Origin: Geodermatophilus tzadiensis
GTDB lineage: Bacteria; Actinomycetota; Actinomycetes; Mycobacteriales; Geodermatophilaceae
Direction of reading: 5' to 3'
Assembly: GCF_003002915.1 (NCBI RefSeq)
Contig: NZ_PVTG01000016.1
Span: 62,001-126,000 of the forward strand
DNA: 64,000 nucleotides
Shown piece after piece: positions 1-64,000 of the stretch. The translations under genes and the position numbers were made by a program. The notes under the pieces were generated by a model. The model was not told the origin of the DNA. It saw only the letters and a program-made list of their open reading frames with translations, and searched no databases. How positions within the stretch are numbered: position 1 is the stretch's first letter; each line of letters begins with the position of its first letter.

Positions 1-343
1 GGGGATCGACTACAACATCTTCCTGATGACCCGCGCCCGCGAGGAGTCGGCGCGGCACGGCACCCGCGACGGCGTCCTGCGGGCGCTGGCGGTGACCGGC
101 GGGGTGATCACCAGCGCCGGGCTGGTGCTGGCGGCGACCTTCGGCGCACTGTCGGTGCTGCCGCTGCTGTTCCTCACCCAGCTGTCGTTCCTCGTGGGCT
201 TCGGCGTGCTGCTCGACACCTTCGTCGTCCGGTCGCTGGTGGTGCCCGCGGCGGTCGCGCTGCTCGGCGACCGCACCTGGTGGCCCAGCCGGCTGGCCCG
301 CCGGCCGCACCCCGAGCCCGAGCGCGCGCTCGAGCCGGTCTGA
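1..343 (+). CDS. MMPL/RND family membrane transporter, C-terminal fragment
   Basis: The window opens inside this gene; about 113 C-terminal residues are visible. The fragment starts with GIDYNIFLMTRAREE, the motif that follows a transmembrane segment in the second half of MMPL/RND lipid and drug exporters. Two or three hydrophobic segments follow, then a short charged tail ending in a TGA. The family exports lipids or hydrophobic compounds using the proton gradient; the substrate cannot be judged from this piece. It is convergent with pheA, and a palindrome lies between them. Confidence 0.85.
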   Translation, partial: GIDYNIFLMTRAREESARHGTRDGVLRALAVTGGVITSAGLVLAATFGALSVLPLLFLTQLSFLVGFGVLLDTFVVRSLVVPAAVALLGDRTWWPSRLARRPHPEPERALEPV

Positions 344-344
344 G

Positions 345-368
345 CGGGCAGTTCCGCGGAAGTGCCCG
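345..368. repeat. Palindromic repeat (TTCCGCGGAA family) between convergent genes
   Basis: A near-perfect dyad centred on TTCCGCGGAA fills the gap between the stop codons of the MMPL gene and pheA. The same core occurs at 42983-43033 and 54256-54306, always beside a 3' gene end. It probably acts as a bidirectional terminator or is a member of a dispersed REP-like family. Confidence 0.65.
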
Positions 369-369
369 G

Positions 370-1305
370 TCACACCTCGCCGGCGCGGAGGCGGGCCAGC
401 CAGGCGTGCGCGTCGGCGAAGGCGGCGTCGGCGGCGACGTCGGGCACCGGGCGGTTGGTGCGGCCGTCGGCGCGCGGGTAGGAGCCGAGGAAGCGCACGT
501 CCTCGCAGACCCGGTGCAGGGCGGCCAGCGCCTCCCCCACCCGCGCCTCGGCGACGTGCCCCTCGCAGTCCAGCGAGAACGAGTAGACCCACAGCCGGTC
601 GCGGGTGGGCCGGGACTCGATGCGGGTGAGGCTGATCCCGCGGACGGCGAACTCGCGCAGGACGTCGAGCAGCGCGCCGGTGCGGTCGGCGACGACGGCG
701 ACCAGCGAGGTCTTGTCGTCACCGGTCGGCTCCGGCAGCGTCCCGGGGCGGGACACGAGCACGAAGCGGGTGACCGCGCCGGGGTGGTCGGCGACGTCCT
801 CGGCCAGCGGCACCAGCCCGTAGCGCTCGGCGGCGATCGGCGCGCACACGGCGGCGTCGTGCTCGCCCTCGGCGACCGCGCGCGCCGCGGCGGCGGTGGA
901 GGAGGCCGGCAGGCTCGGGACGCCGGGCAGCCAGGTGGCCACGGTGCGGGTCGTCTGGGCCAGTGCGTGCGGGTGGCTGACCACGGTGCGCACGTCGGCG
1001 GCCCGCGTGCCGGGGCGGACGGCGAGGACGAAGGAGACGGGGAGGAACACCTCGCGGGTGATGACCAGCGGGTCGCCGTCGGCCAGGCCGTCCATCGTGG
1101 CCGGCACCGAGCCCTCGACGGAGTTCTCCAGCGGCACCAGCGCGGCGTCGGCCTCGCCGGTGCGCACCGCCACCAGGGCGGCCGCGACGCTGGCGGCCGG
1201 CTGCCGGAGGCCCTCGTCCGGGCCGACTGCGGTGCTCAGCGCCGCCTCGGCGAAGGTACCCTCGGGGCCGAGGTAGGCGAACCGCGTCGGAGGCGTCTCG
1301 GGCAC
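370..1305 (-). CDS. pheA: Prephenate dehydratase
   Basis: Converts prephenate to phenylpyruvate in phenylalanine biosynthesis. The protein (about 311 aa) opens with the family signature FAYLGPEGTFAEAAL, has the periplasmic-binding-protein-like catalytic domain (about residues 5-185, with NSVEGSV near residue 60), and ends with an ACT domain that normally binds phenylalanine for feedback inhibition (GALLDVLREFAVRGISLTRI, then ESRPTR). I chose GTG at 1305 because it gives the normal N-terminus and because TACCCT lies 6 nt before it (plus-strand 1312-1317), a likely leaderless promoter. An in-frame start 14 codons upstream would overlap that promoter. It stands alone, convergent with the MMPL gene. 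Confidence 0.95.
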   Translation of the reverse strand: MPETPPTRFAYLGPEGTFAEAALSTAVGPDEGLRQPAASVAAALVAVRTGEADAALVPLENSVEGSVPATMDGLADGDPLVITREVFLPVSFVLAVRPGTRAADVRTVVSHPHALAQTTRTVATWLPGVPSLPASSTAAAARAVAEGEHDAAVCAPIAAERYGLVPLAEDVADHPGAVTRFVLVSRPGTLPEPTGDDKTSLVAVVADRTGALLDVLREFAVRGISLTRIESRPTRDRLWVYSFSLDCEGHVAEARVGEALAALHRVCEDVRFLGSYPRADGRTNRPVPDVAADAAFADAHAWLARLRAGEV

Positions 1306-1403
1306 CCGACGAGGGTAGTGCGACCGGGCGGAGCCGCAGGTCGGCACGGGGGCCTGCCGCCACCGGCCGAGCGGCCGGACACCCGTCGAACGGAAGGGAA
1401 CGC

Positions 1404-3080
1404 GTGACTCCCGGGCCCGTTTCCGTCACCCACGGTGACCTGGACGCTGCGCTGTGGCGCGTCCTGGCCGCCAGCGGGCGGGACGACGCCGACGCCTTCC
1501 GCACCGAGCTCGACGCCGTCGAGGGCGCCCTCGCCGCCGCGAGCGAGCCGCGCTGGGCGGCCTGGCGCGCGGCCCTCGGCGCCCGCCGCGCCCTGGTCGA
1601 CGGACACCCGGACGCCGCGGCCCACGACCTCGCCACCGCCCGCGAGGCGCTGGCCGCCTGCCCGCCCGCGCCGTCGACCGCGCTGGCGCTGGCCTACCTG
1701 GCGCACGTCGAGGCGGCCGGCGACCACCCCGACGCGGCGATGCTGCTGGCGATCGACGCCAGCCTGCTCACCGAGCAGCTCGGCACCGGTGAGCCCACGC
1801 GCGACCTGCACCAGGCGCACCTGTGGCTGTCGCTGACCCTCACCGCGCTCGACCTCGAGGAGCTGGCGCTGGCCCAGGCCGAGCAGGGCTGCCGGGTGGC
1901 CTCCGCGCTGCCCGGGCTCGCCGACCGCTGGCTGCTGATGCGGCTGTGCGCGCAGCAGTCCACCGAGCTGGCCCAGACGCTGCGCCGCCGCGGCCAGGTG
2001 GACCGCAGCGTGGAGCTCGCCGGGAGCGCGCTGGCCCACGCCACCGGCGCCCGCGCCCTCGACGTCGAGCCCGACCCCGACGACCTCGACCTGCTCGACG
2101 TCGTCCAGGCCTGGGCGCTGGCCTGCCACGACGACCTCGACGACGCCGTCGGCCCGCTGCGCTCGGCGCACCGGCGGGTGCACCGGACGGGGAGCACCTG
2201 GCTGCGCGGCTACACCGACCTGGCGCTGGCCCGGCTGCTCGGCCGGCTCTCCCAGCTGCACAGCGGCGGCGGGCACGCCGAGGAGGCCACCGACCTGCTC
2301 GTCGACGCCGCCGGCGCCTTCGCCGCGACCGCCGACCGCCGCCGCTACCGCCAGTGCCTGCTCGAGCTCGGCCAGGCCACCGCCGCGAGGGGCCGGCCCG
2401 CCGAGGCGCTGTACTGGCTCGACGCCTACCGCACCGACACCGGGCGGGCGCACGCGCGCAGCCGCGAGCTGTGGGCGGAGATGTTCGTCCGGCGCAGCCG
2501 ACTGCGCGAGGTCGAGCGGCAGGCGGCGGAGCTGCGCCGGCACGCGCTGGAGGACCCGCTGACCGGGCTGGGCAACCGGCGCAGCGCCGAGCGCCGACTG
2601 GCCGGACTCCGGCTGGGCGCCGAGCCGCTGTCGCTGGCCGTCGTCGACGTCGACCGCTTCAAGGAGGTCAACGACGACACCTCGCACTCGCACGGCGACG
2701 AGGTGCTGCGCCGGGTGGCCGCCCTGCTGCGCGAGCACAGCCGCCTCGACGACGAGGTCTACCGCTGGGCCGGGGACGAGTTCCTCGTCGTGCTGCCCAC
2801 CGCCACCCAGAGCCAGGCGCTGGCCGCCGTCGAGCGGCTGCGCGCCGCCGTCGCCGAGGCCGACTGGCGCGACCTGCCGCTGACCGCGCCGATCACGGTG
2901 AGCATCGGGGTGGCCACCGCGCCGGCCGACGGCGCCGGCGACCCGCCCGGCTGGCGCTCGCTGTTCGACACCGCCGACCTGCACCTGTTCTCCGCCAAGC
3001 GCGGCGGGCGCAACCGGGTGCGCGCACCCGGCCTGGTCAGCGACGCCGCGGACGTCGCGGCCGAGGGGACGACGGCGTGA
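1404..3080 (+). CDS. Cytoplasmic TPR-like diguanylate cyclase (AGDEF)
   Basis: 558 aa. Residues 1 to about 375 are alanine/leucine-rich helical hairpins resembling TPR repeats, with no membrane segment or signal peptide, so the sensor is probably cytosolic. The C-terminal GGDEF domain begins at EDPLTGLGNRRSAERRL and carries the catalytic motif as AGDEF (Ala456), a common functional variant. The inhibitory I-site RxxD (RLDD) sits five residues before it, as in cyclases under product feedback. It should make c-di-GMP from two GTP. The GTG start follows GGAAGGGA at 1391-1398. The stop overlaps the start of the next, paralogous gene by 4 nt. Confidence 0.9.
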   Translation: MTPGPVSVTHGDLDAALWRVLAASGRDDADAFRTELDAVEGALAAASEPRWAAWRAALGARRALVDGHPDAAAHDLATAREALAACPPAPSTALALAYLAHVEAAGDHPDAAMLLAIDASLLTEQLGTGEPTRDLHQAHLWLSLTLTALDLEELALAQAEQGCRVASALPGLADRWLLMRLCAQQSTELAQTLRRRGQVDRSVELAGSALAHATGARALDVEPDPDDLDLLDVVQAWALACHDDLDDAVGPLRSAHRRVHRTGSTWLRGYTDLALARLLGRLSQLHSGGGHAEEATDLLVDAAGAFAATADRRRYRQCLLELGQATAARGRPAEALYWLDAYRTDTGRAHARSRELWAEMFVRRSRLREVERQAAELRRHALEDPLTGLGNRRSAERRLAGLRLGAEPLSLAVVDVDRFKEVNDDTSHSHGDEVLRRVAALLREHSRLDDEVYRWAGDEFLVVLPTATQSQALAAVERLRAAVAEADWRDLPLTAPITVSIGVATAPADGAGDPPGWRSLFDTADLHLFSAKRGGRNRVRAPGLVSDAADVAAEGTTA

Positions 3081-5797
3081 CGCGCGGCCCCGCCTGGGAC
3101 TCCCGTGACACGACGGACGACGGGCCGCCCGCGTCCCGGCGTGCCCCCGGTCCGGTGCTCGACTCCCCCGCGGACGGCGTGCACAGTGCGCTGGTGCCAC
3201 CCGGAGCCCTGCACCAACGGGTGAGCGCTGCCCTCGCCAACTGGCAGCTCGACGACGCCGAGCACCTGCTGTCGGTCGTCGACCTCTCCTCGCCCTACGA
3301 GCCCGACGACCGCGAGGGGCGGGCCGGACGCGACGACCCGCCGTCCCTCGGCCGGGCGTGGGCCGACACCCTGCGCGCCGAGCTGCTCGTCCGCCGGCTG
3401 CGGGTGGCCGGCTTCAGCGTGGTCGGGGAGCCGATCGACGCGCCCGCGACGGAGTCCCTCGACCTGCACGCCGGCGTCGCGGGGCTGCTCGACCACCCCG
3501 GGGAGCGCCCCGACGGGGACCCGCGCTCCGCGTCGGCCTCGCACGCCGCGCTGGCCATCGCGCTGGTGCGCTCGGCCAAGGCCGCCTTCGACGCCTCCGA
3601 CGACGACCTGCAGCGCGCCGCGGGCCTGGCCCGGCACGCGCGCATCGAGCTGCTGTCCCGCCGGGTCGACGCGGCGATGGACGAGGCGGTCGAGGCCGCG
3701 AGCCTGCTCGACTCCGACCTGCCGCCCGGGGCGCTGCTGGTCGACACCCTCGGCACGCTGGCCGGCGTCCTGGCCGACCTCGAGCTCATGCCGCTGGCGC
3801 TGGACTACCAGCGCCGCGCGCTGGAGGCGGCCACCGCGGCCGCCGAGCAGGGCCTGCTCGACGACGACGAGCACCCCGAGGTGCTCGCCGCCCGCGCGGC
3901 CACCTGCCTGGCCGAGCTGTGCGCCGAGCTCGGCGAGGCCCTGCTCGACGACGGCGACCCCGCCTCCGCCGCCCCGCACTTCGCCGAGGCCCGCCGGCTG
4001 GCCGAGCAGGCGCTGGCCCAGCTGCCCCCGGACGCCGAGGGGATCGTCGCCGCGCAGGTGGTGCACGGCTGGGCGCTGGTCGGACTCGGCGAGCACGCGG
4101 CCGCCAGCGGGCCGCTGCGGGCCGCCGTCCGCGTCAGCAGCGCCACCGGCGACCGGGCGCTGCTGGCCTCGGCGGAGCTCGCGCTCGGCCGGGCGCTGCG
4201 CCGCCAGGGCGACGGGCGCGGTGCCGACGAGCAGCTGGCCAAGGCGCTGGCGCTGGCCACCGAGCACGGCCTGCCCCGGCTGCGGCGGGCCGCGCTGCGC
4301 GAGCTGTGCACGCTGCACGCGGAGCTCGACGACGCCGGCCGCGCGCTGCCCTACCTGCAGGCCTACCTCGCCGACGAGCTGGAACGGGTCGACGAGCGGC
4401 GCACCCGCTGGGTGGAGCTGTTCGGGCGGCGCAAGAGCCTGCTGGAGAACGAGCGGGCCGCCGGCCAGCTGCGCCGGCAGGCCTACGAGGACCCGCTCAC
4501 CCACCTGCCGAACCGGCGCTACGCCGAGGCACGGCTCGACGGGCTGCTCAGCGCCGGCACCACGCCCGCGCTGGCCGTCGTCGACGTCGACCGGTTCAAG
4601 TCGATCAACGACGCGGTCGGCCACCCCGGCGGCGACGCGGTGCTGCGGACGGTCGCCGAGCTGCTGCTGGCCGGCTGCCGCGACACCGACGAGGTGTGCC
4701 GGTGGGCCGGCGACGAGTTCGTCGTGCTGCTGCCCGACACCACCGCCGAGCAGGCCGAGCACGCGCTCGAGCGGATCCGCCGCGCCGTCGCCGCGCACGA
4801 CTGGGCCGCCGACGGCGTGACCGTGCCGGTGACCATCAGCGTCGGCATCGCCTCGGCCACCCGCGGGGACGACCGCCGCACCCTCTTCGCCGCGGCCGAC
4901 GGCGTGCTCTACGACGCCAAGCGCAGCGGCCGCGACCGCGTCGTCCGGCTCTCGGCGCTGACCCAGACCCGCGCCCCGGACGCCGCCCCGCCCGACACCC
5001 CCGCCCCCACCGCGGGGCCGTCCCCGAGGGTCACCGTGCGGACCTCGCCGCTGGACCCGGTCGGCGGGTTCGCCGCGCTGCTGGCCGACCGGTCGCCCGA
5101 CCCGCCGCTGTCGACCGGCAGCCCGGCGGAGCCCTCGCTCGCGCCGCAGCCGGCGCCCGGCCCGCCCGGCCGCCCGGAGCCGGCCGAGCCCGACGTCATC
5201 TGGGGGGTCAACCGCAGCACCGAGCAGGTGCTGGCGCTGGTCCGCGAGGCACGCGCCGAGCACCCCGACCGGCCCGCGCTGGTGGTGCGCGCGACCGCCG
5301 ACACCCTCGTCGCGCTGGCCGCCGCGCACGACGGGTCCACCACCGTCGACGCCGTGGCGATGTCGGCGGCGGTGGGGCCGATCCCCGAGCCGCGCGGCCG
5401 GGTCGGCGTGCTGTGCGCCGGCACCGCCGACGCGTCGGTGGCCGCCGAGGCCGCCTTCGTCGCGCGGGTCACCGGCACCGAGGTCGTGCGCGTCGACGAC
5501 GTCGGCGGCAGCCGGCTGCGCCCGCTGCTCACCGACCGCACGCTGCTCGACGACACCGACTGCCTGGTCGTCGTCGCCGGGCTCGACGCGTCGCTGGCCG
5601 CCACCGTGGCCGCCATGACCGACGTCCCGATCGTCGCGGTGCCCACCTCCACCGGGCAGCCGGGGTCCTTCGGCGGGTTCGGCGCGCTGCTGACCATGCT
5701 CAACGCGGCCTCACCGGGCGTCGTGGTGAGCACGATCGACAACGGCCACGCCGCCGGCGTCTTCGCCGCCCGCATCGCCCGCCGCACCGCGAGGTAG
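3077..5797 (+). CDS. TPR-GGDEF protein fused to a C-terminal LarB-like (PurE-fold) domain
   Basis: 906 aa in three parts. Residues 1 to about 465 are TPR-like helical repeats. Residues about 472-625 form a GGDEF domain (YEDPLTHLPNRR, CRWAGDEFVV at about 542-551) with an intact I-site RDTD five residues before AGDEF. After a Pro/Ala-rich linker, about residues 705-905 resemble LarB, the carboxylase/hydrolase of nickel-pincer cofactor synthesis: VGVLCAGTADASVAAEAA, VVVAGLDASLAATVA, VPIVAVPTSTGQPGSFGG and a final IDNG. Where LarB has MLNSC this protein has MLNAA, so Ala878 stands where I expect the reactive cysteine. The start overlaps the previous stop (GTGA); GTG at 3179 is an alternative. No larA, larC or larE is in the window. 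The N-terminal halves of both cyclases align, so the pair arose by duplication. Confidence 0.85.
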   Translation: MTRGPAWDSRDTTDDGPPASRRAPGPVLDSPADGVHSALVPPGALHQRVSAALANWQLDDAEHLLSVVDLSSPYEPDDREGRAGRDDPPSLGRAWADTLRAELLVRRLRVAGFSVVGEPIDAPATESLDLHAGVAGLLDHPGERPDGDPRSASASHAALAIALVRSAKAAFDASDDDLQRAAGLARHARIELLSRRVDAAMDEAVEAASLLDSDLPPGALLVDTLGTLAGVLADLELMPLALDYQRRALEAATAAAEQGLLDDDEHPEVLAARAATCLAELCAELGEALLDDGDPASAAPHFAEARRLAEQALAQLPPDAEGIVAAQVVHGWALVGLGEHAAASGPLRAAVRVSSATGDRALLASAELALGRALRRQGDGRGADEQLAKALALATEHGLPRLRRAALRELCTLHAELDDAGRALPYLQAYLADELERVDERRTRWVELFGRRKSLLENERAAGQLRRQAYEDPLTHLPNRRYAEARLDGLLSAGTTPALAVVDVDRFKSINDAVGHPGGDAVLRTVAELLLAGCRDTDEVCRWAGDEFVVLLPDTTAEQAEHALERIRRAVAAHDWAADGVTVPVTISVGIASATRGDDRRTLFAAADGVLYDAKRSGRDRVVRLSALTQTRAPDAAPPDTPAPTAGPSPRVTVRTSPLDPVGGFAALLADRSPDPPLSTGSPAEPSLAPQPAPGPPGRPEPAEPDVIWGVNRSTEQVLALVREARAEHPDRPALVVRATADTLVALAAAHDGSTTVDAVAMSAAVGPIPEPRGRVGVLCAGTADASVAAEAAFVARVTGTEVVRVDDVGGSRLRPLLTDRTLLDDTDCLVVVAGLDASLAATVAAMTDVPIVAVPTSTGQPGSFGGFGALLTMLNAASPGVVVSTIDNGHAAGVFAARIARRTAR

Positions 5798-5905
5798 CGG
5801 TCCAGACGTCCCCGCACCCGCCACGTCCTCTGGCGAGCCGCCCCGCGGAGGACGGCGGACCGGTCGCGGGGCCGGAGGCTCCCGGCCGGGACGGCGTGGC
5901 AGGGC

Positions 5906-7027
5906 TCAGCGCCGGTCGGGGACGGCTCCTGGCCGCGGTGTCGGCCGGAAGGCCGACCACGTGATGGGCACGGCGGCGGCGAGGAGCACCGCCACCGCCG
6001 GCGCGCCGCCGAGCGCCCAGGCGGCGAAGACCAGCAGCGACGCGAGCTCGATGCCCAGGCCCGCCACCGAGGTCACCGTGGCGCGCACCGCCCCGGGCAC
6101 CTGCTCCTGCAGCCGCGCCTCCCCCACCACCAGCACCGCGAGATAGAGCCCGTAGGACACCGCGACCGCGGCCAGCGCGACCGGGTGCGCCACCAGCGCC
6201 CCCACGGCGAGCAGCACCGCGGAGGAGGCCAGCAGCACCGGCAGGGCGCGGGCGGGCAGCCGCCCGACCCGGCCGGCCAGCGCGGCCCCCGCCGCCCCGG
6301 CCAGCGCGACGACGAGGACGGCGGCCGGCACGAGCGCGGTCGGCACGCCCAGGTCGCGGGCGAGCACCGGGAAGTACTCCTCGATCGCGTCCAGCCCGCC
6401 GAGCAGCGCGACCGCGGCCAGCACCGGCCACAGCCCCGGCCGGCGCAGGGCCGTCGCGGCCGCCGTCCGCAGCGGCACCTCCGGCTCGCCGTCGTCCGCG
6501 CGCGGCAGCTCGGGGAACCCGGTGGCCAGCCCCGCCGCGGCCAGGCACACCGCCACGCTCGCCCACCCGACGAGCGGGTACCCGCCGGCGGCCACCAGCA
6601 CCCCCGCCAGCAGCGCCGTGGGCACCTGGACCAGCAGCTCGGTGGCGGTCGTCGCGCCGTGCACCCGCAGGTAGGCGTCCTCCGCGCCGGCCGCGGCCAG
6701 CCCGTCGTAGACCAGCGCCTCGGCCGTGCCCGACACCAGCGCCCCGCCGACCCCCCACAGCACGAAGCCGGCCGCGAAGCCCACCGGACCGGGGGCCGCC
6801 GTCCACACCGCGAAGCCGGCCGCCTCCAGGACGCCGGCGAGCACCAGCGCGCCGCGGCGCGACCACCGGTCGGCGAGCACGCCGGTGGGCACCTCGGCGA
6901 GCAGGCCGGTCAGCGACCACAGCGCGAACAGGCCCGACACCTGCGCCGCGGACAGCCCGGTGTCGAGGAACAGCAGCGCGTACAGCGGGTAGACCGGGAC
7001 CAGGCCCGACAGCGCCGTCCAGGCCAC
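5906..7027 (-). CDS. MFS transporter
   Basis: 373 aa, about 11-12 hydrophobic helices. The cytoplasmic loop between helices 2 and 3 carries the MFS signature as GVLADRWSRRGALVLAG, preceded by LTGLLAEVPTG. Overall it resembles the drug/metabolite efflux MFS proteins of actinobacteria, but the substrate is unknown. The GTG start at 7027 puts the first helix at the N-terminus; the frame is open 18 codons further upstream to a stop near 7083. It is divergent from the Mn2+ riboswitch unit and monocistronic by spacing. Its end lies 108 nt from the convergent GGDEF-LarB gene. Confidence 0.85.
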   Translation of the reverse strand: MAWTALSGLVPVYPLYALLFLDTGLSAAQVSGLFALWSLTGLLAEVPTGVLADRWSRRGALVLAGVLEAAGFAVWTAAPGPVGFAAGFVLWGVGGALVSGTAEALVYDGLAAAGAEDAYLRVHGATTATELLVQVPTALLAGVLVAAGGYPLVGWASVAVCLAAAGLATGFPELPRADDGEPEVPLRTAAATALRRPGLWPVLAAVALLGGLDAIEEYFPVLARDLGVPTALVPAAVLVVALAGAAGAALAGRVGRLPARALPVLLASSAVLLAVGALVAHPVALAAVAVSYGLYLAVLVVGEARLQEQVPGAVRATVTSVAGLGIELASLLVFAAWALGGAPAVAVLLAAAVPITWSAFRPTPRPGAVPDRR

Positions 7028-7154
7028 GGCGAGGCGGGCCAGCGGTCGGGCCGCCGGCGGGAGGGGGTCGGACGCCGGGCGTCAACGGAACGGCACGGCC
7101 GCACGGTAACCGGGACCACACCACGGCGCACCCGGGTTCCCGGCGCCGGTCGGC

Positions 7155-7160
7155 TAGGGT
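7155..7160 (+). promoter_or_regulatory. Likely -10 element (TAGGGT) of the riboswitch transcript
   Basis: TAGGGT lies about 10 nt before the first conserved riboswitch bases, so transcription would begin just upstream of the aptamer. No clear -35 is visible. Confidence 0.5.
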
Positions 7161-7164
7161 GGGC

Positions 7165-7290
7165 GGTCGAGAAGGGGAGTAGCCCCCCGTCCGCTGGTCG
7201 ACACGCTGGCACCCCCGGGTGCCCGGTCAGCGGGCCCGCGCCCCGCGCGGGTGGGCGAGACCTTCGACCGGAGCAGTCGTCGCACTGCCG
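7165..7290 (+). ncRNA. yybP-ykoY (Mn2+-sensing) riboswitch
   Basis: The leader contains the hallmark GGGGAGUAGCC (7174-7184) of the yybP-ykoY class, then GUCGACACGCUGG (about 7198-7210) and, on the 3' side, GCGAGACCUUCGAC (7256-7269), matching the conserved GAGACCUU segment; G/C-rich stems separate them. This class binds Mn2+ and switches on manganese exporters. It ends about 55 nt before the GTG of a GDT1/UPF0016 gene, a known target family. Whether it acts on termination or ribosome access cannot be told; the following GC-rich hairpin and the GAAGAGAGA site at 7328 fit either. Confidence 0.85.
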
Positions 7291-7343
7291 GTCGGAGGCG
7301 TGCGCCCCCGCCCGGCCGTGCCGAGCGGAAGAGAGACCCACCC

Positions 7344-7943
7344 GTGATCGTCCTGTCCGTCGTCGCGACGGCGTTCCTCCTCGTGCTCCCCGTGGAGCTG
7401 CCGGACAAGACGCTGTTCGCCAGCCTCGTCCTGGCCACCCGGTTCCCGCCGCTGCCGGTGTTCGTCGGTGTCGGCACCGCCTTCGGCCTGCAGGTGGCCA
7501 TCGCGGTGACCGCCGGCTCCCTGCTGTCCCTGCTGCCGCAGGCGCTGGTCACCGGGGTGGTGGCGGTGCTGTTCCTGGTCGGCGCCGTGCTGCTCTGGCG
7601 CAGCGCGTCCGAGGGGCCCGAGGACGGCGGGGAGGCCGCCGACGCGCGGGAGCAGACGTCGTTCCTGCGAGCGGCGGCCGTCTCCTTCGGCGTGCTGTTC
7701 GCCGCCGAGTGGGGTGACCTCTCCCAGCTGGCCACCGCCGGCCTGGCCGCCCGCTTCGACGCCCCGGTGTCGGTCTTCGTCGGCGCCTGGGCCGCGCTGC
7801 TCACCGTGTCCGCCCTGGCGGTGTTCCTCGGCAAGGCGCTGGCCGACCGGCTGCCGGTGGCGCTCATCCGCCGGGTGGCCGCGGTGCTGTTCGTCGTGTT
7901 CGCCGTCCTCGCCGCGGTCGAGACGGTGCGCGCGCTGGTCTGA
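7344..7943 (+). CDS. GDT1/TMEM165 (UPF0016) family Mn2+ exporter
   Basis: 199 aa, six predicted membrane helices in two repeats of three around a hydrophilic loop (GPEDGGEAADAREQ). Each repeat holds the family's acidic signature, here ELPDKT near residue 18 and EWGDLSQ near residue 126, which form the cation path. The family moves Mn2+ (and Ca2+ in eukaryotes) against H+. The gene sits directly behind a yybP-ykoY riboswitch, which strongly supports Mn2+ efflux. I chose GTG 7344, preceded by GAAGAGAGA; an earlier in-frame start at 7251 lies inside the aptamer and is unlikely. Confidence 0.9.
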   Translation: MIVLSVVATAFLLVLPVELPDKTLFASLVLATRFPPLPVFVGVGTAFGLQVAIAVTAGSLLSLLPQALVTGVVAVLFLVGAVLLWRSASEGPEDGGEAADAREQTSFLRAAAVSFGVLFAAEWGDLSQLATAGLAARFDAPVSVFVGAWAALLTVSALAVFLGKALADRLPVALIRRVAAVLFVVFAVLAAVETVRALV

Positions 7944-7984
7944 CCGGCACCGGCCGTGCGCCCGCGGTGGGACCATCGCCGTCG

Positions 7985-8949
<965 letters not shown>

Positions 8950-8953
<4 letters not shown>

Positions 8954-9768
8954 CCGCCGTCGGGACGCCGCGCACGACGAGCACCCCGACCACCCGGCCG
9001 GGCGTCGGCCGGGCGTTCGCCGCGCTGCTGTGGCGCGACGTGTTCGTCACCGGCCGCGAGTTCGTGACGTTCCTGCTGCAGGTGGTGCTGCAGCCGGTGT
9101 TCCTGCTCTTCGTCTTCGGCAAGGTGCTCACCGAGCTCGGTTTCACGTCGAACACCTACGCCGACGTGCTGCTGCCCGGTGTGGTGGCGCTGGCCGCGTT
9201 CCTCACCGCGCTGCAGAACACCGCCTTCCCGCTGGTCATCGACTTCTCGTTCACCAAGGAGATCGAGGACCGGCTGCTCGCGCCGCTGCCCACCGCGCTG
9301 GTCGCCGTCGAGAAGATCGTGTTCGCGACGCTCCGCGCGCTGGTCGCCGCGCTGGTCATGTTCCCGATCAGCCGGTGGGTGCTCGGGTCGTTGCCGGTCA
9401 CCTGGTCCGACGTCCCGCTGCTGGCCGTCTTCCTGGTGCTCGGCTCGCTGGTCGGCGCGGCGATGGGCATGGTGCTGGGCACCGTGGTCAAGCCCAACCG
9501 GATCAACGTCGTGTTCGCCGTCGTCCTGACGCCGCTGCTGTTCACCGGCTCCACCCAGTTCCCGTGGCCGGCGCTGGAGTCGCTGCGCTGGTTCCAGGTG
9601 GTGTGCGCGGTCAACCCGCTCACCTACGTCAGCGAGGCACTGCGGGCGGAGATGGCGCCCGACGTGCCGCACTTGCCGCTCGCGGTGTGCGCCCTGGCGC
9701 TGACCGGCTTCCTCGTCGTGTTCGGCACGCTGGGCCTGGCCGGCTTCCGCCGCCGCGCCCTCGACTGA
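8950..9768 (+). CDS. ABC-2 type permease
   Basis: 272 aa with about six membrane helices and a cytosolic N-terminal tail rich in Thr/Pro. The segment NPLTYVSEALRAEMAP is typical of ABC-2 permeases of the DrrB/NodJ type. It pairs with the ATPase just upstream (4 nt ATGA overlap) to form an exporter with two ATPases and two permeases. Nothing in the neighbourhood identifies the cargo. Confidence 0.92.
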
Positions 9769-9772
9769 CGGC

Positions 9773-10249
9773 TCACAGGCCTCCTGACGACGCCCAGTCG
9801 GCGAGGCGGCGCTCGGCCTCCTCGGGGGAGACGTCCTCGACCCGGGTCAGCACCGCCCAGCGGTGGCCGAAGGGGTCGTAGAGCGAGGCGAACCGGTCGC
9901 CGGTGACGAAGGTGGCCGGCTCCTCGCGGACGGTGGCGCCGCGCTCGACCGCCCGCGCGACGACGGCGTCGACGTCGGGCACGTAGACGCAGGTGGAGCT
10001 GCTCACCAGGTCGCCCTCGCGCCGGGGCGCGGCCAGCCCGAAGCGCTCGTCGGGGTCGCCGAGCTGCAGCCGGCCGGACTCGAACTGCAGCTCCGCGTGC
10101 GGGACCGAGCCGTCCGGGCCGTCCATCCGGCTGACCACGGTGGCGCCGAAGACCTCGCCGTACCAGCGGATCGCCTCCGCCGCCGGGGAGCAGACGAGGA
10201 ACGGGGTGAGGGACGTGTAGCCGTCGGGCCGGCCGTGCGTGATCGCCAT
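9773..10249 (-). CDS. VOC (glyoxalase-like) family protein
   Basis: 158 aa. It begins YTSLTPFLVCSPAAEAIRWY and contains HAELQFESGRLQLGD, features of the PhnB-like VOC proteins that fold as paired beta-alpha-beta3 modules; YDPFGHRWAVLT closes the second module. Members bind a metal and act as isomerases, dioxygenases or resistance proteins, but many PhnB-like ones have no known activity. CAGGCT lies 6 nt before the ATG, suggesting a leaderless transcript. It converges with the ABC permease, leaving only 4 nt between stops. Confidence 0.8.
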   Translation of the reverse strand: MAITHGRPDGYTSLTPFLVCSPAAEAIRWYGEVFGATVVSRMDGPDGSVPHAELQFESGRLQLGDPDERFGLAAPRREGDLVSSSTCVYVPDVDAVVARAVERGATVREEPATFVTGDRFASLYDPFGHRWAVLTRVEDVSPEEAERRLADWASSGGL

Positions 10250-10307
10250 GCGGCCAGCCTGGCCGTCCCCGTCCGGGGTGTCTTGCAGGAACCCGACAGC
10301 CGCCGCC

Positions 10308-11216
10308 TCAGGGCAGCGTCGGGATCCAGTCGGCCAGCGCCCGGCCGATCTCGTGCGGGCTGTCCTCGGGCACGAAGTGCGAGCCGGGCACGGTGACCTC
10401 GGTGAGCGAGGGCCACTTGCGGACCAGCGCCCGCTGCCGGCCGACCAGGATCGAGCCGGGGTCGGCGTCGAGGAACAGCTTGGGCACGGCGCTGGTGCGC
10501 AGCCAGTGCCCGTACCGGGAGACGACGTCGCGCACCCGCGGCGGCACGTTCTCGATGGGCAGCTGCCGCGGCCACTCCAGGGTGGGCCAGCGGTCCTCGC
10601 GCTCGCGGAAGGGCTCCCGGTAGCGCTCGTGCGCCTCCGGGTCGAGCCCGCGCAGCACCGAGGCGGGCAGGATGCGCTCGACGAACACGTTCTTGTCGAG
10701 CACCACCGCCTCGCCGTCGTCACCGCGCATGGTGCGGAAGATGCGGCGCGCGTCGGCCGGCCAGTCGGCCCAGGTGAACGGGCCCACGATCGCCTCGGTG
10801 AAGGCCACGCCGCGCACCGCCTCGGGGTGCCGGCTGGCCCAGTCGAAGCCCAGCGCCGACCCCCAGTCGTGCAGCACGAACGTCACCCGGCGCCGCACGC
10901 CGACCGCCTCCAGGAAGTCGTCGAGGTGCGCGGCGTGGGTGGCGTAGGAGTAGGTGCCCCGCCCCGGCGCGGGCAGCTTGCCCGACTCCCCCATGCCGAC
11001 CAGGTCCGGCGCGATGCAGCGGCCCAGGTGCTGCACGTGCGGGATGACGTTGCGCCACAGGTAGGACGACGTCGGGTTGCCGTGCAGGAAGACGATGGTG
11101 TTCCCACCCGCCCCGCTCTCGCCGACGTCGACGAAGGCCATCTCGGTGCCCCGCACGGTCACCCGGTGCCGCGGGAAGGAGTCGAGGGGCGAGACGACGT
11201 CGTGCTGGTCGGCCAT
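10308..11216 (-). CDS. Haloalkane dehalogenase (HLD-II type)
   Basis: 302 aa alpha/beta-hydrolase that should cleave carbon-halogen bonds hydrolytically. The diagnostic features are all there: HGNPTSSYLWRN (Asn47, first halide ligand), VLHDWGSALGF (nucleophile Asp117 with Trp118, second halide ligand), AFTEAI (Glu141, catalytic acid in the subfamily-II position) and GSHFVPEDSP (His280). The motif LVGMGESGK is also typical of DhaA/LinB relatives. GAGGAT lies 6 nt before the ATG, a possible leaderless promoter. The natural substrate is unknown, as for most actinobacterial members. Confidence 0.9.
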   Translation of the reverse strand: MADQHDVVSPLDSFPRHRVTVRGTEMAFVDVGESGAGGNTIVFLHGNPTSSYLWRNVIPHVQHLGRCIAPDLVGMGESGKLPAPGRGTYSYATHAAHLDDFLEAVGVRRRVTFVLHDWGSALGFDWASRHPEAVRGVAFTEAIVGPFTWADWPADARRIFRTMRGDDGEAVVLDKNVFVERILPASVLRGLDPEAHERYREPFREREDRWPTLEWPRQLPIENVPPRVRDVVSRYGHWLRTSAVPKLFLDADPGSILVGRQRALVRKWPSLTEVTVPGSHFVPEDSPHEIGRALADWIPTLP

Positions 11217-11265
11217 GCCGGGATCCTCGCCCAGGCACCGCCGCTCCGCCGTCCGAGGACTGCGC

Positions 11266-11300
11266 TTGACCCTGACGCGACGTCAGGCTGTGCACTCGTC
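11266..11300 (+). promoter_or_regulatory. MerR-type promoter with operator dyad for the TipA-like gene
   Basis: TTGACC at 11266 serves as a -35. It runs directly into an inverted repeat, CCTGAC (11271-11276), five bases, GTCAGG (11282-11287), where a MerR dimer would bind between -35 and -10. A good -10 is not obvious; with the 19 nt spacer usual for MerR promoters it would be TGCACT at 11291. This suggests autoregulation. Confidence 0.6.
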
Positions 11301-11326
11301 GCCGTCAAGGGAGGAGGGACCCGGGG

Positions 11327-12082
11327 ATGAACGTGGGAGAGGTCGCGGCGCTGGCCGGCGTCACGGTGCGCACGCTGCACCACTACGACCGCATCGGCCT
11401 GCTGTCGCCGTCGGGCCGCACCGCGGCCGGCTACCGCCGCTACTCGGCGGCCGATCTCGACCGGCTGCACCAGGTGCTGCTCTACCGCGAGCTCGGGTTC
11501 CCCCTCGAGGAGGTCGCGACGCTGCTCGACGACCCGTCCGCCGACCCCGTGGAGCACCTGCGCCGGCAGCACCGGCTGCTGCGGGACCGGCTGGACCGGA
11601 CGGCGGCCATGGTCGCGGCCGTGGAGAAGGAGATGGAGGCACGACAGATGGGGATCTCACTGACCCCGCGAGAGCGGTTCGAGGTCTTCGGCGACCACGA
11701 CCCCGAGCAGTACGAGGCCGAGGTGCAGGAGCGCTGGGGCGACACCGACGCCTACCGGGAGTCCTCCCGGCGAGCCGCGGCCTACACCAAGGACGACTGG
11801 GTGCGGGTCACGGCGGAGGGCGAGGACGTCGAGGCGCGGATGGCCGCGGCGCTGCAGGCGGGCGTGGCACCGGACTCGCCGGAGGCCATGGACCTCGCCG
11901 AGGAGGCGCGGCAGCAGATCAGCCGCAACTTCTACGACTGCTCGCCCGAGGTGCACGCCGGACTGGGCCGGCTGTACGTCGAGGACGAGCGGTTCACCGC
12001 GCACTACGAGCGGCGGGCGGCCGGCCTGGCGCAGTGGGTGAGCACCGCCGTCCAGGCGAACGCCGCCCGCCAGGGCGCCTGA
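11327..12082 (+). CDS. MerR family regulator with TipAS ligand-binding domain
   Basis: 251 aa. Residues 1-70 are a MerR winged helix ([20 protein letters not shown]), followed by a helical dimerisation region (about 75-110) and a TipAS domain (about 120-245, with [11 protein letters not shown]-like helices and [17 protein letters not shown]). In Streptomyces TipAL the TipAS domain covalently traps thiopeptides such as thiostrepton and switches on the tipA promoter. The GTG/ATG region is preceded by GGAGGGACCCGGGG. A dyad in its own promoter argues for autoregulation. No obvious resistance target gene is adjacent. Confidence 0.92.
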
Positions 12083-12090
12083 CCGCGGTC

Positions 12091-12162
12091 GCTCCCGGGG
12101 CGTTCCTCGTGCTCTGCGGGTCCTGCAGCACCCCCGCAGCGGGAGGAACGCCCCGGGGAGCG
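12091..12162 (+). terminator. Long hairpin after the TipA-like gene
   Basis: An 18-base arm starting GCTCCCGGGGCGTTCCTC pairs, with one mismatch, with bases 12143-12162. The enclosed loop contains a second small stem around CTGCGGG/CCCCGCAG. It begins 9 nt after the stop codon and has no U-tract, as is usual in actinobacteria. Confidence 0.6.
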
Positions 12163-12257
12163 GCACAAGTCGACCCCCGGGGACGCTGACCCGCCGGTCG
12201 GTTCTCCAGTCGGACACAACGCTTCAGCCGGGGCAAGCGGGCGCCGATGACCGTCCC

Positions 12258-14774
12258 GTGAGTCACAGCAGCCCCAGCGGCCCCGGGGGCCTCGCGAGCG
12301 CCGCCGCCCGGCTGCCCTGGCCGGTCGTCACAGTCGGCGCCGCCGCCGTGTACGCGGCCGCGAGCGTGCTCGGCCGCGCCACCCGGCTCGAGGGCTCCCA
12401 GCTGGCGCTGGTGTGGCCGGCCGCGGCCGTGGGCGTGCTGTGGCTGGCCGCCTCCTGGGTGCACCCGCGCCGCCTGGTGGTGGACGCCGTCGTGCTGGCC
12501 GTCGTCGCCGGGACGGTCAACGGGCTGACCGGGTTCGGGCCGGCCGAGGCGGCGGTGCTCGGCGTGGCCAACGCCGTCCAGGCGGTCGTGGCGTGCGCCC
12601 TGTTCTCCCGGCTGCAGCGCCGGTGGGGCACCCCCGACGTGTGGCGGCTGCGGCGCCCCACCGACCTCGGCGCGCTCGCCGCGGCCGCCGTCGGCTCCTC
12701 GCTGGTCACCAGCGCGCTCGGGCCGGTGGGCCTGTGGCTGCTCGACGACGGGCACCTGGTGGCCGCCATGGGCACCTGGACGGTGCGCAACGCCGCCAGC
12801 GTCCTCGTCTTCGCCCCGCTGGCGCTGCTGCTGGTCGACCCCGGGGCCGCCCGCACCGAGCTCGGCCGCGCCCGGTTCGCCGAGCTGGCCGGGGTCACCC
12901 TGCTGACCTCCACCGCCTACGGGCTGGTGATGGGCATCGCCACGCCCGTGCCGGTGGCCTTCGCGCTGCTGCCCTTCGGCATGTGGCTGGCGCTGCGGTT
13001 CGACCCGACCGTGGCGGCGGTCCACGTCACGCTGGCCGGCGTCTTCGTCGTCGTCACCACGCTGGGCGGCTGGGGTCCGTTCGCCGTCGCCGACCTGTGG
13101 CTGCGCGCCGGCCTCGCCCAGGCCTACGTCGTGGTCGCCGGCGTCGTGGCGCTGGTCGTCGCGCTGCACCACGACGAGCGGCAGCGCCTCATCGCCGGGC
13201 TCGAGCAGGCCCGCGCCGACGCCGACGAGCAGGCCCGCCTGGCCGGGCAGGCCATGGCGCACACGTCGGCCTTCCTGGCGGTGATGAGCCACGAGATCCG
13301 GACCCCGCTCAACGGCGTCCTGGGGCTGACCTCGCTGCTGCTGGGCACCGACCTCGACGAGCGCCAGCGCGAGTGGGCCGCCGCCGCCGACCGGTCGGGC
13401 CGGACGCTGCTGCGGATCGTCAACGACGTCCTGGACTCCGCCAAGGTCGAGGCCGGGGCCGTGGAGCTCGAGGAGGTCCCGCTCGACCTGCTCGAGGTGC
13501 TCGACGAGGCGGCGCTGCCGGTGCGCGCCCCGGCGGCCGACCGCGGGCTGGTCCTGGCCGTCACCGCCGCGCCCGGGCTGGCCCCGCACCGCACCGGCGA
13601 CCCCGGCCGGCTGCGCCAGGTCGTGGGCAACCTGCTGTCCAACGCCGTCAAGTTCACCGAGTCCGGCTCGGTCACCCTCACCGTGGCCGGCGACGCCGCG
13701 ACCGTGGTCCTGCACGTCACCGACACCGGCATCGGCATGACCGGCGACCAGCTCGCCCGCCTGTTCACCCCGTTCACCCAGGCCGAGGCCTCGACCACCC
13801 GCCGCTTCGGCGGCACCGGCCTGGGGCTGAGCATCGCCGCCGGGCTGGTGGCGCGGATGGGCGGGCGGATCACCGCCTGCAGCGCACCCGGTGCGGGCAC
13901 CACCTTCCGCGTCGAGCTGCCGCTGCCCGAGGCCGGACCGGCCGACGGTGCCGCCCCCGTCCCGGCGCCGGCGGCCGTCCACGGGCTGCGGGTGCTGGTG
14001 GCCGACGACGACGAGGTCAACCGGCTGGTCGCCCGCATGACCCTGGAGGCCCGCGGCCTGGCCGTCGACGTCGTCCCCGACGGCGCCCGGGCGGTCGAGG
14101 CCGTGCGCGCCGGCGGCTACGCCGCGGTGTTCATGGACTGCCACATGCCCGGCGTCGACGGCCTGGAGGCCACCCGCCGCATCCGCGCGGCCGAGGTGGC
14201 CGAGGGCCGTCCCCGGACCCCCGTCGTCGCGCTGACCGCGAGCGCGCTGACCGACGACCGCGCCCGCTACCGGGAGGCCGGGATGGACGGCTTCCTGCCC
14301 AAGCCCTGGACTCCTCAGGAGCTGCAGGCGGTGCTCGAGCTGGTCGGCGCCGCGGCCCCCGCCCCCCGGCCGGCCGGCGCCCTCCCCCCGGTCGACGACG
14401 ACCTGACCACCGTCCGCGCCCGTCTCGACGAGCTGTTCGAGGACGACGACCCCGAGGAGGTCGCGCCCGTGCGCGCCTCGCTGCTGACCACCTTCCGCGA
14501 CCGCACGGCGACGCTGGTCGGGGACCTCTCGGCTGCCGCGGCCACCGGTGACCGGCCCGCCGTCGCCGCCGCCGCGCACGCCCTGCGCGGCAGCGCCGGC
14601 AGCATCGGCGCCGGCTCGCTGGCCGCCCTCGCCGCCGCCCTCGAGGAGCGGGCCGAGGCGCCCGGCGGCGCCGACCTCGTCCCCCTGGCCGACCGGCTGG
14701 CCGCCGCGGCCGCCGCCCTCGCACCCGGGCTGACCGAGCTGGCCGCGGCGACCCCCCTGCGGCGGGCGTCGTGA
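12258..14774 (+). CDS. MASE1-domain hybrid sensor histidine kinase with REC and Hpt domains
   Basis: 838 aa. About residues 10-305 form a MASE1-like integral membrane sensor of eight or so helices ([16 protein letters not shown] is the typical early segment). A HisKA domain has the phospho-acceptor His345 in [11 protein letters not shown], followed by the ATPase domain with NLLSNAVKF (Asn near 458), DTGIGM and GTGLGLSI. A receiver domain follows with Asp627 in VFMDCHMPG and Lys in LPKPW, then a C-terminal Hpt domain with His774 in [11 protein letters not shown]. All four phosphorelay sites are intact, so it can run His-Asp-His internally. It heads a five-gene operon of overlapping genes; GTG 12258 is the first start that includes the whole membrane domain. 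Confidence 0.92.
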
Positions 14775-16351
14775 CCGCCCCTGCCCTGCCGGGGTGGTCG
14801 GCGCTGCTGGACGCCCTCACCCGGCAGGTGCCCGACCTGACCGTGTGCCTGTTCGACGCCGGGCACCGGTTCCTCCTCTGCCGCGGCCCCTGGCTGTCCC
14901 GGCGCGGGCTCACCGAGGCCGACGTGCTGGGCCGCCCGGTCGGGGAGGTCGCACTCTCCTCGTTCGCCCGGGACGTGGACGCCCTGGTCACCGCCGCGCT
15001 GGAGGGCCGGACGGCCACGGCCGAGTTCGCCGTCGACTACGCCGCCGTCACCGGCGCGCCCGGCGCCGTCTGGGAGATCTCGGCCGCCCCGGCCACCGCA
15101 CCCGACGGTGCACCCCTCGCGCTGCTCACCTGCCGCGACGTCGTCCGCGTCCGCGCCATCGACGCCGCCCGGTCCACCAGCGAGCGGCGGTTCCGGACGG
15201 CGTTCGACACCGCGCCCACGCCCATGGCGCTGCTGGCCACCGCCGCCGGACCCGCTCCGGCCGCCGTGAGCCGGGTCAACGCCGCGTTGGCCCGCCTGGT
15301 CGGCCGGACGCCGGACACCCGGCTGGAGTGGGACCTCGCCCGCGCCGCCGTCGCCGACGGCCTGGCCGGCGGCGGGCTGGCCGGCCTGGTGGAGCGGGCG
15401 CTCCGTGGTGAGACCGACCTCGCCGTCGACACCTGGCTGCAGCACGCCGACGGCACCCTCGTGCCGGTGTCGGCGGCCAGCTCCCCGCCGGTGCCGGCCA
15501 CCGCCCCCGACGGCACCGAGCGCACCGAGCTGGTGCTGCTGCTGCGCGACACCACCTCCGAGCTGGCCACCCACCGGGCACTCACCGAGGCGCTGGCCGG
15601 TGAGCGGCGGGCCGCCGAGCACCAGCGCCGGCTGGAGACCCTGCGCGGCGACTTCGTCGCGGCCGTGTCGCACGAGCTGCGTACGCCGATGACCGGCATC
15701 CTCGGCAACCTCGAGGTGCTGCTCGACGGCGACGCCGGGGCGCTCAACCCGATGCAGGCGCTCATGCTGGCCACCGTCGAGCGGGAGGCGCAGCGGCTGC
15801 GCCGGCTGATCGAGGACCTGCTGACCACCGCGCACCTCGACTCCGGCGGGCTCGTGGTGCTCGACGACACCGACGTCGACCTGGCCGCCGTCGCCGCCGC
15901 CGCCGCGCAGGAGGTCGCCGGCCAGCTGACCCGGCGCGGCCAGCGGCTGGTGCCCGACCTGGCCGGCCCGGCGTGGGTGCGCGGCGACGCCGGCGGGCTG
16001 CACGGCGTCATCGCCGAGCTGCTGTCCAACGCGGCCAAGGTCAGCCCCGAGGGCGGCGTCGTCCGGCTCTCCTGCGGCCCGGACGACGGTGCGGTGCTCG
16101 TCGCCGTCGCCGACTGCGGACCCGGGATCGCCGAGACCGAGCTGCCGCACGTGTTCGACCGCTTCTACCGCACCGCCCACGCCGGCGAGCAGGCCCTGCC
16201 GGGCACCGGCCTCGGCCTGTCGCTGGTCGCGCACACCGTCGCCGCGCACCGCGGCACGGTGTCGGCCGAGTCCGGCCCCGACGGAGCCGTCTTCACCGTC
16301 CGCCTGCCGGCGGTCCCCACCCCCACCCACCTCGCCGGGAGCCCCGCGTGA
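14771..16351 (+). CDS. PAS-type soluble histidine kinase
   Basis: 526 aa, no membrane helix. Two PAS-like sensor modules (about 10-130 and 140-270) precede HisKA with His301 in [15 protein letters not shown] and an ATPase domain with [15 protein letters not shown] and [11 protein letters not shown] domains here would bind a small molecule or take part in signalling contacts; the ligand is unknown. The GTG start overlaps the hybrid kinase stop by 4 nt, and its stop overlaps the response regulator start, so the partners are almost certainly made together. The close pairing suggests this kinase phosphorylates the downstream receiver. Confidence 0.9.
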
Positions 16352-16734
16352 CCCACGTCCTGGTCGTCGACGACGACCCCGCCATCGCCAGCCTGGTCGC
16401 CTTCAAGATCGGCCGACTGGGCGCCCGCGTCTCGGTCGAGTCCGACGGGGAGGCCGGGCTGGCCGCGGCCCGCCAGCTGCGCCCCGACCTGGTCGTCCTC
16501 GACTGGATGATGCCGCGGATGAACGGCCTGGAGGTCTGCGCGGCCCTGCGCGCCGACGCCGACCCCGCCGTCGCCGGCGTGCCGGTCATCCTGCTCACCG
16601 CCAAGGCCCAGGAGAGCGACGTCGAGCGCGGCTTCGTCGCCGGCGCCACCGACTACGTGGTCAAGCCCTTCAGCCCCCGGGAGCTGGTCAGCCGGGTCAC
16701 CGCCGCCCTGCCGGCGGGTGCGCTCACCCCGTGA
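16348..16734 (+). CDS. Single-domain response regulator (REC only)
   Basis: 128 aa, one receiver domain and no output domain. Conserved residues are present: Asp8-Asp9 pair region (VLVVDDDPAIA), phospho-acceptor Asp52 in VVLDWMMPRMNG, Thr in LLTAKA and Lys in VVKPFSPREL. Such stand-alone receivers act by binding a partner protein or as phosphate shuttles in relays, here possibly feeding the Hpt domain of the hybrid kinase or the HEAT-repeat protein encoded next. It overlaps both neighbours by 4 nt. Confidence 0.92.
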   Translation: MTHVLVVDDDPAIASLVAFKIGRLGARVSVESDGEAGLAAARQLRPDLVVLDWMMPRMNGLEVCAALRADADPAVAGVPVILLTAKAQESDVERGFVAGATDYVVKPFSPRELVSRVTAALPAGALTP

Positions 16735-17810
16735 CGACCCTGACGACGGCGGCGCTGGTGGCGACGCTGGTGCTCACCGGCGCGGTGCTGCTCCTGCTGG
16801 CCGCCGTCGCCGTCGAGCACGCCCGCCGCGGCCGGCGGCTGGCCCGCGAGGAGCGGCGCCGGGCGGAGCTCACCCCGCTGGTCTACGCCGCCCTCGACGA
16901 CGACGAGGACGGCGCCGCGGCGCTCGCTCGTCTGGAGGCCGCCCCCGCGTCGCTCGACGACCTGGTGCTCGACCTGCTGCCCCAGCTGCGCGGCGCCGAC
17001 CGGGCCGCGCTGGGCCGGCTGCTGGCCCGCCGCGGCGTGGTCACCCGCGCCGCCGCCGACCTGGCGGCCCGCGCACCGTGGCGGCGGGGCCGGGCGGCCG
17101 CGCTGCTGGGCAACGCCGCCGACCCCGGGCAGACCGACGCCCTCACCGCGCTGCTCGCCGACCGCGCCCCCGACGTCCGCTGCGCCGCCGCCCGGGCCCT
17201 GGGCAAGGCCGGTGACGTCCGCGCCGCCGGCCCGCTGCTGCGGGCGCTGGCCCGCTCGCGCCGGGTGCCCGCCGGCGTGGTGGGCATGGCCCTGCTCGAC
17301 CTCGGCACGCCGGTGCTGCCCGACCTGCGCGCCGCCGTCACCGACCCGCCCTCCCCCGCCGCCCAGGCGCTGGCCGCCGACCTGCTCGGCCTGCACGGCG
17401 ACGTCGAGGCGCTGCCCCTGCTGCTCGGCCTGGTCGCCGACGCCCGCCGCCCGGCCGCCGTCCGCTGCAGCGCGGCCACCGCGCTGGGCCGCGTCGGCGT
17501 CCCCACCGCCACCCCCGCGCTGGGCGCGGCGCTGGCCCAGACCGCCGTGCCGGCGCTGCGCCACGCCGCCGCCGAGGCCCTCGGCCGCATCGGCGACGAC
17601 GACGCGATCGACCTGCTGGCCGCGACCGTGGCCGGCGGCGACGACGCCGTCCGGGCCGCGTGCGCCGACGCGCTGGCCGGTGCGGGCGAGGAGGGCCGCG
17701 CCCGGCTGGCCGCGCACGCCTGGCACTCCGGCCGCGTGGGCGAGGCCGCCCGCGCCGCCCTGTCCAACCGGCCCCGCCCCCGCGACGCCCGGGTGCGGAG
17801 GGCCGCCTGA
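16731..17810 (+). CDS. Membrane-anchored HEAT-repeat protein
   Basis: 359 aa. One N-terminal membrane helix (about residues 5-27) is followed by an arginine-rich stretch and then about seven HEAT-like repeats, each with the pattern of paired helices seen in VRCAAARALGKAGD, VRCSAATALGRVGV and LRHAAAEALGRIGD. HEAT arrays are protein-binding scaffolds with no enzyme activity. Sitting between a receiver gene (4 nt overlap) and a membrane glycosyltransferase gene (1 nt overlap), it probably links signalling to the glycosyltransferase at the membrane; this is inference from context. Confidence 0.85.
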   Translation: MTTLTTAALVATLVLTGAVLLLLAAVAVEHARRGRRLAREERRRAELTPLVYAALDDDEDGAAALARLEAAPASLDDLVLDLLPQLRGADRAALGRLLARRGVVTRAAADLAARAPWRRGRAAALLGNAADPGQTDALTALLADRAPDVRCAAARALGKAGDVRAAGPLLRALARSRRVPAGVVGMALLDLGTPVLPDLRAAVTDPPSPAAQALAADLLGLHGDVEALPLLLGLVADARRPAAVRCSAATALGRVGVPTATPALGAALAQTAVPALRHAAAEALGRIGDDDAIDLLAATVAGGDDAVRAACADALAGAGEEGRARLAAHAWHSGRVGEAARAALSNRPRPRDARVRRAA

Positions 17811-19249
17811 TGCGCGAGGCGCTCACCGGCTTCGTCACCACGCTCAACTGGACCGTGCTCGGCTACGTCCTGGTGCTCGACACCTCGATGCTGCTGCTGG
17901 TGCTCTTCGGCGCCCGCCGGGTGGTCACCAACCTGCGCTGGAGCGGCGCCGAGGGCCTCGACCGGGTCTTCGCCAGCCCGCTCACGCCCGGCGTCTCGGT
18001 GCTCGTGCCCGCGCACGACGAGGAGGCCGGCGTCCTCGACACCCTCGCCGCCGTGCTCTCGCAGCGCTACCCGCTGCTGGAGGTGGTGTTGGTCGACGAC
18101 GGGTCCACCGACCGCACGTTCGCGCTGGTCGCCGAGCGCTACGGGCTCACCCCGGTCACCCCGCGCTGGACCGCCGACACCGTCGTCGAGGGCCGGGTGC
18201 TCTCGGTGCACCGGGCCACCACCGGCGACCCGCTGACCGTCGTCCGCAAGACCAGCGTCAAGCGCCGCTCCGACGCGCTCAACGTGGCGCTCAACCTGGC
18301 CCGCCACCCGCTGGTGTGCATGGTCGACGCCGACTCGCTGCTCGAGCCCGACGCGCTGCTCAAGGTGGCCCGGCCCTTCATCGAGGACCCCGAGCACGTC
18401 GTGGGCTCCGGCGGGGTCATCCGCACGGCCAACGCGGCGCTCACCGACCGCGGCGCGGTGCTCGAGCCGCGGCTGTCGAGGCGCTGGCTGGTGCGCATCC
18501 AGGCCGTGGAGTACCTGCGCTCGTTCCTGCTCGGCCGCACCACCTGGGCCGACGCCGACGCGCTGCTGATCATCTCCGGCGCCTTCGGGCTGTTCCGCCG
18601 CGACGCCGTCGTCGAGGTCGGCGGACTGGACCCGCGGTCGCTGGCCGAGGACGCCGAGCTCGTCGTCACCCTGCAGGAGCACCTGCGCCGCGCGGGCCGG
18701 CCCTCGCGGATGGTCTTCGTGCCCGAGACCGTGTGCTGGACGGAGGTGCCCGAGACGTGGTCGGTGCTCGGCCGGCAGCGGCAGCGCTGGTCGCACGGGC
18801 TGGCGCAGCTGCTGTGGAAGCACCGGCGGATGGTCGGCAACCCGCGGTTCGGCCCGGTCGGACTGCTGGCGCTGCCGTTCTTCCTGCTCTTCGAGCTGCT
18901 CGGGCCGGTGGTGGAGGTGCTGGGGCTGGTGTCGGTGGTGGTCGCGGCGGTCCTCGGGCTGCTCGACCCGGGCACGGCCGCGCTGATGGTGGCGGTGGCG
19001 CTGGCGCTGGGCGTGCTGGTCTCGACCGCCGTGGTCGCCGTCGAGGAGTTCACCTTCCACCGCTACCGCAGCGGGGCCGACCTGCGGGCGCTGCTGCTGG
19101 CCGGCGCGGTCGAGAACGTCGGCTACCGGCAGCTGCACGCCTGGTTCCGGCTGCGCGGGCTGCTCGCCGCCCTCACCCGCCGCGACCCGGTGTGGACGGC
19201 GATGCCCCGCACCGGCTTCACCACCGCTGTCGCGCCCGCCGAGGCGTAG
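17810..19249 (+). CDS. Membrane-bound processive family 2 glycosyltransferase
   Basis: 479 aa. One N-terminal helix, then a GT-A domain: VSVLVPAHDEE (nucleotide binding), VVLVDDGSTD, the metal-binding DxD as VDADS (Asp173, Asp175), SLAEDAEL (catalytic ED), and RQRQRW near residues 322-327, the Q(Q/R)xRW motif of processive synthases. Three or more helices follow. These are the marks of cellulose, hyaluronan and poly-N-acetylglucosamine synthases, which polymerise sugar and push the chain through the membrane; the sugar cannot be told. It is the last gene of the operon, starting 1 nt inside the HEAT gene stop. Confidence 0.88.
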   Translation: MREALTGFVTTLNWTVLGYVLVLDTSMLLLVLFGARRVVTNLRWSGAEGLDRVFASPLTPGVSVLVPAHDEEAGVLDTLAAVLSQRYPLLEVVLVDDGSTDRTFALVAERYGLTPVTPRWTADTVVEGRVLSVHRATTGDPLTVVRKTSVKRRSDALNVALNLARHPLVCMVDADSLLEPDALLKVARPFIEDPEHVVGSGGVIRTANAALTDRGAVLEPRLSRRWLVRIQAVEYLRSFLLGRTTWADADALLIISGAFGLFRRDAVVEVGGLDPRSLAEDAELVVTLQEHLRRAGRPSRMVFVPETVCWTEVPETWSVLGRQRQRWSHGLAQLLWKHRRMVGNPRFGPVGLLALPFFLLFELLGPVVEVLGLVSVVVAAVLGLLDPGTAALMVAVALALGVLVSTAVVAVEEFTFHRYRSGADLRALLLAGAVENVGYRQLHAWFRLRGLLAALTRRDPVWTAMPRTGFTTAVAPAEA

Positions 19250-19298
19250 GAGGCATCCCCCGTCCGCGGGCATGCCGGCGCGGGTGAGGGGTCCGCGA

Positions 19299-19320
19299 CG
19301 ATCAGGTGACCTGGTCATCG
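19299..19320. repeat. Dispersed palindrome, GATCAGGTGACCTGATC family, copy 1
   Basis: Bases read CGATCAGGTGACCTGGTC with one arm mismatch, followed by ATCG. Copies lie at 19361 and 40021. The downstream bases (GTCCTACCTGACGGTGGG) also resemble those after the 40021 copy, so the repeat unit is larger than the palindrome. Confidence 0.7.
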
Positions 19321-19360
19321 AGCGTCCTACCTGACGGTGGGACGTCGGGTGGGACGCTCC

Positions 19361-19383
19361 ACGATCAGGTGACCTGATCATCG
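19361..19383. repeat. Dispersed palindrome, GATCAGGTGACCTGATC family, copy 2
   Basis: A perfect 17-base dyad GATCAGGTGACCTGATC at 19363-19379 lies about 65 nt before the SARP gene. Position alone would allow an operator, but the other copies argue for a dispersed repeat. The remaining bases of the 19250-19445 gap show only the promoter noted below. Confidence 0.7.
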
Positions 19384-19432
19384 CGCGGCCCCGGGCAGGC
19401 CCCTCCCCCTCCCGCTGTCCGCCCGGGGGTGC

Positions 19433-19438
19433 CAGGAT
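19433..19438 (+). promoter_or_regulatory. -10-like CAGGAT, leaderless arrangement, SARP gene
   Basis: CAGGAT within TGCCAGGAT (extended -10 TGN) ends 7 nt before the GTG at 19446, so the transcript probably starts at or next to the start codon. Confidence 0.5.
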
Positions 19439-19445
19439 CCGGCCC

Positions 19446-22832
<3,387 letters not shown>

Positions 22833-22842
22833 GGCGGACCGC

Positions 22843-23610
22843 CTACAGCGTGGTGGCCCGGCCGCCGTCGACCGGGATGACCGCGCCGGTGACGTAGGCG
22901 CCGGCGCGGCTGGCCAGGTAGACGACGACGCCGGCCATGTCGTCGGGGCGGCCGATGCGGCCCAGCGGCGAGCTGGCGGCGATCTCGTCGCCGCGGGCGG
23001 CCAGCGTCGCGGCCATCATCTTCGACTCGAACGGGCCCGGGGCGACGGCGTTGACGGTGATCCGCCGCGGCCCCAGCTCCTTGGCCAGGTGCCGGGTCAG
23101 CTGGTGCACCGCGGCCTTGCTCGAGGAGTACGAGTAGGTGGGCAGCTGGGGCACGTGCAGGCCGTCGATGCTGCCGACGTTGACCACCCGCGCCGGGTCG
23201 TCGTCGGTGGCGGCGGCCTCGAGCAGCGGGACCATCGCCCGGGTGAGGAAGAACGGCGCCTTGACGTTGAGGTCGAGCACCTTGTCCCACGCCGAGGCGG
23301 GGAAGGTCTCGAACGGCTCGCCCCAGGTCGCGCCGGCGTTGTTCACCAGCACGTGCACCCGCTCCTCGCGCCGGCCCACCTCCTCGGCCAGCCGCACGCA
23401 CTCGGCCTCGGTGCTGACGTCGGCGGGGATCGACTCGACCCGCCCGTGCTGCGACAGCTCGGCGACGGCCTGCTCCCCCGCCTCGGGCTTGCGCGAGGAG
23501 ACGTAGACCGAGGCGCCGGCCTGCAGCAGCCCGCGGGCCATCATCAGGCCGATGCCGCGGGTGCCGCCGGTGACGACGGCGACCTTCCCGGTGAGGTCGA
23601 ACAGGTGCAC
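22843..23610 (-). CDS. SDR family NAD(P)-dependent oxidoreductase
   Basis: 255 aa classical short-chain dehydrogenase. It has the cofactor motif TGGTRGIG at the N-terminus, [10 protein letters not shown], the catalytic Ser in VNVGSIDG, Tyr and Lys in YSYSSSK, and the C-terminal signature [12 protein letters not shown]. The sequence resembles FabG/gluconate-5-dehydrogenase-like enzymes; the substrate cannot be assigned. Arg/Lys after the glycine motif (SSRK) suggests NADP(H). It is convergent with the SARP gene (10 nt gap) and divergent from arcA. Confidence 0.88.
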
Positions 23611-23720
23611 GTGCGGCCTCCTGGGCGTCGGGGGGACGGCGGCGGCCCCGGCGTCCCACCCTGCCCGATCGGGTGGCGCCGTCCGGCAGGGGGACCCCGG
23701 CTGTGCCAGCCTCGGGCGCC

Positions 23721-24941
23721 ATGGAGCCCCCTCCGCCCGGCGCGACCAGCGAGGTGGGGCGGCTGCGCACCGTCGTGCTGCACCGGCCGGGCGCCGAGCT
23801 GCGTCGGCTGACCCCGCGCAACAGCGACCAGCTGCTGTTCGACGGCGTGCCCTGGGTGGCCCGGGCGCAGGAGGAGCACGACGCGTTCGCCGCCGCGCTG
23901 GCCGACCGCGGCGTCGAGGTGCTGCACCTCGACCGGCTGCTCACCGACGTCCTCGACGGCTCGGAGGCGCGTGAGGAGCTGATCGCCGCCGCCGTCGACG
24001 ACCCGCGGCTGGGCGCCACCCTCCGGCGGGCCGCGGTGGCGCACCTGTCGGGGCTGGCGCCGGCCGACCTGGCCGCCACGCTCATCGCCGGCCTGGCCCA
24101 CGACGAGCTGCGCGGCGGCAGCGGGCTGGCCTACCGGCTGATGGACCGCGGGGACTTCGTCGTCCCGCCGCTGCCCAACCTGCTGTTCACCCGCGACTCG
24201 GCGGTGTGGGTGGGCGGCCAGGTCGCGGTGGCCTCGCTGGCCATGCCGGCGCGGCACCGGGAGAGCACGATCACGCGGGCCGTGGTCACCCACCACCCGC
24301 GCTTCACCGGCGTCGAGCAGCTCTACGACGCCTCGCTCGAGCACCTCGAGGGCGGCGACGTGCTGCTGCTGGCGCCCGGGGTGCTGGCCGTGGGCGTCGG
24401 CGAGCGGACGACGCCCGGCGGCGCGGAGCGGCTGGCCCGGCGGGTGTTCGCCCGCGGGCTGGCGCGCACGGTGCTCGTCGTCCCGATCACCCAGCAGCGG
24501 GCGACCATGCACCTGGACACCATCGCCACGATGGTCGACGTCGACGCGATGGTCATGTACCCCGCGGTCGCCGACTCGCTGGTCGCCTGGACCGTCACCG
24601 CCGACACCCCGCCGGACGACGACGACACCACCGACCTGGTGGTCCGCGGGCCGGAGCCGTTCCTGGCCGCCGCGGCCGCGGCGATGGGCATCGACCGGCT
24701 GCGGGTGATCGACACCGGCCTGGACCCGGTGACCGCCGAGCGCGAGCAGTGGGACGACGGCAACAACACGCTGGCGTTGGCCCCGCGGCTGGCGGTGGCC
24801 TACGAGCGGAACACGGTCACCAACGCCGCGCTCGAGGCGGCCGGCATCGAGGTGGTGCGGATCGCCGGCTCGGAGCTCGGCAGCGGCCGCGGCGGACCGC
24901 GGTGCATGTCCTGCCCCGTGGCGCGCGACCCGCTGCCGTAG
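23721..24941 (+). CDS. arcA: Arginine deiminase
   Basis: 406 aa. Hydrolyses L-arginine to citrulline and ammonia. The active-site elements are visible: LPNLLFTRD (substrate Asp), [18 protein letters not shown] (His/Asp) and the nucleophile Cys395 in [11 protein letters not shown] near the C-terminus. Length is normal for the family. The usual partners arcB (ornithine carbamoyltransferase), arcC (carbamate kinase) and arcD (antiporter) are not adjacent, so this may serve arginine turnover or acid/energy stress on its own. ATG 23721 is chosen because the protein then begins next to [12 protein letters not shown]. Confidence 0.95.
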
Positions 24942-24967
24942 CCCCGGTCAGGTCACCCCGGCCGCCG

Positions 24968-25003
24968 GTCGTGCTCTGCCCCCGATGCGGACCAGAGCAC
25001 GAC
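24968..25003. repeat. Inverted repeat GTCGTGCTCTG, first copy
   Basis: GTCGTGCTCTG pairs with CAGAGCACGAC across 14 bases. It stands just after arcA and before a second, stronger copy with the same arms, in the gap between convergent genes. Confidence 0.65.
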
Positions 25004-25031
25004 GTCCGGGCCCGGGGGTGTCCGGCGCGCA

Positions 25032-25068
25032 GTCGTGCTCTGCCCCGTCTGGCGGGGCAGAGCACGAC
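25032..25068. terminator. Perfect hairpin between arcA and the SEC-C gene
   Basis: A 16-base arm, GTCGTGCTCTGCCCCG, is repeated inverted after a 5-base loop (TCTGG). With the convergent genes ending at 24941 and 25094 it fits a bidirectional terminator without U-tract. Confidence 0.7.
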
Positions 25069-25093
25069 CGGGCGCGGGAGGAGGACCGGTCCC

Positions 25094-26029
25094 TCAGCGC
25101 AGCGTGACCTGGCGGGAGAGCAGGCCGGCGCGGGCGCGGCGCTCGTCGGCGGTGAGCGGGTCGGTCACCGCCAGCGCCTGCTCGAGGCGGGCGCCGAACT
25201 CGGTGGCCGGGCCGGTCCACTCGGCGGCCGGGGTGTCGGCGGGCAGGTCCCACACCGGCACGACCAGGCCGTGCGCGCGGAAGGCCCCGGCGTACCGGGT
25301 GCCCTCGCCGAGGAGCAGCTGCTCGGACGCCGAGAGCCGGGCCAGCGCGTCGAGCAGCGACTCCTCGGCCTCCGGCCGCACCCAGCGCAGGTGGGCCCGC
25401 TCGGTGCCGGGCCGCACCCAGTACGCGGCGCCGAGGCCCTCGAGCCGCTCGGTGGGCAGCACCGCCTCGTTGGCCCGCTCCAGCCCGGCCCGGGCCGCGG
25501 CACCGGCGTCGGTTCCCTCGAGCCAGAAGCCGAAGTCCTCGTGCACGGTCACCTCCAGCGGCGCGGAGAGGTCGAGCAGCTCCTGCAGCCGCGGACCGGC
25601 GGAGCCGGCCGCGCCGACGGGGCCGGGGTCCACCGGGGCGCCGGCCGGGGCCTCCAGCGCGGCGGCGAGCGCGGTGCCGATGTCGCGGCTGACGTCGTCG
25701 GAGGCGGCCTGCAGCTGGACGCCGAGCAGGATCTCGCCGTTGCTGCGGACCAGCGCCGGGGCGCCTCCGGGCAGCACGCTGGCGAGGGTGACGTCGCGGC
25801 CCTCGGTGGTCTTCAGCGGCGCGGTGGCGGCCGGCACCAGCTCGCGCAGCGCCACCCAGTCCGGCTCACCGGGCAGGCCCTCGAAGGGGCGGGTCACCGG
25901 CGGCGCGTAGCCCGAGCCGTGGCAGTGCTTGTACCGGCGGCCGGACCCGCACGGGCAGGGGGCCTTGGGGTTGACCCCACCCTCGACGGGGGTGGACGCG
26001 GGACGGCGGCGGGTCGCGGATCGGGCCAT
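25094..26029 (-). CDS. SEC-C motif protein (DUF5926-like)
   Basis: 311 aa. The N-terminus is basic and carries a SEC-C zinc-binding motif, CPCGSGRRYKHCHG near residue 25, as found at the end of SecA and in other proteins. The rest (about 45-311) is a conserved actinobacterial domain of unknown function that I match to DUF5926 from memory. TACCCT lies 6 nt before the ATG, a leaderless arrangement. It is divergent from the P450 gene with only 54 nt between starts. No function is proposed. Confidence 0.8.
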   Translation of the reverse strand: MARSATRRRPASTPVEGGVNPKAPCPCGSGRRYKHCHGSGYAPPVTRPFEGLPGEPDWVALRELVPAATAPLKTTEGRDVTLASVLPGGAPALVRSNGEILLGVQLQAASDDVSRDIGTALAAALEAPAGAPVDPGPVGAAGSAGPRLQELLDLSAPLEVTVHEDFGFWLEGTDAGAAARAGLERANEAVLPTERLEGLGAAYWVRPGTERAHLRWVRPEAEESLLDALARLSASEQLLLGEGTRYAGAFRAHGLVVPVWDLPADTPAAEWTGPATEFGARLEQALAVTDPLTADERRARAGLLSRQVTLR

Positions 26030-26070
26030 GCGGCCAGGGTAGGTGGGGGCCGGCGGCGCTCCGCGCCGCC

Positions 26071-26076
26071 TAGGGT
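26071..26076 (+). promoter_or_regulatory. -10-like TAGGGT, leaderless arrangement, P450 gene
   Basis: TAGGGT ends 7 nt before the GTG at 26084. The divergent SEC-C gene has its own TACCCT 30 nt away, so the two promoters lie back to back in a 54-nt gap. Confidence 0.6.
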
Positions 26077-26083
26077 GCCCGCC

Positions 26084-27280
26084 GTGGCACCGCTCGACCT
26101 CACCGACCCGGCCGTCGTCGCCGACCCCTACCCCGCCTTCGCCGCCGCCAGGGCGGTCGCGCCGGTGCAGTGGCACGAGGGCCTGGGGCTGTGGCTGGCG
26201 TTCACCCACGCGGAGAGCAACGCCGTGCTGCGCGACCGGCGGCTGGGCCGCATCTGGCGGGACCGCGAGCCCGGCGACCGGTTCGGCGCCTTCAACCTCA
26301 TCCACCGCAACGCGCTGCTGGAGATGGAGCCGCCCGACCACACCCGGCTGCGCCGGCTGGTCAGCGCCGCGTTCGCCCGCGGTCACGTCGAGCGGCTGCG
26401 GCCGTGGGTGGAGCGGTACGCGGGGGAGCTCGCCGACGGCCTGGTCGAGCGCTCCGGGGGCAGCGAGCCGGTCGACGTCCTGTCCGGGATGGCCGAGCAG
26501 CTCCCGGTGGGGGTCATCGCCGAGCTGCTCGGCGTCCCGGAGGCCGACCGGCCGCTGCTGCGGCCGTGGTCGAACGCGATCGTGAAGATGTACGAGTACG
26601 GCCGGACGACGGACACGGAGGACGCCGCCGAGCGGGCGGCCGCGGAGTTCGTCGGCTACCTGCGGGCGCTCGCCGCCGAGCGGCGCCGGACCCCGGGCGA
26701 GGACCTGCTCACCCACCTGGTGACCGTCCGCGACGCCGAGGGCGACCGGCTCATCGAGGACGAGCTGGTCACCACCTGCATCCTGCTGCTCAACGCCGGC
26801 CACGAGGCGACGGTCAACGTCAGCGGCAACGGCCTGCTCGCGCTGCTCGAGCACCCCGACCAGCTGCGGCGGCTGCGCGCGGACCCCGCGCTCCTGCCCA
26901 CGGCGGTCGAGGAGCTCATGCGCTTCGACTCGCCGCTGCAGCTGTTCGAGCGCACCGCCACCGCCGCCGTCGAGCTCGGCGGGGAAGCCGTGCGGGCGGG
27001 CCAGAAGGTGGCCGCGCTGCTCGGCGCCGCCAACCGCGACCCGGCGGTGTTCGCCGCCCCCGACACCCTCGACGTCGGCCGCACCGACAACCCGCACGTC
27101 TCCTTCGGCGCCGGCGTGCACTTCTGCATCGGCGCGCCGCTGGCGCGGGTGGAGTTGCAGGCCTCCTTCGGCGCGCTGCTCACCCGCACCCGCGACCTGC
27201 AGCTGGCCCGCCCGGCGCGCCGCCGTCCCGAGTTCGTCATCCGCGGACTGGCCGAGCTGCCCGTCGTCCTCACGCCCTGA
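26084..27280 (+). CDS. Bacterial cytochrome P450
   Basis: 398 aa soluble class I P450. Visible motifs are the I-helix oxygen-binding stretch LLNAGHEAT (AGHEAT, a variant of AGxDT), the ExxR of helix K in EELMR, and the heme loop FGAGVHFCIGAPLAR with the thiolate cysteine. MEPPDHTRLRRLVSAAF is the typical helix C region binding a heme propionate. It needs ferredoxin and reductase partners, neither of which is adjacent. Two acyl-CoA synthetase genes follow after about 50 nt, so a role in oxidation of a fatty or aromatic acid is possible but only inferred. Confidence 0.94.
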   Translation: MAPLDLTDPAVVADPYPAFAAARAVAPVQWHEGLGLWLAFTHAESNAVLRDRRLGRIWRDREPGDRFGAFNLIHRNALLEMEPPDHTRLRRLVSAAFARGHVERLRPWVERYAGELADGLVERSGGSEPVDVLSGMAEQLPVGVIAELLGVPEADRPLLRPWSNAIVKMYEYGRTTDTEDAAERAAAEFVGYLRALAAERRRTPGEDLLTHLVTVRDAEGDRLIEDELVTTCILLLNAGHEATVNVSGNGLLALLEHPDQLRRLRADPALLPTAVEELMRFDSPLQLFERTATAAVELGGEAVRAGQKVAALLGAANRDPAVFAAPDTLDVGRTDNPHVSFGAGVHFCIGAPLARVELQASFGALLTRTRDLQLARPARRRPEFVIRGLAELPVVLTP

Positions 27281-27320
27281 GCGCGCGGACGGGACCTACC
27301 GTGGTGACCTGGGCCACTGC

Positions 27321-27326
27321 CAGGAT
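27321..27326 (+). promoter_or_regulatory. -10-like CAGGAT, leaderless arrangement, first acyl-CoA synthetase
   Basis: CAGGAT ends 6 nt before the ATG at 27333, preceded by CACTGC. The same layout (CACTGGCACGAT) precedes the second copy of the gene. Confidence 0.5.
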
Positions 27327-27332
27327 GCGGCC

Positions 27333-28988
27333 ATGCGCGGCCTCATGCAGGACACCCCGCTCACCATCGACGCGGTCTTCCGGTACGCCGAGGAGCACCA
27401 CGGTGACCGGGAGCTGGTCAGCAACGGCCCCGGCGGCGTCCAGCGCAGCACGTACGCCGAGTGGGCGGAGCGGACCCGGCGGCTCGGCGGCGTGCTGGAC
27501 ACCCTCGGCGTCACCGACGACGGCCGGGTGGGCACCTTCGCGTGGAACTCCACCCGGCACATGGAGCTCTACTTCGCCGCCCCCTGCACCGGCCGGGTGC
27601 TGCACACGCTGAACATCCGGCTGTTCCCCGAGCAGCTGACCTACACCGCCAACCACGCCGAGGACGAGGTGGTCTTCGTCGACCGGACGCTGCTGCCGCT
27701 GCTGTGGCCGCTGGTCGACACCATGAAGACCGTCCGGCACGTGGTGGTGATGGACGACGGCGGTGACGCCGAGGTCCCCGACGACCCGCGCGTGCACGAC
27801 TACGAGGCGCTGCTGGCCGACGCCTCCCCCGCGGGGTTCGGCGTCCGCGACGAGTGGCGGGCCGCCTCGATGTGCTACACGTCGGGCACCACCGGCAACC
27901 CCAAGGGCGTCGTCTACTCGCACCGCTCGACCTACCTGCACACGATGGCCGTGCTCAGCGGCAACGCGCTGGCCCTCAACGTCGACGACGTCGCGATGGC
28001 GATCGTGCCGATGTTCCACGCCAACGCCTGGGGGCTGCCCTACGCGGCCCCGGCGGCGGGCGCGGGGCTGGTCTTCCCCGGGCCGATGATGCAGCCGGAG
28101 GCGCTGGTCGACCTGCTGGTGGCCGAAGGCGTGACGTTCACCGCCGGCGTGCCGACCATCTGGCAGGGCGTGCTGCCGCACCTGGCCGGCCGCGACCACC
28201 GGCTGCGGCTGATCACCTGCGGCGGCTCCGCGGTGCCGCGGGCGCTGTCGGAGGCCTACCGGGAGCAGGTCGGCCTGCCGCTGCTGCAGGGCTGGGGGAT
28301 GACCGAGACCTCGCCGGTGGCCTCGCTGGCGGTGGTGCCGCACCGGCTCGCCGGCGCCGACGAGGACACGAAGGCGGCGCAGCGGGCCCGGGCCGGCGTC
28401 CCGGTGTTCGGCGTCGAGGCGCGGATCGTGGAGCCGGGCACCACCGACGCGCTGCCGTGGGACGACGAGGCCACCGGCGAGCTGCAGGTCCGCGGCCCGT
28501 GGTGCGCCGCCGACTACCACGACCCCGACCCGGGCGTGGTGCTCTCCACCGAGGACGGGTGGATGCGCACCGGCGACGTCGCGGCCATGGACTCCTTCGG
28601 CTCGATCCGCATCGCCGACCGCACCAAGGACCTGATCAAGTCCGGCGGCGAGTGGATCAGCTCGGTGGACCTGGAGAACGCGATCATGAGCCACCCGGCG
28701 GTGGCCGAGGCCGCCGTCGTCGGCGTCCCGCACCCCAAGTGGGACGAGCGGCCGCTGGCCTGCGTCGTGCTGCGGCCGGGTGCGACGCTCACCCCCGAGG
28801 AGCTCGTCGAGCACCTGCGGCCGCTGGTGGCGAGGTGGTGGCTGCCCGACGCGGTGGAGTTCATCGACGAGGTGCCCAAGACCAGCGTCGGCAAGTTCAG
28901 CAAGAAGGACCTGCGCACCCGGTTCGCGGAGTACGAGCTGCCGACCCGAGGTACCGGACGGGACGGTCCGACCAGCGGTGGAGCGTGA
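27333..28988 (+). CDS. Acyl-CoA synthetase (fatty-acid-CoA ligase type), first of a tandem pair
   Basis: 551 aa adenylate-forming enzyme that activates a carboxylic acid with ATP and joins it to CoA. Motifs: P-loop YTSGTTGNPKGVVYSH (about 190-205), GWGMTETSP, the hinge region STEDGWMRTGDVA, and DRTKDLIKSGGEWISS with the C-terminal catalytic lysine in KTSVGKFSKKDL. The family resembles actinobacterial FadD/medium-chain ligases (MRGLMQDTPLTI start). It is closely related to the next gene; the C-terminal tail (YELPTRGTGRDG) differs. The substrate is unknown. Confidence 0.92.
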   Translation: MRGLMQDTPLTIDAVFRYAEEHHGDRELVSNGPGGVQRSTYAEWAERTRRLGGVLDTLGVTDDGRVGTFAWNSTRHMELYFAAPCTGRVLHTLNIRLFPEQLTYTANHAEDEVVFVDRTLLPLLWPLVDTMKTVRHVVVMDDGGDAEVPDDPRVHDYEALLADASPAGFGVRDEWRAASMCYTSGTTGNPKGVVYSHRSTYLHTMAVLSGNALALNVDDVAMAIVPMFHANAWGLPYAAPAAGAGLVFPGPMMQPEALVDLLVAEGVTFTAGVPTIWQGVLPHLAGRDHRLRLITCGGSAVPRALSEAYREQVGLPLLQGWGMTETSPVASLAVVPHRLAGADEDTKAAQRARAGVPVFGVEARIVEPGTTDALPWDDEATGELQVRGPWCAADYHDPDPGVVLSTEDGWMRTGDVAAMDSFGSIRIADRTKDLIKSGGEWISSVDLENAIMSHPAVAEAAVVGVPHPKWDERPLACVVLRPGATLTPEELVEHLRPLVARWWLPDAVEFIDEVPKTSVGKFSKKDLRTRFAEYELPTRGTGRDGPTSGGA

Positions 28989-29001
28989 GCCCGGTCACTG
29001 G

Positions 29002-29007
29002 CACGAT
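29002..29007 (+). promoter_or_regulatory. -10-like CACGAT, leaderless arrangement, second acyl-CoA synthetase
   Basis: CACGAT ends 6 nt before the ATG at 29014 and lies just behind the stop of the first gene, so the second copy may have its own promoter. Confidence 0.45.
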
Positions 29008-29013
29008 GCGCCC

Positions 29014-30630
29014 ATGCGCGGGCTCATGCAGGACTTCCCTCTCACCATCGACGCGATCTTCCGGCACGTCGAGCAGCACTACGGCGACGGGACGATCGTC
29101 ACCGGCAGCCCCACCGGGCCGGTGCGCAGCACCTACGCCGAGTGGGCCGACCGCACCCGGCGGCTCGGCGGCGTGCTCGACACCCTGGGCATCAGCGCCG
29201 ACGGCCGGGTGGGCACCTTCGGCTGGAACAGCCAGCGCCACCTCGAGCTCTACTTCGCCGCGCCGTCCACCGGCCGGGTGCTGCACACCCTCAACATCCG
29301 GCTCTTCCCCGAGCAGCTGACCTACATCGCCAACCACGCCGAGGACGAGGTGGTCTTCGTCGACCGCACCGTCCTGCCGCTGTTCTGGCCGCTGGTCGAC
29401 ACGATGAAGACCGTCCGGCACGTCGTGGTCATGGACGACGGCGGCGACAACGAGATCCCCGACGACCCGCGCGTCTCCGACTACGAGGCGCTGCTGGCCG
29501 AGGCCTCCCCCGTCGACTTCCACGTCACCGACGAGTACAGCGCCGCCTCGATGTGCTACACCTCGGGCACCACCGGCAACCCCAAGGGCGTCGTCTACTC
29601 GCACCGCTCGACGTGGCTGCACACCATGGGCGTGCTCATGCCCAACGCCTTCGGGCTGAGCATCCGCGACGTCGCCATGCCGGTCGTGCCGATGTTCCAC
29701 GCCAACGCGTGGGGCATCGCGCAGGCCGCCCCCGCCGCCGGCGCCTCGCTGGTCATGCCCGGCCCGATGATGCAGCCCGAGGCCCTGGCCAGGCTGATCG
29801 TCGAGGAGGGCGTCACCTTCACCGCGGGCGTGCCGACCATCTGGCAGGGCGTGCTGCCGCACCTGGCCGGCAAGCCGCACAAGCTGCGCGACATCGGCTG
29901 CGGCGGGTCGGCGGTGCCCAAGGCGCTGAGCGAGGCCTACCGCGAGCAGGTCGGGCTGCCGATCCTGCAGGCGTGGGGCATGACCGAGACCCACCCGGTC
30001 GCCTCCTCGGGCATCCTGCCGCCGCGCTTCGACGACCTCGACGACGAGAGCAAGGCCGCCCAGCGCGCCCGGGCCGGCATCCCGTTCCTCGGTGTCGAGG
30101 CGCGCATCGTCGACGCCGACACCCTCGAGCCGCAGCCCTGGGACGACAAGGCCACCGGCGAGCTGCAGGTCCGCGGCCCGTGGTGCGCGCAGGACTACTA
30201 CAACCCCGACGCCGGCGTGGAGCTGACCACCGAGGACGGCTGGATGCGCACCGGCGACGTCGCGGCCATGGACTCCTTCGGCTCGATCCGCATCGCCGAC
30301 CGCACCAAGGACCTGATCAAGTCCGGCGGCGAGTGGATCAGCTCGGTGGACCTGGAGAACGCGATCATGAGCCACCCGAAGGTCAAGGAGGCCGCGGTCG
30401 TCGGCATCCCGCACCCGAAGTGGGACGAGCGGCCGCTGGCCTGCGTCGTCCTCAAGGAGGGCGAGGACATGACCGAGGCGGAGGTCCTCGACCACCTCCG
30501 GCCGCAGGTGGCCAAGTGGTGGATGCCCGACGCGGTGGAGTTCATCGACGAGGTGCCCAAGACCAGCGTCGGCAAGTTCTCCAAGAAGGACCTGCGCAGC
30601 CGGTTCGCCGACCGCGTGTCCTCCAGCTGA
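29014..30630 (+). CDS. Acyl-CoA synthetase (fatty-acid-CoA ligase type), second of a tandem pair
   Basis: 538 aa paralogue of the gene 25 nt upstream, with the same start (MRGLMQDFPLTI) and the same motifs: YTSGTTGNPKGVVYSH, WGMTETHPVA, TEDGWMRTGDVA and KTSVGKFSKKDL. Differences cluster around the likely acyl pocket: the stretch after the P-loop reads LMPNAFGLSIRDVAMPVVP here against LSGNALALNVDDVAMAIVP in the first copy, and HPVASSGILPPRF replaces SPVASLAVVPHRL. This suggests different chain or substrate preference. It ends beside a palindromic repeat and the convergent rhodanese gene. Confidence 0.92.
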   Translation: MRGLMQDFPLTIDAIFRHVEQHYGDGTIVTGSPTGPVRSTYAEWADRTRRLGGVLDTLGISADGRVGTFGWNSQRHLELYFAAPSTGRVLHTLNIRLFPEQLTYIANHAEDEVVFVDRTVLPLFWPLVDTMKTVRHVVVMDDGGDNEIPDDPRVSDYEALLAEASPVDFHVTDEYSAASMCYTSGTTGNPKGVVYSHRSTWLHTMGVLMPNAFGLSIRDVAMPVVPMFHANAWGIAQAAPAAGASLVMPGPMMQPEALARLIVEEGVTFTAGVPTIWQGVLPHLAGKPHKLRDIGCGGSAVPKALSEAYREQVGLPILQAWGMTETHPVASSGILPPRFDDLDDESKAAQRARAGIPFLGVEARIVDADTLEPQPWDDKATGELQVRGPWCAQDYYNPDAGVELTTEDGWMRTGDVAAMDSFGSIRIADRTKDLIKSGGEWISSVDLENAIMSHPKVKEAAVVGIPHPKWDERPLACVVLKEGEDMTEAEVLDHLRPQVAKWWMPDAVEFIDEVPKTSVGKFSKKDLRSRFADRVSSS

Positions 30631-30687
30631 GGAGAGGTCCCCTGCCCCCCACCGCTCGCACGCTCGCGGCGGGCCCCTGCAGGAGGG
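30631..30687. repeat. GC-rich hairpin repeat (CTGCCCCCCACC family), copy 1
   Basis: Fills exactly the space between the stop codons of the acyl-CoA synthetase and the convergent rhodanese gene. It shares CTGCCCCCCACCGCTCGCA and GGGCCCCTGCAGG with copies at 36246 and 51594. Imperfect hairpin; likely a terminator or dispersed element. Confidence 0.7.
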
Positions 30688-31017
30688 CTAACGCACGAAG
30701 GGCGGCTGGCCGGTCTCGCTCACCATGGGCCGGCCGGCCGCCTCCCACGCGCCCATCCCGCCGCCGACGTTGACCGCGTCGTAGCCGTTCTGGTTGAGCC
30801 AGGCGGCCACCCGCGCCGAGCGCCCGCCGCTGCGGCAGACGACGTAGACGGGGTCGCCCTCGGGCACGTCGTCCAGTCGCGCGGGGACGTCGCCCATCGG
30901 GATGTGGGTGGCGCCCTCCGCGTGGCCGGCCACCCACTCGCCGTCCTCCCGGACGTCGAGCAGCACGGCGTCCTCGGGCACCTCGTCGGCGGGCACGGTC
31001 GGGACCTGCTGTGGCAT
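30688..31017 (-). CDS. Single-domain rhodanese-like sulfurtransferase
   Basis: 109 aa, one rhodanese domain. LLDVREDGEWVAGHAEGATHIP is the N-terminal signature region, and the active-site loop is CRSGGRS with persulfide-carrying Cys61, followed by NGYDAVNVGGGMGAWEAAG. Small rhodaneses of the GlpE type move sulfur from thiosulfate or persulfides to acceptors. The ATG at 31017 gives the expected length; longer in-frame starts would overlap the divergent bPH2 gene. No partner gene is adjacent. Confidence 0.9.
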   Translation of the reverse strand: MPQQVPTVPADEVPEDAVLLDVREDGEWVAGHAEGATHIPMGDVPARLDDVPEGDPVYVVCRSGGRSARVAAWLNQNGYDAVNVGGGMGAWEAAGRPMVSETGQPPFVR

Positions 31018-31087
31018 CACGACCCCACTCTCCCAGGTGGCGCGGGCACCGGCCGGACCGCGGCCCGGGCTGGGAGGATGGACGGCG

Positions 31088-31603
31088 ATGTCCGCTCCCC
31101 CCGCGCCGCCGGTCCGCGTGCCGGCCTGGTCGCTGTCCCGCTCGGCGATCTGGCTGTGGGTCACCCAGGGGGTGATCGGCACCCTGGTCTACGGCGTCCT
31201 GGTGGCCGTGGTGGTGCTCGGCGTCCCCGAGTCGGCCGGCGGCCCGCTCCCGGTGCTGCGCTGGCTGCTGCCGGTGCTGCTGGCCGTCTACGCGGTGCTC
31301 GCCATCGCGGTGCGGCCGTGGATCCGGTACCGCGTGCACCGGTGGGAGGTCACCGAGGAGACGGTGCACGCCCTCACCGGCTGGCTGACCCGCACCTGGA
31401 CGCTGGTGCCGGTCGCGCGCATCCAGACCGTCGACGTCACCCGCGGCGTGCTGCAGCAGCTCTACGGCCTGGCCAGCGTCGCGGTGCTCACCGCCTCCTC
31501 GCAGGGCACCGTGCGGGTGCCGCACCTGGAGGTCGCCGTCGCCCACCGGGTCGCCGACGACCTCGCCCGGCGGGCCGAGCAGGTCCGCGACGAGGCGACG
31601 TGA
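31088..31603 (+). CDS. YdbS-like membrane protein with bPH2 domain
   Basis: 171 aa. Two membrane helices (about 20-45 and 58-78) are followed by a bacterial pleckstrin-homology-like domain (bPH2, formerly DUF304): YRVHRWEVTEETVHALTG, then TLVPVARIQTVDVTRGVLQQLYGL. The pair with the next gene matches the YdbS/YdbT arrangement first seen in Bacillus subtilis, linked by some work to resistance to foreign peptides. The exact role is unknown. The start ATG at 31088 gives a short N-terminus before the first helix; the gene overlaps its partner by 4 nt. Confidence 0.85.
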   Translation: MSAPPAPPVRVPAWSLSRSAIWLWVTQGVIGTLVYGVLVAVVVLGVPESAGGPLPVLRWLLPVLLAVYAVLAIAVRPWIRYRVHRWEVTEETVHALTGWLTRTWTLVPVARIQTVDVTRGVLQQLYGLASVAVLTASSQGTVRVPHLEVAVAHRVADDLARRAEQVRDEAT

Positions 31604-33093
31604 CGACGGCTCCCTGGCAGACGGCGCCCGAGGTCACCGCCCCGCGCCGCAGCTCCCCGCTGGTCGTCCTCGTGCACACGATCACCTTCCGGCAGGCCCG
31701 CCAGGTGGTGCCCGCCGCGATCCCGGTCGTGGCCGCGGTGGGGATCGACGGCCCCGGCGTCGTCGTCGGGCTCGTGGTGGCGGTGACGGCGCTGTCGCTG
31801 CTGTTCGCCGCGCTCACCTGGTGGCGCACCACCTACGCCGACACCCCCGGCGCGGTGGTGGTGACCCGCGGCCTGCTGGCCCGCTCGGTGCGCACCGTGC
31901 CCAACGACCGCATCCGCGGCGTGGAGGTCGAGGCCCCCGCGCTGCACCGGCTGTTCGGCCTGGTGCGGGTGCGCGTCGACGCCGCGGCCGGCGCGGTGAC
32001 CGGCGGCGACGAGGAGGTCGTCGTCGACGGGCTGACCCGCGCCGAGGGCGACCGGCTGCGCACCTCGGTGCTCACCCACCGCCGGGCCGCCGTGGTGACG
32101 GACCCGTCCGCACCGTCCCTGCCCGAGGAGGAGCCGGCCGAGGAGGAGCTCGCCCGCTTCGACCCCCGCTGGCTGCTCTACGCGCCGCTGGTCGCCAGCT
32201 ACCTGGCCGTGCCGCTGGCCGCGGTGGGTGCGCTGTCGCGGCTGCTGCAGGAGCTCCCGGCGGGCCTGCGCCCCCACCTCACCGGCCCCGACCTCACCGA
32301 CACCCGCGTGCTGGTCGTGGGCGTGGTCCTCGCCCTGCTGCTGCTGGCGCTCGGCGCGGTGCTGGGCGCCGCGGTCGTCAACTGGGGGTTCCGGCTGGTC
32401 CGCCGCGGCGGGTCGCTGGTCGCCGTCCGCGGGCTGGTGACGCGGCGGCACACCGAGCTCGAGGTCGACCGGGTGCGCGGCGGCACCCTCTCGGAGGGGC
32501 TGGGCATGCGCCTGGTCCGGGCCGCGCGGGTCGGCGCGCTCGTCACCGGTCTCGGCGCGGCCCACCGGCGCGGCCAGGTGCTGCCGCTCGGGCCGCGCGC
32601 GGAGGCGGTCCGGCTGCTCGGCCTGCTGGTCGACGACCCCGGGCCGCTGGTGGCCCACCCACCGGCCGCGCGGCGACGGCGGCTGGCCCGCGCCATCGGC
32701 TCCGGCCTGGCCGTGACGGCGGCCGGCGGGCTGCTGACGGCGGGCACCGGCTGGTGGGGACTGCTGGCCGCCGGCGTCGTGCTCACGGTGCTCGGCGTGC
32801 CGCTCGGGCTGGGCCGCTACGCCGCGCTCGGGCACGTCGCCGGACCGCGGTCGTTCGCCGTCCGCAGCGGGCTGCTGGTGCGCGAGCAGACGGTGCTGCA
32901 GCAGCGCGCCGTCGTCGGCTGGCAGGTGCGGCAGAGCGTGTTCCAGCGCCGCGCGGGCCTGGCCACGGTGGTCGCCTGCGTCGGCGCGGGCACCGGGGGC
33001 TACGCGGCGATCGACGTGGCCGCGGCCGACGTCGGGCCGTTCACCGAGGCCGCCTCCGGGAGCTGGGCCACCGCACGCGGCGCCGGCGACTGA
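31600..33093 (+). CDS. YdbT-like membrane protein with three bPH2 domains
   Basis: 497 aa, six membrane helices in three pairs, each followed by a bPH2 domain: TRGLLARSVRTVPNDRIRGVEVEAP (first), the segment around RGLVTRRHTELEVDRVRGGTL (second), and VRSGLLVREQTVLQQRAVVGWQVRQ (third). The triple layout is the YdbT family. It begins at a GTG that overlaps the YdbS-like stop, so both proteins likely form one membrane complex. Function beyond that is not established. Confidence 0.85.
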   Translation: MTTAPWQTAPEVTAPRRSSPLVVLVHTITFRQARQVVPAAIPVVAAVGIDGPGVVVGLVVAVTALSLLFAALTWWRTTYADTPGAVVVTRGLLARSVRTVPNDRIRGVEVEAPALHRLFGLVRVRVDAAAGAVTGGDEEVVVDGLTRAEGDRLRTSVLTHRRAAVVTDPSAPSLPEEEPAEEELARFDPRWLLYAPLVASYLAVPLAAVGALSRLLQELPAGLRPHLTGPDLTDTRVLVVGVVLALLLLALGAVLGAAVVNWGFRLVRRGGSLVAVRGLVTRRHTELEVDRVRGGTLSEGLGMRLVRAARVGALVTGLGAAHRRGQVLPLGPRAEAVRLLGLLVDDPGPLVAHPPAARRRRLARAIGSGLAVTAAGGLLTAGTGWWGLLAAGVVLTVLGVPLGLGRYAALGHVAGPRSFAVRSGLLVREQTVLQQRAVVGWQVRQSVFQRRAGLATVVACVGAGTGGYAAIDVAAADVGPFTEAASGSWATARGAGD

Positions 33094-33097
33094 CCGG

Positions 33098-33115
33098 CTG
33101 GCCCGTCGGGGCCAG
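33098..33115 (+). terminator. Short hairpin after the YdbT-like gene
   Basis: CTGGCCC and GGGCCAG form a 7-base stem around a 4-base loop, 4 nt after the stop codon, without a U-tract. It separates the gene from the convergent response regulator. Confidence 0.5.
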
Positions 33116-33196
33116 GTCCGCGGAACGGGAGCGTGTCGATCTCCGGCCCGGGTAGCCGAGCCGGGGATGACGCCCGCTCCGCGGCTCGTCGGCCGC

Positions 33197-33886
33197 TCAG
33201 CGCAGTCCGCCGGCTCCCTTCCCCAGGCCGACCCGGCCGGCCAGCGCTGCGGCCTCCACCCGGGTGGCCACGCCGAGGCTGCGCAGCAGGGAGGCGACCA
33301 GGCGCTTGGCGGTGCGCTCGGAGACGTGCAGCGTCGTGGCGATGTCGACGGTGCTCGTGCCGTCGGCCACCAGCCGCCACAGCCGCCGCTCGTCGCTGGT
33401 CAGCCGGTCGGCGACGGTCTGCTCGCCGGTGGGTGCGGCCTCCTCGAGCAGCTGGCGCAGCAGCGCCTCGGGCACCACCGACCAGCCGTCGAGGACGGCC
33501 AGCAGCGGCCGCACCAGCGACTCCGGGTCGGCGGTCTTGGGCAGGAAGCCGGCCGCGCCCGCGCGCAGCGCCTCCAGCGCGGCGTCCGCCTCGGCCAGCC
33601 CGGACAGGGCCACGACGCGGACCACCGGGTCGGCCCGGCGGATCGCCGCGATCGCCCGCACCCCACCCGGCGGCGGCATGTGCAGGTCGACGACGGCGAC
33701 GTCGGCGTGGTGCCGGCGCACCAGCGCGGCGGCGGCCGAGGCGTCGTCGGTGGTGGCGACGACGCGCACCCGGCCCTCGCTCACCCCCGGCAGCAGCAGG
33801 GACAGTCCCCGGCTGAACAGCGGGTGGTCGTCGACGACGACCACGTCCACGTGACTCTGACGCTCAGCAGCGGCGTCGGTCGACAC
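33197..33886 (-). CDS. NarL/LuxR-type response regulator
   Basis: 229 aa. Receiver domain with the acidic pair in VVVVDDHPLFSRG, phospho-acceptor Asp in VAVVDLHMPPPGG, Ser in ALSGLAEAD and Lys in FLPKTAD; C-terminal LuxR helix-turn-helix (LTSDERRLWRLVADG, IATTLHVSERTAKRLV). I chose GTG 33886, preceded by GAGGAGGG on its strand, although the spacing is short; GTG 33850 would give a protein starting VDVVVVDD and is a fair alternative. It is divergent from a histidine kinase gene, 64 nt away, which is its obvious partner. Confidence 0.88.
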   Translation of the reverse strand: MSTDAAAERQSHVDVVVVDDHPLFSRGLSLLLPGVSEGRVRVVATTDDASAAAALVRRHHADVAVVDLHMPPPGGVRAIAAIRRADPVVRVVALSGLAEADAALEALRAGAAGFLPKTADPESLVRPLLAVLDGWSVVPEALLRQLLEEAAPTGEQTVADRLTSDERRLWRLVADGTSTVDIATTLHVSERTAKRLVASLLRSLGVATRVEAAALAGRVGLGKGAGGLR

Positions 33887-33950
33887 GACCCTCCTCGTCC
33901 ATCCCGTCACACCCGGCGGTGCTGGCCGAACGCACACCCCGGAGGTGCCC

Positions 33951-34703
33951 GTGACCCTGGCCCCCGACACACCGCGGACCGACCGACCCGGCGGGCTGCT
34001 CACCGACCTGGCCCACGTGCTGCGCGCCCACCTGCGGCGCACCGTGCCCGTCCCCCGCCCGGAGCAGGAGGCCCCGCCCACGCCCGAGTCCGCCCTGCTG
34101 CGGGCCATGTGCCACGACATGCGCAGCCCGCTGGCCTCCCTCGAGGCGCTGCTGCGCACCCTCGACCGGCCGGTTCCGGAGGCCGGCCCGGACCGCGGGG
34201 AGCTCCTCGACCTGGCCCGCGCGCAGACCGCGCACCTGTCCTCGATGCTGCGCACCGCGGACGCCACCGGGGGTGCCGAGCGGCGGGGGCCGGTGCGGCG
34301 GCTGCTCGGCGACGTCGTCCGCGCCTCGACCGCCGCGGCCGGACTGCCGGCCGTCCGGCTCACCCTGGCGGTGCAGGACTGCGCCTCCGACGTGACGGTG
34401 GGCGACGCGCGGGTGCAGCGGATCCTCACCAACCTGCTGGAGAACGCCCACCGGCACGGCGACGGCGCACCGGTGCTGCTGACCGTGACCTGCCGCGCCG
34501 GCTGGGTGCGCCTGGCGCTCACCCAGGACGTCGCCCACCCGGAGCGGGTGGTGCAGTACCTGCGCCGCGGCGCCCCGCCGGTGGACCTGACCGGCCTGGG
34601 CCTGTGGTCGGTGCAGCGGCACACCCAGGACCTCGGCGGCCACGTCGTCTGGGCGGTGACCGACGCCGGCCTGACGCTCACCGTCGCCCTCCCCGACCGC
34701 TGA
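33951..34703 (+). CDS. Soluble histidine kinase-like protein with degenerate G1 box
   Basis: 250 aa. No sensor domain: after about 50 residues comes a HisKA helix with His in MCHDMRSPLASLEALL, then an ATPase-like domain with the N-box NLLENAHRHG and a G2-like TGLGLWSVQRH. Where a DxGxG box should follow, the sequence reads TQDVAHPERV, so the glycines are gone. It may still bind nucleotide weakly or act as a phosphatase for the divergent LuxR-type regulator. GTG 33951 has GGAGG at 33941-33945, better placed than GTG 33945. Confidence 0.8.
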   Translation: MTLAPDTPRTDRPGGLLTDLAHVLRAHLRRTVPVPRPEQEAPPTPESALLRAMCHDMRSPLASLEALLRTLDRPVPEAGPDRGELLDLARAQTAHLSSMLRTADATGGAERRGPVRRLLGDVVRASTAAAGLPAVRLTLAVQDCASDVTVGDARVQRILTNLLENAHRHGDGAPVLLTVTCRAGWVRLALTQDVAHPERVVQYLRRGAPPVDLTGLGLWSVQRHTQDLGGHVVWAVTDAGLTLTVALPDR

Positions 34704-34771
34704 GGCCCCGGCCGCGTGCGCCGGGAGGGCACCGAGGCCCTTCCTGGCACGTGGCCGCACTCCGGACGTGA

Positions 34772-34789
34772 GCCGCCTCGCGAGGCGGC
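34772..34789 (+). terminator. Perfect palindrome after the kinase gene
   Basis: GCCGCCTCGCGAGGCGGC, an 18-base perfect palindrome 69 nt after the stop codon. The rest of the 34704-35001 gap shows no convincing gene; the reading frame of the catalase stays open through it but lacks family similarity. A GGTAGGCC at about 34880 could be a promoter element for the catalase. Confidence 0.5.
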
Positions 34790-35001
34790 GCGAGGAGTGG
34801 GGCCCGGAGGGTCCCGCGACCGAGTGCCGGGAGGGCTCGGCCCGACAAGGGGACGGCACCTGGTCGCGGTCGGAGGACGGTAGGCCGACAGAGGAAATGG
34901 CACCGGGGGGCCAGGGGACGGCACGGGTGGGCCACGGGGCGCGGGCAGATCCGGGGTGTCACCGCAGCGGCGGCGACGCGACGACGCACCGAGGAGAGCC
35001 C

Positions 35002-35862
35002 GTGTTCACGCACACCCACGCCCTGCAGTACGAGGCCAAGCCCGACGGCCCCGACCCGGACTTCGCCCGCAAGATGCAGGAGATCCTCGGCGGTCAGTGG
35101 GGCGAGATGACCGTCGCCACCCAGTACCTGCTCCAGGGCTGGAACTGCCGGCTGCCCGGCAAGTACAAGGACATGCTGCTCTCGATCGGCACCGAGGAGC
35201 TGGCGCACGTCGAGATGATCATCACGATGATCGACCGGCTGCTCGACCACGCGCCGCTCAAGCCCGACTCGGCCGACCGCACCAAGGAGGCGGCAGCCGG
35301 CTACGGGCAGCACAACCCGCAGCACCTGATCCAGAACGGCCAGGCGGCGTCCTACATGGACAGCATGGGCAACCCGTGGACCGGCGCGTACGTGACCGCC
35401 AGCGGCAACCTGATGGCCGACTTCTACTACAACGCCACGGCCGAGATGCAGGGCCGACTGCAGGTGGCCCGCATCTACAACATGACCGACGACCCGGGCG
35501 TCAAGGACATGCTCCGCTTCCTGATCACCCGCGACCACATGCACCAGCAGCAGTGGCTGGCGGCGGTCGAGCAGCTCAAGGAGGACGGCCTCGAGGGGCT
35601 GCCGGTGCCGGAGGCGTTCCCGCTCGACGAGGAGGTCGGCGACCTGGGCTACACCTTCATCCAGGCCTCCGACGGCCCCGAGGCCGCCAACGGCCGCTGG
35701 GCGTCCGGTCCCTCGATCGACGGCAAGGGCACCTTCCGCGCCGCGGCGATCGAGGCCACCGCCGATGCCCCGACGCTGCCGCCGGGCGACCCGCGTCTCT
35801 ACAGCACCCCGCAGACCGAGGCCCACACGATGCTGCAGAAGGCCAAGGACCTGCTCAAGTGA
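35002..35862 (+). CDS. Manganese catalase
   Basis: 286 aa, the normal length for the non-heme dimanganese catalases that split hydrogen peroxide. The four-helix-bundle ligands lie in recognisable segments: QWGEMTVATQYLLQGWN (first Glu), IGTEELAHVEMI (Glu and His), NATAEMQGRLQV (Glu) and RDHMHQQQW (His). The C-terminal half, from YTFIQASDGPEA on, wraps the neighbouring subunit in known structures. GTG 35002 is favoured by GAGGAGA at 34991-34997 and by FTHTHALQYEAKPDG, the usual family start. It stands alone. Confidence 0.95.
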   Translation: MFTHTHALQYEAKPDGPDPDFARKMQEILGGQWGEMTVATQYLLQGWNCRLPGKYKDMLLSIGTEELAHVEMIITMIDRLLDHAPLKPDSADRTKEAAAGYGQHNPQHLIQNGQAASYMDSMGNPWTGAYVTASGNLMADFYYNATAEMQGRLQVARIYNMTDDPGVKDMLRFLITRDHMHQQQWLAAVEQLKEDGLEGLPVPEAFPLDEEVGDLGYTFIQASDGPEAANGRWASGPSIDGKGTFRAAAIEATADAPTLPPGDPRLYSTPQTEAHTMLQKAKDLLK

Positions 35863-35961
35863 GGCACTGACCTCGACCCACCGCGCCGTCGCCGCGCCGG
35901 CGTCCGGGCTCCTCTCCGCCCGGCCGCCGGCCCGGCGGGCGCCTCCTCCCGGAGGTCCCCC

Positions 35962-36222
35962 GTGCACCTGCCCACCCCCGCCGTCCTGCTGACCGCCGTC
36001 TACGCCGCGGCGCTGGCCGTCGCGGTCGCCGCCGCCGCCACCGGCTCGGCCCGCGCGGCCCTCGCCGGGCTGGTCCTGCTCACCGCGCTGGCGGCCCGCT
36101 GGACGCTGCGCCGCTCCCGCCGCAGCGCGCCCGGCACCGCCGCCGCCGTCCGCGCGGTCGACGCCGCCCTCCCGGCCGAGCCCCTGGCCGTCGATCCCGC
36201 CCCGGCCGTCCGGGCCGCCTGA
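35962..36222 (+). CDS. Small membrane protein of unknown function
   Basis: 86 aa. Two hydrophobic helices (about residues 8-28 and 33-46) are followed by a basic turn (RRSRRS) and an Ala/Pro-rich tail. GTG 35962 has GGAGGT 7 nt upstream. It follows the catalase by 99 nt in the same direction and may be cotranscribed. I recognise no family, and composition is typical of the genome, so it could also be a chance frame; the ribosome site and helices favour a gene. Confidence 0.5.
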   Translation: MHLPTPAVLLTAVYAAALAVAVAAAATGSARAALAGLVLLTALAARWTLRRSRRSAPGTAAAVRAVDAALPAEPLAVDPAPAVRAA

Positions 36223-36245
36223 GACCGCGCGGCGACGATCAGAGA

Positions 36246-36303
36246 GAGGACCTCCCCGCCCCCCACCGCTCGCAGGCTCGCGACGGGCCCCTGCAGGGAG
36301 GCC
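36246..36303. repeat. GC-rich hairpin repeat (CTGCCCCCCACC family), copy 2
   Basis: Carries GCCCCCCACCGCTCGCA and GGGCCCCTGCAGGGAGG, flanked by inverted CCTCCC/GGGAGG. Downstream to 36375 come short pieces (GTCGGACGCGCTGCGGTG) that match the tandem repeat at 40065. The 36223-36530 gap therefore holds repeats and a terminator, no gene. Confidence 0.65.
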
Positions 36304-36416
36304 GCCTCGAACGTCGCGCGTCCCACCCGACGTCCCACCGTCCGGTCGGACGCGCTGCGGTGCGGTCGGACGCCCCCGGACGAGGCCCCCCACCCGTCCG
36401 GGCCGCCCGAACGCGC

Positions 36417-36450
36417 GAGGCGCGCGCCCCCCGATGGGGACGCGCGCCTC
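36417..36450. terminator. Strong hairpin downstream of actP
   Basis: GAGGCGCGCGCCCC pairs with GGGGACGCGCGCCTC (one bulged A) around a 5-base loop. It lies 81 nt past the actP stop and between convergent genes, so it can stop transcription from both sides. Confidence 0.6.
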
Positions 36451-36530
36451 GCCTCGTGACGTCCTGGAACGGCCGCCCTGCAGGGTCCCGCGCCGAGTGG
36501 AGCGAGGCGTGGGGGCAGGGTGGTCCTTCC

Positions 36531-38180
36531 TCAGTGCTGGACGGCCTTCTCCGCCCCGATCCCGGTGAGCGAGCGCACCTCGAGCTCGGCGTTCTTGTCG
36601 AGGTCCGGCTTCTCCTTGGACAGGATCGTGCCCAGCCAGCCGAGGAAGAACGACAGCGGGATCGACACGATGCCGGGGTTGTTCAGCGGGAACCAGTGGA
36701 AGTCCACGTCCTGGAACAGCGACGGGGACAGGCCCGTGGCCGGGTTGACCGGCGCACCCGACACGACCGGCGAGAAGATGATCAGCACGATGCAGGCGAT
36801 CAGCCCGCCGTACATCGACCACAGCGCGCCCTGGGTGGTAAACCGCTTCCAGAACAGCGTGTAGAGGATGGTCGGCAGGTTGGCCGACGCGGCGACGGCG
36901 AAGGCCAGCGCCACCAGGAAGGCGATGTTCAGCCCGGCCTGCAGCGCCAGGATGCCCAGGCCGATCGAGACGGCCCCGATGACCACGGCGGTGATCCGGG
37001 CGACCCGCACCTCCCCGTTCGGGGACACCTGCCCCTTCTTGATCACCGACGCGTAGACGTCGTGCGCGAAGGAGGCCGACGCGGTGATCGTCAGGCCGGC
37101 GACCACCGCGAGGATCGTGGCGAACGCGACGCCGGCGATGATGCCGAGGAGCACCGTGCCGCCGAGCTCGAAGGCCAGCAGCGGAGCGGCGGAGTTCACC
37201 GCGCCCGGGGCGCCGAGGACGGTCTCCGGCCCGACCAGCGCGCCGGCGCCGTAACCGATCACCAGGCTGAACAGGTAGAAGATGCCGATCAGCCAGATCG
37301 CCCAGACGACCGAGCGACGCGCGTCCTTCGCCGTCGGCACGGTGTAGAAGCGCATGAGCACGTGCGGCAGCCCCGCCGTCCCGAACACCAGGGCCAGGCC
37401 GAGTGAGACGAAGTCCAGCTTCGAGGTGCCGGTGGCGCCGTACTGCGCGCCCGGGGCGAGGACGTCGCGGCCCTCGACGGCGTTGGCCACCGAGTCGCCG
37501 AGCAGCGACGAGAGGTTGAAGCCGTACAGCGCCAGGACCCACAAGGTCATCACCAGGGCACCGGCGATCAGCAGCGTGGCCTTGATGATCTGCACGTACG
37601 TGGTGCCGCGCATGCCGCCGACCAGCACGTAGATGATCATCAGGGCGCCGACCAGGACGACGACGAGCGCCTGCGCGGCCTCACCGGTGACGCCCAGCAG
37701 CAGCGTCACCAGGCCGCCGGCGCCGGCCATCTGGGCCAGCAGGTAGAACAGCGAGACCGCCAGCGTCGAGATCGCCGCCGCCGTGCGCACCGGGCCCTGC
37801 CGCATCCGGAAGGCCAGGACGTCGGCCATCGTGTACCGGGCCGTGTTGCGCATGAGCTCGGCGACCAGCAGCAGCGCCACGAGCCAGGCGACGAGGAAGC
37901 CGATCGAGTACAGGAAGCCGTCGTACCCGTAGACGGCGATGGCCCCGGCGATGCCGAGGAACGACGCCGCCGAGAGGTAGTCACCGGCGATGGCCAGGCC
38001 GTTCTGGGTGCCGCTGATGTTGCGGCCGGCCGCGTAGTAGTCGGCCGCGCTCTTGTTGTTGCGGCTGGCCCGGAAGGTGATCACCAGGGTGATCAGCACG
38101 AAGACGCCGAAGATGGAGATGTTGACCGCGGGGTTGCCGACGGTGGCCGTCGCCCCGTCGGCGGCGAGGACGCTAGCCAC
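36531..38180 (-). CDS. actP: Cation/acetate symporter
   Basis: 549 aa sodium:solute symporter (SSS) family protein with about 13 helices. The segment YYAAGRNISGTQNGLAIAGD is the ActP signature start of the transport core, and SAASFLGIAGAIAVYGYDG follows. ActP takes up acetate and related short acids. The partner DUF485 gene lies directly upstream and overlaps by 8 nt if GTG 38180 is the start (GTG 38189 is possible), the standard DUF485-actP operon. A CRP/GlxR-like site precedes the operon. Confidence 0.93.
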   Translation of the reverse strand: MASVLAADGATATVGNPAVNISIFGVFVLITLVITFRASRNNKSAADYYAAGRNISGTQNGLAIAGDYLSAASFLGIAGAIAVYGYDGFLYSIGFLVAWLVALLLVAELMRNTARYTMADVLAFRMRQGPVRTAAAISTLAVSLFYLLAQMAGAGGLVTLLLGVTGEAAQALVVVLVGALMIIYVLVGGMRGTTYVQIIKATLLIAGALVMTLWVLALYGFNLSSLLGDSVANAVEGRDVLAPGAQYGATGTSKLDFVSLGLALVFGTAGLPHVLMRFYTVPTAKDARRSVVWAIWLIGIFYLFSLVIGYGAGALVGPETVLGAPGAVNSAAPLLAFELGGTVLLGIIAGVAFATILAVVAGLTITASASFAHDVYASVIKKGQVSPNGEVRVARITAVVIGAVSIGLGILALQAGLNIAFLVALAFAVAASANLPTILYTLFWKRFTTQGALWSMYGGLIACIVLIIFSPVVSGAPVNPATGLSPSLFQDVDFHWFPLNNPGIVSIPLSFFLGWLGTILSKEKPDLDKNAELEVRSLTGIGAEKAVQH

Positions 38181-38586
38181 GCGTGGCACCGCCCTTGCCC
38201 AGGTCGGCGCCGCCGGTGCCGCGAGTGGTGCCGCGGGTGGTGGAGGCGTAGTCGTGGTGCTCGAGCCGCTCGCGCATGTCGTCGGCGATCGGGTCGGTCT
38301 TCCGGTTCGCGTGTGCCACGTACAGGTGCGTGATCACGAAGGTCGAGACGAACTGCCCCAGCCCGAGCAGGATCCCGACGTTGACGTTGCCGAAGACCGG
38401 CGTCGCCATGAAGTCGGGCGCGTAGGTGGAGAGCAGGACGTAGAGCAGGTACCAGGCCAGGAAGGCCACCGTCATCGGGAAGGCGAAGCGGCGGAACCGC
38501 CGCCGGAGCTCGGTGAACTCCGGGGAGTCCTGCGCCTGCCGGTACTCCTCCGCTGTCAGCAACCGCCGCTCGGCGGGTGGGGTCAC
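38173..38586 (-). CDS. DUF485 membrane protein, ActP partner
   Basis: 137 aa with two membrane helices: FRRFAFPMTVAFLAWYLLYVLL and the stretch around ILLGLGQFVSTFVITHLYV, the DUF485 signature, then a hydrophilic tail. The small protein is nearly always encoded with actP or its relatives (yjcH-actP in E. coli) and is thought to aid the symporter. GTG 38586 has GAGGGAG 6 nt upstream. The gene overlaps actP, showing translational coupling. Confidence 0.9.
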   Translation of the reverse strand: MTPPAERRLLTAEEYRQAQDSPEFTELRRRFRRFAFPMTVAFLAWYLLYVLLSTYAPDFMATPVFGNVNVGILLGLGQFVSTFVITHLYVAHANRKTDPIADDMRERLEHHDYASTTRGTTRGTGGADLGKGGATRG

Positions 38587-38633
38587 GGGTCGCTCCCTCG
38601 TCGTCGTGGGGCATGGTCGGGACGTCGCCATGC

Positions 38634-38649
38634 TGTGAGCGCGCTCACC
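38634..38649 (-). promoter_or_regulatory. CRP/GlxR-like binding site
   Basis: TGTGAGCGCGCTCACC fits the TGTGA-N6-TCACA consensus with one mismatch. It lies about 50 nt before the DUF485-actP start, where cAMP-responsive regulators control acetate uptake in actinobacteria. Confidence 0.65.
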
Positions 38650-38751
38650 ATAGCGGTCGACACCGTCCGGTTGTGCGCAACGGGATGAGAACGTGACCTG
38701 GGCTTCCGGTGGCCGTAACGCCGCGGTAGCGCTGCGGCGCTGCAATGGGGC

Positions 38752-40035
38752 ATGACAGTGACGGGGATGCCGCCGACCGCACGGTCGACGGGCTGGTTCC
38801 CGGTGGCGCGCGCCACCGAGGTCGGGACGACGCCGCTGCCGGTGGGCGCCGGCGGCCGGTCCTGGGTCGTCGTCCGGCTGCGGCCGGGCGGTGAGGTGAG
38901 CGCCTTCCCGGCGCGCTGCCCGCACCGCCTGGTGCCGCTGGCGGCGGCCACCGTCGTGGACGGCCGGCTGCGGTGCCCGTACCACGGCTGGCGGTTCGAC
39001 GCCGAGGGCCGCTGCGTGGACCTCCCCTCTCTGGGTCCGCAGGGGACGGCGCCGCCGCGGGCCGACCTGCCGGTGCCCTGGGCGGTCGAGGAGCGGCACG
39101 GCTGGGTGTGGCTGGCGCCCGAGCGCACCGCGGTGGTCGCCCCGCCTGCCCCGGTGGGCGAGCCGCGCCCGGAGCCGGTGCCGGCGCCCGCGCCGCCGTC
39201 CGGACCGGTGTTCGGCAACCTCCACCCCTCGCTGGAGCACGCCTGGCACCCGGTGGCGCTCGCCCGCGAGCTGCGCCCCGGCGGCTGGCTGCAGGTGCGG
39301 CTGCTCGGCCGGACCTGGTCGCTGTCGCGCACCCCCGACGGGCTGTCGGCCGACCCGCCCGCGTGGGGCGTGCGCGAGCGATTCGGTCTGGTGTGGCTGG
39401 CGCCGGCCGAGCCGCGCGACGTCCCGCTCGAGCTGCCCGAGCACGGCGACCGGGGCTTCGTCTCCCGCTGGCTGACGCCGTCGCGGTCGGCCGGCGCCGC
39501 GGGTCCGCTCGCCGACACCCTCCTCGACGTCGCGCACCTCCCGTTCGTCCACGGGCGGTGGGGCGGGACGGGGGTGCCGGTCCCCGAGGTCACCTCCGAG
39601 CCCGGCGGCTTCTCGGCCGTGTCGGAACACCGGCGCGACGGGCCGGCGGGGTCCGCCGCGCACCGGGTGGCCACCTGGACCCACCGGGCGCCGTTCCAGC
39701 TGCGGCTGCGGCTGGAGTCGCCGGCGTCCGGCGCGGTGAGCACCCGGCTGGTCGTGCTGCAGCCCGAGGACGCCGACTCGACCCGGGTCTACACCTGCCT
39801 GCTGCTGTCGGCCGGGCCCGGGCAGCCGCTGCCCGCACCGGACGCCGTGGCCGCGGAGGCCGCCGCTGCGGAGCAGGAGCTCGCCGAGGACCTCGCGCTG
39901 CAGGCGCGGGTCGCCGCCGTCGGCCTGCCGCTGGGGCCGCGCGACGAGCTGCACGTGCGCGCCGACCGGCCCGGGGTGGCGCTGCGCCGCGCGCTGTCCG
40001 ACTTCGCGAGGGGCGGCGAGGACCAGGTGACCTGA
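38752..40035 (+). CDS. Rieske non-heme iron oxygenase with a second, cysteine-less Rieske-like segment
   Basis: 427 aa. The N-terminal Rieske domain has CPHR (Cys56, His58) and CPYHGW (Cys75, His78), binding a [2Fe-2S] cluster. About residues 164-225 repeat its pattern (AWHPVALARELRPGGWLQV against GWFPVARATEV at the start) but lack all four ligands. The mononuclear iron motif is DVAHLPFVH (Asp259, His262, His267), the D-x2-H-x4-H of oxygenases. Such enzymes oxidise aromatic or alkyl groups with an external reductase, absent here. The last residues, EDQVT and the stop, are written by a palindromic repeat. Confidence 0.85.
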   Translation: MTVTGMPPTARSTGWFPVARATEVGTTPLPVGAGGRSWVVVRLRPGGEVSAFPARCPHRLVPLAAATVVDGRLRCPYHGWRFDAEGRCVDLPSLGPQGTAPPRADLPVPWAVEERHGWVWLAPERTAVVAPPAPVGEPRPEPVPAPAPPSGPVFGNLHPSLEHAWHPVALARELRPGGWLQVRLLGRTWSLSRTPDGLSADPPAWGVRERFGLVWLAPAEPRDVPLELPEHGDRGFVSRWLTPSRSAGAAGPLADTLLDVAHLPFVHGRWGGTGVPVPEVTSEPGGFSAVSEHRRDGPAGSAAHRVATWTHRAPFQLRLRLESPASGAVSTRLVVLQPEDADSTRVYTCLLLSAGPGQPLPAPDAVAAEAAAAEQELAEDLALQARVAAVGLPLGPRDELHVRADRPGVALRRALSDFARGGEDQVT

Positions 40036-40043
40036 TCGTCGCG
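40021..40043. repeat. Dispersed palindrome, GATCAGGTGACCTGATC family, copy 3
   Basis: GACCAGGTGACCTGATCGTC begins inside the Rieske gene: it supplies the last codons and the TGA stop. The following bases (GTCCTCCCCGACGGTGGG) resemble those after copy 1 at 19299. Confidence 0.7.
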
Positions 40044-40064
40044 TGTCCTCCCCGACGGTGGGCG

Positions 40065-40148
40065 GTGCGGTCGGACGCGCTGCGGCGCGGTAGGACGCGC
40101 TGCGGTGCGGTAGGACGCGCTGCGGTGCGGTAGGACGCGCTGCGGTGA
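40065..40148. repeat. Tandem 20-bp repeat
   Basis: TGCGGTGCGGTAGGACGCGC occurs in about four head-to-tail units (two exact at 40101 and 40121, one with a change at 40081, a shorter one at 40065, and a partial end). Related single units occur at about 36340-36372. Confidence 0.85.
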
Positions 40149-40170
40149 AGGAGGACGGCGGAGCGCCGAC

Positions 40171-40740
40171 TCAGTAGCCGGTGAGCTCGGCGCCGCACCC
40201 GGGACAGCGCGTGGGCGGGGCCTCGTCGGCCACCCGGCCGCACTCGGGACACACCAGGTGCAGGAAGCACGCGGACTCCCCGCCCACGTCGTGCCCGCCC
40301 TCGTCACGCCGGACCGGAGACGCGGCGCGGCGCGTGGCCGCCGCGAACTCCGCGAGCGCGCCGAGCACGGCGTCGCGGCGGTCCTCGGCCAGCCCCGCCA
40401 GCCCGGCGCGCAGCTCGACCAGGCGCAGCCGGTCGTAGCGGTCGAGCAGGTCGGCGCCCCGGGGCGTGAGCCGCAGGCTGATCGCGCGCCGGCTGGCGGT
40501 GGAGGGCCGGCGGTCCACCAGCCCCGCGACGACCAGCCGGTCCACCAGCCGGCTGGTGGTCGACACGCTGCCGCCGACGCCGCGGGCCAGATCGGCGAGC
40601 GACGCGTCGGGCAGCTCGGACAGCACGGTGAGCGCCCGCAGCTGCACCAGTGACACCCCGCCGAGCGCAGCGGCCGCACGGGTGGAGATCCCGACGACGG
40701 TCCGGGCCAAACCGACGAGCACCTCGTCCTCGGCGTCCAC
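40171..40740 (-). CDS. MarR family regulator with C-terminal zinc ribbon
   Basis: 189 aa. Residues about 5-135 are a MarR winged helix (SLVQLRALTVLSELPDASL, VSTTSRLVDRLVVAGLVDRRP, RAISLRLTPRG). After a short linker, residues about 155-187 hold CPECG and CPGCG with a preceding SACFLHLV, a four-cysteine zinc ribbon not usual in MarR proteins. The GTG at 40740 has GGGAGGG 4 nt upstream. It is divergent from the metallo-hydrolase gene, and two palindromic sites lie between the starts. Confidence 0.85.
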   Translation of the reverse strand: MDAEDEVLVGLARTVVGISTRAAAALGGVSLVQLRALTVLSELPDASLADLARGVGGSVSTTSRLVDRLVVAGLVDRRPSTASRRAISLRLTPRGADLLDRYDRLRLVELRAGLAGLAEDRRDAVLGALAEFAAATRRAASPVRRDEGGHDVGGESACFLHLVCPECGRVADEAPPTRCPGCGAELTGY

Positions 40741-40752
40741 GCGCCCTCCCGG

Positions 40753-40768
40753 GTTGCCGTACGGCAAC
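40753..40768. promoter_or_regulatory. Perfect 16-bp palindrome, probable MarR operator 1
   Basis: GTTGCCGTACGGCAAC lies 13 nt before the MarR start codon, suiting autorepression. Confidence 0.65.
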
Positions 40769-40789
40769 GGTCGGCAGATCCGGACCCGG

Positions 40790-40803
40790 GAACCGTACGG
40801 CAC
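40790..40803. promoter_or_regulatory. Second CCGTACGG palindrome, probable operator 2
   Basis: GAACCGTACGGCAC repeats the CCGTACGG core of operator 1, with centres 36 bp apart. It lies about 50 nt before the divergent metallo-hydrolase start. Confidence 0.6.
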
Positions 40804-40851
40804 ACCCCGCCGCCCCGGCCTCCTCCAGGAACGGCTGGGATGCTGGAGGGC

Positions 40852-42060
40852 GTGCCACCCCGCAGCCGAGCCCGCCGCCGCACCGCCCTGACCGCCGCCC
40901 TCCTCGCCCTGCCCGCCGCGTTCGTCGCGCGCGCCGCCTGGGGGCTGCCGACCGCCATCGGTGCCGGGCGGCGCGAGATCCGCCCGACGGTGGCCGGGTC
41001 GCCCCAGTGGTCGGAGGGCCGGTTCCACAACACGCTGAGCACGCCCTCGCTGCCGCCGCCCAACGCGCGGCGGGGCCTGCTCCGGCAGTGGCACGACGAC
41101 CGGCACGTCGGCCTGCCCGCGCGGCCGGTGCCGCTCGCCCGCCCGGAGATCCCGGCCGAGGCCGGCGAGCTCGCCGTCACCTGGTTCGGGCACTCCAGCG
41201 CGCTGCTCGAGGTGAACGGCGCCCGGGTGCTGGTCGACCCGGTGTGGGGGCACCGCGTCTCGCCCTCGCCGGTGTTCGGCCCGACGCGGCTGCACGAGCC
41301 CCCGGTCGCGCTGGAGAGCCTGCCCCGGGTCGACGCCGTGCTGATCAGCCACGACCACTACGACCACCTCGACCTGCCCACCGTGCGCGCGCTGGTCGAG
41401 CAGCAGGACGCGCCGTTCGTCGTCCCGCTGGGGGTGGGCGTGCACCTGCGGCACTGGGGCGTGCCCGAGGACCGGGTGGTCGAGCTGGACTGGGACGGCG
41501 CGACGACCGTCGGCGGCCTGACGCTCACCTGCACCGAGGCCCGGCACTTCTCCGGCCGCTACCTCACCCGCGACACCACGCTGTGGTCGTCGTGGGTGGT
41601 CGCCGGTCCCCGGCACCGCGTCTTCTTCGGGGGCGACACCGGCTACACCCCCGCCTTCGCCGGCATCGGCGCCCGGCTGGGCCCCTTCGACCTCGCCCTG
41701 CTGCCGATCGGCGCCTACAACGAGGCGTGGCGGACCATCCACATGGACCCCGAGGAGGCGGTGCGCGCGCACGGCGACCTCGGCGGCCGGGTGCTGCTCC
41801 CGGTGCACTGGGCCACCTTCAACCTGGCCTTCCACCGGTGGGCCGAGCCGGTGCAGCGCCTGCTCGCGGCCGCCGCCCGCTCGGACGTGCAGGTCGTCGT
41901 CCCGCGCCCCGGGGAGCGGGTCGACGTCCTCGCGCCCCCGCCGCTGGAGGACTGGTGGTCCGCCGTCGGCACGGCCGGCCCCGACGAGCCCGGGGACGCC
42001 GGCCTGGGCAGCGCGGCGGTCGCCCGCCTGGCGGCCTGGCGCGCGGCGCGCCCGTCCTGA
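40852..42060 (+). CDS. MBL-fold metallo-hydrolase (UlaG/NAPE-PLD-like), membrane-anchored
   Basis: 402 aa. An N-terminal hydrophobic helix (ALTAALLALPAAFVARAAW) after arginines suggests a signal or anchor. The metal site is SHDHYDHLD (HxHxDH), preceded by VTWFGHSSALLEVNGARVLVD as in UlaG/NAPE-PLD-type enzymes; later ligands lie in EARHFSGR, GGDTGYTP and LLPVHWATF. Members hydrolyse phosphodiester or lactone bonds in lipids or sugars. GTG 40852 has GGAGGG upstream; ATG 40840 would add four residues. The divergent MarR regulator probably controls it. Confidence 0.88.
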   Translation: MPPRSRARRRTALTAALLALPAAFVARAAWGLPTAIGAGRREIRPTVAGSPQWSEGRFHNTLSTPSLPPPNARRGLLRQWHDDRHVGLPARPVPLARPEIPAEAGELAVTWFGHSSALLEVNGARVLVDPVWGHRVSPSPVFGPTRLHEPPVALESLPRVDAVLISHDHYDHLDLPTVRALVEQQDAPFVVPLGVGVHLRHWGVPEDRVVELDWDGATTVGGLTLTCTEARHFSGRYLTRDTTLWSSWVVAGPRHRVFFGGDTGYTPAFAGIGARLGPFDLALLPIGAYNEAWRTIHMDPEEAVRAHGDLGGRVLLPVHWATFNLAFHRWAEPVQRLLAAAARSDVQVVVPRPGERVDVLAPPPLEDWWSAVGTAGPDEPGDAGLGSAAVARLAAWRAARPS

Positions 42061-42066
42061 CGGCGG

Positions 42067-42939
42067 TCAGCGCAGCAGCTTGCTCATCCGCCGGTCGGCC
42101 AGGGGCTTGCCCCCGGTCTGGCAGGTCGGGCAGTACTGCAGCGAGGTGTCGGCGAAGCTCACCTCGCGCACCGTGTCGCCGCACACCGGGCAGGGCAGGC
42201 CGGTGCGGGCGTGCACCTGCAGGCCGGAGCGCTTCTCGCCCTTGAGCGTCGCCGCCCGCTGCCCGACCTGGCGCCGCAGCGCGTCGGTGAGGGTGGCCCG
42301 GACGGCGTCGTGCAGGCGGAGCACCTCGTCGTCGGTGAGCTTGTCGGCCATCTTGAACGGCGAGAGGCGGGCGGCGTGCAGGATCTCGTCGGAGTAGGCG
42401 TTGCCGATGCCGGCGAGCAGCGTCTGGTCGGTGAGCGCGCCCTTGAGCTGCCCCGACCGGCCGGCCATCAGCCGGGCGAAGGTGTCGCGGTCGACCTCGA
42501 GGGCGTCGGGGCCCAGCCGGGCGACGCCGGGCACCTCCGAGGCCGACCGGACGACGTACACCGCGAGGCCCTTGCGGGTGCCCTGCTCGGTGAGGTCGAA
42601 GCCCGGGGCGGGCGGGTCGGTGTCCAGGGGGTCCAGGTGGACGCGCAGGGCGAGCGGCCCCTTGCCCGGCTTGGGCGGGGCCGCGGGCAGGCCGGTGCGC
42701 CAGTGCAGCCACCCGGCGCGGGCCAGGTGCACGACCAGGTGCAGGCCGGAGACGTCGAGGTCGAGGAACTTGCCGTGCCGCGCGGCGCCGGTGACCTCCA
42801 GCCCGGCCAGCGCGCTCAGCGGCGGGTCGAAGGTCTTGATGGCCTGGACGGCGGACAGGTCGACGCGCGCGACGACCCGGCCGACGGCGTTTCCGCGGAG
42901 GAACGCGGCCAGCGCCTCCACCTCGGGCAACTCGGGCAC
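42067..42939 (-). CDS. Fpg/Nei family DNA glycosylase
   Basis: 290 aa base-excision repair enzyme that removes oxidised bases and nicks the strand. The initiator residue is followed by PELPEVEALAAFL, giving the catalytic Pro and Glu at the mature N-terminus. ARHGKFLDLD holds the conserved Lys, and the zinc finger reads CPVCG and CPTC with QTGGKPL behind it. The H2TH motif lies around LTDQTLLAGIGNAYSDEIL. Details (short N-terminus, AGWLHWR) resemble actinobacterial Nei2-type proteins more than MutM. It follows the malic enzyme gene in the same direction across a large palindrome. Confidence 0.92.
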   Translation of the reverse strand: MPELPEVEALAAFLRGNAVGRVVARVDLSAVQAIKTFDPPLSALAGLEVTGAARHGKFLDLDVSGLHLVVHLARAGWLHWRTGLPAAPPKPGKGPLALRVHLDPLDTDPPAPGFDLTEQGTRKGLAVYVVRSASEVPGVARLGPDALEVDRDTFARLMAGRSGQLKGALTDQTLLAGIGNAYSDEILHAARLSPFKMADKLTDDEVLRLHDAVRATLTDALRRQVGQRAATLKGEKRSGLQVHARTGLPCPVCGDTVREVSFADTSLQYCPTCQTGGKPLADRRMSKLLR

Positions 42940-42982
42940 CCGGCCATGATCCCCGTCGTCGCCGCCTCCCGTCGTCCCCGAT

Positions 42983-43033
42983 CGTGTGCACTTCCGCGGA
43001 GATGCCCCGGGCATCTCCGCGGAAGTGCACACG
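42983..43033. terminator. Perfect 25-bp palindrome after the malic enzyme gene (TTCCGCGGA family)
   Basis: Two perfectly complementary 25-base arms flank a single central C (43008). It touches the malic enzyme stop codon (43034-43036) and contains the TTCCGCGGAG core shared with 345 and 54256. Likely a terminator; also upstream of the glycosylase start at 42939. Confidence 0.75.
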
Positions 43034-44563
<1,530 letters not shown>

Positions 44564-44652
44564 CGTGACACCCGGAGGCCGCGGGAGGTGGTTTCGGTCA
44601 CAGTGGTCACGACGGTCACCTGACGGCGGACCGGTCGCCCCGGCCGGGCCGG

Positions 44653-45090
44653 TCAGCCCGAGGCGCGGGTGGCCGCCTCGGCGCGGGCCTTGATGCCGGC
44701 GCAGAACTGGCGGAACGAGGGGTTGAGGTCCGGCGTCGCGCGCTCGGTGACCCAGGCCAGCGGCCCGGTCTGGTCCTCGCGGACGGTGAGCACCGTGGAG
44801 CCGTCGTCCTGCGCGTCCAGGCCGTAGGTGCGCTCGATGACCGCCAGCCCGAGGGGCAGCCCGCCGCGCCAGCGCATGGCCTCCCGCGGCCGGAGCTCGG
44901 TGACGGTGACGGAGAAGGGGCGGCTGCGGATCATGGTCGCGTACAGCGTCAGCCGCTCGCCGAGGGCGACCCGGCCCTCGACGCGGTCGACGCCGGAGTC
45001 CCAGTCCCGCCAGCTGCCGACGTCGACCAGGTGCCGCCAGACCTCCTCCGGGCCCGCGTCGATGCGGGTGACCGCCTCGTAGCTCCTCAT
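44653..45090 (-). CDS. SRPBCC (START-like) family protein
   Basis: 145 aa. The START-like fold shows as [21 protein letters not shown] and [11 protein letters not shown] at the N-terminus and a long C-terminal helix ([19 protein letters not shown]). These small proteins bind hydrophobic ligands; here neither enzyme activity nor ligand can be named. ATG 45090 has GAGGGGAACG upstream and overlaps the stop of the DUF309 gene (ATGA), so the two are coupled. Confidence 0.82.
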
Positions 45091-45599
45091 CGTTCCCCTC
45101 CCGTCTGCCCGTGGGCGCAGTCTCCCCCGGCCCGGCGACCCGGACCAGGCCCCCGCAGCTGCGGCGGCCGGCCCACCCCGGCCCGCGCCGGGTCCGCGGC
45201 CCAGGCGAGCAGCCCGGCGACGTCGACCCCGTGGGGCGGCGCGCCGGCGTAGGCGGCCACGTTGCCCGCGCCGCGCTCCAGCAGCCGCGTGGCCCCGCGG
45301 GCGTTGCCGCGGGCGGCGTGGGTGAGCCCCACGGCCAGCTGCGCCAGGCCCCGCCACAGCTGCCGCTCGACCTCGGGCGCGGCCTTCCAGGCGTCCTCGA
45401 GCACCTCGTGGGCGTGGAAGGGGCGGTCGGCGTCGAGCAGCCGCTGCGCCTCGGTCAGCGCCTCGTCCGGCGTCCGCGGCACCCCCTCGGGCGCCCGCTC
45501 CTCCCCCGCCGCGCCGCGGGGCAGCGGGCGGCCCAGGGCGTCGCGCGGACGGGCGTTGCGGGCCCGCCCCTCCGCGTCCCGGTCGCGGGGGACATCCAC
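45087..45599 (-). CDS. DUF309 domain protein
   Basis: 170 aa. The central helical domain carries the DUF309 signature [20 protein letters not shown], then [17 protein letters not shown]. The first 40 residues are charged and disordered. Function is unknown, though the HAHEVLE motif with its histidines and acid suggests a metal site. It is divergent from egtA across a 172-base gap in which I see only the egtA ribosome site and no clear operator. Confidence 0.82.
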
Positions 45600-45771
45600 C
45601 CGGGCATCGTCCCGCGAACGCCGTCACACGGCAGGGGACCGGCCGCCCGGAGGGGTTGTCACCGGCGCCGTGGCGTGCCTGGATGGGAGTCGAGGACGGC
45701 CGCGAGAGGCCGCCCCCGCACCGACCCGCGGTCGCTCGCCGACCGGTCCGGACCTGGAGGGGGGTGGACCC

Positions 45772-47040
45772 GTGACGCCTGCGGTGGAGGAGCGCACGGC
45801 GCTCGACCTGGACGCCGCCGTCGCCCACGTCACCGGTGCCGCGCTGCGGCCGGGACCGGTCGGCGCCGTGGGCCTGGAGCTCGAGGCGCACCTCGTCGAC
45901 CTCGACCGCCCGGCCGCGCGCGTGCCGTGGGGCCGGGTGACCGCCGCGCTGGCCGCCGTCCCGGCGCTGCCCGGCGGCAGCCGGGTCACCGTCGAGCCGG
46001 GCGGGCAGGTCGAGCTCTCCGGCCCGCCGGCGCCCGACGCGGGGACGGCGGTGGCCGCGCTGCGGGCCGACCGCACCGTGCTGGCCGGGGTGCTGGCCGC
46101 CCGCCGGCTGGCCCTGGCGCCGGTGGGCACCGACCCGCTGCGGCGGCCGGCCCGGGTGTGCCCGGCGCCCCGCTACCGCGCCATGGAGCGGCACTTCACC
46201 GCCGTCGGCTGCGGCACCCCCGGGACGGCGATGATGACCGCCACCGCGTCGCTGCAGGTCAACCTGGACGCCGGCCCGCCCGCGGGGTGGAGCCGCCGGG
46301 TGGCGCTGGCCCACCAGCTCGGCCCGGTGCTGGTGGCCGTCTCGGCGTGCTCCCCGCTGCTGGGCGGGCGGGCCACGGGCTGGCGGTCGTCCCGGCAGCA
46401 GGTGTGGGGCGCGCTGGACCAGGCGCGCTGCGGTCCGCTGCTCGGCGGGGCCGACCCGGCTGGCGAGTGGGCCGCCTACGCCCTGGCCGCCCCGGTGATG
46501 CTGGTGCGCGACCCCGCCACCGGCGACGCCGAGCCGGTGCCGGGACGCACCCGCTTCGCCGACTGGGTCACCGGCGCCGCCCCGCTGGGCGGGCGCCGGC
46601 CGACGACGGCCGACCTCGACTACCACCTGTCCACGCTGTTCCCGCCGGTGCGCCCGCGCGGCTACCTGGAGATCCGCTACCTCGACGCCGCGCCCGAGCC
46701 CTGGTGGCCGGCGCTGGCCGCGGTCACCGCCGCCCTGCTCGACGACCCCGCCGCCGCCGACGCCGCGGCCGAGGCGACCGCGCCGGTGGCCGGCGCCTGG
46801 GACCGCGCCGCCCGCGACGGGCTGGCCGACCCCGCGCTGCGGACGGCGGCGGTGCGCTCCCTGGCCGCCGCGCTGCCCGCCGTCCCGCCATCCCTGCGGC
46901 CGGCGGCACAGGCCCTCGCCGACCTCGCCGCGGCCGGCCGCTGCCCGGGGGACGCGCTGCTCGACGCGGCGCGCACCGGCGGCCCGGCCGCCGCCCTCCT
47001 GGCCGGCACCGAGGCCGGGACCACGGAGGTGCACCCGTGA
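45772..47040 (+). CDS. egtA: Glutamate-cysteine ligase EgtA (ergothioneine pathway)
   Basis: 422 aa. Makes gamma-glutamylcysteine, the sulfur donor for Egt[14 protein letters not shown] near residue 40 is the GCS2-type ATP/glutamate region, and [16 protein letters not shown] with [15 protein letters not shown] are conserved EgtA segments. GTG 45772 follows GGAGGGGGGTGGA at 45757-45769. Its stop overlaps the egtB start by 4 nt. The order egtA-B-C-D with overlaps is the mycobacterial arrangement. Confidence 0.93.
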
Positions 47041-48320
47041 CGGCGACCGAGCAGCTCGCCCGCGACCTCGAGGCCGCCCGGGCGCGCACGCTGCTGCTCA
47101 CCGACCACGACGAGCCCGAGCTGCTGCGCCAGCACACCCCGCTGCTCAGCCCGCTGGTGTGGGACCTCGCGCACGTCGCGCAGCAGGAGGACCTCTGGCT
47201 GCTGCGCCGCGGGGACGCCCGCCGTCCCGGGCTGCTGCCCCCGGCGGTCGAGGCGCTCTACGACGCCTTCGCCCAGCCCCGGGCGGTGCGGGCCCGGCTG
47301 CCGCTGCTGCCGCCGGTGGAGGCGCGCGCCTACGGCCGCGAGGTCCGCGCGCGGGTGCTCGAGCGGCTGGAGCGGCTCGGGCGCGACGACGACGGCGACC
47401 CGTTCGACGTCGCGATGGTCGTCAGCCACGAGCAGCAGCACGACGAGACGATGCTGCAGGCGCTGGCCGTCCGCACCGGCCCGCCGCTGCTGGGCGCGGG
47501 CACGCCGCTGCCGCCCGGCCGGCCGGGGGTGGCCGGAACGTCGGTGCCGGTGCCCGGCGGGCCGTTCGTGCTCGGCGTCGACGCCGCCGACGAGCCGTTC
47601 TCCCTGGACAACGAGCGGCCGGCCCACGTCGTCGACCTGCCCGCCTTCCGCATCGGCCGGGTCCCGGTGACCAACGCCGAGTACGCCGCCTTCGTCGCCG
47701 ACGGCGGCTACGACACCCCGCGCTGGTGGTCCGGGCGGGGCTGGGCGCACCGGCAGGAGGCCGGCCTGCAGCGGCCGCAGTACTGGAGCCCCGACGGCAC
47801 GGTGCGCACCCGCTTCGGCGTCCTCGAGGAGATCCCGGGCGACGAGCCGGTGCAGCACGTGACGTTCTTCGAGGCCGAGGCCTACGCCGCCTGGGCCGGG
47901 GCCCGGCTGCCCACCGAGGCCGAGTGGGAGAAGGCCGCCGCCTGGGACCCGGCTGCCGGACGGCGACGGCGCTGGCCGTGGGGCGATCCCGAGCCGACGC
48001 CGGCGCTGGCCAACCTCGACGGCTCCGCACTGCGGCCGGCCCCCGTGGGCGCCTACCCGGCCGGCGCGTCCGCGTACGGCGCCGAGCAGCTGGTCGGCGA
48101 CGTCTGGGAGTGGACGTCGTCGGGCTTCACGCCGTGGCCGGGCTTCACGCCGATGCTCTACGCCGACTACTCCGCGCCCTTCTTCGGCGGCGACTACCGG
48201 GTGCTGCGCGGCGGCGCGTGGTCGGTGGCGTCGTCGATCCTGCGGCCGAGCTTCCGCAACTGGGACCACCCGGTCCGCCGGCAGGTGTTCAGCGGCTTCC
48301 GGCTGGCCTGGGACGCGTAG
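47037..48320 (+). CDS. egtB: Ergothioneine sulfoxide synthase EgtB
   Basis: 427 aa iron enzyme that uses oxygen to join gamma-glutamylcysteine (or cysteine) to hercynine. The DinB-like N-terminal half supplies three iron ligands: His46 in [11 protein letters not shown] and His131/His135 in [10 protein letters not shown]. The C-terminal FGE-sulfatase-like half has [24 protein letters not shown] and [12 protein letters not shown] and ends with [18 protein letters not shown]. It is coupled to egtA by a GTGA overlap. Confidence 0.96.
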
Positions 48321-48322
48321 GC

Positions 48323-49066
48323 ATGTGCCGCCACCTCGCCTGGCTCGGCCGGCCGCGCACGCTGGCGCAGCTGGTCCTCGAGCCGCCGTCGTCGCTGCTG
48401 GTGCAGTCGTGGGCACCGCGGCGGCAGCGGTACGGCACGGTCAACGCCGACGGCTGGGGCGTGGGCTTCTACGCGCCCGGACGCCCGCAGCCGGCCCGGT
48501 GGCGGTCGGCGCGGCCGCTGTGGGGCGACCCGTCGTTCGCCTCGGTGGCGTCGGTGCTGTCCTCGGGCTGCGTGGTCGCCGCCGTCCGCTCGGCCACCGT
48601 GGGCATGCCGCTGGAGGAGAGCGCCGTCGCCCCGTTCACCGACGGCCGTTGGCTGCTGTCGCACAACGGCCGGGTCGACCGCGCGGTGCTGCCCCCCGTG
48701 CGCGACGCCGAGTCGACCGTCGACAGCGCGCTGCTCGCGGCGCTGGTCTTCGACCGCGGTCCCGACGCGCTCGGCGACGTCGTCCGCGAGGTGGGCACCG
48801 CCGACCCCGCCGCCCGGCTCAACCTGCTGGCCGCCGACGGCGCCCGGCTGCTGGCCACCACCTGGGGCGACACGCTCTCGGCGCTGGTCACCGACGAGGG
48901 CACGGCGCTGGCCAGCGAGCCCTGGGACGACGACCCCGCCTGGACCGACGTCCCCGACCGCTGCCTGGTCGAGGTGACCCCCGACGGGCTGACCGTCACC
49001 GCACTCGCCCCGACCCCGAGCACCCCGACCCCGAGCACCCCGACTCCCGGCAGAGGAGCCCCGTGA
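48323..49066 (+). CDS. egtC: Ergothioneine amidohydrolase EgtC
   Basis: 247 aa class II glutamine-amidotransferase-like hydrolase that removes glutamate from the sulfoxide made by EgtB. The nucleophile is Cys2 (MCRHLAWLG), exposed after loss of Met; [21 protein letters not shown] and LLSHNGRVD are the Ntn-hydrolase signature regions. The extreme C-terminus is a low-complexity PTPST tail encoded by three 15-nt repeats. The start is 2 nt after the egtB stop; the stop overlaps egtD. Confidence 0.94.
49008..49052 (+). repeat. Three 15-nt tandem repeats in the egtC tail
   Basis: CCCCGACCCCGAGCA occurs exactly twice and a third time with changes. The unit keeps the reading frame and encodes PTPST-like residues beyond the enzyme fold. 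Confidence 0.85.
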
Positions 49067-50031
49067 CCGACTCGCTCACCCGCCACCTCGCCCCCGGCGA
49101 CGCCGCGGCCGACCTGCGCGCCGACGTGCTCGCCGGGCTGACCGCGACGCCGAGGTCGCTGCCGCCCCGCTGGTTCTACGACGCCCGCGGCAGCGAGCTG
49201 TTCGACCGGATCACCCGGCTGCCCGAGTACTACCCCACCCGCGCCGAGCGGGCGGTGCTCGAGGCGCACGTCGGGGAGATGGCCGCGGCGTCGGGCGCCG
49301 ACGTGCTGGTGGAGCTCGGCAGCGGCACCTCGGAGAAGACCCGGCTGCTGCTCGACGCGCTGCGCGCCGCGGGCACGCTGCGCCGGTTCGTGCCCGTCGA
49401 CGTCGACCCGTCGGTGCTCGAGGCGGCCGGCGCGGCGATCACCGCCGCGTACCCGGGGGTCGCTGTCGACGCCGTCGTCGGCGACTTCACCCGGCACCTG
49501 GGCCTGCTGCCCCGTTCCGGACGGCGGCTGGTGGCGTTCCTCGGCTCGACGATCGGCAACCTCGAGCCGGAGCCTCGGGCGGCGTTCCTCCGCGACCTGG
49601 CCGCCGGCCTGCGGCCCGGCGACTCGTTCCTGCTCGGCACCGACCTGGTCAAGGACCCCGGCCGGCTGGTGCGGGCCTACGACGACGCGGCCGGGGTCAC
49701 CGCGGAGTTCAACCGCAACGTGCTGCGGGTGCTCCGGCGCGAGCTGGGGGCCGACGTCGACCCCGACGCCTTCGACCACGTCGCGCTCTGGGACCCGGCG
49801 AACGAGTGGATCGAGATGCGGCTGCGCTCGCGCACCGACCAGGTGGTGCGGGTGCCGGCGCTCGACCTCGAGGTCCCCTTCGCCGCGGGCGAGGAGCTGC
49901 GCACGGAGGTGTCGGCGAAGTTCCGCCGCGAGCGGGTCGAGGCCGAGCTCGCCGACGCCGGCCTGCGGCTGACGCACTGGTGGACCGACCCCGACGGCGA
50001 CTTCGGCGTGTCCCTGTCCCGTCCGGGCTGA
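49063..50031 (+). CDS. egtD: Histidine N-alpha-methyltransferase EgtD
   Basis: 322 aa. Uses S-adenosylmethionine to trimethylate histidine to hercynine, the first committed step. [29 protein letters not shown] is the family start region (seen in two parts), [16 protein letters not shown] the SAM site, and [12 protein letters not shown] the substrate loop region. GTG 49063 overlaps the egtC stop and has GAGGAGCC upstream. It ends the continuous egtABCD operon. Confidence 0.96.
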
Positions 50032-50104
50032 CGGGTCCTGCATCCGGCCGCGGGGGTGCCGCGGAAGAGGAGGTGTCAGCCACCCCCCAGACCCGGAGGA
50101 CCCC

Positions 50105-50929
50105 GTGACCAGGACCCGCACCCTCGGCCTTCCCGCCGTCGCCGGCGCCGGCGCGCTGCTCGCCCTCGGCGTGGCACCCGCCGCCGCGGCCGACACCGCC
50201 ACCGTCTCCGTGCTGCACGCCGTACCGGACACCCCGGTCGACGTCTACGCCAACGGCGAGCGGCTGATCGACGACTTCCAGCCCGGCACGCTCACCGACC
50301 CGCTGCAGCTCCCGGCCGGCGACTACGACCTGGCCCTCTTCCCCGCCGACGCCGCCGACGGCTCGGGCACGCCGCTGCTGTCCGCGGACGGCGTCGCGGT
50401 GCCCGCCGGTGCGAACGCCACCGTGGTCGCCCACCTGACCGCGGAGGGCCGGCCCGCGCTGACGCCGTTCGTCAACGACACGTCGGCGGTGCCCGCGGGC
50501 CAGGGCCGGGTCGTCGTGCGGCACACCGCGGCCGCGCCGGCGGTCGACGTCCGCGCCGGCGGCCAGGTGGTCGCCCCGGACCTGACCAACCCGAACGAGG
50601 CGGCCCTCACCGTCCCGGCCGGCACGGTGAGCGCGGACGTCGTCCTCGCCGGCACCGACACCGTCGCGCTCGGCCCGGCCGACCTGACCGTGACCGAGGG
50701 CGCCACCACCGTCGTCTACGCGTGGGGCTCGCAGGCCGCCGGCTTCCAGCTCGCCGTCCAGACGATCGGCGGCCCGGGCTCGGCGCCCTCCGGCGTCCCC
50801 GGCGGCACCGCCGGCCTCGTCGACGGCGCTGCCGGCGACGACCTGCCGCTGCCGCTGGTCGGCCTGTCCGCCCTCGGCCTGCTCGGCGCCGGCCTGGCCG
50901 CCCGCCGGCTGGCCACGACCCGCGCCTGA
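50105..50929 (+). CDS. Secreted, membrane-anchored DUF4397 protein
   Basis: 274 aa. A signal peptide (cleavage probably after VAPAAA, residue 29 or so) leads into two beta-rich DUF4397 repeats (VSVLHAVPDTPVDVYANGE and VVVRHTAAAPAVDVRAGGQ). A Gly/Ser/Pro-rich linker is followed by a C-terminal helix (PLPLVGLSALGLLGAGLAA) and arginines, as in a cell-wall sorting tail, but without a clear LPxTG. The sortase gene directly downstream (13 nt) makes it a likely substrate. Function is unknown. GTG 50105 has GGAGGA upstream. Confidence 0.82.
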   Translation: MTRTRTLGLPAVAGAGALLALGVAPAAAADTATVSVLHAVPDTPVDVYANGERLIDDFQPGTLTDPLQLPAGDYDLALFPADAADGSGTPLLSADGVAVPAGANATVVAHLTAEGRPALTPFVNDTSAVPAGQGRVVVRHTAAAPAVDVRAGGQVVAPDLTNPNEAALTVPAGTVSADVVLAGTDTVALGPADLTVTEGATTVVYAWGSQAAGFQLAVQTIGGPGSAPSGVPGGTAGLVDGAAGDDLPLPLVGLSALGLLGAGLAARRLATTRA

Positions 50930-50942
50930 CGGGAGGACGACG

Positions 50943-51590
50943 GTGCGACCCGCCGCCGCCGGCGTGGCCGTGGGCCTGGCCCTCGCCGTGGGCGTGCCCA
51001 CCGCGTGGGAGCTGACCCGGCCCGCCGCGGCGGCGGGCGCACCCGTCGAGGAGGTCCTCGGCACGCCCGCGCCGGCCGGCCCGCCGGCGCCGGTGACCCC
51101 GCAGGTGGGCGTCCGCGACGCCGCACCGGCGCCACCGGCCGAGGTCGTGGCGCCGGTGCGGCTGGAGGTCCCCGCCCGCGGCGTGGACGCCCCGGTCGAC
51201 GCCACGGGGGTCACCGGCGACGGCCAGATGGCGCTGCCCGGCGACGTCGACCGGGCCGGCTGGTACCGGTTCGGCCCGGTCCCCGGGGCGCCCGGCTCGG
51301 CGGTGGTCGCCGGGCACGTGGACGACGTCGAGCAGGGCCTCGGCGCGCTCGCGCCGCTGCGGGAGGCCGAGCCGGGCGACGAGGTGCGGGTGACCGACGC
51401 CGCCGGAGCGGTGACCCGCTGGGTCGTGGTCGGCCGGGAGCTGCTCGACAAGCGGGCGCTGCCGGTGGACGCCCTGTTCCGGCGGGACGGGCCACCGCGG
51501 CTGACCCTGGTCACCTGCGGCGGACCGTTCCTCCCCGACGTCGGCGGCTACCGCGACAACGTGGTCGTCGTCGCCGAGCCGGCCCCGTGA
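50943..51590 (+). CDS. Class F sortase
   Basis: 215 aa. An N-terminal helix anchors the protein, followed by a Pro/Ala-rich linker and the sortase barrel from [20 protein letters not shown]. The catalytic His is in VVAGHVDD, Cys in [10 protein letters not shown] and Arg in GGYRDNVVV. Class F sortases of actinobacteria attach or crosslink surface proteins. It is paired with the DUF4397 gene and followed by a hairpin repeat that probably ends the unit. Confidence 0.92.
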
Positions 51591-51593
51591 GAC

Positions 51594-51650
51594 AGGACCT
51601 CGCTGCCCCCCACCCCTCGCGAGCTCGGGGCGGGACCCTGCAGCAAGGCC
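51594..51650. repeat. GC-rich hairpin repeat (CTGCCCCCCACC family), copy 3
   Basis: Begins 3 nt after the sortase stop: CTGCCCCCCACCCCTCGC and later GGGACCCTGCAG match the copies at 30631 and 36246. It separates the sortase from the sigma factor promoter. Confidence 0.65.
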
Positions 51651-51684
51651 GGGGGACCGGGCCCCGCACCGGCTGGAGTGGCTC

Positions 51685-51690
51685 TATCGT
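51685..51690 (+). promoter_or_regulatory. -10-like TATCGT, leaderless arrangement, sigma factor gene
   Basis: TATCGT ends 7 nt before the GTG at 51698; the transcript probably starts at the start codon. Confidence 0.55.
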
Positions 51691-51697
51691 CGGCCGG

Positions 51698-52297
51698 GTG
51701 ACCACCGAGGCGACGCCGGCCGCGCCGGACGCCGCCGGTCCGGACGACGAGGAGGTCGGCCGGCGCTTCGCCGCGGGGGACGAGCAGGCGCTGGCGTGGG
51801 CCTACGAGCGCTGGGCCGCCCGGGTGCACGGGATGGCGGTGCGCGCCTTCGGCCCCGGCCCCGACGCCGAGGACGTCACGCAGCAGACCTTCGTCTCCGC
51901 CTGGACGGGACGCAGCGGCTTCCGCCCCGAGCAGGGCCCGCTGCCGGCCTGGCTGGCCGGCGTCGCCCGGCACAAGATCGCCGACACGTGGGCGCGGCGG
52001 GACCGCCAGCGCCGCGCCGCGGAGGCCGCCGCGGCCGAGGCCCGGCGCGCCCCGGCCACCGGGCCGGCGCCGGTCGACGCCGCCGTCGCCGACCGCGTGC
52101 TGCTGCTCGGCGAGCTGGACCGCCTCGGCCAGCCCCAGCGCGGCATCATCGAGCTGGCCTTCTTCGCCGACCTCACCCACAGCCAGATCGCCGAGCGCAC
52201 CGGGCTGCCGCTGGGGACGGTCAAGAGCCACATCCGGCGCACCCTGGAGCGCCTGCGCGACCGGTTGGAGGTGGACGGTGCGGCACTGCACGCCTGA
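51698..52297 (+). CDS. ECF sigma factor (SigK-like)
   Basis: 199 aa. Region 2 ([34 protein letters not shown]) binds -10 DNA and core polymerase; region 4 ([39 protein letters not shown]) binds -35. The downstream gene is an RskA-type anti-sigma factor overlapping by 20 nt, so I class it as SigK-like. In mycobacteria SigK/RskA govern secreted antigens; here the nearby DUF4397 and sortase genes are plausible targets. Confidence 0.92.
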
Positions 52298-53102
52298 GGA
52301 CCTGGGCCTGGCGGCCCTGGGTGAGCCCCTCGCCTCCGACGACGCCGCACACCTGGCCGGCTGCGCCCGGTGCCGCGACGAGGTCGCCGTGCTGCGCCGC
52401 AGCGTCGCCGCGCTCGCCGTCCCCGAGCTCGCCGACCCCGGCCCGCCCGTCGCACCGCCGCCGACCTTGTGGGCGGGCATCGCCGCGGCCACCGGGGTCA
52501 CCGTCGCCCCGCGGCCCCACGTCGTCGCGGCCTCCGCCCCGCCCGCCGGGGTGCCCGACAGCCCCCTGGTGCCGGTGGCCGCACCCGCCCCGGTGGCGCC
52601 GCCCGCCGTCTCCGCCCGCCCGCCCGCGCCCGTCGTGCCGCTGCGGCCCCGCCGCTCGCGGGTGCTGCTGGCCGCGGCCGCCGCGCTGGTGGCCGGGCTC
52701 GCCATCGGCGCCGGCGCGGTCGCCCTGCGCGGCGGTGACGCGGCCGACGACCCCGCCGGCGACCCCGGCGTCCCGCTCGCCGCCGCCACCCTCGACCCGC
52801 TCCCCGACAGCGACGCGTCGGGCCGGGCCACGGTGGTCGAGCGGGCCGACGGCACGCGGGTGCTGGAGGTGGAGCTGGCCGCCGGAGCCCCGGCCGAGGG
52901 CTACTACGAGGCCTGGCTGCTCACCGAGTCGGTCTCCGGGCTGATCCCGCTCGGCGTGCTGCGCACCGGCACCGACGAGTTCGTGCTGCCCCCCGACCTC
53001 GACCTCGGCGAGTACCCGGTGGTCGACGTCTCGGTCGAGCAGCTCGACGGCGACCCCGCGCACTCCGGCGTCTCGGTGGCGCGCGGCCAGCTGGACACCT
53101 GA
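52278..53102 (+). CDS. Anti-sigma factor, zinc-type N-terminus with RskA C-terminal domain
   Basis: 274 aa. The cytosolic N-terminus has HLAGCARC, the HxxxCxxC zinc anti-sigma motif that binds region 2/4 of the sigma factor. After a Pro/Ala-rich linker comes one membrane helix ([21 protein letters not shown], about residues 132-152) and an outer RskA domain ([33 protein letters not shown]). Regulated cleavage in the membrane would free the sigma factor. The 20-nt overlap with the sigma gene couples their translation. Confidence 0.9.
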
Positions 53103-53112
53103 GCACCCGCAC

Positions 53113-53118
53113 TACCGT
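53113..53118 (+). promoter_or_regulatory. -10-like TACCGT, leaderless arrangement, egtE
   Basis: TACCGT ends 6 nt before the GTG at 53125, so egtE probably has its own promoter rather than relying on the sigma operon. Confidence 0.55.
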
Positions 53119-53124
53119 CGGGGC

Positions 53125-54255
53125 GTGACCGCGCTCGACCTGCTGCTCCCCCACGAGGACCTCGGCGACTCCTGGCGGGCCGCCCGCCCGCGGCCGGCCG
53201 GGCGGCACCTGGACACCGCGGCGTGCAGCCGGCAGAGCAACCGGGTGCTCGAGGCGGTGGCCCACCACGCGCGGCACGAGGCCGAGCTCGGCGGGTACGT
53301 CGCCGAGGCCACCGCCGGCGACCTGCTGCAGCAGGGCCGCAGCGTCATCGGCGGGCTGGCCGGGATGGCCGCGGCCGACGTGGTGTTCGTCGAGTCCGCC
53401 CAGGCGGCGCTGGCCGCGCTGCTCGCGGCCTGGCGGCTGCCCGCCGGCTCGCGCGTGGCGCGGGTGCCGGGCGAGTACGCGCCCAACGCGGCGATGCTGC
53501 GCGACGCGGGCCTGCAGACGGTGCCGCTGACCGTGGACGGTGACGGCCGGGTCGACGTCGAGGCGCTCGGGCGGCTGCTGGCCGGCGACCCGCCCCGGTT
53601 CGTGCACCTGACCCACGTGGCCAGCCACCGCGGCGTCGTCCAGCCGGCCGCGGAGGTGGCCGCGCTGTGCCGGGAGCACGGGGTGCCGCTGGTGCTCGAC
53701 GCCGCGCAGTCGCTCGGGCACGTGGACGTCGACCTCGGCGCCGACGTCGTCTACTCGACCTCGCGCAAGTGGCTGGCCGGCCCGCGCGGGGTGGGCGTGC
53801 TGTGCGCGCGGCCCGCGGTGACCGCCGAGCTGCGGCCGGCGCTGCCCGCGCCGGCCGACCTGCCGCCGCTGCGCGCGCTGGAGAGCGGCGAGGCGCACGT
53901 GGCCGGCCGGGTCGGGCTGGTGCTGGCGGTCGGGGAGCACCTGGCGGCGGGTCCCGACCGGGTGCGCGCGCGGCTGGCGGCGCTGGGCCGGGCGTCGCGG
54001 GAGGTGCTCGACGGCGCGGCCGGCTGGCGGGTGGTCGAGCCCCTCGACGAGCCGACCGCGACCACCACGCTGCGCCCGCCCGACGGCGTCGACGTCGTCG
54101 CCACCCGGGCGCGGCTGCTCACCGAGCACGGGATCGTCACCACCGCCGCGCTGACCGAGCGGGCGCCGGAGGAGATGACCTCACCCGTGCTGCGGGTCTC
54201 GCCGCACCTCGACGCCACCGTCGACGACCTCGAGGCCCTCGCCGCCGCCCTCTGA
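53125..54255 (+). CDS. egtE: PLP-dependent ergothioneine C-S lyase EgtE
   Basis: 376 aa class V aminotransferase-fold enzyme that makes ergothioneine from its cysteine sulfoxide precursor. HLDTAACSRQSNRVLEAV and HARHEAELGGYVAEA are the EgtE-type N-terminus, not that of SufS/IscS. VLDAAQSLGHVDVDL holds the PLP Asp and Gln, and STSRKWLAGPRGVGVL the Schiff-base lysine. It completes the pathway of egtABCD, from which it is separated by about 3.1 kb holding four unrelated genes. Confidence 0.9.
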   Translation: MTALDLLLPHEDLGDSWRAARPRPAGRHLDTAACSRQSNRVLEAVAHHARHEAELGGYVAEATAGDLLQQGRSVIGGLAGMAAADVVFVESAQAALAALLAAWRLPAGSRVARVPGEYAPNAAMLRDAGLQTVPLTVDGDGRVDVEALGRLLAGDPPRFVHLTHVASHRGVVQPAAEVAALCREHGVPLVLDAAQSLGHVDVDLGADVVYSTSRKWLAGPRGVGVLCARPAVTAELRPALPAPADLPPLRALESGEAHVAGRVGLVLAVGEHLAAGPDRVRARLAALGRASREVLDGAAGWRVVEPLDEPTATTTLRPPDGVDVVATRARLLTEHGIVTTAALTERAPEEMTSPVLRVSPHLDATVDDLEALAAAL

Positions 54256-54306
54256 CCGGTGCACTTCCGCGGAGTTGCCCGGGGCGACTCCGCGGAGGTG
54301 CCCGGT
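54256..54306. repeat. Palindromic repeat (TTCCGCGGAG family) between convergent genes
   Basis: Imperfect inverted repeat GTGCACTTCCGCGGAGTT / ACTCCGCGGAGGTGC, closely similar to the element at 42983. It fills the gap between the stop codons of egtE and the deaminase gene, a terminator-like position. Confidence 0.65.
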
Positions 54307-55689
54307 CTAGCGGGCCGCCTGGACGCGCTGCGACACCCGGCGGTGGACGGCGAGCTGCTCGTCGAGCCCCGGGTGCACCGGGACGCCGTCCTCGACGACG
54401 AACCGCCCGCCGACGACGGTGTGCCGCGCCGCCACCGGCCCGCACCGCAGCCACGCCTCCACCGGGTCCGACAGCGCGCCCGCGAACGCCGGCCCGGTCA
54501 GCGGCCACACGGTCAGGTCGCCGCACGCGCCCACCGACAGCTGCCCGATCTCGCCGGTGCGCCCGAGGCAGGCCGCCCCGCCACGGGTGGCCAGCTCCAG
54601 CGCGTCGCGGGCGCCGAACGACGCCGCGCCGTGCCGCAGCTTGCCCTGCAGCATCGCGGTGCGCGCCTCCAGCCACAGCGAGGCGGCGTCGGCCGACGCG
54701 GACCCGTCCACGCCCAGCCCCACCGGCGCCCCGGCCGCCCGCAGCTCCGCCACCGGTGCCAGCCCGCTGCCCAGCACCATGTTCGACGACGGGCAGTGCG
54801 CCGCCCCCACCCGCGCCGCGCCCAGCCGGGCCACCTCGGCCGGCGAGGGCCACACGACGTGCGCCAGCCACACCCGGTCGCTCATCCAGCCGACGTCGGC
54901 GAGGTGGTCGACCGGGCTGCGGCCGAAGCGCTCCCGGCAGAACGCGTCCTCGTCCTGCGTCTCGGCGAGGTGGGTGTGCAGCCGGACGTCGAGCCGCTCG
55001 GCGAGCTCCGCCGTCCGGGTCATCAGCTCCGTCGACACGCTGAACGGCGAGCACGGCGCGAGCGCGAGGCGGGTCAGCGCGTGCGGCGAGCGGTCGTGGT
55101 GCGCCTCCACCAGGCGCTGCGACTCGGCCAGGACCTCGTCGTCGTCCTGGACGACGGAGTCCGGCGGCAGCCCGCCGTCCTTGACCGACAGCGACATCGA
55201 CCCGCGGGTGAATTGCGACCGCACCCCCAGGTCCTGCGCCGCCCGCACCTCCGCGGCGATCAGGTCGCCGGCGCCGCGCGGGTGCACGTAGAGGTGGTCG
55301 GTCGAGGTGGTGCACCCGGCCAGCGCGAGCTCGGTGAGCCCGACGTAGGCCGAGACGTAGGCCGCCTCCTCGTCCAGCCGCGCCCACAGCGGGTAGAGGG
55401 TCACCAGCCAGTCGAACAGCCCGCCTCTCAGCGCCGGGGCGTAGGAGCGGGTCAGGTTCTGGTACAGGTGGTGGTGGGTGTTGACCAGCCCCGGCGTCAC
55501 CAGGCAGCCGCGCGCGTCGACCGCCCGCGCCGCCGGCGGCCGCGGGTCGCCCGGCCCGCCCACGCCGCTGACCACCCCGCCGGTCACGGCGACCCAGCCG
55601 CCGGCGATCTCCCGCCGCTCGTCGTCGACGGTGGCCACCAGGTCGGCGTCGTGCACCAGCAGGTCCGCGGTCGTCTCCACGGGCGGCAT
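54307..55689 (-). CDS. Amidohydrolase, 8-oxoguanine deaminase type
   Basis: 460 aa member of the AtzA/TrzN-like amidohydrolases. Metal ligands are visible in VNTHHHLYQN, HTHLAETQDED, and GVDGSAS (Asp); LVTPGLVNT and the final HTVVGGRFVVEDG are typical. The HHH-LYQN and SPSN-like CPSSNMVLGSG stretches match 8-oxoguanine deaminases, which convert 8-oxoguanine to urate. It stands next to the xanthine dehydrogenase-like genes (divergent), which makes purine catabolism likely. Confidence 0.85.
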   Translation of the reverse strand: MPPVETTADLLVHDADLVATVDDERREIAGGWVAVTGGVVSGVGGPGDPRPPAARAVDARGCLVTPGLVNTHHHLYQNLTRSYAPALRGGLFDWLVTLYPLWARLDEEAAYVSAYVGLTELALAGCTTSTDHLYVHPRGAGDLIAAEVRAAQDLGVRSQFTRGSMSLSVKDGGLPPDSVVQDDDEVLAESQRLVEAHHDRSPHALTRLALAPCSPFSVSTELMTRTAELAERLDVRLHTHLAETQDEDAFCRERFGRSPVDHLADVGWMSDRVWLAHVVWPSPAEVARLGAARVGAAHCPSSNMVLGSGLAPVAELRAAGAPVGLGVDGSASADAASLWLEARTAMLQGKLRHGAASFGARDALELATRGGAACLGRTGEIGQLSVGACGDLTVWPLTGPAFAGALSDPVEAWLRCGPVAARHTVVGGRFVVEDGVPVHPGLDEQLAVHRRVSQRVQAAR

Positions 55690-55799
55690 CCTGCCCAGGC
55701 GGTGGGGAGGGGGCGAGTCCCGCGGCTCCGCGGCGCAACCCGACCGTGACAGTCCGGGGCTACCGTGGCCCTCCCCCGGTGCACCAGGAGGAGCGACGC

Positions 55800-56675
55800 A
55801 TGGAGTTCCTGCAGCCCACGACGTGGGAGGAGGCGGTCGAGACGAAGGCCGCCCACCCCGACGCGGTCCCGATCGCCGGGGGCACCGACGTCATGGTCGC
55901 GGTCAACTTCGGCCGCCTGCGCCCGGCCCGGCTGCTGGACCTGACCCGCGTCCCCGACCTGCAGCAGTGGGACACCGAGGACGGCGTCGTCCGGCTCGGC
56001 GCCGGCGTCCCCTACGCGCGGGTCATCGGCGAGCTCGGCGACCGGCTGCCCGGCCTGGCGATGGCCGCCCGCACCATCGGCTCCCCGCAGATCCGCAACC
56101 GCGGCACCGTGGGCGGCAACCTGGCCACCGCCTCCCCCGCCGGCGACGCGCACCCCGCGCTGCTAGCCGCCGACGCCGAGGTCGAGGTGGCCTCCGTCCG
56201 CGGCACCCGGCGCATCCCGGTCGCCGACTTCTACACCGGCGTCAAGCGCTCCGCGCTGGCCGACGACGAGCTCGTCGCCGCCGTCCGCATCACGCCGCCG
56301 AGCGGCCCGCAGCAGTACAGCAAGATCGGCACCCGCAACGCGATGGTCATCGCCGTCGCCGCCTTCGGGCTGGCGCTGCACCCCGACCGCCGCGCCGTCG
56401 GCACCGGCATCGGGTCGGCCGCGCCCACCCCGCGCCGGGCCCCCGCCGCCGAGGAGTTCCTCGCCGGCGAGCTCGACGGGCTGTGGGACTCGCGCGCCGA
56501 GCTGCCGCCCGCCACCGCGGCACGCTTCGGCGAGCTGGTGGCCGGGGCGGCCGCGCCGATCGACGACGTCCGCGGCACCGCCCGCTACCGCGTCCACGCG
56601 CTGTCGGTCATGGCCCGCCGCACGCTGACCTGGGCCTGGGCCGAGTACCGGAAGGGGGAGACGAGGTGCGCCTGA
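55800..56675 (+). CDS. Xanthine dehydrogenase-type FAD subunit
   Basis: 291 aa medium subunit of a molybdenum hydroxylase; carries electrons from the iron-sulfur centres via FAD to NAD+ or another acceptor. PIAGGTDVMVAVNFG is the FAD-binding loop, and RNRGTVGGNLATASPAGDAHPAL the second FAD motif. ATG 55800 has AGGAGGAG at 55786-55793, and TACCGT at 55761 may be its -10 with a 33-nt leader. The stop overlaps the next gene by 10 nt. The order FAD, Fe-S, Mo subunit follows many bacterial xdh clusters. Confidence 0.93.
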   Translation: MEFLQPTTWEEAVETKAAHPDAVPIAGGTDVMVAVNFGRLRPARLLDLTRVPDLQQWDTEDGVVRLGAGVPYARVIGELGDRLPGLAMAARTIGSPQIRNRGTVGGNLATASPAGDAHPALLAADAEVEVASVRGTRRIPVADFYTGVKRSALADDELVAAVRITPPSGPQQYSKIGTRNAMVIAVAAFGLALHPDRRAVGTGIGSAAPTPRRAPAAEEFLAGELDGLWDSRAELPPATAARFGELVAGAAAPIDDVRGTARYRVHALSVMARRTLTWAWAEYRKGETRCA

Positions 56676-57154
56676 CCTGCACCGTCAACGGCACCGAGCA
56701 GCTGGTGGACGACGTCTGGGAGGGCGAGAGCCTGCTCTACGTGCTGCGCGAGCGGATGGGCCTGCCCGGCTCGAAGAACGCCTGCGAGCAGGGCGAGTGC
56801 GGATCGTGCACCGTCTACCTCGACGGGCTGCCCGTGTGCGCCTGCCTGGTCGCCGCCGGGCAGGCCGAGGGCCGGGAGGTCGGCACCGTCGAGGGGCTGG
56901 CCGCAGGCGGCGAGCTGCACCCGGTGCAGCAGGCCTTCCTCGACGCCGGCGCCGTCCAGTGCGGCTTCTGCACACCCGGGCTGCTGGTGGCCACCGACGA
57001 CCTGGTCGGCCGCGCGCTGGCCGAGGGGCGCAGACCCGCCGACGCCGAGATCCGCGAGGCCCTGGCCGGCAACCTGTGCCGCTGCACCGGCTACGAGAAG
57101 GTCCTCGACGCCGTCCGGCTGGCCGCCGACCGCATGGCGGAGGAGGCGCGGTGA
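56666..57154 (+). CDS. Xanthine dehydrogenase-type [2Fe-2S] subunit
   Basis: 162 aa small subunit with two [2Fe-2S] clusters. The plant-ferredoxin-like site reads CEQGECGSC plus CAC further on, and the alpha-helical domain holds CGFCTPG and [11 protein letters not shown] 56666 follows GGAAGGGGGAGACGA and overlaps the FAD subunit gene. Its stop overlaps the molybdenum subunit start (GTGA), so all three are made together. Confidence 0.94.
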
Positions 57155-59517
57155 GCACCCCCACCCGTTCGCCCAGCGGCGCGCCGTCGCACCTCACCGG
57201 CCCCGGCGGCGGGCGGGTCGGCGACGACGCGGCGCGCCCCGACGGCGTCCTCAAGGTCCGCGGCGAGTTCGCCTACGGCAGCGACCTGTGGATGGACGAC
57301 ATGCTGTGGGGGGTCACCCTGCGCAGCCCGCACCCCTACGCCCGCATCCGCTCGGTCGACGTCGGCCCGGCGCTCGCCGTCCCCGGGGTGCACGCCGTCC
57401 TCACCTCCGACGACGTCCCGGGCTCCAAGACCTACGGCCTGGAGTTGGCCGACCAGCCGGTGCTGGCGGTCGACGTCGTCCGCTACCAGGGCGAGCCGGT
57501 GGCGCTGGTCGCCGCCGACCACCCCGAGACCGCCCGCCGGGCCGCGGCGCGCATCGCCGTGGACTACGAGGTGTGGGAGCCGGTCACCGACGCCCGCGAG
57601 GCGCTGGGCCACCCGCACTGGAACCGGGTGCACGAGACGGAGGCGCCGGTCACCGAGCTGAGCCGGGAGAGCGCCCACCTGCACCCGGAGGGCAACCTGG
57701 TGCGCCACGTCAAGGTGCGCAAGGGCGACCCGGACGCCACCGCCGACGTCGTCGTGGTCGGCGAGTACGAGGTCGGCATGCAGGACCAGGCCTTCCTCGG
57801 CCCGGAGTCGGGGCTGGCGGTGCCGGCCGAGGACGGCGGCGTGGAGCTCTACGTCGCCACCCAGTGGCTGCACGTCGACCAGCGGCAGATCTGCGCGGCG
57901 CTGGGCATGCCGCCCGAGCGGGTGCGGCTGACCCTGGCCGGCGTCGGCGGCGCCTTCGGCGGCCGCGAGGACCTGTCGATGCACGTGCACGCCTGCCTGC
58001 TGGCGCTGCACACCGGCCGGCCGGTGAAGATGTCCTACAACCGCGAGGAGTCCTTCTTCGGCCACGTGCACCGGCACCCGGCCACCATGCGCTACGAGCA
58101 CGGGGCCACCCGCGACGGCGACCTGGTCTACGTGCGGGCGCAGATCTACCTCGACGGCGGCGCCTATGCCTCGAGCACCCCGGCCGTCGTCGGCAACGCC
58201 GGGACGATGGGCATCGGCCCCTACGTCGTCCCGAACGTGCACGTCGACTGCTACGGCGCCTACACCAACAACCCGCCGTGCGGCGCGATGCGCGGCTTCG
58301 GCTCGGTGCAGACGGCGTTCGCCTACGAGGCGCAGATGGACGCCCTGGCCGCCGAGCTCGGCATGGACCCGGTCGAGCTGCGCTGCCGCAACGCGATGGA
58401 GCAGGGCTCGCCGACGCCCACCGGCCAGGTGGTCGACAGCCCGGCGCCGGTGGCCGAGCTGCTGCGCCGGCTGCAGGCCATGCCCCTGCCGCCGTCGCCC
58501 GCGACGGGTGCGGACGCCGATCTGCGCGACATGCCCGGCGGGGTCTCCAACACCACCCACGGCGAGGGCGTGCGGCGCGGGGTCGGCTACGCGGTGGCCT
58601 ACAAGAACGTCGCCTTCTCCGAGGGGTTCGACGACCACTCCACCGCCCGCGTGCGGTTGGAGGTGGTCGGCGGCGAGCCGACCGTCACCGTGCACACCGC
58701 GGCGGCCGAGGTGGGCCAGGGCCTGGTCACCGTCGAGCAGCAGATCGCGCGCACCGAGCTGGGCGTGGACCGGGTCGTCGTCGCCCCGAAGGACACCGCC
58801 GTCGGGTCGGCGGGCTCGACGTCGGCGTCCCGGCAGACCTACGTCACCGGCGGCGCGGTCAAGGCCGCGTGCGAGGCGGTCCGCGCGCGCGTGCTGGAGC
58901 GGGCCGCGGCGTTGACCGGCTGGCCGGTGGGCGACCTGCGGCTGTTCGACGGCGCCGTGGTGGCCGAGGGCCTGCAGCTGCCGCTGGCCGAGGTGCTCGG
59001 CGACGACGCGGTCGAGGAGACTCTGGAGTGGCGGCACCGGCCCACCGAGGCGCTCGACCCGGAGACCGGCCAGGGCTTCGCGCACGTGCAGTACGCCTTC
59101 GCCGCGCACCGCGCCGTGGTCGACGTCGACACCGAGCTCGGCCTGCTCAAGGTGGTGGAGATGGCCTGCACCCAGGACGTCGGCAAGGCGATCAACCCGC
59201 AGGCGGTCGTCGGCCAGATCCAGGGCGGCACCGCGCAGGGGCTCGGGCTGGCGGTCATGGAGGAGGTGCTGGTGCGCGACGGCCGGGTGCGCAACCCGTC
59301 GTTCACCGACTACCTCATCCCGACGGTGCTCGACATGCCGCCGATGCGCATCGAGGTGCTCGAGTACGCCGACCCGCACGCGCCCTACGGCCTGCGCGGC
59401 GTCGGTGAGGCGCCCAACATCTCCTCGGGCCCCGCGGTGCTCGCCGCGATCCGCCAGGCGACCGGCCTGCCGCTGACCCGCGTCCCCGTCCGCCCGGAGC
59501 ACATCACCCGGACGTGA
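57151..59517 (+). CDS. Xanthine dehydrogenase-type molybdenum subunit
   Basis: 788 aa large subunit with the molybdenum-pterin site. GVGGAFGGRED (cofactor loop), CGAMRGFGSVQTAFAYEAQMD (in part), AAEVGQGLVTV and the catalytic Glu753 in LRGVGEAPN are all present. The hydroxylase would oxidise hypoxanthine/xanthine to urate; related enzymes act on other heterocycles. Allantoin genes downstream and the deaminase upstream favour purines. A maturation protein (XdhC-like) is not seen nearby. Confidence 0.93.
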   Translation: MSTPTRSPSGAPSHLTGPGGGRVGDDAARPDGVLKVRGEFAYGSDLWMDDMLWGVTLRSPHPYARIRSVDVGPALAVPGVHAVLTSDDVPGSKTYGLELADQPVLAVDVVRYQGEPVALVAADHPETARRAAARIAVDYEVWEPVTDAREALGHPHWNRVHETEAPVTELSRESAHLHPEGNLVRHVKVRKGDPDATADVVVVGEYEVGMQDQAFLGPESGLAVPAEDGGVELYVATQWLHVDQRQICAALGMPPERVRLTLAGVGGAFGGREDLSMHVHACLLALHTGRPVKMSYNREESFFGHVHRHPATMRYEHGATRDGDLVYVRAQIYLDGGAYASSTPAVVGNAGTMGIGPYVVPNVHVDCYGAYTNNPPCGAMRGFGSVQTAFAYEAQMDALAAELGMDPVELRCRNAMEQGSPTPTGQVVDSPAPVAELLRRLQAMPLPPSPATGADADLRDMPGGVSNTTHGEGVRRGVGYAVAYKNVAFSEGFDDHSTARVRLEVVGGEPTVTVHTAAAEVGQGLVTVEQQIARTELGVDRVVVAPKDTAVGSAGSTSASRQTYVTGGAVKAACEAVRARVLERAAALTGWPVGDLRLFDGAVVAEGLQLPLAEVLGDDAVEETLEWRHRPTEALDPETGQGFAHVQYAFAAHRAVVDVDTELGLLKVVEMACTQDVGKAINPQAVVGQIQGGTAQGLGLAVMEEVLVRDGRVRNPSFTDYLIPTVLDMPPMRIEVLEYADPHAPYGLRGVGEAPNISSGPAVLAAIRQATGLPLTRVPVRPEHITRT

Positions 59518-60250
59518 TCCCGGCCAGGCGGTCCATCGCGGTCAGCACCCGGTCCTGCAGGCCGGGGTCCTCGAGCGCGCGCGGCGTCCGCGCCCGGCGG
59601 CGTCCGGCCGTGTAGCCGCCGGGCCAGTCGCCGGCCGCGGCCAGCGCCACCCGTGCGCCGCCGTCCTCGACGTCGCCCGGCGCGCCCGGGGAGGCCAGCT
59701 TGGTGCGCACCCAGCCCGGGTCGACGGCGCCCACGCGCAGGGCGGGCAGGCGACGGGCCCAGCCCAGGGACAGGACGACGTCGAGGGCCTTGGAGTCGGC
59801 GTACGCGCGCCGCGGCTCGCGCGGGCTGCCGAGGTCGTCCGGGTCGACACGGCCGGAGCCGACCATGCCGCTGCCGAGGAAGACCAGCCGCTCGTGCACC
59901 CGCTCCCGCAGCAGCGCGGTGAGCAGGTGCGGCGCGAGTGCGTTGACGGCGAACGCGAGCTCGTGGCCCTGCGCGCCGGCCGGCGCCCCGTCCGGGGGCC
60001 ACACCCCGGCGTTGTGCACCAGGACGTCGAGGTCGCCGAGCTGGTCGGCGAGCGCGCGCACCTCGCCGAGGTCGGCCAGCTCGCCGGTGACCAGCCGGAC
60101 GTCGCCGAGCCGGCCGAGCTCCTCGGCCACCGGCGCGCCCCGCGCCGCGCTGCGGGCGTGCAGGACGACGGTGTGCCCGCCGGCCAGCAACCGCCGCGCG
60201 GCCGCCCGGCCGATGCCGTCGGTGGAGCCGGTGATCGCGATCGTCGCCAT
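59504..60250 (-). CDS. SDR family oxidoreductase, atypical
   Basis: 248 aa. ITGSTDGIGRAAARRL is the cofactor motif, DVLVHNAGVW the NAG motif, and YADSK contains the Tyr and Lys of the active site. The sequence resembles the retinol dehydrogenase-like SDRs; the substrate is unknown. Its 3' end overlaps the 3' end of the molybdenum subunit gene by 14 nt. TAGGCC lies 6 nt before the ATG, a leaderless arrangement. Confidence 0.85.
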   Translation of the reverse strand: MATIAITGSTDGIGRAAARRLLAGGHTVVLHARSAARGAPVAEELGRLGDVRLVTGELADLGEVRALADQLGDLDVLVHNAGVWPPDGAPAGAQGHELAFAVNALAPHLLTALLRERVHERLVFLGSGMVGSGRVDPDDLGSPREPRRAYADSKALDVVLSLGWARRLPALRVGAVDPGWVRTKLASPGAPGDVEDGGARVALAAAGDWPGGYTAGRRRARTPRALEDPGLQDRVLTAMDRLAGITSG

Positions 60251-60259
60251 GGTGCGGGC

Positions 60260-61255
60260 CTACCCGCGGGCGGGGGCCTCCCACCGGCGCTGCAGCGCGG
60301 CGCGGCCGGCGTCGGTCGGTCGGCCCCACAGCCGCAGGCGGGCCATGCCGCCGTCGGGGAAGACGTCCACCCGCACGCCGGTGATCGCGGTGTCCCCGGG
60401 CAGCACGAACCGGTGCCGGGTGTCGGGCTGCAGCGGGGTCACCGGCAGCAGCTGCACCTCCTCGCCGTCGGTCGTCCTGCCGGTCAGCGACGCCGCCCCG
60501 GGCGCGTTGCCGAGGAACCACGAGGTGTCCAGCTCGGCGAGGGTCACCGTGCCCTCGCAGGCCAGCGCCACCTCGACCCAGTCGTTGCCGTCGTCGCGGC
60601 GCCGCGCGTTCTCCCACCCCTCGCCCATGGAGCGGGCCTCGCCGCGGCCGATGAGCTGGTGCGGGCTGCCGTAGAACGCGTTGCTCACCCCGGTGACCCG
60701 CCCGCCGTTCTCCAGCGCGGCCAGGTCGCAGGGGCCGGCGTCGAGCAGCCGAGGGTCGGGGACCACCTCGCCGTGCACCCGCAGCCGGGCCACGCCGCCG
60801 TCGGGGTGGATCGACAGCCGCACGTGGGTGACCCGCGGCCCCGGCTCGACGGTGAAGCGGTTCTCCGTGCCGCCGGCCAGGTCCGACAGCGGCAGCAGCG
60901 GCACCCAGTCGGCGTCGGCCAGTGCCGACGCGGGCGGGTGGCCCTCGACCGCGGCGCCCTCCAGCGACGCCCGCGGCGGGTAGTTGCCCAGGAAGTGGGC
61001 GGTGTCGACGACGACGGCGTGCACGACGCCCGGCATCCCGAGCCGCACGACCGCCCAGTCACTGCCCGGCTCGCGGCGGCGGCGGGTCTCCCAGCCGTCG
61101 TACTCCTTGCCGCGCGCCCCGAAGTCCTCGCGCGCCCGCGGCGGCCCGGGCAGCACGAGGTTCTCCTTGCCGGCGAAGAACTCGTCGTTGGCGGCCACCA
61201 CGGCGCCGCCCTGCGTGCGGACGGCGAGGTCGGGCAGGTCGAACGGGTCACTCAC
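60260..61255 (-). CDS. alc: Allantoicase
   Basis: 331 aa. Hydrolyses allantoate to ureidoglycolate and urea. The protein contains two related jelly-roll repeats: EDFGARGKEYDGWETRRRRE, DWAVVRLGMPG and VVVDTAHFLGNYPP in the first, and EGWENARRRDDGNDWVEVAL with LDTSWFLGNAPG in the second. The start could be GTG 61255 (SDPFDLPDL) or GTG 61264; a TACCCC lies about 15 nt further upstream. A divergent 53-codon gene shares the gap. Confidence 0.93.
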   Translation of the reverse strand: MSDPFDLPDLAVRTQGGAVVAANDEFFAGKENLVLPGPPRAREDFGARGKEYDGWETRRRREPGSDWAVVRLGMPGVVHAVVVDTAHFLGNYPPRASLEGAAVEGHPPASALADADWVPLLPLSDLAGGTENRFTVEPGPRVTHVRLSIHPDGGVARLRVHGEVVPDPRLLDAGPCDLAALENGGRVTGVSNAFYGSPHQLIGRGEARSMGEGWENARRRDDGNDWVEVALACEGTVTLAELDTSWFLGNAPGAASLTGRTTDGEEVQLLPVTPLQPDTRHRFVLPGDTAITGVRVDVFPDGGMARLRLWGRPTDAGRAALQRRWEAPARG

Positions 61256-61318
61256 GGGGGTCACTGTGTCACGGGCGGGGTAGGGGCCCGGGGTCCGCGA
61301 CAGCACCGAGGAGGACCC

Positions 61319-61480
61319 GTGTCCGAACCCACCGACGACCTGCGCGAGCGCGCCCGGGAGCACGTCCGGCAGATGCCCGCCGAGACCGCGCTCGGCAACG
61401 CCGACCCCGCCGGCGGCTCCACCGACGACCCGCAGATCATGAACGACGCCGCCCGGGAGGAAGGCGAGCAGTCCTCCTGA
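61319..61480 (+). CDS. Small acidic protein of unknown function
   Basis: 53 aa, beginning VSEPTDDLRERAREHVRQMP and ending EEGEQSS, rich in Glu/Asp/Arg with no membrane helix, probably a short helix and disordered tail. GTG 61319 is preceded by GAGGAGGAC, a strong ribosome site. It lies between the divergent allantoicase and the convergent allantoinase genes. I know no family for it; the ribosome site and codon bias suggest it is real. Confidence 0.6.
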   Translation: MSEPTDDLRERAREHVRQMPAETALGNADPAGGSTDDPQIMNDAAREEGEQSS

Positions 61481-61487
61481 CGGCCGG

Positions 61488-62801
61488 TCAGCGGCCTCCC
61501 CGGTCGAGCAGCCGGCCGAGGGGGCTGCCGTCGGCCTCCTGCCCGCGCAGCCAGGTCCGCCGGACGACGCCGGTGAGCTCCCGCCCCGCGTAGGGCGTCA
61601 CCGGGTTCCGGTGCTCGAGCCGGCCGACCATGGAGGACTCCTCGGGCGCGAACGCGACCAGGTCGGCGTCCCTCCCGACGGCGATCGCGCCCTTGCCCGG
61701 CAGTCCGGCCAGCCGCGCCGGCGCCGCCGCCATCCACCCGACCACCTCGGCCAGGCCGACCCCGCGGGCCCGCGCCCCGGTCCACACCGCCGGCAGCGCC
61801 ACCTGCAGACCGGCGATGCCGCCCCACGCCAGCCCGAAGTCGCCGACGTCGAGCCGCTTGAGCGCAGGCGTGCACGGCGAGTGGTCGCTCACCACCAGGT
61901 CGACGTCGCCGGCCCGCAGCGCCGCCCACAGCGCCTCCCGGTGCGCCGCCTCCCGGATCGGCGGGCAGCACTTGAACGCCGTGTCGCCGTCGGGCACGTC
62001 CTCGGCGGCGAAGGTCAGGTAGTGCGGGCAGGTCTCCACGGTGATCCGCACACCCGACGCCCGCGCCGCGCGCAGCAGCGGCAGCGCGTCGCCGTCGGCC
62101 AGGTGGACGACGTGGCTGCGCGCGCCGGTGTCCCGGGTGGCCGCCACCAGCCGGTCGATCGCCGTCTCCTCCGCCGCGGGCGGCCGGGAGGCGAGGAACG
62201 CCGCGTAGCTCGCGCCGGCCGGCTCGGGCGCGGCGGCGATGACCTGCTCGTCCTCCGCGTGCGCGATGAGCAGCCCGTCGACGGGGGCCAGCTCGGCCAG
62301 CGCCGCGCGCAGCCCGGCGTCGTCGAGCGGCGGGAACTCGGGGACGCCGGAGTCGAGCAGGAAGCACTTGAACCCGACGACGCCGGCCTCGTGCATCGGC
62401 CGCAGCTGGCCGACGTTGCCCGGGACCGCCCCACCCCAGAACGCCACGTCGACGGCCACCTGCCCCGCGGCGACCTCCCGCTTGACCCGCAGCGCCTCGA
62501 GCGTGGTGGTCGCCGGCACGGAGTTCAGCGGCATGTCCACGACCGTGGTGATCCCGCCGGCGGCCGCGGCGCGGGTGGCGGTGGCGAAGCCCTCCCACTC
62601 GGTGCGGCCGGGCTCGTTGACGTGCACGTGGCTGTCGACCAGGCCCGGCAGCAGCACCTCGTCCTCGGCGAGGGTGACCGCCCCGGCCGGGACGTCGTCG
62701 AAGCCGGTGACGGCCGTGACCACGCCGTCCGCGGTGTGCACGGCCGCGGCCCGCTCGCCCTCGGGCAGCACCACCCGCCGCGCCCGGACGACGAGGGTCA
62801 C
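61488..62801 (-). CDS. allB: Allantoinase
   Basis: 437 aa. Opens the allantoin ring to allantoate. [18 protein letters not shown] provides the first metal ligands, [13 protein letters not shown] the carboxylated bridging lysine, then [16 protein letters not shown] and LVVSDHSPC the remaining His and Asp. The C-terminal end, [12 protein letters not shown], is typical of cyclic amidohydrolases. GTG 62801 overlaps the ureD stop by 4 nt, linking the ureide and urease genes in one transcript. Confidence 0.94.
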
Positions 62802-63481
62802 GCCACCGCCTCCACCGCTCGGACGACGCGGTGCAGTTCGGCGCCCCACGCGGTGGCCACCCACCCGTTCTCCAGGGGCAGGCGGACGGCGTCGTCGGCG
62901 GTCAGCACCCCGGCAGCCTGCCCCACGTGGACGGTCGACGCGTAGGCGCGCGGGGCCACCGGCGGCAGCCAGGCGGGCGCGCCGGGACCCAGGCCGACGG
63001 TGGTGTGCAGCAGCGGGCGGCCGCCGACGACCACGCGGGTGGTGCCGGTCCAGCGGCCGGGCTCCTCGCCGGTGCGGCCGAGGAGCACCTGCTCGGTGGC
63101 GGTGAGGACGGCGCCGGGCGCCAGGGTCGCGACCAGCTCGGCCCGGTGGGAGGCGCGGGCGGCCACCACCGTGGGCTCGGGTCTCAGGTCGAGCGTCCCG
63201 GCCACCTCGGCGACGACGCGCTGCGCCGAGGGGCGGTCGCCGGCACGGTCGGGCAGCGCGACGGCGGCGGCCACCGTGCGCACCGCCAGCGTGGCGCCCT
63301 CCTCCACGACCAGCCGGACCTCGGCGTCGTCCCCGCCGAGCGGGCCGAACGCCGTCGCCACCAGGTGCACCGACGCCGGGCCGGTGCGCCGCACCGCCAG
63401 CTGCCCGCTGCCGCGGACGACGGGCAGCACGGTGCGCCCGCCGGGCCCGCGCCGGGCGACGACCTCGACCCGGGTGATCAA
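62798..63481 (-). CDS. ureD: Urease accessory protein UreD
   Basis: 227 aa, part of the UreD-UreF-UreG complex that inserts nickel into urease. It is beta-rich and weakly conserved: [37 protein letters not shown] and [18 protein letters not shown] are the recognisable parts. The best start is TTG 63481, overlapping the ureG stop (TTGA); no ATG or GTG fits nearby. Position between ureG and allB supports the call more than similarity alone. Confidence 0.82.
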
Positions 63482-64000
63482 CCCTGCTGCAGCCGGCGGA
63501 CGCGCACCTGCTCGCGCACCCACGCGGCCACCTCGGTGGCGGCCGGGTCCTCGCGCAGGGAGATGAGCAGCGTCGGCCTGTCCCCGCGGACGGTCGCGGA
63601 GTCGCGCCGCATGACGTCGAGGTCGGCACCGACCAGCGGCGCGAGGTCGGTCTTGTTCACCACCAGCAGGTCGCTCGCGGTGACGCCCGGCCCGCCCTTG
63701 CGCGGCACCTTGTCCCCGCCGGCGACGTCGACGACGAACACCTGCACGTCGACCAGCCCGTAGCTGAAGCTCGCCGTCAGGTTGTCCCCGCCGGACTCGA
63801 CGAACACCAGCTCCAGACCCGGGTGGCGAGCCTCGAGCAGCTCGACGGCGTCGAGGTTGGCGGTGATGTCGTCGCGGATGGCGGTGTGCGGGCAGCAGCC
63901 GGTCTGCACCGCCTCGATCCGGTCGTCGGGGAGGACGGCGTTGCGGCGCAGGAAGTCGGCGTCCTCGGTCGTGTAGATGTCGTTGGTGACGACGGCGAGG
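63478..64000 (-). CDS. ureG: Urease accessory GTPase UreG, N-terminus beyond window
   Basis: About 173 C-terminal residues are visible; the Walker A lies outside. Conserved parts include [13 protein letters not shown], the metal-binding [11 protein letters not shown] (Cys-Pro-His), [31 protein letters not shown] and the guanine-specifying NKTDLAP. UreG hydrolyses GTP to drive nickel delivery to urease. The urease subunit genes and ureF are expected upstream on this strand, just past the window. Confidence 0.95.

Follow-up and report, generated by a model that had tools for sequence, protein, structure and literature searches.

A diguanylate cyclase fused to a LarB-like domain without the catalytic cysteine in the Geodermatophilaceae

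What might a domain resembling LarB, a protein of the nickel-pincer pathway, be doing at the end of a diguanylate cyclase? The question is raised by a locus of Geodermatophilus tzadiensis (genome of 4,869,823 bases), examined here in a stretch of 64,000 nucleotides, the window, that lies within one contig. An initial annotation made from the sequence alone described a 906-residue fusion protein, and both the open reading frame and all of the motifs quoted for it (AGTAD, VVVAGLDASL, VPTSTG, IDNG, AGDEF and the I-site) are present in the window. The fusion gene runs from a GTG start codon at 3077, which overlaps the stop codon of the preceding gene, to its own stop codon at 5795-5797 (Table 1). 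That upstream gene encodes a helical-GGDEF paralogue; the two genes overlap by 4 bases, and the two cyclases are probably co-translated. The paralogue, the long low-complexity linker with its conserved motif and the genomic context across the family are additions to the initial annotation. No Lar protein is encoded among the five other neighbours listed, and an Rfam scan of window positions 1-12000 gave no match.

Table 1. Features of the fusion locus, in window coordinates.
Feature	Position	Strand	Basis
Prephenate dehydratase	370-1347	-	
Helical-GGDEF paralogue upstream of the fusion (558 aa), with AGDEF and an RLDD I-site	1404-3080	+	ORF, Pfam
Helical-GGDEF-LarB-like fusion gene, 906 aa	3077-5797	+	ORF reading, Pfam, NCBIfam
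N-terminal TPR-like helical region and long helix into GGDEF, residues 37-470	3185-4486	+	AlphaFold2 model
GGDEF diguanylate cyclase domain, residues 469-621	4481-4939	+	Pfam E 4.4e-39
I-site RDTD, residues 535-538	4679-4690	+	motif intact
AGDEF motif, residues 544-548	4706-4720	+	motif intact
Pro/Ala-rich linker, residues 623-704	4943-5188	+	low-complexity stretch
Linker motif GFAALL, residues 664-669	5066-5083	+	pattern common to fusion linkers
LarB-like domain without catalytic cysteine, residues 705-906	5189-5794	+	NCBIfam, PDB, AlphaFold2 model
Ala784, LarB Ser127 column	5426-5428	+	alignment
Arg813, fixed in fusion clade	5513-5515	+	alignment
Ala878, LarB catalytic cysteine (Cys221) column	5708-5710	+	alignment
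MFS transporter	5906-7027	-	
GDT1-type cation antiporter	7251-7943	+	
MerR-TipAS regulator	11327-12082	+	
MASE1 hybrid histidine kinase	12258-14774	+	

In the AlphaFold2 model the first 36 residues have low confidence, and the chain up to residue 470 forms helical hairpins followed by a long helix running into the GGDEF domain. TPR-like repeats had been claimed for this region; Pfam returned TPR matches below threshold only (E 0.05-0.07), while the predicted hairpins make 'TPR-like' a fair label. The cyclase consensus is intact at the level of sequence, with the metal-binding, GG(D/E)EF-type and I-site residues all present and Ala as the first motif residue. Across 42 aligned fusions, window included, Asp503, Asp505, Lys508, Asn511, Asp512, Asp520, Arg535, Asp538 and the Ala-Gly-Asp-Glu of residues 544-547 are invariant, and the last AGDEF position holds Phe (38 fusions) or Tyr (4 fusions). 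The fold, catalytic residues and I-site residues are shared with the GGDEF cyclases SiaD and DgcB; unlike these, the fusion has a large helical N-terminal region and a LarB-derived C-terminal domain on a long tether. VCA0965, another AGDEF cyclase, is reported to synthesise c-di-GMP in vitro (PMC3974145), and the likeness claimed between it and the fusion is confined to the AGDEF active-site motif and the RxxD motif. Furthermore, the c-di-GMP-dependent regulator RsiG is recorded for 16 of 16 species of the family (PMC8325347), so c-di-GMP signalling would be expected to matter in this group.

The C-terminal part had been assigned to LarB from its motifs, and both profile and structure comparison substantiate this homology. 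The NCBIfam model for LarB (NF033503) matches residues 705-902 over profile positions 12-208 of 209 (E 1.2e-43), with a score of 149 bits that falls below the curated equivalog cut-off of 175 bits. The best PDB sequence matches are solved LarB chains (E about 1e-30). Furthermore, the domain as modelled by AlphaFold2 (pLDDT 91) superimposes on crystal structures of LarB (Z 27.6, 202 aligned residues) and on PurE (Z about 18, about 130 residues), so that the LarB-specific N-terminal and the PurE-like parts are both present. PurE (AIR carboxylase / N5-CAIR mutase) shares its fold with the C-terminal two thirds of the domain, and Pfam AIRC matches residues 826-902; however, an identity as PurE was rejected on the weaker purE profile match (E 6.9e-07 versus 1.2e-43) and the lower Z, and the host genome has a separate purE-type gene. 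The domain thus stands far nearer to LarB, sharing fold and sequence with Lactobacillus plantarum LarB (PDB 7mj0, 7mj1, 8soq) over residues 44-248 of the latter, retaining its scaffold residues and adjoining larC in most relatives that have larC. It differs from that enzyme in lacking the catalytic cysteine and Ser127, in its altered site loops, in being joined to a cyclase, in scoring below the curated LarB level and in being retained in genomes without LarC and LarE.

The absence of the cysteine was borne out by alignment to Lactobacillus LarB. Its catalytic Cys221, which we take to be the residue forming the pyridine adduct, corresponds to Ala878, and Ser127 corresponds to Ala784. All 50 ordinary LarBs aligned from the order and the family have Cys in column 221, against 0 of 49 fused domains, which carry Ala (42), Thr (3), Pro (2) or Ser (2); two incomplete rows, L035 and L037, are left out of the 49-row counts. 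PDB entries 8soq, 8stc and 8std are S127A variants of LarB, indicating that Ser127 has drawn the interest of LarB workers; Ala also occupies this column in 2 of the 50 ordinary LarBs (L055 and L057). Glu180, presumably also with a role in LarB, is Asp in the fused domain, and this change was dropped as added proof of lost catalysis since Asp is common there in ordinary LarBs. The fused domain does contain Cys780 and Cys829 away from the aligned column. Cys780 is found in 33 of 36 fused domains and Cys829 in 98% of 49, the latter being Cys in 9 ordinary LarBs as well; a relocated nucleophile is unlikely.

Overall, 59 positions are at least 95% conserved among ordinary LarBs. The fused domains retain many of these, among them Pro199-Thr200-Ser201, Asp128, Glu134, Asp151, Gly178, Asp231 and Gly233 (L. 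plantarum numbering) and are changed at Cys221 and in the AGTS, VAGIHR, GMxGA and YGA segments, which we take to line the active site in the PurE/LarB fold. The initial annotation had also noted a change in the AGTSD-like loop, and the alignment agrees. Some of the new residues have in turn become fixed: Arg813 is present in 44 of the 45 fused domains with a residue there, where 50 of 50 ordinary LarBs have Gly, while Gly811 is found in 44 of 46 and Ala838 in 49 of 49. As judged from these alignments, the fused domain is remodelled rather than decayed. The former nucleotide may no longer bind, because the phosphate-loop Ser and other pocket residues have been lost.

Such remodelling could in principle serve a new chemistry, that is, a cysteine-free action on a pyridine or purine nucleotide (e.g. 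as a hydrolase) coupled to c-di-GMP. The retained Asp128, Glu134, Asp151, Thr200-Ser201 and Asp231 would suit such an enzyme, as would the common cysteines elsewhere in the domain, and LarB itself is reported also to hydrolyse the phosphoanhydride (PMC11796402). However, loss of the catalytic cysteine is universal (49 of 49), the AGTS, VAGIHR and YGA loops are changed, Cys780 is not invariant and Cys829 is shared with ordinary LarBs, and we regard this explanation as quite unlikely.

To what extent is the fusion a feature of this lineage? A scan for close relatives in a collection of 84,980 species gave 36 loci, all from Geodermatophilus, Modestobacter or Blastococcus, and among named genomes those of Geodermatophilus telluris and G. 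dictyosporus hold the closest relatives of the domain. Among 298 genomes of the order, all 50 family genomes with a LarB match have a fusion-type one; outside the family 52 genomes match, 51 exceeding the LarB cut-off and one holding fragments only, with 20 LarB loci of this set (L041-L060) read and the rest judged by score. A profile of the fused domain scored 382 and 327 bits in two family members and at most 230 bits in the others of 394 class genomes, and at most 148 bits outside the host genome among 396 phylum genomes, where the class and phylum scans score only seven candidates in each genome, and the samples taken from order, class and phylum share members. No fusion was found outside the Geodermatophilaceae in these three samples. 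Within the family it occurs in about 102 of 112 genomes: 87 among the matches listed (classed by LarB score), 3 by protein search (G331, G305 and G306) and 12 inferred from an additional match per genome, one of which (G358) was read. Nine genomes of genera g77-g79 have ordinary LarB only. One further genome, G229, was considered as a candidate natural loss of the domain, but its contig ends about 400 bases past the cyclase match. The 51 fusion-class rows that were read comprise 41 of full length in a single frame (window included), 9 cut by the end of a contig or locus and 1 with a broken frame (L063).

All 49 fused domains fall on one side of a branch with 100/100 support and 0.83 changes per column in a midpoint-rooted tree, which points to a single origin followed by rapid early change, provided that the root lies outside the fusion group. 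Long branches lead to several divergent fusion lineages (L062, L074 and L065/L066). A neighbouring cyclase in genera g77-g79 was considered as a pre-fusion state, but a protein search found no near-full-length relative of the cyclase in the nine genomes, and no GGDEF frame was present in the three scanned stretches beside larB (L110, L111 and L113).

A survey of larC and larE alongside the fusion, suggested in the initial annotation, revealed a family-wide gene that is independent of LarE and often lies beside larC. Of the 112 family genomes, 73 have LarE (one count, G276, being a fragment), and these are exactly the ones with an ordinary LarB; LarC is found in 72 of them and in 10 others. Wherever LarE and the fusion are found together, an ordinary LarB is present too. 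LarE is missing from 39 genomes, yet the fusion is present in 38 of these (35 among the matches listed and 3 by protein search), the remaining one being G229, and the fusion therefore does not replace LarB. The 38 include the host, in which a search found no LarC, LarE, Lar_N or second LarB. The fusion neither substitutes for LarB nor requires the nickel-pincer pathway, and ordinary LarB function was rejected for its domain on the cysteine loss in 49 of 49 and on LarE never occurring without a separate ordinary LarB.

The genomic neighbourhood nevertheless retains a trace of the pathway. Among the matches listed, 62 genomes have both genes, and 57 of these have larC on the same strand at most 8 kb downstream of the fusion; counted between profile ends, the gap is no more than 300 bases in 39 genomes. 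An ordinary larB abuts larC in the five remaining genomes of the 62, and in five basal genomes (g78 and g79) ordinary larB lies 33-96 bases before larC. The usual position of larC just downstream of the fusion, together with these plain larB-larC pairs, suggests that the domain probably derives from the working larB of a larB-larC pair. In the simplest history, the larB of such a pair would have been joined to a cyclase gene, the joined copy would have lost catalysis while a second LarB performed the chemistry, and some lineages would later have dropped the pathway and retained the fusion.

The association with larC in most genomes could also mean that the role of the domain is tied to the nickel-pincer pathway. 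It might regulate or scaffold cofactor synthesis, probably with LarC, the cyclase tying synthesis to c-di-GMP. The 57 genomes with larC directly downstream include 10 (6 of them at least 99% complete) that have neither LarB nor LarE and still hold larC next to the fusion, which speaks against a full separation from the pathway, and a link to LarC may persist. Against such a partnership, the host and most other genomes without LarE have the fusion but no LarC, and five genomes pair larC with ordinary larB instead; we consider it very unlikely.

Given this retention without the pathway, is the domain still maintained by selection? Pairwise dN/dS (Nei-Gojobori) was 0.07-0.23 over 14 fused-domain pairs (8 + 6), and the two ordinary-LarB pairs used as a yardstick gave 0.10-0.13. 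Between the window and seven relatives, the domain had values of 0.08-0.23 versus 0.25-0.35 for the helical-GGDEF part, and the linker reached 0.42-0.59 (window versus five relatives). LarC was absent from 8 of 26 named genomes searched, including 6 of 7 named members of the nine-row clade that contains the window. Domain dN/dS was 0.07-0.23 for pairs in which both genomes lack LarC and 0.08-0.19 for LarC-bearing pairs. The domain is under purifying selection even where larC has been lost. A chance or frame artefact as the source of the fusion was rejected on these values and on the 41 full-length single-frame fusions. That the domain is a neutral relic of gene fusion, an idea to which a frame break in one genome and the divergent lineages lend something, is extremely improbable in view of dN/dS of 0.07-0.23 and retention in about 102 of 112 family genomes. 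The frame break concerns the single-contig genome G170 (C1:1050386-1053123; L127 and L063), where the cyclase and LarB-like parts lie in different frames, and may reflect sequencing error or decay.

The linker between the two conserved parts is 73-179 residues long in 46 rows and rich in Pro and Ala. A short pattern, [GA]F[AGS]x[LV]L, is found in 46 of 46 of these otherwise variable linkers (shuffled mean 0.1, maximum 2), although it was composed after viewing the linkers and the shuffle ignores relatedness; a second motif, LDxLFG/S, is present in 23 of 46. On this pattern of conservation the first motif is possibly a docking motif. Because of the linker length, direct allosteric coupling is less likely than tethering.

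Taken together, these observations are best explained by a LarB-derived pseudoenzyme through which a diguanylate cyclase would respond to a ligand, oligomerise, or both. We hold this reading at about even chances, and its pseudoenzyme step is well supported. LarB and PurE are octamers with active sites between subunits. By analogy, the LarB-like domain would keep this multimerising habit and gather GGDEF domains via the flexible tether; a candidate ligand in the remodelled pocket, with NaAD or NAD as first candidates, might shift the assembly and hence c-di-GMP output. Additional inputs or partners would come from the N-terminal helices and from the sister cyclase encoded by the overlapping gene.

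The main rival reading is a pure scaffold, in which the domain has no regulatory ligand and either clusters GGDEF domains or, helped by the linker motif, docks the protein to a partner. The multimeric nature of LarB and PurE is consistent with this, as are the long tether, the replacement of several pocket residues and the universal linker motif, but the fixation of pocket-side replacements (Arg813 and Ala838) goes beyond what a bare scaffold would need, and we place the scaffold on the unlikely side. The initial annotation had proposed recruitment of the domain away from catalysis as a nucleotide sensor for the cyclase. Recruitment as such is strengthened by the one origin, the retention without the cofactor pathway and the purifying selection. 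The sensor part is still inference, because the cysteine is not the only change (pocket loops differ at several places) and these data would also suit a domain that does no more than oligomerise. Its boldest form, in which a former cofactor enzyme would sense the NAD-precursor pool (NaAD or a relative) and set c-di-GMP output and lifestyle switching across the family, we put forward tentatively and consider rather doubtful.

The initial annotation knew of no GGDEF-LarB protein, and none was described in the literature searched, which leaves most subscription journals outside; the family spread of the fusion and its pseudoenzyme state were likewise not found there. Among the matches listed, no link appeared between diguanylate cyclases and AIR carboxylase, lactate racemase, nickel-pincer or NaAD, and none of the papers listed on LarB and LarC named Geodermatophilus. 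LarB and GGDEF are each well known; the fusion, its family spread and its pseudoenzyme state are the parts that appear new against the literature searched.

The preferred reading, a LarB-derived pseudoenzyme serving the cyclase, would mean that a biosynthetic enzyme became, it seems on a single occasion, a permanent component of a second-messenger enzyme and so outlived the pathway from which it came. The loss of the cysteine together with selection suggests that this LarB copy is now a switch or assembly part in bacterial signalling. If the domain senses a pyridine nucleotide, NAD metabolism would be linked to c-di-GMP, a link of which we know no direct example; an NAD-precursor sensor would be a pseudoenzyme of the LarB family and would give diguanylate cyclases a novel type of input. 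Furthermore, a working larB-larC pair, the fusion alongside the pathway and the fusion without it all exist within this one family, a natural series for tests of pseudoenzyme origin. Genomes such as that of the host would be wrongly credited with nickel-pincer synthesis if annotated by homology to LarB or AIR carboxylase.

Two further observations concern the pathway genes themselves. Six genomes (G176, G217, G106, G194, G292 and G202) no longer have LarB or LarE but keep LarC beside the fusion; its score is below the family norm in five of them, suggesting that LarC may also be repurposed there. In addition, a Lar_N (LarA-type) match is present in only 32 of the 73 genomes with ordinary LarB and LarE. 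The other 41 may therefore make the nickel-pincer cofactor for another protein; about 15% of genomes are reported to have larB, larE and larC but no larA (PMC11796402).
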